Assembly (NCBI RefSeq): GCF_949628265.1
Contig: NC_088786.1
Location: forward strand, 15,872,001 to 15,936,000
Reading direction: 5' to 3'
DNA length: 64,000 nt
From: Cloeon dipterum
Lineage: Eukaryota > Arthropoda > Insecta > Ephemeroptera > Baetidae
Shown: positions 1-64,000 of the stretch, in pieces
How positions within the stretch are numbered: the first letter of the stretch is position 1
Layout: each line of letters opens with the position of its first letter
Made by a program: the position numbers and the translations under genes
The notes under the pieces: model-generated
Told to the model about the DNA's origin: nothing
Seen by the model: the letters and a program-made list of their open reading frames with translations, nothing else
Database searches by the model: none

Positions 1-474
1 TAAAAATGTATTTTATAACTTAATTTTATAACCAACTGAAGAAAAAGTTAAAAATGGAAATTTTGAATGAAAAAATGGTATTTCACTGCAGAGCCAAAGG
101 TGTTATAAAATTGAATGTTTGTTTTGGATTGAGCGATTTTCTAATTTAAGAAAAAACTATGATAATAGATTTAAACTTTTACATAATACGTAACTTTTAT
201 CTTACTAGGTTATGCCACAACAGCAGTTTTAAATTATACCTTAAAAAGCTTTGGTGAATTTTTTCGACCGTCAGCATAGCTGATTGGTTGCAAAATCGTT
301 CTTCAAGTAAAAATTGAGAAAATTATGTTATGTGACAAGATGTGATTTTACTAACTTTCACAGACATAAGTTTATTTCCTTGTTCTATGAAGGTCTTTTT
401 TAATACTTTTTTTATAGAATGTTAGTTTAAGTTTTTATAATTCTGTAACACATTAATATTAGGACTGCATGTAC
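1..474 (-). other. Raf intron 1 (part)
   Basis: This is AT-rich sequence downstream of the Raf donor site at 474-473 on the minus strand. I see no exon in it. The rest of Raf (remainder of the Ras-binding domain, cysteine-rich domain and kinase domain) must lie beyond the left edge of the window. Confidence 0.6.
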
Positions 475-999
475 CTTGTAGACAATGCACATGTCTGGGG
501 ACAACTTGCGAAGACTCATAGCTTTGGCCAACGCCTCCCTGACACTGAGGCCTGGACGAACTTGCACAGAAGTACGCTGTTGGTTAGGCAGGTGTGCTCG
601 TATCACAGATTTGAACGGAGAGCATGGCACTACAGTAGGGTAGCTGATCTCCTCCTCCTGTGGATTGGGCTGCTGCACCAACGGTTCTATAGCAGTGTCA
701 GCCTGAGAATTGTTCTCCTTTTCTAAACGGATCTTGCGCTCAAGTTCCTCCTCACACGCAAGGAAACCGTGCAACTTTGAGGTCAGTTCATTGTATTCAC
801 TCACATACATTGGGGGTTGGAAGTCCGCAAACTTTAAATTCAGCGCTTCAATGTTCTTACGCGTAATGCTAATCAAACTTTGCATGTTCTGCAGCGTTTC
901 CTGCAGCGTCTGCAAGTCCTCACTGTCCATGGAGCGAGTAGGGCTATTTAACGAGGGGTTTGACACCTCGTCATCATTGAAATCTTGACTGCTCGCCAT
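475..999 (-). CDS. Raf: Raf serine/threonine kinase, first coding exon (partial gene)
   Basis: This is the N-terminus of the MAP kinase kinase kinase that is recruited by Ras-GTP and phosphorylates MEK. The exon encodes 175 residues from the ATG at 999-997. Residues about 30-95 match the BRAF-specific (BRS) region, with PPMYVSEYNELTSKLHG close to the PPSIYLEAYEEYTSKLD stretch of BRAF. Residues about 130-175 are the start of the Ras-binding domain (KSVIRAHLPNQQRTSVQVRPGLS resembles human Raf in order and length; only part is quoted as evidence). The exon ends at TACAAG followed by a GT donor at 474-473, so the apparent tail of the open frame beyond 475 is intron. The BRS region indicates the BRAF/Drosophila Raf type rather than RAF1. 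The ATG lies only 56 bases downstream of the RECQ1 stop codon on the same strand. Confidence 0.9.
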
Positions 1000-1055
1000 T
1001 TTACTTGCAGCAAATTCACTTATGCGGCACAGAAAAGGTTTTTAGAGTTCAAGAA

Positions 1056-4000
1056 TTAAGCCTTCATTTTCTTTCCGTTCATTTCACAAGCAGGAGAAGA
1101 AGGTCGCTTGGCTTTGACGGCAACTATAGTCTTGATCTGGTACCCAGCATCCAGTTTTTGCTGGCCAGCACTGTTGATCTTGAGATAGCTAGTTGTAGAG
1201 TAAGCAGTGAAGTTAAAGTCCTCTTTGACGAACCCTTCAGAAATAAAATGGGCAACAATATTTTCCATGTATTCTCTGGAGTGTGTTGGTGCAGGAATGT
1301 CTTTCAATCGGAGTGCAGGTTTTCCTTTTCCATACCTACAAGGAAATAATTGTTATGAACTTAAAAACAAAAAAATTCAAACTCCAACCTTACCACAAAT
1401 CAAAAAGCATGTTAGCAGTAAGTTTTGTCTCATTTTCAAGAGCGTTTCTGATCAAACGGTAGACACTGATGCAGTGCTTGGTCACGTCCACCTGCTCTGA
1501 CGACCTGGGCCGGCGGCAGTGGTCGCACATAGACTTGCAATCGTCTCCCTGTCCCCAGGTGTCGCTGAAGTGTTCGGCAACTAACTCTCGTCGGCACTTG
1601 ATTGGCTCAGTGCAGTAAGCCAGCATGTGCGACAGCTTCTGCAGCCCTGTCTGCTGGGCGAACACCAAGGTGCTCAGGCGGAAGTAGTCTGCGAAGCGGT
1701 AGTACAAGATGCACTTGGCCTTACGGCCGTCTCGTCCAGCGCGTCCGCTCTCTTGATAGTAGTTTTCAATTGATTTTGAGATGCTGTGGTGGATTACAAA
1801 TCGCACGTCTGGCTTGTCGATGCCTAGCCCGAACGCTGTGGTAGCGACGATCACTTGCAGTTTGCCTTCGAGCCACTTAGTGTGAGCTTTTGAGCGCAGC
1901 TCTGGACTCATGCTCGCGTGGTACCATCCTGCTTTGATGTTGCGCTCTCTGAGACCGGTGGCCAATTCCTCAGTGTCCTTGATGGACAGGGCGTAGATAA
2001 TACCAGACTGACCTTTGAATTCGGCACTCAATAAATTGGCAACCTAGAACATTTTAACAAGAAACAAATTTTTTTAAAAATATAGGTAGAAAACTTTTCA
2101 ATGAGAAAAATTCAGTGACTGTAACGTTCCTAATTTAAAAATTGTATTAGAGTTCCTTATCACTTTTTAACCTTCAAGAATCTGTATCAATCAAATGAGG
2201 CAAATGAATGCATTAAATTCTAAATATTCCTCTTCTTGAAATGGATATAAAAACTGGAAGTGGATCTTGGTTATTTTTCAAAATGAAAAGGTTTAAATTG
2301 CGTTCAAATAAATGTTGTAGAAGAAATTTAATTTCTCCTTGTCCTCTATCTCAGATTAGACCTATTTTCATTAATAGAGAATTAATCAAATTTATATTGC
2401 AAAATATACTTTTTGTAAATTATAAAAAATGAAACCGTTTCTAAATTTAAAGCTAAGCAATATTTAAAAATAATAACATCTGTGAAGATCTTAAATTCAT
2501 GAGCGTCAAGCAAAATTTCGATTGCGTTCTTCACAAAAATTGTCACAATTTTTCAGGTTTGGATTGACATATCTTTTGTAAATGTCTTGGTCTGGAATTC
2601 TGTGGCTTGTGGAATGAGAAAGCTGAACTTGGAGAGCAGAGATATTCAAAGAATTTAAACAATTTTTGTCACCAGCCCTGTCTAATCAATCATTAGAATG
2701 CAGTTAGCAGTTATGAGAGATATAATAAATTTGATCGGGAGCTGCTGCAGTGGACATCACAATTTGACGGTAAGGTTCACTTTGATTATCTTTTCCATCT
2801 GGTAGGTTTGTACTTTCAATGCCCGTTTAATTAATATTTTATTTAGTATTAATACTGAACTCATAGCAAAAAAGGTCCAGGAATGCGAATGCTATTAATG
2901 CTCAACTGCTAGGTATTTGAACTCAAACGTTAAAAGCGAACAAGAACATTCTGCTTAAGTTATAAGTTAATTCAAACTAAGCTATCAGGTAAAAATCTAA
3001 TTGAAAATTTAGTGCTGATTCGTGAAGTTTAAATTACCTCGTCAAGCCAGTCCTTCTGCACAGCTGTCTTGGGTCGCACTTCGTAGTAGAGGTTGGGTCG
3101 GTTAAAAGGGGCTTTGAGAACCAAACACCCTTGCAAGTTCAAAATTTTTTGCACGTCAGCAATGACTTTGTTGCTGGCAGTTGCCGTGAGACCAATAATG
3201 GGCACGTCACTGAATAAGTCTCTCAGCACGCCTAGAAAAGTGTAGTCTGGTCTGAAGTCGTGGCCCCAGTCGGAGCAGCAGTGGACTTCGTCGATGGCGA
3301 TTCTTGCGATTCCGTTAGCTCTGTGCAGGTTTTGCAGAAATGACATAAAACTCTTATTCTTAGCGAGTTTCTCTGGCGCCACAAAAAGCAGCTTTGGTTT
3401 TTCACTGGCGGGTTCTTTGGAAATAAGATTCTTGATTCTCGTATTTTCCTCTCTTTTGGTAGAACCTGTTAGCATTTCAGCACCGACACCAAGTTTGCGC
3501 AATTGCATAACCTGCAACAGATAACACAAAAAACTTAAGCAAAACACTAACTCCACAATTCAGCAGCTTTAAAACAAAACAAAAAATGCAAATGATTTCA
3601 CACCTGGTCTTCCATCAACGAGATGAGAGGACTGATGACCAGAGTAATCCCTTGGGACACAAGGGCAGGCAGTTGATAGCATAAGCTCTTGCCTCCCCCA
3701 GTGGGCATAACAAGAATCAAGTCCTGTTTTGACAAAGTGGCGTTTATCGCTGACAGTTGCAGGTGTCTGAATTCGGAAATCTTGAAGACATCCTGCAGCA
3801 CTTCCCGCACACGGCCAGACCATTCGAAATAAGTTCCCGTCCAATCCTTCTGCGCAAGTGATTTGGACTGGTTCAGCAGAAGCTCTTGGCTGATCTGCTC
3901 CTGTCTGCTTGCAAGACTCGACTGCTTCTGTTTGAGGCGCAGAATCTGTTTGGTCACTGTCTTCAGCTCGTCCTCCACCTGAGCTAATTCACGCACTAGG

Positions 4001-4155
4001 TCCTGCTCACTCTGACTCGCTGACCTGTCGTTTGAGTCGCTGTCCACGTCAACGACGTCATGACCGTTTGGCTTAGCAGTACTGGCTGTTGGAGCAGAAC
4101 TTCTCGTTGGCTGCTGCTCGACTTCTAAGACATCAGAGTCGCTATCGCTCGACAT
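1056..4155 (-). CDS. RECQL: RecQ-like ATP-dependent DNA helicase Q1 (RECQL)
   Basis: This is a 3'-to-5' DNA helicase of the RecQ family, acting in the nucleus in replication and repair. Exons on the minus strand: 4155-3604, 3511-3038, 2043-1394 and 1335-1056. All phases agree, giving 651 residues (human RECQ1 has 649). An acidic, serine-rich N-terminus is followed by a coiled coil at about 50-100. Walker A is PTGGGKS at about 151-157, and the box II DEVH is near 258-261. Exon 3 holds the second RecA lobe, with the [10 protein letters not shown] motif. The zinc-binding RQC part follows ([10 protein letters not shown], then CKSMCDHC), and the winged helix begins at [10 protein letters not shown]. 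There is no HRDC domain and no long N-terminal region, which separates it from BLM and WRN. The protein ends in a short basic tail containing KRPSSP. Intron 2 (about 1 kb) holds no recognisable gene. Confidence 0.95.
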
Positions 4156-5996
4156 GTTCTTTTGTCGAAGGGAATGAAAAAACCTGAAAAATCATACGCT
4201 GCCGTACTAACTTGCGAAAAATGATATAATCAAAGCGCGTATCATACCTTTTGCACTGGAGATTGTATCAAACATGCTGACAGGTGTAAATGTCTCTTCA
4301 CCAGCGCGTTATTAAGTAAACCGTGAGGCACACCTAGAAACACAAAATCGCATTTAAAAGAAAAGAAAGAACTTGTTTATTTATATTTCTCTTTAACGAA
4401 CAGTTGGCATGAGGGGAGGCCTAATTTGCAGATGTCAATAAGTGCATACGTAAAACTGTGAAAACTCGCAGATCACCAACGATAATGTACAAAATGATCG
4501 AAACAAAAAATTGATCTCTGTTCCAAGAATTGAAAACAACTGGCGGATAAAATTTATTGATATAAGCAGTGTGCACTTTTGCCTTACCAATGTTCTGTGA
4601 ACTCGATTTATGGCCGAATTTGGCAAAATAATGCCGGCCTCCTTAGCAAGTGGGCGACAGTCGCCTTTTAATTCACTTCCATATTCAGCTTGCGCAGTGA
4701 GCTGTCATTTGTTACTACTCGGCAACAGCGCGCGCAAATGCTCCAAATTTTGATTGTTTTTCAGCTCAACTCCCTTCTTCCCCTTATCCCCCCCAGGCTA
4801 ACTAGCCTGAAGCCGTAGCCTGAACATAGTGAACAGTCAAGTCACAAGTCACCCCCTGTCATTGTTTACGTACTGTCTCTTTCTCTGTACGTTTGCTTGC
4901 AGCGCAGTCTGCATTTTTCATCCTCGTGAACAGATGATTTAAGTACGGTAGATACATACACCAGTTACACCGCTGACCCCGATCACAGCCACTCTTTACA
5001 CACATTCGTACACTGGCCAGCTTGTGCACTTATGTATCTAGTTGTAAGAAAAGGGTAAGAAGTTTTGCTCTTTCAATCACAATTGCACTGTCTTGTGTCT
5101 TGTTTTTTTGTCTTACGCAACATATTATCTGTGTTAATACGCAATTATATAAATTAATGCAGATTTACCAAAAATTTCGAACGATTTGTAATATAAAATT
5201 TACGAAATCAAAAAGATAAATATGTATTGTACATATATATGTAATATCTATCATAAGTTCATCATCAATAAAATGTTAGATAACACATACTATCGGATTT
5301 AATAATGATACACACGTATGAAAATTTCGTGCATAGATAATTACATCATAATAGGACCAAAAAAACAAAAGCAGTAAAGTCTGTTGCGACAGTAACGAAA
5401 AGTGCGTAACGTATGTATATGCGTAATATGCATGTACACATTCATATACATACATACGGTACATACATTCATGTGTTTTATATAGGAAGATGAATGTAAA
5501 GAATGTCATATCGCAATTTTGACATTACATAACATACGCACACACATTTCTCCTTTTGTTGGATCTTGTTATAAAATGAATTTATTCACACAAAATAATT
5601 TGAGATTGGATATCATAAATATGTATGATAACGGTTCAGGACCGCCGTTTTGTTGTGAGCCAATAATAATTGTCTGCGGATTGAATTACTGTAATTTTGC
5701 ATTAGTGTTTAGTAGCCTAAAGAAGGCTTGTATTTCAGACGTGTTGTGGCGGAATTTTTTGATATGATATAATTATATTATATGATTAACTTTTCAAACA
5801 AATGGCTGATACTCATTTTTTATTAGGCTTTAATACAATCATATTCCTTAATTTTACGTAAGTTTAAATCAAGAAGTTGTTTGATTTTTATGTAATTACA
5901 ATGAATATACATATTTTTCATCCCCTAATCATGCATCACACCTTATTTTCTTTTTCCCAGAATGAGTGAAGGACAAAGGAAAAGACTTGCATCATA
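4156..5996. other. Intergenic region between RECQL and the first RING gene
   Basis: This segment holds the divergent upstream regions of RECQL (minus) and the first RING gene (plus). A moderately GC-richer stretch at about 4610-4900 may include the RECQL promoter. From about 5020 it is AT-rich with loose TATG/CATA-type repetition near 5400-5480. A splice-acceptor-like TTTTTCCCAG near 5955 precedes the RING gene ATG, so that gene probably has a non-coding first exon here. I see no convincing coding exon. Confidence 0.5.
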
Positions 5997-7506
5997 ATGT
6001 CAGAAAGGAAAGAAGTGAAGATGAGCCACCACCTGGTTGTCGTGCCCACCCTGCGGATACGTGAATCAAAGACCACATTGCTGGATGCACTGGAAAAATT
6101 CAGGAACAAGGAAATGAACAGGAAAAGTTTATTCACGCTCATTGAGCGTAGAATGGTCAAAGATGACATCACCAGAATCCTGAAGGCCAATGCAGTTCCA
6201 TATAAAAATTATGATTGCAAGTATTTTATTGGAAATTTGAATTTTCTATTATATAAAGCACTATTTTATACACATAAAATTCTTTCATGCAAATATTAAA
6301 TATAGATTCCAAATGTTACAGTAAAAGGCACTCTATGTCAAAAACTGACTCAACTCATTGAAAATGGACCAGTTGCAAAAGAAACCCAAAATTCTAGCTC
6401 TGCAACTGCAAGTGCTGCTGGTGATCTTGATGTTACACAACACAAAAAATACCCCTCGAATCTGGCTGTATGTGACAGTACCCTTACCCCTCTTCCAGAC
6501 AAAGTGCGCCTGCTTGAAAGTGACCTGAAAGATTGGAAGACAGACTGTAAATGTGAAGCAAACAAAGACGCCCTGCTGAGCACAGTAAGATAATATACAC
6601 AATTTTAAATGAGTTAGTCATTTATCGATTATACATAAATAAACTTTTCCTTTTTTATTAATCTCTTCTGGTTGCTGAAATATATAGAAATGGATTTTGT
6701 TATCAGATTGACCAGACCCTCCCTGGTTGGCTCCTAGGATTGCTAGCATGTGCCTGTGACTCGCGTCTACCTGTCCTTGTCATCTTGCTGTTTGATTTTG
6801 GAGAAAGGAATTTGCAGAGTGGCTGCAGAAATAGGCTCCTCTTGCAGCTAAGCAACCGCTTCCATGAGTTCAATGCGCAGCACAAAGGCAAAGTGACACT
6901 TTCAGGGTTAAAAATAAAATAATTCAATATTTTAAAATATTTGCAGCGTGTTCAATTTCTTCCAAGATCTCACTGTCTGTTGCCACACGCCCAAGGAGGT
7001 CACAAAATGAGAACATGGTCAACATTGTCCACATGCCAAGCCAAAGTGGTAATAAACTTTTGATTTTCACAATATATGACTGTTTTATGATAAGTAAAAT
7101 CATTGCAGTGCATTAGTTTGTCAATCCATAAATTCTAGTACAATTTACAAGCCCATGATCATTGGAAATATATTGCGCCTATTCAAGTCTAATATCATGG
7201 TACTAATTCCTAGGTGCTCTAGATGCTATCAACCAGATGTCTGCAGAATTCAGCCAAAACCTGCTCAACTTCTTCAGCAGGGGCAACAAAGTTGGTGATG
7301 GAAGAAGGATTGAAGATTTGGTGTCGGAAACTCCAGGAAAGTGTCAAGTCTTACAGGAATGTTGCATTTGCTTTGAGGAAGCTCGTGATGTCGCTTTCAA
7401 TCCCTGCGGCCACGCTGTCTGCTGCAAAAAGTGTGCTCAAAAGTTGTCCAAGTGCCCCATATGCCTTAAAAAGATTGTGAACAAAATTGAGCTGTATTTC
7501 TCTTAA
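5997..7506 (+). CDS. RING-finger protein, tandem copy 1
   Basis: This is a predicted E3 ubiquitin ligase of 352 residues. Exons: 5997-6216, 6322-6584, 6707-6887, 6947-7048 and 7214-7506, all phase-consistent. The last 45 residues form a C3HC4 RING (CCIC, then NPCGHAVCCKKC and CPIC) followed by a hydrophobic end (IELYFS). This layout resembles the C-terminal RINGs of IAP, MUL1 and Neuralized proteins. I do not recognise the roughly 300 N-terminal residues. A conserved block, present in copy 2 too, includes DWKTDCKCEANKDALLST and FDFGERNLQSGCRNRLLLQ. No BIR domain or membrane segment is seen. Introns 1 and 3 need GC donors (6217-6218 and 6888-6889); copy 2 has GT at both matching sites. Reading through intron 3 instead would end the protein at a stop near 6921, before the RING. 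Confidence 0.85.
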
Positions 7507-9268
7507 ATGATGTCGTCTGAGACGAAGTGTCATATCTGTATTATGATATTGTTATCTAATAGCTAAATAATTATATGATTCTACCAAAGGCTGAAAGGTG
7601 ATATGATTTAAAAATGAATTTGCTAGATGCTGCTAATCTCGTCACTGTAGCTTGTGTTTCTAAAATTTTAATTTGTCTACCCAAACCGGACTTGCTTAAG
7701 TTTCCAAATTTCTGATGTAGCCCTTACTGTAAATTTAAATTAAAAATCTCACGGTTTCTTAATCATAGCATTTCAGATTTTGATATCCTTACCAAATTTG
7801 AGATGGGTGTAACTTGATTTTGCATTTCAGCCTGGTAGCGGTAAAATTGCGCAACTTTAAACAACCAAACGCGAATTTCCTTGATGCAAGAAAAGGGCAA
7901 CAATCAATTCTACACTGAAAATTTGGGTGTTGAGCTATGCGCAATTTTTCCACGACCAGGACGATTTAAAGCTTTTTAGTTGGTATCTTGAAATAATATG
8001 TCATCTAGAGTATAACTCATCATTTTTATTCCTTGTCATTAAATGGGATCAATCTATGGCGGTAACCCTAATTTATCTGCGTGAAAATTTGTGCAAAATA
8101 ATCATAAATCATTCTTCTTGTGTATAACGTTATAATACATTGTCCGATCACGCACGTTTTCTTGAAATAAGAATGTTTGTTTTGCCTTGTTTTCCCGCCT
8201 TTGGTTGTGCAAAGTTTACTAACTGCTAGAGATTAAAAATGCATAATAATAAAATACCGCATTCTTATTTTACTGTTCTTGGGATTGAATTCCCTCTGAA
8301 AATTTGATATATCATAGGTACGGTAAAGTTTGGTCTCGCATTCACCTTCAGCGCGTGCAACAAAGCAATTTGACTTCTGCTCTATAAAACTCATAAAATG
8401 ATTATTGTTCATGTAAAACCATGGCTAAAACGCAATCATTGGGGTTTCTTCTGTGGAGGAAAATAGGTCGGTCTATTTATATAGTCCTTTTTCTATACAG
8501 AAAAAATAAACGACCAATGACAATACAGGGGGAGTTACAGATGAAGATTGAAAATATGAGTTAGCTAGAGGTTATCCCCAATAATTCAGTTTTGACAAGT
8601 TGCCAAATTTTAACCATATCATAGACAATTGAAGTGTGTTAATGGTCTTAGGCTAAAACATGTGATTGCAATTTAATTAGGAACTTTTAAAAAAAATTCT
8701 ATAGTCCTTATCTAGCAGTCTACTAAAATCATGTAAAAAAACAACGAACTCTTTCATCTATATGTCGCGGCAAAAAGCTTTTAAGTTTTAATTTTTCTGT
8801 GTGCCGTACAGCCTAATATTTGGACTATCCAATTTGAATTAGTTATATTTCATGCGTTAAAAATAATTTGTCTCCGTTCTTTGACAGTTAATTTCTAGGA
8901 TCTAGGTCATATTATTTATAATAAACATTTTGATCTGATTCACTTTGTTTTAACACTGCAATTTCAAAAAAATTCTCAAATTCCTTTAGGATATAACTGT
9001 TTGTATCCCATTAACTTATAAAGCGCTTACTTTTGGGCAGCAACAATAAAGCGTTTGCGGCATTTGTGAAATGAAAGCAATTTCAGAAATTTAACTGCCG
9101 AAAGCGCAACAGCTTCCATAATTCACCTGTGGGGCATTCAGTATTAATGTCTCATTACAGAACAATAGCTGCGCATAATATATGTGATTTTAAAGGTGAG
9201 CAATATTTATATACATATACAAGAATCTTTTTAGGGAATAAAACTTTTTTTGATGTGTAACCATAGGA
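7507..9268. other. Intergenic region between the two RING genes
   Basis: This is AT-rich sequence between the tandem paralogues. I find no third decayed copy, no RNA gene and no mobile element. A splice-acceptor-like CCATAG just before the copy 2 ATG suggests a non-coding first exon for copy 2 somewhere in this interval. Confidence 0.45.
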
Positions 9269-10924
9269 ATGACTGACAGGACAAAAGTGGAGCTCTATAA
9301 TCCCGGCGAGATTGTTATTCCTGATCGCGTGCATAATCGGGCCGTATTTCTTGGATTGCTTGAAAATGTCAGGAAAGGAGAAATGATCCAGGAAACATTT
9401 TCCTTGATCATTCACAGCATTCTTCTAAAAACTGACATTTCTATTATTCTACAGGAAAATGCTATTGCTTTTGAAAGCCGAGAAAGTAAGTTCTACATAT
9501 TAATTCAAACCTAAAAAACCGAATATTAATATTCAACATGTTTTATCATAACACATATCACACACGTTAATTGATAAAATATATCTAATATAGATGATTT
9601 AAAAATTATTTTTCAGTGAAGGCCGCTCTATGCGACAAATTATTAGCACTACTTTTTAAAAAAGAACCAGTTGCAATTGAAACCCCTAGTTCCCCTGAAA
9701 GTCCTGCTGGTATTCCTGATGTTCAACTCAAATGCCCTCCAAATCTGTCAATTTGTGACAGTCCACTTGCACCTCTGCCAAACAAAGCGCACCTGCTGAT
9801 GAGTGACCTGGAAGACTGGAAGACCAACTGCACATGCGAAACAAACAAAGACGCCCTACTGAGCACGGTATGATTATATATACACACCATTTTTGCTCTA
9901 ATTTAAATTAACTTAATTATATAAGAAATCTGTCGCAGTGTTCATAAACATCAGATATAATAAATATTTTATGGTTGATTATACATACTGTTTTCAGATT
10001 GACCAGACTCTCCCTGGTACCTTGCTAGGATTGCTAGTTAACGCTTGCTACTCGCACGTGTCCATCATCCTTGTTATGCTGTTTGATTTTGGGGAGAGGA
10101 ATTTGAAGAGTGGCTGCAGGAACCTTCTCCTCTTACAGATTATCAAGCGTTTCCACGAGTTCAATGCGCAGCTCAATGGTATATAAAAATCGGAATAGTT
10201 TTATCATAATATGGAATTAAAAAAATAATATATTATACTACATGTGATATGTTAATTAAATTTAATGTTTCCTGCAGTTGCCAAGAATCAACCAAATTCT
10301 GCATGTGTTGGGATTTCACAACTTGAGACAAACACTGGTGCTGCCCGGCCATGCCAGGATGGTACAAAACAATTAAATTATTTAAAAAAAATCCCAATGA
10401 AAATAAATTTGTGTAATACTGCAATGCCATATTTTCTGTTGTGGGAAATAGATCCCAGATAGTGTAACAGATTTGAGAATATTATATTGGAGTGATAAAA
10501 TTTGTAATTCTCAAAAAGCATGCAGATATTTAATCGTCTTTAATCATCAACTATCGACAAAGCAATTTTTGAATATTTGACCTTTTCTCAGGTCTTTAAA
10601 TATCAGAAATTCTGATAATTTACTTTTGAAACATAAATTATGCTCTGCATCTGATGATTGAAACCAATTTTTTTCTCCCAAGAAACACCCAATGCTGTCT
10701 GCCAGATGTCCTTAACACTGGGCCAAAACTTCCTCAAATTCTTCAGGCGCACGCAGGAGGGTCAAGTTTTCCCAGAGTGTTGCATTTGCTTTGATGGATC
10801 CTGTGAAGTTGCCTTCAGTCCCTGTGGCCATGCTACCTGCTGCAAAAAGTGTGCTAACAAGCTGTCCAAGTGCCCCATCTGCGTTCAAGTGATTGCGAAC
10901 AAGCTTGAGCTCTTCTTTCCTTAA
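9269..10924 (+). CDS. RING-finger protein, tandem copy 2
   Basis: This is a paralogue of the upstream gene, with the same five-exon structure and the same intron phases (1,0,1,1). Exons: 9269-9485, 9617-9867, 9998-10178, 10278-10361 and 10683-10924, giving 324 residues. The C-terminal RING (CCIC, SPCGHATCCKKC, CPIC) and its hydrophobic end (LELFFP) match copy 1. The central block IDQTLPGTLLGLL / FDFGERNLKSGCRN is also shared. The N-terminal exon and the fourth exon have diverged strongly, while the RING exon is the best conserved. This suggests an old tandem duplication with relaxed constraint outside the RING and the central block. All four donors are GT. An AATAAA lies near 11247, downstream of the stop. 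The likely function, inferred from the RING only, is ubiquitin ligase activity; the substrate is unknown. Confidence 0.85.
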
Positions 10925-11553
10925 AAACCTAAGTTACTGGAATGAGAGGCAGAAAATTGTTAATTATACAATGTGTTTATAAATTACAATGAATCCTATA
11001 TTTTTCATGCTGAAACTATGAAAAATTTTAAAAAAGCTCCTTCACAGATGCGTTCTGGACACTTTATTCGTAATATTTTTGTCCCAGCGATTTTCCATCA
11101 AATTTCCTAAACGTGTGATATTATTGTGAGAATTCATTCTTAGAAACAAATTTAACGTGATTAGATTTTGATTAAAAATGTTAGTTCCTAATATTCTTTG
11201 TATTCTCATCAAATAATTAAACCTGTATTTTTTTATATTTCTATCGAATAAAAACTTTTGTATTGTTAATTTTCTACCTAGTAATATTTTATTTCAAACC
11301 TATCTTAATTGCCCTTAGAAAATACACCCATTTCTTGATCCCTTTAGTAAATCAGCTTAGCGTTAAAAAATAATTTTAAATAATGACATTATCACAACAA
11401 ATATTGATATTTTGCAGGACATGCAAAGAATCCAGAAGGAAATACAAAATTGTAAATTTAAAATCAAAAATTAAAAGATGACCTAATCATAACTTTTACA
11501 TGAAATAGTTGGAAGTAACATAGTTTTATACAGCAGTGCAAGTAACAACACAC
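10925..11553. other. Convergent 3' flanks of RING copy 2 and NELF-B
   Basis: This is AT-rich sequence between two convergent genes. It contains an AATAAA near 11247 that suits the plus-strand RING gene. I see no further gene. Confidence 0.5.
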
Positions 11554-14500
11554 TCAAGCCAACGGCGCAGGGGTCGGCACACTCATTAGCGGCGATTCAA
11601 AGTCTTCTGGTTTTGCGAAACCATCATCCTGTGAATTGTCGTTTAGCAATGCTTCCAGCTTGTTCTGGAGGTCACCATAGAGTTTATGGACATCAGTGTT
11701 TTGCTGAAGAAATAAATGAGTTGAAAAATGTCCATTTGCGAAAGCATAAATTAATTTACTACCTGCATAGTGGGTTGGACAGCTTTCACGAGTGTCTCCA
11801 ACCTGTTGGTTGGAAGTTTTGCGTGCACGTACCACAACAGTTTCAAGATGTGACGAGAGACGTTATCTCTGGTAATTCCAGCAAAGAAAAATTCATCAAA
11901 CAGAACTGTGCAGAAATCCTCAGCAGCAAATTCATCAGGATTGTTGATAAGTAGGGAAATCTGCAATAAAAGCGCAGTAAAATTTTTACTCGGAAACAAG
12001 CAGCAAAATCAGGCAATTTTCTTCTTGAACCTACGCTCCTGAAATATTTTAAAAATAATTCATAAAACAGAGTATAATTAATATTTTTGTAATCTTCTAT
12101 TTAATAACAAAAGGTTATAATAAATAACCGCATCAAGAACTAACAATACAATATTGCAAATCATATTTAATTTTAAAATAGCTTGCTTTAAAATTTATGC
12201 TCTTGGATAAACTAATTCTTTGATAAAACGATTTATAAATTATGATGGTAATTTATTGCATCAAAAGCAAAAAAATTAAACATAGAAGACCCCACGATTT
12301 ATAGAGTTCCATAATTATATTGTCTTAGGAGTATACTTAACAAATATAACTCAAACCGAACGCGTTGTGCAATTTTTTATAATAATATCTTACGTTAGAT
12401 TATTCTTTTTTTAAAATTTATTTAAGCCAGGATTCCAGTAAAGTGAGTTACAAATCATGCGAAACTAAAATTGTTGTGAAAAAGATTTTACCAAGGAATG
12501 GAGGAATGGATCTTCAAACGCACGGTCGTTCTCGCAGTTGGCCAGAGTGCCGAGAACCCTCATCAATCCTACGCGGTCTTTTGTCCTGGCACAATGTAGT
12601 GTGTAATACATCGCTAGAATGCTGGCCACACTGCTCTCCTGGACATACGCTTGGCAGGCATCGGGTGGTGGTCCTGAAATAGGGTTAGCAATCATTTTCT
12701 GACTATCACTCTCCCTCTATTCTAAGTCAATCATCAGCAATTTGTATGTTTCTTCAATGGAAATAAAAAAGTACATGCCTTTCAAGAAAATCAAGTTGAG
12801 GCAACTGGATAAGTATTTTTACCAGCAACAAATGCAAGATTTTAAGATAGGATCGAGATCTGCTTGAAAGTTTACCATGGAGAAATGAACAAAAAATAAT
12901 GGCCACTTAAAAATAAAATCTAACCATTTGTAAAGCATTTACTGATTTCGCTGATGGGTCGTCGAGACCCGAAATTCAGAAGCCTGAATGTCTGAAATTT
13001 CACAAGATTAACACGTTTAGAAGACAAAAGTAGAAGCCCGAAAAGTCTTGCACAAGACCGAAACCTTGTGCATTTAACGCAAAAATTGCATATTATAAGA
13101 CCAAAAATGAACAATTGGAGAATTATTAAATTACGAAATTGTTAACTTCCTTAGAGGGCGTTTTACATTTTTGGACTTATGAACTAACAATAAAATATTA
13201 TGTGTATCATATTTCGGGGCTCCGGAACTTTCCCGTAAAAGTCACCATCCAGAGATAAAGAAAATTACCTGAGTGCTCAATGATAGTTATGGCCGATTCT
13301 CTTTCATCAGGTGGAAGTTTTGAGTTCAGGGAGCGAACCAGGTCATCAACCATTAGCGACATTAGCGCGGGAAGGAATTTCGTAACCACCTGACTGTCCA
13401 GTTTTGGTTCTTTGAATTCCTAAAGTTTCAATTTCAGTTAAAACACGGCAAATTCAGAGGCCTTTTTTACCTGTGTGCTGATCATTTGCCACGCACTGAG
13501 CCCAAGAGCCAACATTCTCAATAACAAGATTAAGACCGTGTTTTCCTGCAGACGACAATGTCAAGCATAAAATTTTTACACAAAGAGCTACTTCACATAC
13601 CCGGGGCATGCCATCTACGTTGATGAGGTGCACCAAAATCTTCATTGCCGACGTTGCGAGGAAGTTGACTGCGTAGGGGTCACACAAGATCATGGACAGA
13701 TCACCAAGGACTTGCTCCTGGCCCTTTTTGATGCTGTCCAAAAACCCCTGCAGTTCTCGAGATCTCTTGATGTCAACATTTTTTTCCCTAATACATGCAT
13801 CCAAGCACCACGTAAATTTGTGACACGGGTCCACAGAAATGATTTCCTGCAATTTGCTTTTAGTTTAAATAGTTCTCTTTTGCTCACAGGTTATAATTAC
13901 TTGAACTTCCAAGTCATGTAGAGCCATTAAAAGCTCAGCTCTAAGGGTGCAGTAGTGGACATTTTTTGATCGCAGGAACAGCGTGCGCGAAAACTGCAAG
14001 ACCAAATCATAGAGTCGGACTGAGTTGCCAACCATGTTGGCCAACTTTTGCACTACTTTCCCCTGGCGCCGAGCCTGAAATCATTGCGAGAGCTTGTAAG
14101 GAGGCACAGTTCAAAAAAGCAATATTATTACTTTAGGGGATGAAGAGAAGAACAACGAGTTTAGATTCTCGTGATCAAAGAGAATTTTTTCTTTCTCCAG
14201 AATGTACTCGCCGAGGAGTGGCGTGACTGCGTCTCCAAAAAGGGACTGATTGTCTTTCCATATTTGTCGCTTGACCTCTGTGTCTGTGTCGTTGTACAAT
14301 TCTTGGTCTCTTTCCTGAAATAAGTATAGATCAATTTTTAAAAAGTAACAAATAATAATAATAAGTTGTAGCAAAATTGATAAAGCGTGATAACTTACTA
14401 GGACTTTCAAGTATTTTTCATCAATATGAGGAGTGTTGCGAAGTATGCACATGACTACGGGTCTCAGCGTTTTTACTTTGATGACAGGGAAACTCTTCGC

Positions 14501-14925
14501 AAGAAGTTCCTTCAATTTTTTGTCCCTTTCTTTGCCTTCTTTTTTACCGATCTCATTGATTTGAGAAATTAGCTTTTCTCTGAGCTCCTGAAATAAAAGA
14601 CGTTTATCAAGTGACTTCTTAAAAATCAAATTGAGATTAACTCGCCTCTAAAACCGAATTGTGAAAATCAAGTCGTTGCACCTCGTGCAGGTCTAACAGG
14701 GGAAGCATCGGGCGAAGAGAATTGAGCAAAATTCCATTTTCTTTCTGCAATCAAATTAGATAATTAAATAAATTAGACATCTAAGCCATGTTGTTGAATG
14801 ATTTTATGCTTGACCTGGAAAGTTTCTATAGCTTTAAGAGGGTCGCTGCAGCTTGTTAGAGATTCCCTTAGAAATGCCGGTCCAGGAATCCCAATTTCTT
14901 CCAAACCACCAGTGGAGCTAGACAT
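11554..14925 (-). CDS. NELF-B: Negative elongation factor B (NELF-B / COBRA1)
   Basis: This is a subunit of the NELF complex, which with DSIF holds RNA polymerase II in promoter-proximal pause. Exons on the minus strand: 14925-14815, 14744-14646, 14587-14399, 14314-14132, 14074-13901, 13846-13601, 13545-13471, 13419-13269, 12673-12492, 11960-11763 and 11703-11554. The product is 585 residues (human 580). Nearly every exon matches human NELF-B: DTEVKRQIWKDNQSLFGD, NVHYCTLRAELLMALHDLE, DPCHKFTWCLDACIRE, QVLGDLSMILCDP, and a proline/alanine-rich C-terminus (SVPTPAPLA). Exon 7 (13545-13471) was placed by its match to the LLLLRLLALGQGAW region in a frame without a long open frame. Intron 2 requires a GC donor at 14645-14644, since the flanking codons join VLE to ELREKL as in the human protein. 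Coordinates of exons 7 and 8 may be off by one base. Confidence 0.95.
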
Positions 14926-16227
14926 CTTTGTTGGCGAATTTCTTAGTGTGTTTGTATTTTTGAAAACGTCTTGAAACGTTGAAAAAGGAAACTTTAACTT
15001 TAATTAATTATAAGCACGCGACACACGCTTCTGATTTCTAAAACTTGTTTTCTTGTTTACAAGTTCAAAGGATTCTAATGAGGAGTACGGAGAGTAAAGC
15101 TTTACTCTCCATAATGAAGGGGCGTAACCAACTCAATGGGGGCAACCAATGCAGATTGGTGGAAGCGTTCGCTCGGTGCTTTGCGCGCGTAAGGAGAGAG
15201 GGGAAAAGAGAGAAGCAAAAAATTACTTGCGAAGTTGTGAGGCGATTTTTTTTTGCTAAAGTCGCCAAAATGTTAAATAAAAAATCTCACTATGCAATGG
15301 TTTATCCCTGGCACTTACTAAAAATTGAAACATATATATATTGTGGTTCACATCTTTTTTTTAAGAAAACTTTGTTGATTCTTCAAATCTATTTTATGTG
15401 CCAAAACATAAAGGTTCAAAATTAGTTGTGTATTAAGTTTTTGAATAAAAATGCTGCTAATGCTTACTTTATTTCAGCGGGGTCCAGATTCGTGCGACGC
15501 GCAGATATGGCTCGAAAAAACGGTCACGTGAAAATGCGGAATATGCGCGAAAAGAAGCAAATTTTCGTCAATATTGTGACATTACTTGTACTAATTGTGT
15601 CTTTTGGATCGTAAAAACAAACTCTTGACACTCGTACGGCAATCCGAAGAGAGCTTTTTGTTTCCCACATTCAGACACCATCTTGGATCTACGCAGTGGG
15701 AACCAATTTTATCGCACATCTGGCCCCCGCTGCTTTATTTTAAAATTTCTTTTGCGCAAAATTACAACGAAGAATGATACCTTACGTGTTGAGATTAAAT
15801 TTTCACAAGTCCCACCAAAGGTTGTTAAATCTTAACTTTATCACAGAAGAGTTTACACACCATTTCAACTTAACCATCATAGTTTTTAACATAATACAAT
15901 TAATTTTATAATATAATTTTAATTTCATTGAAGCTTTTTCAAAAATTCACCAAATAATATTCAAGTAGAATTCAACAAATAATTGATGGTATTAAATCTA
16001 ACGAGTCAGAAATTAAATAAATTCAGCAGAGTCTCGCTTTAAGATTTTACGTGGAAAAATACACACATAAGATGCCATAAGCATCACGTAACGCTGTAGT
16101 GCGAGGATGTAACAACAACATCACTGTTGGATTTGCTGAGATGTGCGGGGAGCGTGTGGTAGCGCGGCGTGCAAGATGCAAGTTTAAGTGAGGACGCGGA
16201 GGACTTGAAGAGCCAGTGTTCAGGCGG
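14926..16227. other. Intergenic region upstream of NELF-B and of the cuticle gene
   Basis: This region holds divergent upstream sequence. Open frames on the plus strand (for example around 15045-15425 and 15426-15614) have no family resemblance, no usable splice context and AT-driven composition, so I do not call them genes. GC content rises after about 16080, toward the proposed first exon of the chitin-binding gene. Confidence 0.45.
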
Positions 16228-16310
16228 CAGGCGATCAGATCAGTGAAAGCGCACGTCCGTCCGTCCGCCAGCAGCGTGCACGCTACTCCAGCGTCAACCT
16301 CCACTGGCAA
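16228..16310 (+). promoter_or_regulatory. Proposed start site and 5' non-coding exon of the chitin-binding gene
   Basis: A CpG-rich segment holds an arthropod initiator-like TCAGT at about 16228, followed by a short exon-like stretch. It ends in an excellent donor (GCAA then GTAAGT at 16311). The next good plus-strand acceptor leading to a coding start is TGTTGCAG at about 25858, just before the signal-peptide exon. I infer that this is the 5' untranslated first exon, joined across a 9.5-kb intron. RNA evidence would be needed to be sure. Confidence 0.4.
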
Positions 16311-19300
16311 GTAAGTACAATTTTTCAGCATAATATATCTACTTGAGCTAAAACTATATTATTCACTTGCTTAAATGTTACTTGACTTAAGAACCGGCCT
16401 GTTCTCATCATCAGTGTGAATTTCAAGGATGGTATCTCGCGGCAGTTTTATTTAATTGGCCAGGCATATTTGCGTGTAGGCGTAAAAATCGCAACTTTGA
16501 GCAAACTTTCAGATTTTTATTGCTTTTATGTACTAATAGAAACGTGCAGGTTCTTTTGTTGAGTTATTGCAATCATAGTTACTTGTTGTATGTATTTGAA
16601 AAATTCACTTTTATCAACATTGACGGAGCCGTAATTTTTAAGGCTATAAAATTTTTGATTGTCAAGCAGAACTATCAGTTTTTACTGTTTAGAAGTTGGC
16701 CAAAATTGAAAAAAAATCTCAAACTGTTCTTGGAAAGGAAATATTCTCTTTCTTCCTTTCCTGTAAGTTGCTTTGCTTTTGGGAAAAATTATTTCAGCAA
16801 AGACCCAAAAAAGACATGAGTTAGTTTATCCTTTAGTGGATATTATTCCTGAATCGAAATCCCTTGGAAACAGTGAGATGATTAGGGAAATTTCCTGGTT
16901 AGCTAGATGATTGCAGCCCTTTTTCAGCATCTTTATTTCACATCTATGAGTTTAGGATAGCACGTGGAATTCATTTTACCTTTATAATATATAGAAACAT
17001 CAATTGACAACCCGTATTCAGTAATTAACACTGTGCTGACTCTAAAAAATATTACAAACTTAATTATCCAAGATCTCCTTCAAATGTGTCACTTGCAACA
17101 CTCAATAATGAGGACAAAGAAATGTTTTATGCTTTTTAATTAAAAAATGTTAATGACTCAAAAATGAACTCTGAAAGAATTTGACTGTTTCATCTGTAGT
17201 AGAAAACCCGCTTTACTTAGGAAAGCCCTAATGAATAGCAAATGTTGAATGATCAAATTTTAATTTGAAAAAAATAATTCTAATGCCACTGACTTCTCAA
17301 AATACTGGCTGCTTACAAAATCAAGTCAATAGAATTTTCCATAATCTCTGTTTTGTTGATTGCAAAATAAAACCTTGATGGTGGTGAAAACAAAATGAGG
17401 AAATACCCAAAAAATGTTAGGTTTTTCCAGCCGGCGTTTTAAGCAAAAACCAGTGGTGTTTTACAAAACAGTGAAATTTCGATGCATCACAATTATAGCT
17501 CGTGTACCTCCCTTGGTTTCATTGACTGCATTGTCGCATTTCACCAGGAATGATATTTTGTGTTTTTGGGATGTCAATTGCAGCATACTTAGTTCTTCCA
17601 TTTTTCTCTATATCTATGAAGATACTAAAATTCATAATCGGGAAAGAGCAAGGAATGACCAATCAGAGTAAAAATCATCGGATTTGGAAGTCACAGATTT
17701 GATTAAAACGTTTTACTAATACTGCGAGATGATGTAGGAAAAATTTTCATTCTGATAAAAAATATTAAAAAATTTGTCAAATTGATGAAATAGGGCGCTC
17801 AAAAAGTGTGAACCTATCCCTGTGCGATGCAACCGATAGAATTACAGACTTTTAAATTTATTTTCAATATGTAAAAAACCCAACTTTACTCCCAAATGAA
17901 TTTATGGAAAATTTTCCTTCTTAACATCTTAAAAATCATTTCGAGCTCGTTTTAAAATGCCCTCCATTTCGTATTTCTTTCTAATGAAATGTCAGTTTTC
18001 TAAATGCTGAGACATTATTTGATTAGTCTTAAAAAATACAGGCAAAAATACATTACCGAATTGAGTTCAAATCATCTTAAGGAGAAAAAATTGCATTAGA
18101 CGATACTAGATTACAACCTTACATTTTGTAAGTGGAAAAGAAAGTAAAAGGCAAAAGAATGCTAAATCAATTTTATCAAAGAACGGCGGATTACGCACGC
18201 CGAGCTAGAGAGTGGCAATAAATCACGGATCGCGGCGTTAAATTTCCGCGCTCTGGCGCCGAGAAAATTCGTATATGCGTATCTCATCCAAGCGGCTAAT
18301 TCTCATATGTTTAGCGTCGTGTAGCAGGGACCTTTCACGGCGGCGTTTGTCTAGATAAAAACACGGCTCCCTTATATTAGATAAGCGCGGCCAACAATGA
18401 AATTTCTGCAGGCAGCCGAGTGTTACGAGCAGATATAACATAATGCTGTAACGTTGGCTTTCTTATTTATTTATATTGGATACGAGAATTTCTGCGCATG
18501 AACCAGCCAGCTTCCTTTACGGCCGCAAAACAATGGACTGAGCGCAGTCCTGGCCAATTATTAATCGTGAAGTGCACGCGGAGCAAAATTACGCATTGCT
18601 AAAATTGTTTTACGTCACTTACGAGCAACCAGAAGTGGAATGCTAATCTTCCAGCAAAAACACAAGGCATTTGCAAGGAGGAATACAAGTGTTATTGCAC
18701 TTTCTCATCATGGCACCGCGATAATCACGCTTGGCTACGGTCGATTTTAAAATATATGGAGTCTTGTTTTAGTTGGGTTGGTGGAATGAAGATCATCTTA
18801 ATTTTTGTTTGAAATGTTTTTGAATTTTTATTGCTCTTGCAGCCGGTAACCTCTTTCATGTCAATGCGCGTTCGTGTTTTTGTTCGAGCTTCTTTACCAG
18901 ACATGGGTTTAAAAAGCTTCGATTTGAAATCAAATTAGGAAAAAACGTTTGAATGAAATTTTAACAAAATAATCTTGGATGCTCTAGAAAAACTAACAGT
19001 TTTGTAGAAAAAATATCTCTTTATGCAGAAATGTTTTGACCATATATTAAAACTAAATATTCAAATTTTTATATCTTTTTCAACGTTGGGTGTAAAATTT
19101 GCGAGAAACTTGGAACAAAGAGATGGTGATTTGGATCGCAAAGCAATTTTCCACCTTGAAATTATTCATAAGCTGATGTATCAGTTTGAGAAATCTATCA
19201 ATTCAATAGAGCCTGCGAAGCTAGTTTATAACTAATTGCGTGTTGCGTCCTCTTCTCTCAGAATAGCGTGATATTATTCCACGTTCACTTCCTGGTCAGC

Positions 19301-19353
19301 GGAACAATTGGAGGCTAGGATTTTGAATTTATAATCAGCAGAGGGTGGGATGG

Positions 19354-19368
19354 CACACACACACACAC
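19354..19368. repeat. (CA)n microsatellite
   Basis: An uninterrupted CA dinucleotide tract of about 15 bases in presumed intronic DNA. Confidence 0.9.
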
Positions 19369-19756
19369 CATATTCGATGTAAAGAGTCACACACCTTGAG
19401 ATGACCAAAATAAATTTGGAAACCTCGCAAAGGTGCTCGAAAAAATAAACGTTTTCCAAACGTAGAAGGGATACGTCGTTAAAGGATGCTGCGAGAATAA
19501 TGATCCTGGTGTCATCATTTATCCGCCAAGGTCGAGGCACGCGCTGAGGAGAAGGTGCGCCACTCGGACGCCTCGTCTCGCGCAAATTTATCGTTGCACT
19601 CCGCGAATTCCTGCGATGACAAGTAAATAAGCCCGTCATAATAATTATTGCGCTTCCAGAAAATGACTTGCAGGGCCCGTCAAAAATAATGTGCGTCTGA
19701 CAAGTTTATCGAAAGTGTCCATAACCCAATCTTCTTGCGTAAAAGTTTCATTCCCA

Positions 19757-19773
19757 TCTCTCTCTCTCTCTCT
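19757..19773. repeat. (TC)n microsatellite
   Basis: An uninterrupted TC dinucleotide tract of about 17 bases in presumed intronic DNA. Confidence 0.9.
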
Positions 19774-22700
19774 TCCTGCTGAAACATTTCAAGAAACTCA
19801 ATTTGCAACGCACGAGCAGGGAGAACGCCCGCATTAATAATTTCAGACCAGAATGCAACCAGAATGAGGCGTCTCGCTGCAAATCGAAAATCACGCTTTA
19901 AATGCCGAGCAACTCCTTTCATCCACGTACGGAGCAAGATAATTATTTCACTGAATCTCCGCTCATACCTGGTAACGCAGATTTAGGACACGCAAATGAT
20001 CAAGTGACGGGAGACCCTCGCAAAACTCCGAATTCCATTAATGTACAGCAATGTGATACCCCTCAACAGTGGCACTAAAGAGAGTATGACGTGTGCTTAA
20101 TTGAATGATGTGCTTGCCGACCTTCAGATTTTACACGAAAAAAATTTATGCGGTGCGTGAAAACATATCTGCCGTTTATAGTCGCGTCTGCAATATCTTC
20201 ATAGTTGGCGAGAAAAACGCATCAACGTCCAAACAAAAAATAATAGTGGGAATTAAGGCTACCTTTTGTACACAAATTTTAAATCGGCCACACAAAATTA
20301 AAATAATTGATCATGCCCAAAAGTTTGCGATGAAATTTTTTCAAGACTGCTCTCGCTCGGGATTTTCCATCAAGCCAAACTGTGACTAAGTGAGATTTCC
20401 CCTGAGAGTTGAGATGAGAGATGTTTAAATTCTTCGAAGACGAGTTTTTATCATGATGCCGGCAGTAGAGCTCAAGGAAAAGTCCTAATCGTATTATTAT
20501 ATATATTTTTCGACGTCTAGAGAAGATGGGTGGCGTTGCTAGTTGCCTCATCTTCTGACCTTTGCCAAGTCAAATTCATTCCGCATAGCTAGTGCTCCTC
20601 CGCCGAGATGCTGAGAGCGAGCAGCTTATTACCTTGCCTCAGGGCCGCAGACTCCTGCTCATTATGCTTCTTTCCAGACTAGTCTTCTTCTTCTTCTTGT
20701 GCGCAGCTTTAGTTTTATCATATGAATAATATTGCGTTCTATTGCACTTCAACCTTCCCAAATTGAGTAAAGTCGCCCTTCTATAACCACATAATTTAGA
20801 GTAAAAGAAAACTGCATGAATGCTCTCTGATGAGAAAATAGGATTTGGAAATTGGAAATTGGCGCTAATAGTCTTTTTAATTAACTTATTCGGCAGTTTG
20901 AAATAATTTAACTGTCACCTCGGAATCGCGATTATGCGACATTTAAAATTACTCTGCTGCATAGTTGGCTCACATTTACCATGTGCAATATAATTAAGCA
21001 ATTCGAAGCACGAACCATATGGGGATTTTTCGCATGTACTTAATTTTATGGACTTTTTATGCTTCTATTTCACGGTTGGCTGTATATATGCACAGTGTGT
21101 AATTGCACGAATAATGATGATGCCGCTTCAGTTGTAGAAACCGCGAGGATGATACCAGCAATTAATCAGAAAGTCAAGGTTGTCTGCAGAGGTTTTTATG
21201 CTAATAGACTATTTGAATCCGTGCGTGGTCAGTGAAAACAGCTTCTGAAAGGCTATTTAAAGCTAGAAGCTGTCAGTTTTCCACTTTTAATTACACACCT
21301 CTGTTCTGTTCAAGGAGGTGATGAACTCGCTAATCGAAAGAAATTCAAACGCGTATTAATAACAAAACAAAACACACAGTCAGCCACAGCAATGCTATAT
21401 GGCCGTGAATTTTATGTTTTGTAATGTTCCCTCTGCTGCGCCGCTTGCACAATGCCTAACATTATTTAGTTTTGGAGTTGCTTTAGGATTAAATCATAGG
21501 CTGCTGCATTGAACAAACAGTATTTTTGCTCATCATAACATAATAATAATGTTCTCATTTCAAATGGCGTGACTCCCTGTAGTGAAAATTGTTTAAGTTG
21601 AATATATGTATAATGAGTTTGAGAAAATAACGAGTTCTGGGAACTAGATGGTATAAAATGGGACGAGTGACGTGAGAGGTTAAATCTTCTACATTTCAAT
21701 AGTGTATTCAAATAAAGACTCGCAGCGGCGTTAAAAGTGGATAGTGCGCTCATTTTAATCAGTATGGCAATAAAAAACACGCAACGCGTGGGAATAGATT
21801 TTTCCTCATAGTGCAATAGATGCCATTCACAACGTTAGCTGCACATTTTCCCTTTAGAGCAACACTCATAAAATGATAGCAAGATTTATCTGCGACTCAT
21901 CTCTCTCTAACAAGCACAAAAAGTGAAAACAACCGCTTTTTATAGATGTTATTAGGGATCTCTTTGTTGGACATACTGTACAAAAAGATTGCTTCCCTCG
22001 CGTGATGTCAACAGAATGCTTTAAAAGATGATACCATAGGAACAAAGGAAATCAGCTTTTTATAGTTTTGAATTTATTGAGATGTAGAATACAATTACAC
22101 GCAACAAGCAATTTAATTAAAATAAGATAAATATAGCCATTGTAGTATAGCAAAAATGTTCAATTGGAAAATGGAGATTCGGCTTTGCATTCTTTATTAA
22201 GTCAGTTTCCCACACGGTGATCTGGCCAGCTGACAAAAATGAGAAAACGGTCTCGTCCAATAACACTGGTTTGGCATAGCTTAATATCAGTGTGTCTAAA
22301 AATTGCTGGAGTAATATTGTTCTGTAGCGTGTTTGGAACGTTTGAAACACCAAATCAATCAAATGATTACAATTTAACTCGTCGATTTTCGATCTTATAT
22401 GATGCATTTGGGCTAGTGCAAAATGGCACCAAAAATTCGGCCTTCTGCAAAGGTGAACCATTTTTGCCGTTCGGCATTTTCCAGATCTTCTAAAATAAAA
22501 ATACGTTTGGCCTAAAGATTTCGGGTCCCTATGAAAAAGTGTTTCTAACAAATAGTTATTTTACTTTCCATAATCAAACGATCCAGTAAGCTAAAGAAGT
22601 TTATTCAATTAGCTCTAAAATCCATGGTGGACTAAAAGAAAATATTCTGACATGCATCGTTATAAAGCTCATGATTGTGCCTAATCCTGTGTGTTTCAAG

Positions 22701-25700
22701 CCTTGTAATTTATACATTCTTTGCAAGTGCACGAGAATTGTGGCACAAAAACCCAGCCAGATGCATTCACTTTCTACACAAGAGTAATTTATGCAGGGCG
22801 AACAATAGGGACTCGTCCATTTGTGCTGCAACGGCCACCATACGATAAATCATATCATCTAGGATCCTGTGCGCTATATTATCTCCGCTTCTCTTCTTTG
22901 CAGTGTGGGAGAGAAAATTGAAATCATGCCGCTTGGGCAACCACTTAATTAGAATAATTATATTCAGCACACGATTTAAATGATTTCTCCTGCTCATGAT
23001 ACGCTGGCTGGGCCGCTGATCTATGCACAATATAATGTGCCAAATTAATTAAGCCAGGTTCAACAAGAGTGCCAGCAGCGTAGGGAGTTAATTAGCAGAA
23101 AGGCCAGCCTTGGTGAATCAAGCAAGAGTCAAAGCTTTTGTTGCAAAGCACAATGTCATTGTTAATCGATTACCTACGATTTGCACTCTGGCCGCAGAGT
23201 ACAAAACGCGCCGTCAATCACTGGCGAAATGATAATAGTTGTTGTAAATCAATATTGTTTATGGCCTTGCGTAAAAGAATGCGTGCGTTAGGCAATCGAC
23301 TTTTGGGAGGACGGCACAATTTTTTTGCTGGGCGGCAACGCGAGTAAGTCGTCTCAAGAAATGCTAATTTGCGTAACAGAGCCATTAATGCACACATACA
23401 TCATGGGAGCTTGTGACCGAAACAATGCAACTTCGTGTGTCTATTATAGTTTTACAGCGGCTCTAAAAATTTAGCCAGGCACGCAGATTATTGAGACAAT
23501 AAAACTATTGCCTGAGAGTGAGAGCACATTCCTCTGCCCCACTGACCAGGCCATAAACAAACAGAATTATGTGATTCTAGAGTTGCCTGGACTGTTGGTG
23601 CGTTATCCGCGGCCGAAACCTGATTTCCCAACTCCAAACCAGAGATGAGTGTTCGACTTTGGTTAATCCGGCGTCGAATCGACAGCCCGCATGCAGTCTA
23701 TTATTTGCTGGGATTAACTTGTAATAATGAGGCGTAAGCAACTGCGTACGGATTTTTATCAAAGCAATAAAACTGGCGAAGAAGTTGCCGCACGATGCGC
23801 GAAAACTTTCTCTGCGCGTGTGTTCGGCTTCCGCCCTGCACGCCGCGCGCGGATCATCTCGCCGGAGACCTCTAAGGTCAAATCAAACTTGACACCTCTT
23901 ACAAAATTCGAGCCGCCTCCTCCCGCATGACTTTTGACGTAATTCTCCCTTCGAAAATATAGGTGATCTAGCTATGTAGTTCGTCACGAGAGCCAATAAA
24001 TTCCAATCACTTCGCGCTGACGCGTGATTTATCGCGTGCACTGCAACAATTTTGGTGTTAGTTCTTTCTGTCGGAATTCATGCAATTCACTGCTCCATCT
24101 CGAGAAAGCAATAAATTTCTCATCGCGTGCTAAATGCAGATCGTCAGACTGAAATGTAATACTTTTATTGCTATAAATTTTTTCAAACGAGGAGCCCGTT
24201 CGTTGTCAAATTTATAAACTAATTTATTTCAGGAGTTAACGATGAATATATCTAGGACTAATGAACTCATAAAAATTAAAAATGGCTGCTGCCAATTTAT
24301 AAAAAAATAATGAAAAACTTGGACTAAGAACTTTTTTGATAAATTTTTATTGGGAAAACTTCTCATTATTTTGACTGAATTTTGAAGGATGACAGCTTTA
24401 AGACGATATTTAGGCCGTTGCGAACGCATTAGTATCTGTTTACTCTATCCTCATACGTCAACAATACAAAAAAGAATCTTTTTTGGAATGAAATCTCGAC
24501 AATGTATTTTAATTCAGCGTCAATTAATCCCAAATAGTTTCAGCCTGCCATCTGAAGGACTATATTTCACGAATCAAACTATAACTTAATTAGAATTTTA
24601 AAACTCTTACAGAAAAAGAGAAAATATGAATAATATAATCACTGAAGAATGTATTTTGTCTCTAATTTCGCTTTTGTTGGCGTAGTTTGTGTTTAGTGAA
24701 TTTATATCAATTCGTAGAATTTCAAGGCACGTGAAGTTTTTCACTGCATTTCTAATTTCCTCTCAGGAATGGAAACATCTCCCGTGAAATATATAAAGCA
24801 ATTTATGTTTTCTTTCCCTTCAGTTTTAACGTGTGTAATAGTTGTTAAAATTCTAGTTCATTTATATTTTTGCACATGACAGGAATAAATTGACGATCTT
24901 AGCAGCGAGTAAATACAAAGGTCCGGATTTTATTTAAAAAAAGATAATTCATATAGCAGGAAAGGTCATGCAGACCTACTTATTGTTAACAAAAACTGCA
25001 ACTATTACAATCGCTGATCAATCCATATTTGCTACAGTGCTTTTTGCACAGGTAGCACGGCAGTTCAGCCAATCATTGAGCACGATTCATGCAAATAGAT
25101 CCATATAGCAGATCAAATCTCAGAAAAAGTGAAAATTGGTCTAAATTTGACATAACTGTAATGCATTTTAATTTATATGGACTTTATGGCCCATGTGTTA
25201 CATCATAAGAATTGAACAAAAAATGAGTTTTTATATTATAAAATGATGTTATTTAATAATCCTAGGATTTCCAGCTGCACACCTTCAACAATTTTATTCT
25301 GAAGTGAATTCTGACTCACAGTGAATTTTTTTATTCCGGAGAAACTAAGAGGGGTGAAAATCAAGAGGAACATTTGGTGTATCTCTGCAAGTAAAAATCT
25401 GATGTGTCATGTAAAACGGGAACTTTCGTTTTGCATGCTACTTTTTATGACTCAAAGCCCGATATTTATAGTCGACAAGTCACATGCATCATGGGAAAAT
25501 AGCATATGCCGCGAATAAGAATTTTCGCCATATGGAGGGACATAAATTTGAACCGAGCGAACCAAGGACAGCAAAATCCGCATAGCTAAACTGTATCTCT
25601 ATTTCACAATGTGCGCATGCAAAGCTTCGAGGCCGCTACCCTTTCTTTCTTTCTTTATTCCTCCTCTTGAATACACACATACTGAAAATAATTACTGCCG

Positions 25701-25765
25701 ATGTAATGGCGATCGCTGCTCTTTTTCACGAAGGGTGACGCAACGCTGCGGAGAATGTAACGTAA

Positions 25766-25789
25766 ACACACACACACACACACACACAC
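25766..25789. repeat. (CA)n microsatellite
   Basis: A pure CA tract of about 24 bases, roughly 70 bases upstream of the acceptor of the signal-peptide exon. Confidence 0.95.
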
Positions 25790-25888
25790 GCTCTGTGTAT
25801 ATCTTTTCTTCAGCACCGTCGGCGTAATGCAAACCTGATTTTTCGCTTGTGTTGCAGATGTGAACGGAGCAACCTGGGCGAGAGCAGG

Positions 25889-28800
25889 ATGGCACTCGGC
25901 AGGCGTATCCACCCAGTGTGCTGCTTGATGACCGTTTTATTTGTCGTGCACGCGGCTGAGGCGCAAAACGATCAGCCAGCGTTGACGACGCCAAAGGTGA
26001 AAGCATCCTCAACAAACGTGTTGATTTTTAATTTTACCTAACACAAAACTCGATTTTCCCCCGATTTTTTGCACGCGATGGCCCCGACAATAACTCTTGA
26101 CAGGTTGATGGACCTGACGCGTCGATTTCTGAAGGGAAAAGTGACACACTCGTATCTTTCACATAAATTAAGCAAAACACGGCTGTTCATCCATCGCGGG
26201 TTGCTTCCACAGGCGTTAGTTAATTGAAAAAGGAACGCCGTTACAAACCTGTTGGCTGACATTAAAATTAAAATGTGAACGCCCATTATTTCGGTTGCAA
26301 AATGCGCGAATCGTTAATGGAGAGGAAAATCTTTATGATTATTTTGCGTGTCAGCAGAGGGGAACAACAGCCGGCCGGCGCTTTTGCAATAATTGTTATT
26401 ATCCTCTGCTCAAGTGCTATTGTGAATCATACTAAAGTAATCTATTCTTGTTCAAAACATTTAAACATACATTAACCGTGGCCCCGACAGAGATTTTTTC
26501 TTGGCAATTACTGCAAAAAGAGAAAACCTCGTTTTTTGCAATATTGGTAAATAGCTCTATATTTGTTTCCTACTCTTGAAGCTGGCACTGAAATTTACCG
26601 TAAAAAGAGTTGATTTTTTTCGGGCAAATTAATTAATGATTCGAATTGATGAAATTTATTTAGGTGAAGAAAATACGCCAGGTTTCATCGAAGCTATCAT
26701 CCAGATAAGAGTTAAGGTCGCAGGCGCACCAGCCGTAAAAAGCAAAGATTATATTGGAAAGTGTAGTGTTGACAAGGCATCTTACGACTATATAGCTCCT
26801 TGAAATGAAATTAGCAGGGAGCCATTGTAACATCATCCTCCGCAACATTTAAAAGCGTGTTTAAAGTAGATGATTCATAGATAAAAATTCTCAGAATTCC
26901 GAATGGTATACACAGTTTTATGAGTTTGAATAGACTCATAAAAGTTAGCTGAAAATGATGGCATCGCGCTTTCGCAAATATTTCATTGTTGTGAAAATAA
27001 TTTGGCACTTTCCACGCAAAATATACAGAGGCTTAAATATCGTGAAACTAATTCGCACTGTCAAAACGCATGAGCAGTGCGAAAAAGGCGACAAATCCCT
27101 AGAGACTCTCGGCAGAAATGATCTGTAAATCAACCGAAAATTAAGGCCGCCAGAGTGTCACCAGCACAGACGAGGTATTGCATATAAATAATGCACACGC
27201 TGAAATTCGCGTAGGGGATGACAGAGCGTGGTGCTTTCACTCGAGGCCGGTGTCACACGAGCTGCCCGGATAATTAATGGTGTTTTTCGCTGAACAAAAA
27301 GGTTTGCATTACATCACGGGGCCATAAGTCATATTATCCGCTCAACTCTTCTCATTTGCGCTGGCGGTTCATGACGAGGCGCGTGCTGCGCGTGTTCCTT
27401 GCCGGGAGAATGCATTGTGTTCTTTGCCTTTTTTTAACGGCGGCCGCGTGTTCGCTGCGCGATTCGCCCATAAATTATATCCCTGCCCGGCCGCTCGCCA
27501 CCGCGGAGGAGCGAGCAACGTCAAATCTGCGAGCTAGGCAGCCGTCTGTGTGCTCATCAAGTTCGTTCTGCTCGGCCGCTTTAAAGTGGCTCGTAAACCA
27601 GGCACAAATCACTTTTTGCAGAAAATTAAAGCACGCGTAGAGCAGAAAATATGATTTAGTTAATCGTGCAGACTGTAAATCATGCCGGATGAAAAAGTGC
27701 ACCTGAGTGTGTGCCTGGCAGCATCGAATTGCTCTGTATGCCTTTTGAAAGGTTTTATTTCTATATCATTGGCTTATTACGCGGCGCCATATTTAGTAAG
27801 AGTGCGACCTTTTTATGTTTTCTGACACTTGCATCGCTTATTTATAGCCCCTTTTGTCGAGTGCGTGACAATTTATTTGACATCAACGCAATAGTATTTT
27901 TGTTTTCAATTAAAATCTGTCATAAAACATAAAATTTTAAGAAATGCAAGCAGAGAAAATACTAATTGATAATAGTAATGGCTCTACTGTGCGTGGATTG
28001 AATAATTGAATTTTTAAAAAATAAACCTAAATCACTCGTTCTCGCACTGCACAGCTCGTTTTTTTGGCGACGGAGGCCTCCTCAGCGGTTCTATGCCTTC
28101 AAAACAAAATCCATATCGCAGATAAATCTGAATAAACGGTCATTGAAAACGTTCGAATGCACTCATTTTAGAGCACAAACAAAACAAACTGACAGATTCC
28201 TGTGAATTCCTTACAGATTAGAAGCCAATTCGTCGTTATAAACTAGTTTTCATAAAAATATGTTTATCGGTCCAGCCAAAATGCAATTATCGGCTGCACA
28301 GGGCTAAATAATATTAAAAAAAATTTGAACTGCATGAAACCTATCACCAATTCAATATTCTCATCTAAATAGTTTTCCTTTAATCTTTTATTATAGATTG
28401 TCAGCTCAAATTTGCCCCGAACTTATTTATATCCAGGACTAAAAATTCATTAAAATAATGATGATAAAACAGAGAAAAACAAATCATCATCAACACGCAA
28501 AAAGATCATTCAAACAACGCAATAAAATAGTTAAAACGTTGCCACAACCTAAGTCAGTTATGATTTCAGGCAATTTAATGCTTTAGTCAGCCATTAAGGG
28601 CTATTCAAATTATATACACACATCGTGAAAATAGTTAGTTTCTTCCTCGCTTTTATACTCTAACGATCCCGTAACCTTTATTGTGAATGTGGAACAAGGT
28701 AGATATGTGATTAATTTACACATAAAGGTTACAAATAATGGCAGAGGGTGGGAAAAGTTGTATTGGAGCTGATTTGTAAATAAGCGTGTTCGAAGAAATC

Positions 28801-31800
28801 TTTTCCATTCTGAAGCTTTTTCAATTTACCGAATGGTCTCATTGTTTCTGGATCCCTTTCCTTGCAAGTGCACGGTGGGTAATTAATTTCTTCCAAGTTG
28901 TTTCAATTTCAAAAAAGAATTTCTCTGCGAGAGAAATTAAGAGTTTCAATTAAGTATTGCGATGGTTTTAGAAATCTTTCACAACTTGTCAGAACCTCAT
29001 TTGCACAACGCTTTAATTGATAGCCATATTCTAGGAAAAGTAATTCTGTATTTGCGCATCTTAAGTTCTTAAAATTGATTTCTAATGCCACGCCATAAAA
29101 ACCATATAAACATAATTTAAAGCTGTAATGATTTTATAATTTTCCTCATGATCACCGACATTTTCTTTTAACACATACAAGGAATGCTCTTTCGCCGCAG
29201 GTGGCTTTCTCATTTCTTCAAATTTCACAAATAATTGCGTCGCAGGCAGTATAAACACATATATATAAACTCACACACACTCAAACAGCGTGTTTCTTGG
29301 CGCGCATACACTCGCGGTCGTGATTTGCGATTGTGCACTTGCAAGCAGCGATAAGATCAGGGCGAGATGCCGAATCGTCCGTCGGCAGGTTGCAGCAACA
29401 CCCATATCGTGCGGCTCTCGCGCTCACCACGCGCCTGCTGTCTAATTGGACCCTCCTCGTTTTCTCTCACCTCGGAGCTGCGGAGATTCCCGAAATCGGA
29501 CTGCTCTTTGCGAAACCACGGCAATTTGGCAAAATAAACAACGACTCCCACGAGAACGAGGCGAGAAATTTGTCCAGGCGCGATACGATCGATGTCGCAC
29601 GTCGCGACCTGCTGACCCCTGGCGCCGCCGAACTGCAGGCAAGGCCGCGAACCGCCGCAGCCGCGCGCCCGCAGGTGAGAGTTATTTCCCATTAGCATAA
29701 CAATCGGCGTTGAAATTGAATACGCGCCAATGTGCATATGGACCGCATTCCTTGAGCGCCGTTTACCCGTGATTAGCGATGTTGCGTGAACGAGGCTGCG
29801 CTGCATAATTTTCAGATTTGTCAGCACAGCGCGCGGTATGGCTGCGGTCTGGCGCCTCTCTCATTGTTAAGCACCGCAGGAGAGTTCAACGCCTGAAGTT
29901 CCGCCGCAAAGCCTGTTTATTTTGTGCATCTCTGCAGGGGAATGGAATGCAAGGGTCAGCATTTTGAGGCCTTTCCAGATATTGATCAGGGTTTCTTTCC
30001 ACTCGCAGCTTTTACTTTCAAATTGTGGTGCCGTTTTCATTGCACATATCGCAACGAGTAAAAATGAACTTGTGCCAAAATTTATCGCTTTAGATGGAAC
30101 GGAAAAGAAATTAAGTTGATCTAATTTTAGCTTTTAGCATACACTGAATCTAACTTAACATTTGAATGAAACTGTAGATAAATAAGGTTGAAAATCATCT
30201 GCATGCACTTGCAAGTCAAACAAAAAAGAAGTCGGCGGGTGCCTAAGATAGGATAAACATTATTTAGTGTTATGTAAATATAGTAAATTAAATATATTTT
30301 TAATAAAGCCAGCTGATGAATTAATTTGTAGGGAAAGCAAATAAATGGCTTTGCAAAATGAAAAATTGTTGCCTCGTTTTTTTTAATTTTGTATGGTGGA
30401 AATATAATATTTTTGCTGCTGTAATATAGGAACAGGTTGACGAGATTTTGTCTAGATGTGTTCCTAGAAACCATTTGGGCATGAAAAATAATTTCAATAG
30501 CCTACCTGAAAATTTTCTGATCGTAAATTTTATTTTTGCCTTGTAAAATCTACATAATTTGTTGAGTTACAAATTAAATAAGTCGATCAGTTGTCATTTT
30601 TATAAAAACGAAGGGATTTTAAGTTCTGAAGTCACCGTCAACCAAAACTATAGTAGTCGTGAGTTTCTCGAGTTAAACCCAAAACACGCTTCAAGGAACG
30701 CAGAAATCCGAGACGAGATGCTCACTTCTCTCAAAGTAAACCACAAGATTAGTCGTTCTCCACAGGTGAAATTTTTTAGAGGAAGCGAACAACAATGCGA
30801 TTAAGTATTTGGAAACCTCCTTAGCTCGCGCTCATTAATCGGTCTAGCTGGGCTAATTATGCAAAAGCGTGAGGTCTAATGAATGCTAATGTGGTTCGCG
30901 TGTGTGCACAGATGTGTGTGCGCAGCACCCACCGCCTGCAACGATTTTCAAACAGTTCCCACAATCGACGGCTTTTCTCGCTCAATCATTCGGCCGGCGT
31001 CACGACTTGGAAGGCACGTTAATGCACCCAACTCGGGCTGATATTCCACGTCAGGTCGCTTGACATGCCGTGTCCCGCTTGCGTAACAGCAGGCCGCCTT
31101 TTATTGATCTTGCTATAGTATATGCTGCGATGCTTATCGTGCGATTTACAGATTATTCGCCGTTTTTACGGAGTCTCAAAACTTTGCAAGAACGTGATTC
31201 AGACCTCCGCATTTGTACAAATTGCATGCTTTTAACGTTATCAACACTCGAGTGCAATTAACTTTAATTATGTTGTTGAGGAAGCGCATTCGGTTCATCC
31301 TGCAAATTAGGCTAGGTGAAAACTTTTTTCCGACTAGTATAGAATACGGCTCCATTGCGACTAATTGCTGACGTCAAGGCACTAGTGTTTTTCATTTTAA
31401 ATTATATACTTTTTCCTTCGACAGATCAAATTGTTGGCCGCACAAAATTTTCAGTCAGCTCACTTTTAATAAACTCATTGAAATGCTTCGTTTTATGGGC
31501 CTCGCGTGAATTGCGTGTACATTATATTACTCTTAATTTATGCATAAGGTTATGTCTCAACGCTTTCTGACCCGCGTAATCAATCTTTAAAATTAAAATC
31601 ATTCGCACATGATCTCTGGTTCAAACAAGGATTAGGACATAATCGAATGCCGATCGAAGACCTTGCAGTAAATAATAATTCAAAATTTAAATGATATACA
31701 AGAGAGCTCTGTCCGTGACCCTATCAAAATTTATGCGCCTTTCGATCTAATCGAGAGTGCATTCTTTCGCCCAGCTCTTTTATGGCAGCACTTATTCAAC

Positions 31801-33823
31801 CGTTAATTACTCCACTTAAAGCGTGAAATCAGACTGATGAGAGTACAATTATAATTGAAATAATTTCGCTCGCAAATTTAATAAATAACCCTGGCCGATG
31901 AGAGTCAAAGGCTATATATATCAAGTGCAGTTATACAATCCGAGTTGACGCAATGGGAACGGTGCGAAAATACTATTGTTAGCAGCATCTGGAGCGGATA
32001 AAAAGCTTAGCGTTTTAATTACGCACAGAAGGAGAGTTCTTTTCCTGACTTGCAACGCAACGCCGCTTGCTGGCAAAGAGGAAAAGGAAGAGAGTGAAAT
32101 CGCACAGGCGGAATGACAAATTAGTCTTTAATTGAAGGGAAAGAGATGTGTGATTTTGATATGTCTCTCCACTAACACCATAAAAAACTGTTCCACAATT
32201 TACAAATTTGTCTCCTCATTTTGTAGAAAAAATTTAACTCTTGTTGTGTTTTGTTTCAGCAGAAGCAAAGTGAGGAGATCCCGGTTACACCATTTTCGTG
32301 TAAAGGTCGAGTGCCAGGTTACTATGCAGATCTCGACACTGGTTGCCAGGTACGAACGAAAAATAGGTGACAGGTTTATCGATCGCTCTCTATCTCCATC
32401 TCCTGTGCAGCTTTTGTAGCACGCATCAAAGCAATTTTGCAACTGCACCACACGATTTACCCATCACATATAATATCCACTTTGAGAGCGCGGAGATTTT
32501 TTTTTCATTTAATCAGACTCAGTAAAAACGACATGTTTTATCACCGCACAGGTTTACCACATGTGCGCCGCTGGGGGTCAAAAATTCAGCTACCGATGCC
32601 CGGAGCACACACTCTTCCAGCAACGGATGATGGTGTGTGATCACTGGTTCATGGTGGACTGCAAGAACTCTCACCTTTACTACGCGGCCAACGAAAGGAT
32701 CGGTGACAAAAACCAGCCATTTATTTCATCAAGCGAATCTATACCCCACGAATTCAGTAAGCTTCTTTATTTTCTATATAACTTAAATAGACGAATATAT
32801 TTTCTTTGCAATTATTTTTTTTTTTTTGGGAAATTTTGCAGTTGAAACAGGTAATTGTTATTTGTAATAATAATTTTATTTGGAAAATCGAAACAAATAC
32901 AAAACTTGCCGGCATGCGTGTTTTTTCTACTCTCCATACAATTTAAAAATTTATGATCCAACGATTTAATTTTTCTTGCAGTTGGAGATACGTTCCACCC
33001 TGTCAAGCTGGAGTCAAAGGTGCATGGGAAAGCAATCGAATTTAATCCCAGGTTCAACAGTTTCACCACCAGCAAAACGCACGAGCCAGCAAAGGACCTC
33101 CTTCCGCCACCGTTTGAAAATTCTGTCCAACTGACCGAGAGGGCTGATTTTGGCTCATCCGAGGATAGCTCAACCTTGCCGAGTACGATTAACAGAGAGT
33201 TGACCCCAGTGACGATAGTTCCCACATTCCCAGTGCCTTCAACAAAATTCACTTTTTCCCCTCTGAAACAGCAGACCAGCAGTGCCAGCACGGCCTCTAG
33301 CTTCCAGACCAGAACAACCCCTCCTATACCTTTGTCCGCGTTTTTGACTCAAAATTTTACAAAGAGTCCCATTCGGCCCATGGGTCTGTCACAAACCACC
33401 CTGTCGGTTATAAAATCATCATTTTTCGGCAACTTCCCCCAACCTGTGAGCCGAACCACCCAAAGTTTCATTCCTTCCACAACTCCGAGTCCAAGAACGA
33501 CTGTTTTCAATGACGTTCTGAGTCCATCTACCATCAATTCGCTCCTCAGAAGCCCTGAAAAAAAGAGAAAGGAACCCAAACAGTTGAGGGTCATGCTGGA
33601 CACCAGGAGGATGTTTTTCATTCCAGAAAATGAGGAGAGCGTTCCACCAGAACAGCAACAGCAGGATCTGGAGTTTGTCTTTCCTGATTTACAGTTTTAT
33701 CCCAAGCCAATGCGTTTCAAGGAACATTTGCAAGAAGAATCTGAGCGCGGCAATTGCCCGCCGCAATGTTTCCCAGCATTTTTCAAGCCAGGCACTTGCG
33801 AGCCTTGCGTAATTTTGAGATAA
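25889..33823 (+). CDS. CPAP1-type cuticular protein with one chitin-binding domain
   Basis: This is a secreted protein with a single type-2 chitin-binding (peritrophin-A, CBM14) domain, as in insect 'cuticular proteins analogous to peritrophins 1'. Such proteins bind chitin in cuticle. Coding exons: 25889-25996, 32260-32349, 32552-32756, 32842-32850 and 32982-33823, giving 417 residues. Residues 1-25 form a signal peptide (hydrophobic core MTVLFVVHAAEA). The domain spans exons 2 and 3: FSCKGRVPGYYADLDTGC, then VYHMCAAGGQKFSYRCPEH and VCDHWFMVDC, which supplies the six cysteines. A serine/threonine/proline-rich tail follows, with a terminal four-cysteine motif (CPPQC, then CEPC) before the stop. 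The ATG was chosen because an in-frame stop lies just upstream and a clean signal peptide follows. An AATAAA is present at 33870. The 9-base exon 4 can be skipped without changing frame. Confidence 0.85.
25997..32259 (+). other. 6.3-kb intron 1 (after the signal-peptide exon) of the chitin-binding gene
   Basis: This is mostly AT-rich non-coding DNA, interrupted by CpG-rich islands near 27350-27560 and 29300-29900. A stretch near 30830-30895 holds several TAAT/ATTA cores, as bound by homeodomain proteins. I see no exon with family resemblance on either strand and no mobile element. The island near 29.3-29.7 kb ends in a strong splice donor and is listed separately. Confidence 0.4.
29333..29671 (+). 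other. GC-rich open segment ending in a strong donor; possible alternative first exon
   Basis: This is a CpG-rich block inside an AT-rich intron, open on the plus strand from an ATG at 29333. It ends at CCCGCAG followed by GTGAGA (donor at 29672). The open frame ends in phase 0, the phase required to join the chitin-binding exon at 32260. The peptide has no signal sequence and no recognisable family, so a non-coding alternative leader or a regulatory island is as likely as a coding exon. Confidence 0.25.
32842..32850 (+). other. 9-base microexon of the chitin-binding gene
   Basis: A three-codon exon lies between a poly-T/TTTTGCAG acceptor and a GTAATT donor. It preserves phase 1: including it gives Ile-Glu-Thr-Val before GDTF, and skipping it gives Ile before GDTF. 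The splice signals are better than those of many larger exons in this window. It is inferred from sequence only. Confidence 0.6.
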
Positions 33824-34348
33824 GCAGCGTCACCTTAGTTAGTGAATCTAGGACTGAAACGTGTCATTTAATAAAAATATAATTTGTAACACATTTTGCC
33901 ATTTGGGAGATTTTAAATTTGATTCAGGTAGAGGTGACGTTGCCAATAGAAAATAGTGCCTTAGTTTGTAGGTAATTCTAACTGTAAGTACAAAAATGTT
34001 CATGGATTCCAATAAAAGTGAAGTACTTTTTTTAATTAAAAACCTGTCTTTAATTGTATGGAGCCAACATTAACAAAATTTATTATAATAATATTGAATT
34101 AGAGTTAAGTTAATCATTCTCCTCCTTACGCTCGGTCATAAAAAAACAAAGGTAGGAGTTTTTATCACGTGTGTAGTTAGAAAGACAGATAGGACGTTAT
34201 CAGCAAATTAACAAATACCGAGAGATAAGCACTTATATTCCTTTCGCTTCCATCCAGCGCTGTAGTCGGCGATTAAAATATAACTTGGAATTATTTTAAG
34301 GTAAGGGCTTAAAATTTATTTTCAGTATCATGATTTGATTATGTATAG
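33824..34348. other. Intergenic region between the cuticle gene and the Gag-like gene
   Basis: This holds the 3' end of the cuticle gene (AATAAA at 33870) and the presumed promoter/leader of the Gag-like gene. No long terminal repeat, target-site pattern or primer-binding-like sequence was noticed. Confidence 0.5.
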
Positions 34349-35731
34349 ATGGAGAAGTCTGACGGTCCACCTGAGAATGAGCAAGAGATATACAGAAAAA
34401 TCTCAACCATGGTAATGGAGCACAATGAGTTGTTGGACCAGATGAAATTCAAGCAGGAAATGATATACACGTTAGAAACCGAGCTGTCGGGCATGCAAAG
34501 ATTGCGTTCCTTAGATATTCTGTCCAATGACGAATACTTATGCGGCAATTGCAAGGAAATTAAGGATCCGGAAAAGCGGCAACTGTGGTCGCTGAACAAA
34601 ATTTTCAGCAGGGTCCTTTACAGGAAGCCAAAAGACATGGTCTATTTGTCGAGAATTTTCCACTACCTCGAAACTTTGGTTATGAAAGGTGATTTGACAC
34701 CGATCATGAGGGAGAACGGCGATGAAAAGTGCCAGTACTGCGAGCAGATCTTGCGCGGCGAAGCTTTCAACAAGCTTTTTGAGTTGTGCATCTTGGCCGA
34801 ACTGAAGGATTGGCAAGAGAGCGCTCCATTTCAGGAGTGCGTGGCCTACGTGATGGACGTGATTGAAGGGACAGAGCAAGCAGCAGCAGCAGCGCCAGTA
34901 AGAGCAACAAGAGACAAGGTGGACAACATCGGGGTTGAGCCTCTCGTGGAGAAAAAACGGGTCAGCCTGGTAGGGGACGAGATGACTATTTTGGAGAAGG
35001 AAAACTCAGAGAAGAAACTGGAAGTGAAGAAGCTGCAGGAGGAGGTGAACAAGCTCAAGAGTAAGCTGGAAAGAAAGGATTCGGGGAGAGGCAAAAAGCA
35101 GGCGGGGACCACGGTTGCGTACGGCCATTTGGCGGCGAGCCCTGACCAGCAGAAGGACGCCAAGGTCACCTACACCGTCAACGAGCACTTAAGACTGACC
35201 ATGTTCGCAGCCGCGCCGCACGAAGACCCAAACATCGTCATCAGAAAGTGGGAGTACGAATTGAAGAAATGCAGCGTGCCCAGGTGCGACTGGGTGCTCT
35301 TTGTCACCAAAAGTTTGAAGGAGACGGCGATGCAATGGTGGGAGTTGCAGGGTTTCAGCGAAGACATTGCCTGGGAGGAGTTTGTAGAGCGTCTCCAGAG
35401 AGCCTTTGGCAGAAAGGAGCTGCGGCGCTGGCTGTCTTACGCGGGCAACCTATGTTTCAGCCAGGCCAACGAAGCGGTCGGACCCTACGTCATGCGCAGG
35501 TACCAAATCGTGCTGCGAGCCGTCAACCAAAACCAGTCGTTGGCTTTGAAACTTCTTGAGAAGCATATCAACATGAAGATCGGACGGTACCTCAACTTCC
35601 ATTCTTATGAGGATTTCTTTTTTTCACTGGTTGCTGATCAAGTGATGGAGTTTGATTCTGTTAAGCTAATGTTTTCGCAAGTTTTGACAGAAATCAGAAA
35701 CGATGGCAGGTACTGGCATGAGTATTTGTAA
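34349..35731 (+). CDS. Gag capsid-like single-exon gene (candidate domesticated gag)
   Basis: An intact 460-codon open frame without introns. Residues about 275-435 look like the capsid part of LTR-retrotransposon Gag proteins (Ty3/gypsy-type, Pfam retrotransposon-gag style). The pattern is a DP...W...L segment, then KETAMQWWELQG, AWEEFVERLQRAFG and a helical second half (VGPYVMRRYQIVLRAV). Residues about 205-242 form a charged coiled coil. The N-terminal 170 residues are not recognised; they carry two Cys pairs (CGNC at 65-68, CQYC at 128-131) that could bind zinc. No protease, reverse transcriptase, integrase or LTR is seen in the flanks. The frame looks whole and its GC content is higher than that of its surroundings. 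I infer a host gene made from an old gag, comparable in kind to Arc, but of unknown age and function. An alternative is a Gag-only remnant. Confidence 0.6.
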   Translation: MEKSDGPPENEQEIYRKISTMVMEHNELLDQMKFKQEMIYTLETELSGMQRLRSLDILSNDEYLCGNCKEIKDPEKRQLWSLNKIFSRVLYRKPKDMVYLSRIFHYLETLVMKGDLTPIMRENGDEKCQYCEQILRGEAFNKLFELCILAELKDWQESAPFQECVAYVMDVIEGTEQAAAAAPVRATRDKVDNIGVEPLVEKKRVSLVGDEMTILEKENSEKKLEVKKLQEEVNKLKSKLERKDSGRGKKQAGTTVAYGHLAASPDQQKDAKVTYTVNEHLRLTMFAAAPHEDPNIVIRKWEYELKKCSVPRCDWVLFVTKSLKETAMQWWELQGFSEDIAWEEFVERLQRAFGRKELRRWLSYAGNLCFSQANEAVGPYVMRRYQIVLRAVNQNQSLALKLLEKHINMKIGRYLNFHSYEDFFFSLVADQVMEFDSVKLMFSQVLTEIRNDGRYWHEYL

Positions 35732-35921
35732 TTACAAAAATACATTTTGCATCCAAAGTTTTATATTAATACTAATTTATCTATCCTAAAGCAAGTTTAA
35801 AATCTTGTTGAAATCGGTTTAAATTAAGATTAAAAGTCACCTTATTGTAATCTGCATGATTACATCACAGTATCGGTAAATTTTGTTGGATATTGATTGA
35901 TTGCTTGCTGGCAGTCACAAA

Positions 35922-39222
<3,301 letters not shown>

Positions 39223-40541
39223 CACACCTGATTACCCTAGATTTCTTTGCAACAACGTTTAGGAAAAACTCAATATTTTTCATTCATGAAATTAAATTTT
39301 TGGGGAGTCCTCTTTCCTCTTAACGACAGCGTGCCGGTCGTCGACGAGGAAACAAGACTCAGAATCAGGTGGTGGTGGTGGTGAGGTGGCGGTAACGTTA
39401 AACGTAAACACTAATCAGACGGTCGGTCGGCTGCTGAGCGGCTCCCACCATCTGAGTGAGTTAAAACAGCTATGTGTATGTTAATACTCCCTTGACAGAT
39501 GGCGCTCCATTCATTGATAAGTTTTTTGTTAGTTGCTTCACGCTCACGCTTCATCGCTTGTGGTGTATATGTATATGGTAGGTCATGGAACACTATACAT
39601 ATATACATAATATTACACTCCAAACTCCATCCAAAAGTTATTAATTTGATGCATTAATAAGATTAATACAAGATTAGGTATGTATGTATATATGTATCAA
39701 ACATTTTGAGGAGAATGGGGACAGGGGAGTTAAACACGAAAAAAATGATGCAGTTGGAGGATATATGTACCTAAAAATATTTATTTTACCTCAACTGATA
39801 AAATAGGCTGCTTGATTAGTGAAGTTTATCAGTAAATTTGTGTAAGGAAACGAGAGAGTTAAACAAATTTCTAAACCACAATTATGTATTGCGGATTTTT
39901 GCAGCACAAATGTTTACCATCTTAACACATTATATATAGTTGACAGCCTGGCTCAGTATCTGTATGATCTACATATTTTTGGGTTCAAGTGGTCGCCCAT
40001 GATAAATATCATAAGTATATATTTTGAAAAGTGGGAATAACGCCATGCTTCTACGTATGTTTAGTTAAAAATAACTTAATATATATATATATACACACAA
40101 TAGTTTCAAAATAAATTTATTCACATAAAATTAAAAAAGGTTACAAACTTAGATAAAACGTATACTAAATAAATTGCATCAACAAAATTAAGAAGTCTCT
40201 AATTTTTATTGTGTTCACAAGTTTTATTACTATGGTATAATTATCAAAACCCCCGGGGCTACATTGAAATTCAATAGAGATACATGTGAATGCAGCACAT
40301 AAATTTAATTATGCTTTTCTATAATTACATTATGTTGTTATATCTTATGTTAAATTATTTTAAACCATCAATAATTGAGGGTTCGCGATGTCAAACGAAT
40401 TATTGTAAATTTAATTCTCGTATTAACAGACAGAGGGATAAGGTGATTAAGGCAGAGGGGATTTTTTTTTGTCAAAAAATGCTGAACTATTATCAATTTG
40501 CTTTGTCTTCTCTGAAAATGCATATTAAAATGCTTTCTATT
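39223..40541. other. Intergenic region between Greatwall and FATP
   Basis: AT-rich sequence with TATG/CATA repetition. It holds the Greatwall promoter side near 39230-39450 and the FATP 3' flank toward 40541. The open frame at 40290-40706 on the plus strand is antisense to the last FATP exon and is not a gene. Confidence 0.5.
40079..40098. repeat. (TA)n/(CA)n simple repeat
   Basis: An AT dinucleotide run passing into ACAC, in AT-rich intergenic DNA. Confidence 0.85.
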
Positions 40542-43500
40542 TTAAAATCTTATTTTTCCACTCAGAATTTCACCGTAGAGTTCCTGAGTGAGCTCTTCAA
40601 AGTGAAGGGACCTGGCCCTACGGAAGTAAAGGGTGTCGTTTCCAACTTTTGCAGGGTCAAAGCCTTCATTTTGCAAGTTGAACTTCTTCAGCTTGAAAGT
40701 TGCTGAAAATAAAATGACACACGTCATTAGTACAAGCGTCGCTGGATGCTTATCGCTAATTGTGTTTTACACGTCATGTCAATTTTCTGAGCAATGCGCA
40801 GGAAAATAGGTTGGGCATAGGAAGGCAGCGACGAAGAAAGCGCCTTAGCCAATTCGTCTAAATTCAAACTTGAATCGGCATCAACAATGGTAGCCATGCC
40901 AGCGCGTCCGTCACTTTGAGGGATCTAATGAATGAATTTATTAAATGGTACTAAAATTTTGCTTCATTAAAGTCAATAATTACTTCCACGCCGTACACGC
41001 AAATATCTCTCAATCCAACCGCATCAGCAAGAGCATTCTCTACTTCCACGTTTGAAACGTTCTCTCCCTTCCATCGAAATGTGTCGCCAGTTCGGTCCTT
41101 AAAATAAAGATAGCCTAACTCGTCCTTCACCAAAATGTCTCCTAAATCAATTAAATTAACGCAGGTACTTGAAAATATTAAACAATTGAATACCTGACAT
41201 GAAATATTTGTCTCCCTCGGTGAAAACGTCATAAGCAACTTTTTTGTCGGACGCCGATTCATTATTCAGATAGCCATGGAACTGTCGAGAAGCGTCACTA
41301 TTCATAATTTTTCCGATGATCATGCCAGGTTCACCTGTCTCAAAGTATTAAAAATTTCCAGACAGAGGTTGAGCCTATATAATGTACCCGGTTTGCACCT
41401 TATGCAAAAATTATCCTTGTCCCTCGTGAGCTCCCCAGTTTGTTCGTTGGCCCTCACAAGAGCTAAAGGATTAGCAAAGTCTGGTAAAATGATGGGTAAG
41501 AATCCAACCGCTCCTATTTTTCCTTCGCTGTTTACTGCGATCAATTGCAAATGTTTTTAACTTCAAGGGTCCATAAAAAGCGAGAAAACTTTCATACCTA
41601 TATTGCAATTGCCTTCAGTGGCGCCGTAAAATTCCACAACCTTTTGAATGGCGAAACGGTCTAAAAACCGCTTCCAGATACCTTCTTTGAGCCCATTTCC
41701 TAGCATTTTTACCACTTTATGGTCCTTGTCAAAGGGCGTTTCAGGGGCAATAAGCAAGTAGCGGCACATCTCTCCGATGTATTGCGCAACCTAAAAGATT
41801 ATTTTAAAATTCAGATTTAATTGAATGACATGAAAATCCGGCTTTTTAATACCGTGCACTTGTTTTGTGAACAATCTTCCCAGTATTTGGATGCTGAGAA
41901 TTTCTCTCGAAGGACGCACGAGAGACCACGGGTAAAGGCAGAACCAAACCCGACAACCGTTCCTGCTGAGTGGTACAATGGAAGCGGAATATAAAGTCGA
42001 TCTTTTGAATCAAGCTTCGCTAAGTTTATAGCCGACAAAGCCACGCAAAGATACCTTTAAAATTCACATTTTCAAATATGAGAAAAATGAGTGAAAATCT
42101 TTTGGAAGGTTTTACCTTGACGTTTTCATAATTGCAGCTTTTGGAAGTCCAGTGGTTCCTGAAGTGAAAATGTACAAAAGGGCATTGTCGTAGTTGGGAA
42201 ATCTGAGGCTCTCAATAGGGTGTCCTTGTTCGGCATTTAAAAGCGGATTCAGAAAATCAAAGCTTTCATAATGCTGGGCTTTTTGATCGGCACCGTTGAA
42301 GCTGAACAGCTTGCACGCATTAGGAATGGCATCTTTGATCTCGCTAATCGCTGGAAATATTTCAAAAGTAAAAATTCAGTTAATAGCACTGTATTTTTGA
42401 TTGACACCCAATAAATGAATCTATTAACTTTTGAACAAGACTGCTATCGGTTAAAATTTGCTTAGTAAATTTATTGGAAAATTTAAATATAGCAAAAATT
42501 TCAAGCAATTATACAATATTATTTTATACTTGCTGAAATAGCATTACACTAATGGTCTTCCGGGCCGGATGCACAATTTTAAAATGAGTGTAAATGACGA
42601 GTCTACGAAAAGAAAAAAAATCTTACCGTCCACAAGATCATTACTGACGATTACTGCTTTTGAACGGACAATATTGAGCGAGTGCTGCAGGGCCTTTTTC
42701 CTTAGCGACGTATTGACCAAAGCCGTGACGACGCCTAGTCGTGATAAGCCCACCCAGATGGCCACATATTCTGGTCTGTTGGTGCTCACAAGGGCAACCA
42801 CATCTCCTTGCTTAAATCCTCTTTTGTGAAAACAGTTCGTTACTTTCCAACTCAGCTCATCCAGCTACAACAGTAAAATAAAAATTAATCTCTGCGCAGA
42901 GGGCAATAAGCAACCAGGTGCTCCACCTGCTTGTACGTCCAGATTTGGTCTTTAAATAGAATAAAGACATCATCAGGTCGGTCATTTGCTAGGTCAGAGA
43001 GCATAGATGCGGGTGACATGTTATATTTCTTGAATCTTCTGTTTTCTGCCTTCACTTTGATCATCACTTTGACTAAGCTGAAATGTTATCACGAATGAGT
43101 CATGCGATTTTGATTGAAAATGATTTAATTTCTCAAAGATGAAAATAAATATGCCATCCTATTTATTTTAGCACCATTAAATTGTTAATAATTTCGCAAT
43201 TATCACTAATTTCCGATGACCGCAAGTATTTGTTAACAGCAATTTGATGAAAAACAACAAAAAAGTTCAAACAGAGTAAACAGACTCTATCCTCGTTGCT
43301 TTAAAACTTCCTATCCTTCAAAAAAGCTGCCAGGCTTTTTCCAAAACGAAGAAGAAACCAGATAGCTATTATTTTAAATCTAAAATTTTAATTTAATACA
43401 GATCAAACATTTTTGCATTTTAATCTCTTATTGACTTATTGTTATTGTGACATTATCTCTGATAAAAATTACAACATATATACTGTGTACATTTCTTGCA

Positions 43501-44889
43501 CCTTTTGATTGCTATTTTTCACGTGACATGATCTGAACGCATAAGTCATAACATCTGACTCCACTACGTATGCATAATATTAAATTACACTTTGATCATA
43601 AGTGAATGACGCCGCCAATATTACGTAAAATGATGTTATGTTCTCTTCTCTATCTTGATCGATGCACACTCAACCTATTAACGCGTAGTATAACGCTTAA
43701 TATCCGCCCGCGATCTCTACCAAATAGAACAAACAAGGGTCACATTTTTAAATAAGTAAATGGTTTATTATTGTATTTTTACGTGCACATTGTACCCTAG
43801 ATCTGTTTGAGCATGATATCGAAAGTTAAATAATTTTGTTTATCAACACTGTGAGTAGAATCTTGTTTGTAAGATCAATCTAGAAATACGTCCAAAGAAA
43901 GTTCAACGATCAGCTCAACTGAATAACGTGCACACATAATAATATATTATGAATCATTTTAAAATAAAAAAAATAATTATTGTGTGGCAGCAATTAAATT
44001 AACAGTCAATATAATATCGTTCTCTTTGTCATGGGATTTTCATGCAACAATAAGGTGTTTGTGGTATGTTTGATGTTTAAGCCACTAAGAGTGACGGTCA
44101 GTTAAAACCACACACATGAAATTTTGCATGTAGATATATTGTGCCACAAAATACGTAATAAAATTTCCGTTATTTTTTTTTCCTTTCCTGACCACATCGG
44201 CAAAAAATAGTTTACACACGGTGGTTAAACATTCGTCACCACCGGTCCCTTACGGATTTAGCGATTTGGTCAGGTTTTAATAAGGGACATAATATAAAGG
44301 ACATATATTTATAATTGCAAAGTGTTAATAAGAATTACAAGGTGTTAATTACTGCATGAGCCGAAACATTAACATGGTCATTTAATGATTTAATTTAATA
44401 TTAAGTAGGATGGTGGGAACTACAAAAAATACAGATTTTTAAAATTTAATTCAATGCAAAATGTCCAATTAAAAATAAATGAAAAAATTGGGATTTTATT
44501 CTATACTTATTGTAATTTATAAGGATGCCTGGCATAGAACAAAAATCTTGAGTACGTGTGTTACTTTAAAATTCACGTAAATTAAATTTAAAAGAACTAA
44601 TTTTGACGACTTTTTTATTATAGCATATTTATGAATGTATTGACTTAGTGTGAGAAGAAACAACAATGATAAAAAATTAATTAGATTGATTTCTAGAAAT
44701 ATTTAAAGGAACTCACCCAAGATCTCTTGGCAATGTTTTGATGATGGTCCATACTCTCGGTAGCTTCCAAACAAATAATGAAAAGACCGTCACATAAGCA
44801 AATTGCAGTATCAGGGCAAGAGGTTGGAAAATTAAAATCAAAACCGAGGCTACAAAACTCGCAAGCTTTGAGATTTTATCCTCCTTCAT
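40542..44889 (-). CDS. Fatp: Long-chain fatty acid transport protein (SLC27A/FATP family)
   Basis: This membrane-anchored acyl-CoA synthetase couples fatty acid uptake to CoA activation. Exons: 44889-44717, 43077-42927, 42864-42627, 42350-42116, 42054-41853, 41790-41598, 41534-41388, 41334-41194, 41141-40984, 40924-40771 and 40702-40542. The product is 650 residues (human FATP4 has 643). Residues about 8-45 hold the hydrophobic N-terminal anchor. The AMP-binding motif is [14 protein letters not shown] near residues 245-260. The adenylate-forming core includes EFYGATEGN, and the FATP signature [19 protein letters not shown] lies in exon 9. The C-terminus ([14 protein letters not shown], then an RF end) fits the family. 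The exon 2 donor was set at CAG/GTGGAG because it joins TYKQ to LDELS as in relatives. Intron 1 (1.6 kb) holds no gene. The start lies 370 bases from the EMC4 start on the opposite strand. Confidence 0.95.
43078..44716 (-). other. FATP intron 1
   Basis: A 1.6-kb AT-rich intron between the membrane-anchor exon and the rest of FATP. I see no nested gene, RNA gene or repeat family in it. Confidence 0.6.
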
Positions 44890-45259
44890 CTTTCTGGCGA
44901 ATACAGCTGAAATGTTAAACGGAGAGCGACTATCGAAGTCTCATCTGCTTAATGGCTAATGGCATAACATTTAAACCCTTTTAATTTTTATACAATTCTG
45001 ACATTGCTAGCTCCAGATTCTGTGTCGCGCTCTTTGTCTTTCCCCCTCTCCCTCTCCTTTTCGATGAGGATGTTGTTTTCATTTGCCTTTTGTCCACCAG
45101 ATGCTACTTCGATCAACTTATTTACGAAGGGGGCGAGGCAGTGTATGTATTTTGGTTTTGCGTTGACTCGACGTCCAAATTAAACTATCTAAATTAATTG
45201 ATCCGCACATTCCTTATAATTTTGTTACTTGCGGGCTAATTAAAGCTACTGTTTGAAAT
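44890..45259. promoter_or_regulatory. Bidirectional promoter region of FATP and EMC4
   Basis: The two start codons (minus at 44889, plus at 45260) are 370 bases apart with no room for separate long promoters, so both genes probably share this region. No TATA box stands out. Confidence 0.6.
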
Positions 45260-46486
45260 ATGAGGGAAACAGCAACCAGCGGCGCATCCAAATCACAGAA
45301 AAAGCCCAGATGGGCTTTGGATTTTGGCTCAACAAGGTTTGTCTAAAAGTCACACGGTTTTGATTAATATTATTCATATTATTATTGCCCCATCAAGCTA
45401 CAAACAGTTTTGATAATTCTAAAAAAAGATATCATGGAGCTTGCCTTAATTTTTCTCTTAATAATCCTATTTATGTGTAAAGTTTACTAAAGCTGTTAAT
45501 GTTGAGTATAATATAGACGGGTAAAATGTACACTTCAGTTAGTTACCTTTTCACACACAAAATGTGTGCGAGAAACATGGGTGTATCAGGACCTCATACA
45601 TCTATGGGGAAGTGTACACACCGTGTGTAAAAGTCACAAACTAAGTGGAATAGGAATTTTCGTGTGTGAATTGTACTTAATTTCCTTAGTACTATACATT
45701 CACACACAAAATGTGAGCTAGGAAAACAGCGTGTATACCATTCATTCATCTTACCGCACCTAAAATGTTGGTAGTGTAAAAAGGAATGAAATATTTTGCT
45801 ATCAACTTTTGATGGGAGCGCAGAGTATGATGATTATGCCTCATGGTTCTTAAAGAAAAATTTATATTTTGCATTCTGTAGGTTCAAGAGCGATAATGCG
45901 TGCAGTGTCAGTCTTCCTTCGCCACCAGGATATAACCCCTCTGCAGTCCAGGTGCATGCCGAGTCATCCAAGGAAAATGATTCGAGTCACCTAATAATAA
46001 AGAAGTCGTGGGATCTGGCTCTGGGACCAATTAAACAGGTATTGTTTGATTGATCTGTACAAGCATTGAGTCAAGAATGACAATTTTACTTATATTTAAA
46101 TTTGCAGGTTCCCATGAATCTGTTTTTGATGTATATGGCTGGAAACTCGATCTCGATTTTCCCTATTATGATGGTTGGCATGTTGATAATCAGACCTTTC
46201 AAATCACTCTTCACAATGCAGCAAGGCAAGTAGTGTTTAATGCGATAAAAATAAATCTCAATTGTGATTTAATTGCGAAAAAATTTCAGCATTTAAGGTG
46301 ATTGAAGGAAATCAAGTGATTGGTCAAAAGTTTGTTTATCTTATCGGCAACATTCTCAACATTGCTCTGGCTCTCTATAAATGCCACAGTATGGGTCTTC
46401 TTCCTACACATTCCTCAGACTGGCTTGCATTTGTGGAACCACAACAGAGAATTGAATACCTTGGAGGAGGCATATCTTTCACATAA
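45260..46486 (+). CDS. EMC4: ER membrane protein complex subunit 4
   Basis: A subunit of the EMC insertase, which places transmembrane segments into the ER membrane. Exons: 45260-45336, 45882-46038, 46108-46225 and 46290-46486, giving 182 residues (human 183). Strong matches to human EMC4 include [31 protein letters not shown], then [16 protein letters not shown] and [18 protein letters not shown]. Two hydrophobic segments lie in exons 3 and 4. The short first exon (MRETATSG, then [11 protein letters not shown]) is not visible as a long open frame and was placed by phase and by the conserved basic-Trp segment. Intron 3 must use a GC donor at 46226-46227 (CAAG then GCAAGT): the nearby GT would shift frame into a stop. 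Polyadenylation signal AATAAA at 46543. Confidence 0.95.
45530..45715. repeat. Foldback/direct repeat cluster in EMC4 intron 1
   Basis: The 16-base unit TCACACACAAAATGTG occurs exactly at 45551-45566 and 45700-45715. GTGTGTGAAT (45662-45671) faces its exact complement ATTCACACAC (45698-45707). A looser inverted repeat pairs about 45530-45570 with about 45610-45648. This could be a remnant of a small foldback DNA element or locally generated repetition; no terminal target-site duplication was established. Confidence 0.5.
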
Positions 46487-46890
46487 AAACCTGTTACAAA
46501 CAGACTTCTAAATATTTATGTTTGTCATGTGTTTGATGTTCAAATAAACAAAAAAAATTTGCTCACTCCAGCATCCATCCATCTTAAATTAGTATTTCTG
46601 CCCTTAAATTCGACCGGAGTAAGGTGAAATTTTAATAAGAGGCTTGCATTACAACTTTGTTAGCAAGTACGTTTTTTAATTATCATAATTATTGCGACGG
46701 TTGCATACAAGTGCTTTAAAGTTAACAAAATTTAATGGCATTTTAATATTTAAAATAATTTATCTTCAGTTCGCTTCTTTGTTTCCTAACAAGTGCAATG
46801 TGCAATCTTCTTCTGGCATCTGCAGACAAAGTATTAAGTCATAAGAATCATCAATGACAATCTCTTTGTCACCTTGAATTGCTTGCTTAT
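46487..46890. other. Convergent 3' flanks of EMC4 and STMP1
   Basis: The EMC4 polyadenylation signal lies at 46543-46548. The rest is AT-rich presumed 3' untranslated and spacer DNA, with no further gene visible. Confidence 0.5.
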
Positions 46891-47092
46891 CTATTTATCC
46901 TTTTTATGCTGATCTGCCCAACCTTTAACTTTTTCCCACAACTTTGATGGTTCGTCAACTCTTGGAATCTATGGATTCAAACCATCATGTCACTGGTTAA
47001 ATATTTTTGAGAAATTGAAAAAATAATACCTCGTAGTTTTGACTAATATATACTCCAGCGTAGACTCCTGCCCCGAACGTTAGCTGCAACAT
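46891..47092 (-). CDS. STMP1: Short transmembrane mitochondrial protein 1 homologue
   Basis: A 46-residue microprotein encoded by exons 47092-47030 and 46968-46891 (phase 0 junction). The start MLQLTFGAGVYAGVYISQNY parallels human STMP1, which also begins MLQ and has a single hydrophobic segment ending in AQNYDIPN. The second exon gives IPRVDEPSKLWEKVKGWADQ and a lysine-rich end. STMP1 is an inner-membrane mitochondrial microprotein. The start codon overlaps a possible splice acceptor (ATGTTGCAG), so a longer form joined to the hydrophobic open frame upstream (47208-47369) is possible. I favour the short form because it matches the vertebrate start. Confidence 0.8.
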
Positions 47093-47207
47093 AAGTCCAT
47101 ATCATCATTTTGTTTTGGTACCGCTAAGCTTTTAACATAGTACAAGGATGGGATCAGAATAAGATATTTCAATATTTAGAACGTGCTGTGCTGCTGGCAA
47201 ATTTCCA

Positions 47208-47369
47208 CTAACTGACGTCTTGAACTAATAATGAATGCAAATAAAATAAGCAATAGAAGCCAGAGAAAGCAATGAGGAAAGGGATTCCGCTTACAATTCC
47301 ACCTACTAATAAATGCACCACGATGAACGTGAATAGAAGTGCATTGTAAAGGAATGTTACGATCGTCAT
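47208..47369 (-). CDS. Hydrophobic 53-residue open frame upstream of STMP1
   Basis: It begins MTIVTFLYNALLFTF and is hydrophobic almost throughout, like a one- or two-pass membrane microprotein. It lies on the same strand, just upstream of STMP1. It may be an independent microprotein, an upstream ORF on a shared transcript, or the first part of a longer STMP1 isoform: a GT donor at 47294 and the acceptor at 47084 would join in frame. I do not recognise a family. Confidence 0.35.
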   Translation of the reverse strand: MTIVTFLYNALLFTFIVVHLLVGGIVSGIPFLIAFSGFYCLFYLHSLLVQDVS

Positions 47370-47966
47370 TATTGCACTACTTGGACAATTTAAAAACTAT
47401 CAATCGGGCGTGCAGCCTTCATCTAAAGCCGCCATGGGGCAAGTGCTATTTTTAGATGGGAGCAGATTTTAAAGTAAAAATAGGAATGCTGAGCTGGGCG
47501 CAAATCAGACACGCGCTCTAATGACGACATGCACGACTAATTCTAGTTGTTGCTTTTCAAAATCTTCTAGATCAACTTATTATAGGAGACTCAATTGTCA
47601 ACACAACTCGGTTACAGTTTGAATTCTTTCAGGGTACAAAAAATGTTGATGCAACATCAGAATAATTGTGATGAATTTTGGTTCGGGCTGAATAATATTT
47701 TTTCAAGAAAAGGGCTTACCAGAAATCTAAACATTTTCCAAGGCTCGGATAGAAAAATTAGCAAGATGTTTGCGGCTTGCAGTGATTTGCTATTCCAGCG
47801 CGTCAACAATGAATTCAGCTGATCAGCTGCAAAGAAAGGGGGCGGTGCTCAATAACAAACCAAATGAATGGCTTCACATCACTATAAATCTTGCCGTCTG
47901 TGTCTGGATCCGTGACTGACTGCAAAGTTTATGTATCCTAAAAGCTGAAACGAGTATTTCTTTAAA
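47370..47966. promoter_or_regulatory. Divergent promoter region between the STMP1 locus and Gemin6
   Basis: About 600 bases separate the minus-strand STMP1 locus from the plus-strand Gemin6 start. The plus-strand open frame at 47595-47822 shows no family resemblance and probably lies in the leader or promoter. Confidence 0.45.
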
Positions 47967-48493
47967 ATGCATTCAATCTACGAAGACGAAAGGATTTTCA
48001 AATTCTACAATCACGTTGGAAAGGTTGTGAAGGTGACTTTAAGTAATAAAAAGTCGACAACAGGAACAGTGTGCTCAATAGATCCTGTATCAGGAAGGTA
48101 AAATGTTTTGCACAAATATATACATATTTGCAGAGTATTCATGCTTTCAATTTCAGCATTGTTCTGTTGGAGATTGTTTCCAAGAAGCTACAGATTCTGA
48201 TGGGACACTCAGTGGTCTCGATTGAAGATTGCTCTGACCTGGACGCTGATGATGTCTCAAGGGTTTTACCTGACCACAATTCTCAGAGAGCTTCAAATAA
48301 TGTTGGCATCGACTCGGTGAAAAACTGGTTACTGAAGAACAGGATGGTTTGTGAGGAGTCTGGAAATGGGATATTGATTGTTGGTGGAGCAGTGTCAATT
48401 TGTGCACCTTACACAGAAGATATGTGCACTGGAGACAATGAACTGGTGGTGGACAGAATTCGTGAACTTCTAAGTAAAATGCCAATAAATTAA
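47967..48493 (+). CDS. Gem6: Gemin6, SMN complex subunit
   Basis: Gemin6 is an Sm-fold protein that pairs with Gemin7 in the SMN complex, which assembles Sm rings on spliceosomal snRNAs. Exons 47967-48097 and 48157-48493 give 155 residues (human 167). The first exon carries the Sm-like strands (VGKVVKVTLSNKKSTTGTV, then SIDPVSGS). The second continues IVLLEIV and ILMGHSVVSIED, matching the NIVLVNF and IMGHAVQTVE stretches of human Gemin6. The C-terminal half has VKNWLLKNR and an APYTEDMC segment, as in relatives. An AATAAA lies at 48593. Confidence 0.9.
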
Positions 48494-49498
48494 GGTGAAA
48501 ATTTGCATTTCTCTGCAAATTTCGCAATTAATTATTAAAGTTCTTCAACCCCACAAAAATGCTATTTTTCTTTTAGCAAAATGAATACCTTGAATAAACA
48601 TCTCTATTTAAATAATCTAAAATGAAATCTGGAAGAAGTGATCTTCTGAGATTAAGTAAAAAATAACACCATTATTTTTACTCAATTTTTGTGTAAAATG
48701 TGCGGTAAAATATACAATTTTAAGAAAAAGAGGTGAAGTTGCCATGAATTAAATATCGCTGGTGTCATTAACAACATCTTATATACTGAAAACAAAATTA
48801 AATTTTAAAACCTTTCGCCTATTTGTAAATTCCGTTTATTCAAATATTTTAATTTATCAAAATACCGTCTCAATCTTAAATCGTAATCAATAGATTTCAT
48901 TTGAAAATTTTGATATTTTTTATTCATGATTGAATGAGCTATGTATTTTAGCCTTTATTAAAAACAGGAAGGTCAAAAATTTATACTTGCGTGTTACATT
49001 ATGTGTATATTATTGTGTGAAGATTATATTATTATTTATTTCCATTTTCCCACTCCAAGAGTTAAACACCTAAGGGAATATGTATTCCAACCAATGGGAT
49101 TACAAAATTAAATAGCAGTCGTCAACTTAGCAAACTTAATAAGCTTCACCATAAAAGAAATAAGTGGGAAATTGATGTATTTTTCTCAGGGTTAATAAAT
49201 TTGTATACATTGAGAAAATAGTCATGAAAATATTTGGTTTTTTATCTTTTTAGAATAATCATTATAGAAGTTGCAATTTTCTTGTTAGTCTGAAATCTAA
49301 AATAAAGCTTCTTTAATTTTTATGTTTGCTAGCCTGCTTGTCGTATGCAGGCAGCAGACAGCAGACACCAGTCAAAGCATCGTGACAGAGCAGAAGCAGA
49401 GTTATTTCTGTCGGCTTTTTAGACGATTTGTTATTTAAATTTATCTCCTCAAATCCCGAATTTGTCCTTCAAGAGTAGGACCGCTTTGATCTTGTGCG
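48494..49498. other. Intergenic region between Gemin6 and p47
   Basis: AT-rich spacer with the Gemin6 polyadenylation signal at 48593-48598. A GC-richer, CAG-containing stretch at about 49330-49400 is probably the p47 5' leader. I see nothing else. Confidence 0.5.
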
Positions 49499-51367
49499 AT
49501 GGCAGACCAAGAACGTATGACAGCCGAGTTCATGGAACTCACCAACGTAGGTGCAGACCAAGCGAAATTCTTCCTCGAGTCCAGTGGCTGGAGTGTTCAG
49601 GTTCCGTATTATTTAATTTAATTGTATCATAGCCTAATCGAAATTCGTAATAATATGACTATATATGCTTAATATGCGCCTCATTGAACTGTTAAATTGT
49701 TCTTGTTTCAACAACTTTCTTCTGCCAACAGTTGGCCATTGCCAGCTATTATGAGAATGGTGGAGGATCTGACATGGGTGACGAACCTGAAATCGTGCAG
49801 GAAGTCCCAGCACCTCCACGTCCTCCAGCACAAGTTAAGACTGAGCCTGAAGAAACAACCAAGAAGTCTGAGAAGAAAACTTCATCTTCTGGGTATGATG
49901 TCATGCGCTGAAATATATTGATGTTTACATAATACCTCCTCCTCTATCTTGATTCTTTAACATTTTGTGCAATAATCATAATCACACTTCTCAGGCGACA
50001 AATGTTTCCTTTATCGCAATGAACCGTTTTCATGTTCATATTTATTTAAATTGAAATGACACAGTGCTACAATTTCTTTAATCCAGGATCCAGACCTTGA
50101 GGACCCTAGATAACTCTGATGGCAGCTCTGACGAAGAAGGCCAAGCCTTTTATGCAGGTGGTTCTGAACACAGTGGTCAACAAATCCTGGGCCCATCCAA
50201 GAAAAAGGGAGATATTGTGAAGGACATTTTCAAGTCTGTTCGAGAGTAAGTCCACAATATCATAATTTAACCTTTGATGTCTGATTAACTTGTCCCCTTC
50301 TCAGACGCGGTGCTGAAGAAGTTGATGTTGATCCGCGCCAGGCATCCTCCAGCAAGAGATCCAAAGCTTTTGGTGGGACAGGTTACAGGCTTGGCCAGGC
50401 GCCTAGTGAATCGCAAGGTAAGCTAAAATAACACAGACTAATTGCAACAGAGCCAGTTAATCAAAATTAAATCTTCTAGTCATTCCTTCAACTTCAAATG
50501 AAGGTAGAACTGTTCCTCTGCAGATGACAATCAAGATGTGGAAGACTGGATTCAGCATTGATGATGGTCCACTGAAGGATTATGAGCAAAACAAGGCGTT
50601 CCTTGATTCCATCAAAAATGGGTAAGCGGTTACTCTCAAAATGTGCTGTCGTGATTCTTACACAAAACTCTCCAACAGAGAAGTTCCTCAAGAACTGTTG
50701 AACCAGGCTAGGGGCAGAGAAGTGAACGTGAACCTGGAGGACCACCACATGGAGGAATTCTCAGCGCCAAAGAGAAAGGTCCAGGTGTTTGCCGGCAAAG
50801 GACACATTCTTGGCAGTCCCACACCTGTCACTGTTGGAGTCACTCAACCAATGACAGAGAAAGACAAGGAGTCAAACGAAGATTCTGCCAAGACCGCAGT
50901 CCCAGTTGACCCCTCACAACCCTCCACCACAGTTCAAGTGCGACTCATGGACGGATCTCGCCTTCTGGCCAACCTGAACCACACTCACACAGTTGGGGAC
51001 CTACGGAGATTCATCTCAACGTAAGTATTATAATTGCTGCTGTTTATTCTTCCATCAAGAGTCAAAGGAAAAGTTTAAATTTGTAAACGAGTTCTGCAAT
51101 GAATATCATGTTATGCTGTTATCGATTTATTATCATTCTCATAATCTTGTCACAATTTTGGGAAATGCAGTGCAAGAAAATTAGCATATATCATTGATCA
51201 TAACATTTATCGTTGTTAATTTATCATGTTACAGTGCGAGACCTCACCTGCAGAATCAGACGTTTTACTTGCGAACCACCTTCCCTAGTGCGGAATTGAC
51301 AGACGATTCCAAAACCCTGAAGGAAGCAGGTCTTCTGAATGCTGCTGTTCTCCTGCGACTCAATTAA
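49499..51367 (+). CDS. p47: p47 / NSFL1C, UBX-domain cofactor of p97
   Basis: This adaptor of the AAA ATPase p97/VCP functions in Golgi and ER membrane fusion. Exons: 49499-49600, 49732-49892, 50087-50245, 50305-50417, 50480-50621, 50679-51020 and 51235-51367, giving 383 residues (human 370). Domains in order: UBA at about 1-45 ([20 protein letters not shown], ending ASYYENGG), a low-complexity acidic/basic linker, SEP at about 190-255 ([17 protein letters not shown], then [11 protein letters not shown]), and UBX at about 305-383 ([20 protein letters not shown], then [19 protein letters not shown]). Introns are short and all GT-AG. The downstream ATTAAA near 51618 is a possible polyadenylation signal. 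Confidence 0.96.
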
Positions 51368-52720
51368 GTTTGCTGCAGATAACATGCTGCACACAACACG
51401 AAGCGAAAAATTCAAGAAGAGTTGTTTTGAGCCAAAGTCTTTAATTTCCATTCCGTTTCTCTAAGCGAGAATGACACAGGGGTTTAGGAAGAGTAATGCC
51501 AATTGAATAATTTGGCAAACATACAATAATTGTGTATTGGTTTACTCAAAAGTTTCTGCTGCCTCACAAGTGATGGCATTTAATTTGTTGTATATTTATT
51601 GCGAACTACATGGTCATTAAAGTATGATTTACACTTGAATACAAAATGCAATATATTTAGGCTTGAGGATATGAGTTAAAACTTTTGACATTGTGTGCAC
51701 ATAGAATTCAGAATGTCAAAATTTGGTCACTGCTATTGATAGATAGTAACCATAGCGGATTTGAACTATATTCCATGAGCCTGATGGTTTTAATGAACAA
51801 TTAAACCCTCTGCTAAGTTATAAAAGTTTATTATAATTACAACAAATGACTTGGATTTTTTTTAACAATTTTATTGAAGTGCAAGCGCAATCTTCTTTAT
51901 TTAATTATTTACAAGAATTTCATGCAACGTCTGTGTTATTTAGAATTCTAGAATAATGAATGCTGATTGAATGCAATTAAACAATCTTTACATTGATGAT
52001 CAATAAAAATAATAACAATCAATATTTTTCAGTCTTTCAACATAACATACAGCAAAAACATGAAACATCTATCGGCACTTATGAAAAAGATTTAACATTT
52101 CCATAAATCTATCATTTAACATTTGACATCCAAATGTTGGAAAGAAATACGCAGGAAAACTAATATTGCACACTGAAATCACAAATCCATTGCAGGTAAT
52201 CACTGTGAGCTATATTTTATGGCCATGAGAGCAGGCATGCCTGCTTGCAAACAATTACTTGATAAGGCTCTTCTCAATATTGCATTATAATTTGCGAAAT
52301 TCTTTAATCCAGACTTATTGTCTACTGCTTTAAGTTGCGACAACTTCAATAAATTCACTGGATACTAAGTGTTTAACCCTCTTTAAAGCTATTTAGTAAA
52401 CATATTTGAGTAGCTTAGTAAAAGTGTAGTTCCAAAATTCTAGGAATCACTAGTGCTGTAGTCTACAGATAATGATAAAGGCATCAAGCTGTGGAAGAAT
52501 CAATTGATGTGGTGCATTAAATTGGTATAGCTCAAATTTCCCTTCCCTCTATTTCAAGTGTCAAAATTCTTCCCTACTTTCGACAGACAGTTTAAGTCCC
52601 GTTTTACGTGAGCTGCGGTGGTATTTCTGGTGAGTTATACCGACAAAATGTACAAGCGTTTTCGCGACAAGGAAAATCGGAGTGGATTTGTAATAGGTGG
52701 CATTCCTGCAAGATCGCAAC
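51368..52720. other. Convergent 3' flanks of p47 and the GT92 gene
   Basis: AT-rich presumed 3' untranslated regions of two convergent genes. I see no coding exon, RNA gene or repeat family. Confidence 0.5.
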
Positions 52721-54403
52721 CTAGCCCTGGTGCCTGCTCCACAACTTCAAAAGTCTAGAATCCTGTAATTCGTTCTTGAACTTTGAAATGGAGTTGTCAT
52801 ACTTCCGAGGCGGTGTTGCTTGGTTGTCTGCCTCATTGCAGTGCATGTACGTGTGGATGGCGATTATTCCAGGAGAGATTCTCTGTTGCGTCTTCAATCC
52901 TTGCACAACTAGACTCGGCCTCTGCAGTACTAACTGCGGTTCCTCCTTAACCTGAACAATTGAGTGAATGTATTTTAGTATGGAAATATTATTTTTTTCC
53001 TCATAAGATTGACCTAATAATGATAGAGTTATGTTTTATATATGATTTAAAGAACTACTCATATTCATAATGGTACCACCTGTAAATTAATATTTCCCCA
53101 TAATTGAACAAAATTATTTTGAATTTAAAATTTAATCAGCTGCACCAGCTGCTGGTAAAAATACTATAATTAAAAAAGTATAGAAATATAGAAGCTTTAT
53201 GTCAAATATTGATGTTAGATACCTGCTTAAGATCAGCATGGTAGAACCTCCTGAGGGCCTTGAATGGCACTGCAGACTTCTCCTCAGGATACTCAAAGCA
53301 AAAGTGCAGGGCCGTCAGCACAAACTGAGCAGTCGAGATGCGAGCGTCAAAATCCCTGACCATCGCAGATAGGGTGTGGTGATACCTAGGAACAGCCAAC
53401 TGATTCCATTGCAGCTGAATGACACCGACAGGGCGCACGCTCAGAGATCGCAGCAGGCAGTCCCATCTAAAAATATTAAAAAATAAACCTCTGCAAAACC
53501 GCAACTAATGATGAGGGCTCACTTCAAAGCTGTGGAGGCGGCTTCTGGCGCAGCGAAAGGAAAGTTCCAAGGAAGGAGGGAGGCTTTGTAACCAAGGCTT
53601 TTATCTTTCAGAATGTCAAGGGCTGTTGGGGTGAGCAGACCGTCGTCGTAAATGATGTATTGGCCCACGCCTAGAATCTGGTGAAATGAAACAAATTCCG
53701 CCACTTCTGCAGGAGTGATTCTGCGGTTGCTGGGTACGACGCAAACAACAGTTGTGTTGTTGGAGGGCTCCGGGCTAGGGTCCAAGAACAAGACAGGGAG
53801 GATGATTGGACTTCGGCGAGGTTGTTGTTCTTCCGAGTAAAGTTCAACAGCGTACGGCGGCGCATCCAAAGTTACCTCAGGACTGCACAGGATGAAGTAC
53901 GGGTTGACCTTGTCAGGGTCGTCCAGGGCATGGCTCACCTTTAAAATTTTCACATTATAGACCCACTCAAACCTTTCTGATAAATCAAAGTTAACCTTCA
54001 TGTTGATAACTGAGTGGCTGATACGGCCTTCCGAAGAATATTCGTGCCCTTCGTACCAGAGCCTGCAACCGAGCTTGAGGCTGGCCGCATACCGAGCCAC
54101 ACCTATAACCTTGACGTGCTCCTTCTTGCCGACTACTTCCCAAAAAGCAGAGAAAACAAAAAGATCGTTGCCCAGGCGGTGCCACACTGGAGTGATACTG
54201 TCAGGGATGGTCACATTCTCGGTGGAAAATAATGAGGTGTTGAGCAGACAATCCGACGTAACGGACACCTCAGGTGGCTGGCCAAAGAAGTTGAGCACCT
54301 CCAGCACGTATCGCAGTCGGTTGTACTCATGCCAGTAAAAAAGTAAAGCAATCGTGCTGATGAAGAGGAAGATGAACAGGATCAGCCGATAGTACTTCCT
54401 CAT
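52721..54403 (-). CDS. Glycosyltransferase family 92 (DUF23) type II membrane protein, DxD motif apparently lost
   Basis: GT92 enzymes are Golgi type II membrane glycosyltransferases. Exons 54403-53523, 53466-53223 and 52951-52721 give 451 residues. The start is set at the ATG at 54403, which places a membrane anchor right at the N-terminus (ILFIFLFISTIALLFYW). The open frame upstream continues to an acceptor near 54470 and is probably 5' untranslated. The lumenal part has N-glycosylation sequons (NTS, NVT, NNT), VVCVVPSNRRITPAEV, and FHQILGVGQYIIYDDG, a typical GT92 segment. After WDCLLRS the family normally has a hydrophobic stretch ending in D-x-D-E followed by xxVP; here residues 313-316 read QWNQ before LAVPR. 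The predicted metal-binding acids are thus missing, suggesting a catalytically altered or inactive member. Confidence 0.8.
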
Positions 54404-56386
54404 GATGCTCACTTCTACGGTCAGGTCCCCGGCACCATGCCGCTCCCGCTTTTGCGGCTCCAATTTTCTAATAAACAATCTTTGTTAACAAAGCACGCCG
54501 TAGTGATTTTAATCTTTAGAGGGCTTCTATTTACACAGCAACTCAAATCTTAACGTATGATGCCAAGGTGATCGATTTCATAGAAACTCAATATAATTTT
54601 TGGGCGAATGATACATAATAAACTAAGATGCCCGTGTGGTATGAAATTTGATACATATAAGTGTAACTTACATTACTTCAGTTGAAATTTTGGAAAATGC
54701 CTCTGTTGAGACAAACGTAACCGAGAATCAAACAAAAATTAGGCATGAGACCAACCCCTCACGTCCAAGTTGAAGTACCTGCATATCAGAGTTACCAATC
54801 GAACAGAGTTCGGCGCATGAAAGGAGCGAGTAGAGCATCCATGTAACTCAATGGAAAACCTAAATAATTCTCTCTCTGGTATTTTACAAAAAAAATATCT
54901 TGAAACCTTTCCTTGGGAAAAATAACATATTATATATATCTTGACACATCTCACACGTTGCACAACGCTGGAAATACCTCATACAAGGATAGCCAAGAAT
55001 TAAGTTACCGCAACTCATAGAATAAAATGCATCTTTTCTGCTTTTCATACTTTGGGTAATATTTATTTCGGAGGTTAAGGATGATGGTGAAATATAAAAA
55101 GAATGAATAAAAATCGATGGCAAAAACTTCCCACCACTGAAAAAATTAAAGGTTATGCGAAACCCCGTGTAGTAATTTATGAACAAACCACTAAGTATCT
55201 TTGTCGATAGTGCTCAACACTGAACTTGAGAACACTTGAGTGCCATTCTCTTACTAAAAACCTAACTGCACTTTTCCGTAGATTTCCTCTCACTAAAGAC
55301 CACTGCAATGATGCACTTTAAATCAATTATTTCACAGCAAATTAAAATCAAACTGAGCGAAATTGACACTTTAAATGCATGGCAAACCCACTTTAGAGCA
55401 CCACAATTTTCTTCGAGAACCAATAATGCTTAGAACCTCGGCCACTCTCACATCACAAAAACCCAAAATTAAGCACACATTCAGTAGTTGCTGCACCACT
55501 GAAGCTCTCAAGCACTGAACTTTGCATTAAGAGAACCACCCTTGAACTCAAGCTCACTAACAAGAAAAAGAAGCACTTTTGGGGAACCTATTTAGGGATG
55601 CTTGAGAAGGCCATCTCATGCGTCGGAAGTGCAGATGAGGATTTGATACTTTTGAGAAGTGGCATGTTTCACATTTTCTAAACGCACCATCACAGCAAAT
55701 TCACCAAATGAAACCAAAGAAATCACTGCAAATAAAAATAGAACGAATCATAACTGCCACATTCACTTTAAATTTATTGTGACTGGCACTCTTGTTGATG
55801 GTAGATTTTTTTAATGAAAAAATCAACAGGCACTCCACTGACCAGAGACACCGCCGGGCTCACACGAAACTTAAGGTTAGGTGGGTGGCACAATGACACA
55901 TTTGCAATTATTTCTTAGCACTGGTATTGATAGGCTTTTAATATAGATGATACACTGCTCTAGAAAACACTTAACCATTACGTGTTGGGGCCGATGCTGC
56001 TGTTGATTGACGCGACAACTAGATTAAGCACAGATTAGAGTACACCTCACAGTGAAACATCATTTTAGAACAATAAGGTCTGAATATTTGTCAGCAGAAT
56101 ACAACTTTGCTGTTACGTGATAAAAGAAAAAAAAAAATCTAAATTATCTACAAGATACTACTAAAAAGTAAACTAAATTTGTTCAAAATCATAGGAGTTG
56201 TAAAACCAATTAGTTAGCAGCTAATTCAAATTACCAACAACCTACGCTCGTTAGCTTTAGGTATCTCGCAGAGCGACTCTTTTAAGTCACCCGAGAACAT
56301 ATCTGCGCAAGCGATTCAAACGAAAGGATATTAAAATAAAATAAATGATGACCGTCAACCTCTGAAAATGGATAGATATCATGCGA
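54404..56386. other. Region between Spenito and the GT92 gene
   Basis: It holds the GT92 upstream region and the Spenito 3' flank (both genes on the minus strand). From about 55190 to 55880 the plus strand is C-rich relative to G and full of short degenerate words such as CACTTT, GCACTG and CTTGAG. No frame is coding. See the separate entry for the CTTGAG cluster. Confidence 0.5.
55225..55606. promoter_or_regulatory. Cluster of CTTGAG/CTCAAG motifs
   Basis: Five copies lie at 55225-55230, 55235-55240, 55507-55512, 55547-55552 and 55601-55606, where about 0.2 would be expected by chance in 380 bases at equal base frequencies. CACTTGAG-type words resemble sites for NK-2 class homeodomain proteins. 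The cluster lies about 0.8-1.2 kb upstream of the GT92 start. A regulatory role is inferred. Confidence 0.3.
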
Positions 56387-59382
56387 TTAGTTGGATGCCC
56401 CACGTACTACCACAATGACCAGGTGGTCTTCCTTGAGTCCTTCCTCGGAGAGAGCGGGAGCTGTCCGTTTCAGCAGCTCGGCCGAAAACTTGCAAGGGGG
56501 GAAAACGTACAGCACACCAGTCGTTTCATTGTCCTTGTTCGTCAGAGAAATCACACCAGCGGCCTCCTTCTGCTTAAGATAGGCCACCAAGTTGCGCATG
56601 GGACGTGACTGGACATTCGCGTCCTCCGGAGTGATACTCGAGGTTGAGGCCGGCAGTCCGAGAAACACGGCGTGAGCGCCAGCTGTGGCCATCCGCTTCG
56701 ACACGTCCTCCAGCTTGGGTGGGTCCAGACGTAGCCGTTGCGTTATGCGCAGTTGGTTTCGGCCCGACTGCTCCTTAATGAGGATGTCCACAATGTCCGT
56801 CTCACCATCCGTCAGGTGGAACTTGGCGGGGAACAGCGAGTTCTTGAGCACTAAGCCCCCACTCCAGTTGACCTCGCCCTTGCGCGCCAGCTCGGCCAGC
56901 GTCCTGGCAGAGCCGAGCGGGCCACTTCCGTTCCTCGCATCCGGGGAAAGCGACCGGGACGAGCGCCTGTTGCGCGAGGTCGGCCGCGGGGAGCGCTCCT
57001 CGCCGGGCTCAGGGGTGTGCGAGCGCCTGCCCTCTTCAGGCGGACCACCCTTGGCCCACTCCTCTTCGAACCCGGGCTGGCCATAGCCGCGGTAACTCCC
57101 GCGGCCGCGATAGCCGCGTCCACCACTGCGATCGCCACCGGTTCCGCCCGAGCCGGTGCCTCCTCGGTAGCCGCGGGACGATCCTCCGCTGTAGTTGAAT
57201 CCGTTTCCTTCGTCCCAGGCGCCCTCGTATCCTGCTTCATAGTTGAACTCCCTGCTCTTGTTGAAGGGGAAGGCCGGAGCGGCGCCCTGCACGTCGGCAA
57301 AGTCGATGCGGAGCCGTCTGTCTGGTCCTCCGAGCGGAAAGCCGCGCATCTCTTTTACTGCGGCTTGAGCGGCGTCCATCGAATCATACTGGATGTACGC
57401 ACAGCTATCGCCCTTTACGTAGTCAATCTTCTTGATGGCGCCGAAACGGTCAAACTCACGCTCTAGCTGCGGCAGGGAGGTCCAGGGACCCAGCCCGCCA
57501 ACCCAGATCCTTGTTGTCGGGGTTACCTTACCGTACCCAATTTTACATTGGAACTTGCCTATGTACTGTCCTGACAGCTCGACCTTGGAGCGATGAGCCA
57601 TGTCCAAATTCTGGAACCTGACGAACGCGTAGGCATTGCCTGGAAAAGATGAAGAAGGTTAAGTTGGATAGCTATATACTTGCGGCAGGTTTACTAGTAA
57701 ATCACGAACACTGATGATAATTACTTGTTACTGAGAAAAAATATTCAACAATTTTGATCTATTTACTACCAGTGAATTTTAAACTGTTATTTTGCTGCCA
57801 CTTATCCTGATTTCAAATAACCGTAATTTGCTATGTCTCACGTTGTCTAGAAACAGTGAAATTTTCTGAATGCAGATATATTTAAACTGCTGTCTATGAA
57901 AAGTGTGAAAAACTTTGCCAAATAGAAATAAAATAGTACTCTTGTCTTAGAAAATTATAAATAAAAAATATTCATAAAATCTAACTGTCAATTTCATAAT
58001 CTATTATTTTGTTCTGTATTTAACTGGTTCTACATCTCATCAGTAACAACAGTTGTTATAATGCTTAAATGATGTTAACGACGTTCCTTATTTTCAGGAC
58101 ACACATCCTACTTTGAGTCAAAATTTTCTTTTTAGGTTTTAAATGGGAAATCCTAAGATGGAGCGATTATTTACTTTTCCAAGATATAAGGAGATCAAAT
58201 TAATATATGAAAAGCCTACAAAGAAACAAGCGAGACTAACGACCAAATTGATCCAGCAAATTTTGACATTCAAAATTGTGTTTTATATTATTATAATCAA
58301 GTAATCAGTCCAAAAATGTTAAGCATTTCAAAGTGCAATTGGTCTCAGATATTAAAATATCAAAGTTAAAAAAATTAAATTTAACCTGTTCCTGGAGGCG
58401 GTCTTTTAATGTCAATATCTTCCACAATTCCGTAGCGACCAAATATGCGGCGAAGTTCTTCATCTGAAATGCTCACTTCCAGGTTGCCTGCGAACAAAGT
58501 CCTAGTGGCCAAAGGATCGTCCTCAGGGAGCTGGTGGTGCAGGTAGTTGGGGAACTTGTCCTTTTTGTTCTCATGCTTGTCGTAGCCTTTGCTGTACATT
58601 CCAGGACCGCCTCTGTGGGTGCCGCCGTAGTGATGAGCAGGTCCAGGTTGAGGTGCGTGTCTGGGATGTGACATGTAGTCGTGCGACGCAGGGTCACGCC
58701 GAAAGTCACTCCTCATAGGTGGAGGCCCGAGGTCATAGTTAGCGCGGCTCCTGTCCATTACAAAGCCAGGCGACCTTTGGCGGTAATATCTGTCGTAATC
58801 AGGGGTTAAACTCCTGGGCCGGCGGTATTCCGAGCCTCCGCCTCCACCAGCGCTTCCACTGCCGCCTCCAGTACCACCGCCGCCACCACCACCGCCACTC
58901 CTATCGTAAACCGGCTCCACTATCGCAGCTTTGTCGAAAATGATGATGCGGGGCTTAGCGTGTTTGGCGTCGCGGGCGTCTTCGTAGCTCCTGAAGCACA
59001 CGTAGCCAACTCGTTCGTCAGGGTCGTGCGATATCCGGACACTGATGTCTCCATATTTTTTATACTCGCGGTACAGAGTATCTTTTATGACCTCATCACT
59101 GGCTTTGTTGTGCAAGTTACTCACACACAACACTTTGTAATTCGAGTACGTCCGTGAGCGATACTCGTCCCTGTCAGGGTAGCGGCTTCGCGGGGGACTT
59201 TCGTGAGGTGTCCTTCCTCTGCGTCTATCGCGATCGGGACTCACACGCTCATCACTGCTGTCGTCGTATCGTCCTATGGACCTTGGTCTCTTGTTGCTAA
59301 GAGGCGGCGTGTCGCGGTCAGAACTGCGCTTCATGCTCCGAGAGCTTTTGTAACTTGCTGAAGAGCGCTCGTTTCCCAGCAT
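56387..59382 (-). CDS. nito: Spenito / RBM15, SPEN-family RNA-binding protein
   Basis: A nuclear RNA-binding protein of the split-ends family and part of the m6A writer-associated (MACOM) complex. In flies it also acts in sex determination and Wingless signalling. Two coding exons, 59382-58386 and 57639-56387, give 749 residues. An arginine/serine-rich N-terminus is followed by RRM1 at about 82-160 (NYKVLCVSNLHNKASDE). A glycine run and an RS-like linker come next. RRM2 starts at about 291 (TRTLFAGNLEVSISDEEL) and is split by the only coding intron. RRM3 starts at about 374 (TRIWVGGLGPWTSLPQLE). A Gly/Arg-rich linker precedes the SPOC domain in the last 170 residues (VNWSGGLVLKNSLFPAKFHL, then PMRNLVAYLKQKEAAGVISL). 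The size suits Spenito rather than the giant Spen. The 0.75-kb intron holds nothing recognisable. Confidence 0.95.
57640..58385 (-). other. Spenito coding intron
   Basis: A 746-base AT-rich intron that interrupts RRM2. I see no nested gene or repeat. Confidence 0.7.
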
Positions 59383-59699
59383 AGCTGCATATTTAAAAAT
59401 ATATTAAAATGCAAGTATTTGTGTTGTTCTAGATTTACATTACAAATTATACAAATATGTAGTTACCGGAATAACAAAAAAAAACTTGGATTTCAGGATT
59501 TAACTTAAACAAACGCGTTCAATCTGCTTATAAGCAACAGTGTGAAGCGGCATTCGTCACTTAAAAGATGAACTTGAGTGCCCATGCCCATACGCATGCC
59601 GCAAATTTGAAAGGATTTCTATTGCAATTCAATTTGCACTGAGTGTTCTTTTCACATCTAGTTCGATTTTTAAAAATAATAAATATCAGCAATGTGTAC

Positions 59700-59854
59700 C
59701 TGCAGAAATTTTGTCCAAGTATGTCCAGGAAAATACTCCTCAGCCCTTTATCAACAGATACGCGTACACTGTCCGCTCGATTTCCATTCAATATGGCCGA
59801 CGACCGAGGGGCTAGGCGCTGACAGATACGCCACGCCCAGTCATTGAAGCTCAA
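59700..59854 (-). promoter_or_regulatory. Probable 5' leader exon of Spenito with an upstream ORF
   Basis: On the minus strand an open stretch ends in CTGCAG followed by GTACAC (donor at 59699). An acceptor ATGCAG lies just before the Spenito start (exon resumes at 59384). If joined, an upstream ATG at 59854 opens a frame of about 73 codons that runs past the Spenito ATG in another frame and stops in exon 2. The transcription start is unknown. Confidence 0.45.
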
Positions 59855-60100
59855 ATTTATGCGGGAATAGCATGTTTGATAGCAGCTCTCTACTTCCTAT
59901 AGAATCAATACCATCACTACAATATATAATGTTGTGTCCTTCGTCCTCCATTGACTATTTCAGCAGTCTTAAAACTACATTAGCCTATAGCAATGGATAT
60001 AATTTATTAAGAATTTAACAGTTTGTAATGTTTTTGTCATGAATTTTTAATCACAATTTCATAGCGTTGAATAATTGAAATATTTGCACGGTTTTTCACA
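59855..60100. other. Spacer between the MYND-Tudor gene and Spenito
   Basis: About 250 bases of AT-rich DNA, the presumed Spenito promoter and the 3' end of the neighbouring gene. I see nothing else. Confidence 0.5.
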
Positions 60101-63100
60101 TCAGCAATCAATTGAACCAAAAATGTTGTCCAGAAGAGAAATTGGTTTAGGTTGATCTAGAATAATGAGAAATTACATAGAATTTGATTTCCGTAAAATA
60201 CTTTTAAAATTTCTTATACCTGTTTCAGGAACATTTTTTGTTGCTATCTGGTCAGTGTTATCAAGAGCTGTGTTGAACATTTGCTCATTTTCAACACACC
60301 ACTCTTCAAGGCACCAATAGTAATCCATTCTAAAGCAGCGCAACAACTGATGGCTGGCAGCTTTTCTTGCAGTTTGTAGCTCAGTTCCAGCAACATTCAT
60401 CACCTCCTCTTGAACTAACTCAAATAAAACCATCCTCATTAAATGACCAGTCATCTTGATGTCGACAGGGGAAGCATTGTGATTGATGTCACTTAAATTG
60501 TCACACGCCTCTGCAACATTGACGAGTTCATCCAGGGACTTAGCAATTTCCTTGCAGAGTTTGAAGGGAGCAGTCCTCAGGAGCTTTCTGACACTTCCCA
60601 GACTTGCAGATGAAATGTGTCCTTCATCAGTCAAAGTCCACAAAATCTGGGGCACGATGAAGACGGTGTCATCTTTACCACTCAGTACTACACCTTTGAC
60701 AATTGCGCCGGGTTGCAGAAGTTGTTTTGCTCTGCACGCAAGACTCAAGTCTTGGGGTTGATCATCATCAAAAATTCCTGAAATATTCCTGAAGTTAGCA
60801 TTTGCAATAATAGGAGAAAATAGAGGCATTACCAGCTAATCTCAGAGGTATGCCCAAGGTTGGGAATAGGCCAAATTCTGCAGGGAGTTGACGAATTTTA
60901 GTGTAAGGCACGCTAAGTTTATGGATGGAGTAATCAAAGAAGAGCAAGTCAGCAGATTTATCCCTTCTGCTGATGATATAGGCTCTGTACCATAGATTGT
61001 CTAAGGAAAAAATCTTTAGTATCTCACATTTTAAAAGACAATTTCAAAACAGTACCTTCTCGTTGAGCCAAGCAAATTCTATCTTTGGTGTGCTTAGGAA
61101 CATAGCAGTACTTTGATACAGAATCCACATATGTTTGCGACAGTTCGACAAGTGAATGCGTGATGGCGTTGTATAAGGGACTTTCTGTGTTGCAGCAGGT
61201 GACATATGGTTCATTAACGCTGAGCACAGTAAGACGGATCATCTTTCCATGTGGGACAGACTCAAAATCAGGAATGGTGTCGCCTTCAACTGTAACAATT
61301 ATTGTCTATTAAGACTCCTATACTATAATATATATTCACAATATTACAAAAATCATTAGCAGAATAATCTAGAGGTGAGGGTGTGTTCCAAGAGCGCTCC
61401 AAGTAACTTTTCAGGTGGTCATTCACTTGAACGCCGGTCTTGGCATCTTCCAAAATGACATTGCCAGAAGAAGTTTCGGCAAGGGCAAGTTTGGTACGCT
61501 TGTCAACCATATCTTGAAGGAACATGATGGCTTTGGAAGTCAGTGGTTGCTCATCAACATTTTGCAATTTTACCAGCCAGCAAAAAGTAGGTGTCTAGAA
61601 ATGATTTATCATAATTGCATACGTTTTTCATAAGGGATAATTTGGATCTCATTACTGTGAAGAATTCTTCACCAAGAGGGAAAATTTTGTCAACTGTGGC
61701 AACTTCTTTCACACCCTTATCAATAAGATGAACTAATACTTCATTCAGAGAAAGTTTCTTTGTAATGCGGGCCCTATAGAATCTGTTGTCATTCATGCTT
61801 CTGGCGAGGACGCACACCCCAACAGGTGGAATCTCGTCACATGGAACTGGACACGCACATTTTTTAAATATTTTTTTCAATGCACGTGGAATTAAGTCTC
61901 TTTACCTGCACAACTACCAGTGAAGTTCAATTCCAGTTCAAACTTAGCAGACTGAAGCATATTTTCTGTCCCCTTAACATAGAGCATATTGGAGCAGCAA
62001 ATTGCAGCTATTGTCACTTCTGCATTTTTGACTGTGGGTGGAGCAGGGAGGACGCTCGTCAAAACCGAGTTGTCAAACGGGCACCACTTTTCGAGTTTCA
62101 ATTTGCACACCGCTCTCAATTCAAATGTGAGTGTTGCAATTGCTGACTGCGCTCCATCATCAAACTCCATTGATTCAAGACAAATATCACTTCCAACCTA
62201 TAAGAACACACAAACATGATTAGTATAATTTGTTTCTAACTCGAACATGATTTTCGTGCCTTAATGATTTTGAACCACACTTGGAACTCAGGAATATTGG
62301 ATGTGAAGACTGATCCTACAAACTTCAAGCTGTAATTAAAAAATAATAAGTATTCAAGAAATTTTTAAAAATAGTCTATTAGAAATACTCTTTGTCATTG
62401 CTTGAAAAGTTTGTGTTTGACAATGAATCTCGAGGAAAATTTGGCGTGAAGAGGAAAGCTATTGGTTCACCAAACTCAAAAATAATTTCCTCAATTGTAC
62501 ACTTCAGAGTTTTGTCTTCAGTAATCCTTGAGAGCCATTCACCTGACAGTGCTGGAGACTGGCAAATCCTGAAGATAAAATTAAATACAATCATGCTCAT
62601 CGTAAGGGAGAAATCTACTTTTGAATAATTTACAAACGAATTTATTAAATTCTGAAACAGATTAAATTGAAAATTAACTCATAGGAGTGTGAACGCTTCT
62701 AAGAACCACATGTATATCTCATTATGTATATGTAAGCTAAATCAACAGTTATAGGAAGAGCATACAAAATTCTAAAACTTTAATTTAGGTCATTTTACCG
62801 TTTTTCTCTCTTTGTATTTCCAGAAAATCTGAACAATTATGAGATTAATAGGTATTGTTAATCTCAATTAAAAATCTGTATTAAACCGACAGGTATCTTA
62901 TGATAAATAAAAATCAAATTTTTTGGATATCCATGAAAAAACTTTATATCAATAATTATAACGAATGAACACAACTTCTACTCAAAGTGCACATGCTTGT
63001 TGTGGTGCGGTTTAGATGCGCACCGGAGAATTGACACAGGCGTAAATACACCTGATGTTTCTACGGGATCACTGGCACCCTTTATTTCATCATTAAATGA

Positions 63101-63996
63101 TACTGCAGTCTTTTTCTGAGTGTGATGTGATATCTGTTCCGAGGTGTTACGTAAATCAAAATCATTTCTGCAAGCATTTATGTGGGGTGTAATATCTGAG
63201 CTTTCAGTTGAGCAACCTTCTTGCGTGCTTGTAGACGGGTCGATTGAAATTAAATTTTTGTAATCTGGCATATTCCTGCTGCTATTTACGTGTAAAGGTC
63301 CTTGTCGAAACGATGTTACTACAGTTTCTATTGAATTACTGTTTGACATTCTGGATTCAAAATTTGACCCTTTGGATTTCTCAAAATTGCACTTTTTGAT
63401 TGGTACCAAGTAACGTCTCACTGGTTTAAAAATCTCAGTGCTTGCACGCGAACAAGATCGGGAAAGGGGAACAAGATTGTTGTTGTGTTTCTTTAAAATT
63501 TTCACTGACTGTCTTTGAACCATGCTTTCACAGCCGGCCGAGTGTTGTATTTGAAAACTTGGTTTTGGCATGCACAGATTATCATACATTGAGCATGCAA
63601 CAGAAACATTAGCACATACTGACCAGGAAGGACAGTGTGGGTCACCAGCTGCATCCTAAGAACAAAATTAAATTCAGTGCAGTTGCCACATTGATTTCAA
63701 GCAGTTATTTACGTTTAATTAGTCATAATATTATATACCTTTCTTGCTTCTATATGTGAAGTGGCATTGAAGAGATTCACACCGTTTCTGGCCCACAAGC
63801 TCTCCATCGCGTCTTTCCTAGTTTCAGAAATACTTGCACATGTTTTATGTCTCTATAGGAATATTAAATAAAAACCTTTCATTGCAACAGTCAGAGGAAT
63901 GAGAAGAGTACTTTGAGAAGCAGCTGGAGCTACAAAAGTACTTTCCGCAGTAAGAACAGCACACTGCTGTTACTCGTTTGCAGGCCCAACACATGC
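60101..63996 (-). CDS. MYND zinc-finger and Tudor domain protein (Vreteno/TDRD1-like)
   Basis: Proteins of this build bind methyl-arginine in Piwi proteins in the germline piRNA pathway. Exons: 63996-63876, 63817-63739, 63655-62982, 62828-62799, 62568-62389, 62329-62260, 62197-61906, 61846-61623, 61594-61348, 61289-61056, 61000-60833 and 60777-60220 plus 60156-60101 (or 60777-60173 unspliced). The product is about 973-976 residues if the ATG at 63994 is the start. The MYND finger comes first (CWACK, CCSYCGKYFC, then H and C). A serine-rich linker follows. At least two Tudor domains are visible: GVCVLARSMNDNRFYRARI with LIDKGVKEV, and RICLAQREDNLWYRAYI with LLFFDYS. The first has DKG in place of the usual DYG. 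The intron after 62260 appears to use a GC donor. Further exons, such as an RRM, may lie beyond the right edge. Confidence 0.8.
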
Positions 63997-64000
63997 CTAG

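Follow-up and report, generated by a model that had tools for sequence, protein, structure and literature searches.

A probable domesticated capsid gene with a cysteine-pair N-terminal region in Cloeon dipterum

Host-adopted capsid genes have been surveyed in mammals (PMC11011659), and the domestication of LTR retrotransposons was described in 2020 as having received too little study in invertebrates, Drosophila included (PMC7231272). According to the mammalian survey, proteins of the PNMA family begin with a predicted RNA-binding domain, vertebrate ARC consists of a coiled-coil N-terminus of ~200 aa and unclear origin followed by the capsid, with no canonical nucleocapsid (NC), and the N-termini of domesticated capsids are a hotspot of change (PMC11011659). 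Among insects, the Drosophila genes dArc1 and Gagr are derived from LTR-retroelement gag (PMC10816282, PMC7231272, PMC8956099, PMC13232152), and the gene analysed here, for which no published description was found among the titles and abstract starts of the open-licence papers listed, would resemble them in this respect.

The capsid-like region of this gene finds its closest sequence match in the PNMA family, i.e., the mammalian domesticated capsids PNMA1 and PNMA2. The protein has no C-terminal zinc knuckle, a trait that it presumably shares with PNMA2: after residue 164, its only cysteines are 308, 313, and 369, so that an NC-type zinc knuckle is absent. Where PNMA proteins carry the predicted RNA-binding domain, our protein has a region with two cysteine pairs that has neither a PDB match nor a convincing Pfam match, and residues 1-174 gave no match to such an RNA-binding domain in library searches of PDB and Pfam at E up to 10. 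Orthology with PNMA is unlikely, because the source element of that family is placed in the mammalian ancestor (PMC11011659). The overall layout is like that of vertebrate ARC, with a helix-rich N-terminus, a capsid-like region, and no NC. We assume that the cysteine pairs set the protein apart from ARC. Structures of both ARC and dArc are deposited in PDB; at E up to 10, neither ARC nor dArc chains were among the matches of the whole protein or of residues 268-460.

The window, i.e., the whole stretch of 64,000 nucleotides that was analysed, corresponds to C1:15872001-15936000 in a genome of 190,111,064 bases on 10 contigs (Table 1). A scan of 600 bases at each of 8 contig ends for the telomere motif showed no array. 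The frame runs open from ATG to TAA, and 460 open codons would be expected by chance with P ~6e-12 under an independent-base model with the composition of the stretch itself. A TAG stop at 34346-34348 directly precedes the ATG, and the 48 nt that end there could, as read from the sequence, be an intron in the 5' UTR of the gene. GC3 of the frame is 0.67, against a GC content of 0.41 at the first two codon positions and of 0.31 for the intergenic sequence on its flanks, which is a clear coding pattern, unlike that of decayed neutral DNA. The same value exceeds those of 8 out of 9 neighbouring segments (range 0.41-0.71) and of all 10 element Gag frames measured (range 0.48-0.61); given these values for neighbours and elements, composition cannot separate a host gene from an element.

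Table 1. Features of the capsid-like gene and of the kinase gene downstream (positions are those of the window)
Feature	Position	Strand	Details
Whole open frame	34349-35731	+	460 aa + TAA, intron-free; second copy not found in genome
Possible 5' UTR intron, 48 nt	34301-34348	+	GTAAGG...TATAG, ends directly before ATG; sequence reading
N-terminal long-helix stretch, residues ~9-54, possible coiled coil	34373-34510	+	Low-confidence AF2 helix; heptad count 0.75
Cys-pair region, residues ~60-175	34526-34873	+	No PDB match, no convincing Pfam match
CxxC pair 1, residues 65-68	34541-34552	+	Motif position
CxxC pair 2, residues 128-131	34730-34741	+	Motif position
Charged helix, residues ~197-245, possible coiled coil	34937-35083	+	Low-confidence AF2 helix; weak Pfam matches, best SOGA E 0.035
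Capsid-like region, residues 268-460	35150-35728	+	PNMA2 capsid in PDB, E 7e-5; sub-threshold Pfam matches to PNMA (E 4e-4) and Ty3_capsid (E 0.089)
Best-matching capsid core, residues 321-395, with WW/WEEF/RAFG	35309-35533	+	PNMA profile positions 41-116
Two AATAAA signals (35998, 36023), likely 3' gene end	35998-36028	+	Pattern scan, inferred
Pkinase frame	36036-36287	Opposite to capsid-like frame	E 0.0044
Pkinase frame	36297-36587	Opposite to capsid-like frame	E 3.2e-14
Pkinase frame	38490-38783	Opposite to capsid-like frame	E 4.7e-14

The frame has flanks of its own, ~525 bases upstream and ~300 bases downstream. The nearest upstream neighbour lies on the same strand and comprises a CBM14 chitin-binding frame at 32513-32842 (Pfam E 4.1e-6) and a second frame, which ends at 33823 and matches nothing in Pfam; we interpret both as exons belonging to a single gene, and a pattern scan places AATAAA signals after the second frame, at 33870 and 34011. 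Downstream and convergent with the capsid-like frame is a protein kinase gene, with Pfam Pkinase matches in three frames, whose sequence features suggest that it is MASTL/Greatwall-like, and beyond it follows a gene with AMP-binding frames at 42115-42375 (E 2.3e-5) and 42547-42864 (E 1.9e-13). Further along the window, a 319-aa frame on the minus strand (53522-54478) matched nothing in Pfam within the E limit of 0.01, and frames with RRM and SPOC domains in Pfam, also on the minus strand (56390-57607 and 58384-59382), presumably belong to a Spenito/RBM15-like gene.

When the whole protein was searched against the 190.1 Mb genome, it returned itself and one match with E = 0.376, located in the charged-helix stretch. 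Neither the N-terminal part (174 aa) nor the C-terminal part (195 aa) has a second copy detectable at E up to 10, each matching only itself, and the same holds for the DNA of positions 33824-36040, that is, the flanking DNA is single copy as well. No LTR-like repeats were found in the window, and the repeats listed within 33800-36100 measure 26 nt or less. Relatives of 32 Gag frames of this genome (30 places, two of which occur twice; 9 families at 60% identity) were not found in the window at E up to 0.01, and neither were relatives, at E up to 1e-3, of 30 reverse transcriptase (RT) frames, which rank highest among the 150 matches scored from 551 candidates and represent a subset of the RT families. 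A search for relatives of the gene in viral contigs yielded 7 stretches that fit a pattern, none of them confirmed. By contrast, in the local element in L032 the gag frame overlaps with a frame directly after it whose motif, by eye, resembles that of aspartic proteases.

Within the scope of these 32 Gag and 30 RT frames, the locus thus shows none of the LTRs, pol, and multiple copies of an active LTR retrotransposon, and it presents what is expected of a domesticated capsid, namely, an intact frame at single or low copy without pol or LTRs, with the RT frames covering part of the families. The initial annotation had described a whole frame standing alone between two host genes, and this description holds: all 460 codons are intact, the neighbours are the CBM14 and kinase genes, and no element parts were found between them. 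The alternative of a young element with many near-identical LTR-bearing copies is contradicted in this genome. A related reading is that of a relict, i.e., an intact gag left by a recent low-copy element or a fragment of an endogenised virus, without a function for the host. Intactness alone is no proof of function, and the codon make-up of the frame is not separable from that of elements, as such a relict would have it; yet the searches revealed neither another copy nor LTR-like repeats nor a relative of the 32 Gag and 30 RT frames, the flanking DNA is likewise single copy, and none of the element Gags shares the cysteine-pair N-terminus (0 of 32), which together make a relict rather unlikely. 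The comparison of the whole window with itself (E up to 1e-5) returned two repeat pairs, which lie in the stretch from 6 to 11 kb. These are diverged direct repeats (6358-6888 with 9656-10179, 70.6%; 7340-7507 with 10758-10925, 79.2%), perhaps reflecting a tandem gene duplication.

The C-terminal half had been read as a retrotransposon capsid from its WW/WEEF/RAFG pattern, and these motifs are indeed present, at residues 330-331, 342-345, and 351-354, respectively. In PDB, the top-ranking chain is the PNMA2 capsid 8rb3, which aligns with residues 286-394 at E 2.3e-4 when the whole protein is searched and still better with residues 268-460 (Table 1); a second PNMA2 chain, 8uyo, follows at E 0.069 and 0.049, respectively, and unrelated chains appear at E 0.3 and above. 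The Pfam PNMA profile ranks the whole protein at E 0.0018 and the C-terminal region more strongly, at 20.3 bits, both under the curated cut-off of 25 and thus short of assignment to the PNMA family, and the sub-threshold Ty3_capsid match covers an overlapping stretch. Applied to the genome, the PNMA profile places the locus first of 3 matches at E 0.04, the others being two occurrences of the same element Gag (E 0.044), whereas the locus is absent from the 55 matches that the Retrotrans_gag profile gave with an E limit of 10.

Comparison with the Gags of the same genome points in the same direction, with scores that outdo almost every shuffle but do not reach significance by themselves. In HHalign, the capsid part matched a profile pooled from the 12 local Gag families at E 0.015 and a probability of 2.9%, a score that exceeded those of 10 out of 10 shuffles and of the two other parts of the protein; against the 12 families taken singly, none was better than E 0.062. 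In HMMER, a profile of 10 of the 12 families, built after L008 and L075 had been dropped as the shortest fragments, gave 4.6 bits (E 0.34), reached by 1 of 300 shuffles, and a profile of 6 of the 12, picked by hand, gave 3.6 bits (E 0.63), reached by none of 300. Both HMMER profiles align the same motif stretch of the capsid region, and the full-length protein scores lower with each of them (2.5 bits for 10 families and 1.3 bits for 6). The single blastp match among the 32 Gag frames (E 0.069) falls mostly outside the capsid region.

Structural prediction did not add to these matches. AlphaFold, run without relatives, gave a pLDDT of 37.5 both for the full protein and for residues 268-460, and in a Foldseek search with the latter model there was no capsid among the 40 matches listed, the best of which had E 2.6; many of these were Bcl-xL and 14-3-3, and we treated all as meaningless at E >= 2.6. 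Support for the capsid reading thus comes from sequence, in the PNMA2 match and the sub-threshold PNMA match, and not from structure. One may therefore ask whether this is a helical host protein that resembles PNMA by chance and contains no capsid. The modest strength of the matches, under the Pfam cut-off, the weak Pfam matches of the whole protein to unrelated helical families, and the missing structural support would all fit such a protein. However, the same kind of capsid tops both PDB and Pfam over the same residues, albeit in libraries that are not fully independent, the local Gag profiles align the same stretch, and this stretch lies outside the charged helix. We therefore regard chance resemblance as improbable and consider capsid homology of residues ~286-395 to be moderately supported at the level of sequence; a C-terminal lobe would lie in the remainder of the region. 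The C-terminal part (residues 267-460) is near neutral, with 26 basic and 25 acidic residues.

The N-terminal half was described in the initial annotation as two CxxC pairs followed by a coiled coil, atypical of Gag. Both pairs are confirmed; the coiled coil is plausible only, and a further helix-like stretch (residues ~9-54) precedes the pairs. When the whole protein was shuffled 20,000 times, 162 of the shuffled sequences had as many CxxC pairs or more, so that their presence by chance is unlikely but not impossible. The two stretches modelled as helices (pLDDT 37.5), at ~9-54 and ~197-245, may plausibly form coiled coils, but their heptad count, 0.75 in both, compares with 0.77 inside the capsid region and therefore does not discriminate. 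For residues 1-174, PDB yielded no chain at E up to 10, and the best Pfam match, at E 0.059, is not convincing (residues 55-174 were searched too).

Among the 32 element Gag frames, some of which are incomplete at the N-terminus, 20 contain a CxxC, always at residue 357 or later and in none of them earlier, and in the 10 frames that were recomputed it follows the matched Gag stretch. The local Gags examined thus do not share the CxxC pairs ahead of the capsid. The N-terminal domain may have been acquired or may have evolved in place; no source was found for it, and the N-termini of domesticated capsids are prone to change (PMC11011659). The ZAD (zf-AD) of insect zinc-finger proteins is alike in having two CxxC pairs separated by a long spacer, but an origin from it was rejected: with a profile of 8 ZADs from this genome, residues 55-175 reach -0.3 bits, and 151 out of 200 shuffles that kept the cysteines scored as well or better. 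Some 3.5 kb past the window, at C1:15939454-15939728, there are two weak adjacent zf-AD matches (E 1.03 and 0.216), which may be exons of a single ZAD gene.

Collectively, the intact frame, its single copy, the missing element parts, and the coding-type base pattern lead us to view the locus as probably domesticated, that is, as a host gene whose source was the capsid portion of Gag in a Metaviridae (Ty3/mdg4-type) retrotransposon. The expectation of an undescribed system was set too high, as domesticated capsids are already a known kind; the gene is a further case of that kind and a variant by its N-terminus. In the scenario that we propose, an ancestral Gag capsid would have become a single-copy host gene devoid of pol, LTRs, and the zinc-knuckle tail, with a module of two CxxC pairs and two helix-rich stretches positioned ahead of the capsid. 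The capsid region would oligomerise and the helical stretches may contribute to self-association, such that the protein is probably self-assembling, whereas the cysteine-pair region, perhaps forming one zinc site, might bind a partner or cargo. The product would be a capsid-like particle or a large oligomer comparable to those of PNMA2 or ARC, and packing of RNA, if any, would require a part other than an NC-type zinc knuckle. This particle mechanism, complete with partner or cargo binding, is a tentative proposal, to which we give somewhat less than even credence.

More tentatively still, the gene might record a capsid domestication in arthropods that was separate from that of Drosophila Arc and in which the capsid gained, at its N-terminal side, a new helical module that perhaps binds zinc and that sets the particle surface or cargo. 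If so, the ARC-like layout of a helical N-terminus and a capsid without NC would have arisen independently. A single-copy arthropod capsid with such a module would offer a further test case for the question of whether hosts have repeatedly taken up capsids for particle building, and also for whether new function tends to be added N-terminally.

A different role would be compatible with the same origin. As a restriction factor, the Gag-derived protein would bind or co-assemble with the capsids of retrotransposons or errantiviruses and block them, building no particle of its own, for which the antagonism of PEG10 particles by RTL8 provides a known case (PMC11684626). The frame has no NC and protease parts, and targets are present in the genome, with 55 Gag matches and 150 RT matches scored of 551 candidates; however, the capsid is distant from every local Gag family tested, which renders direct co-assembly less likely, and we consider this role unlikely. 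As for the resident elements themselves, Gag and reverse-transcriptase matches are crowded together at 36.05-37.36 Mb of contig C2. The gag frames at 36.1-37.1 Mb were considered as a domesticated array and rejected, because RT matches occur in the same stretch and an element nest is likelier; the crowd is probably a nest of LTR elements.
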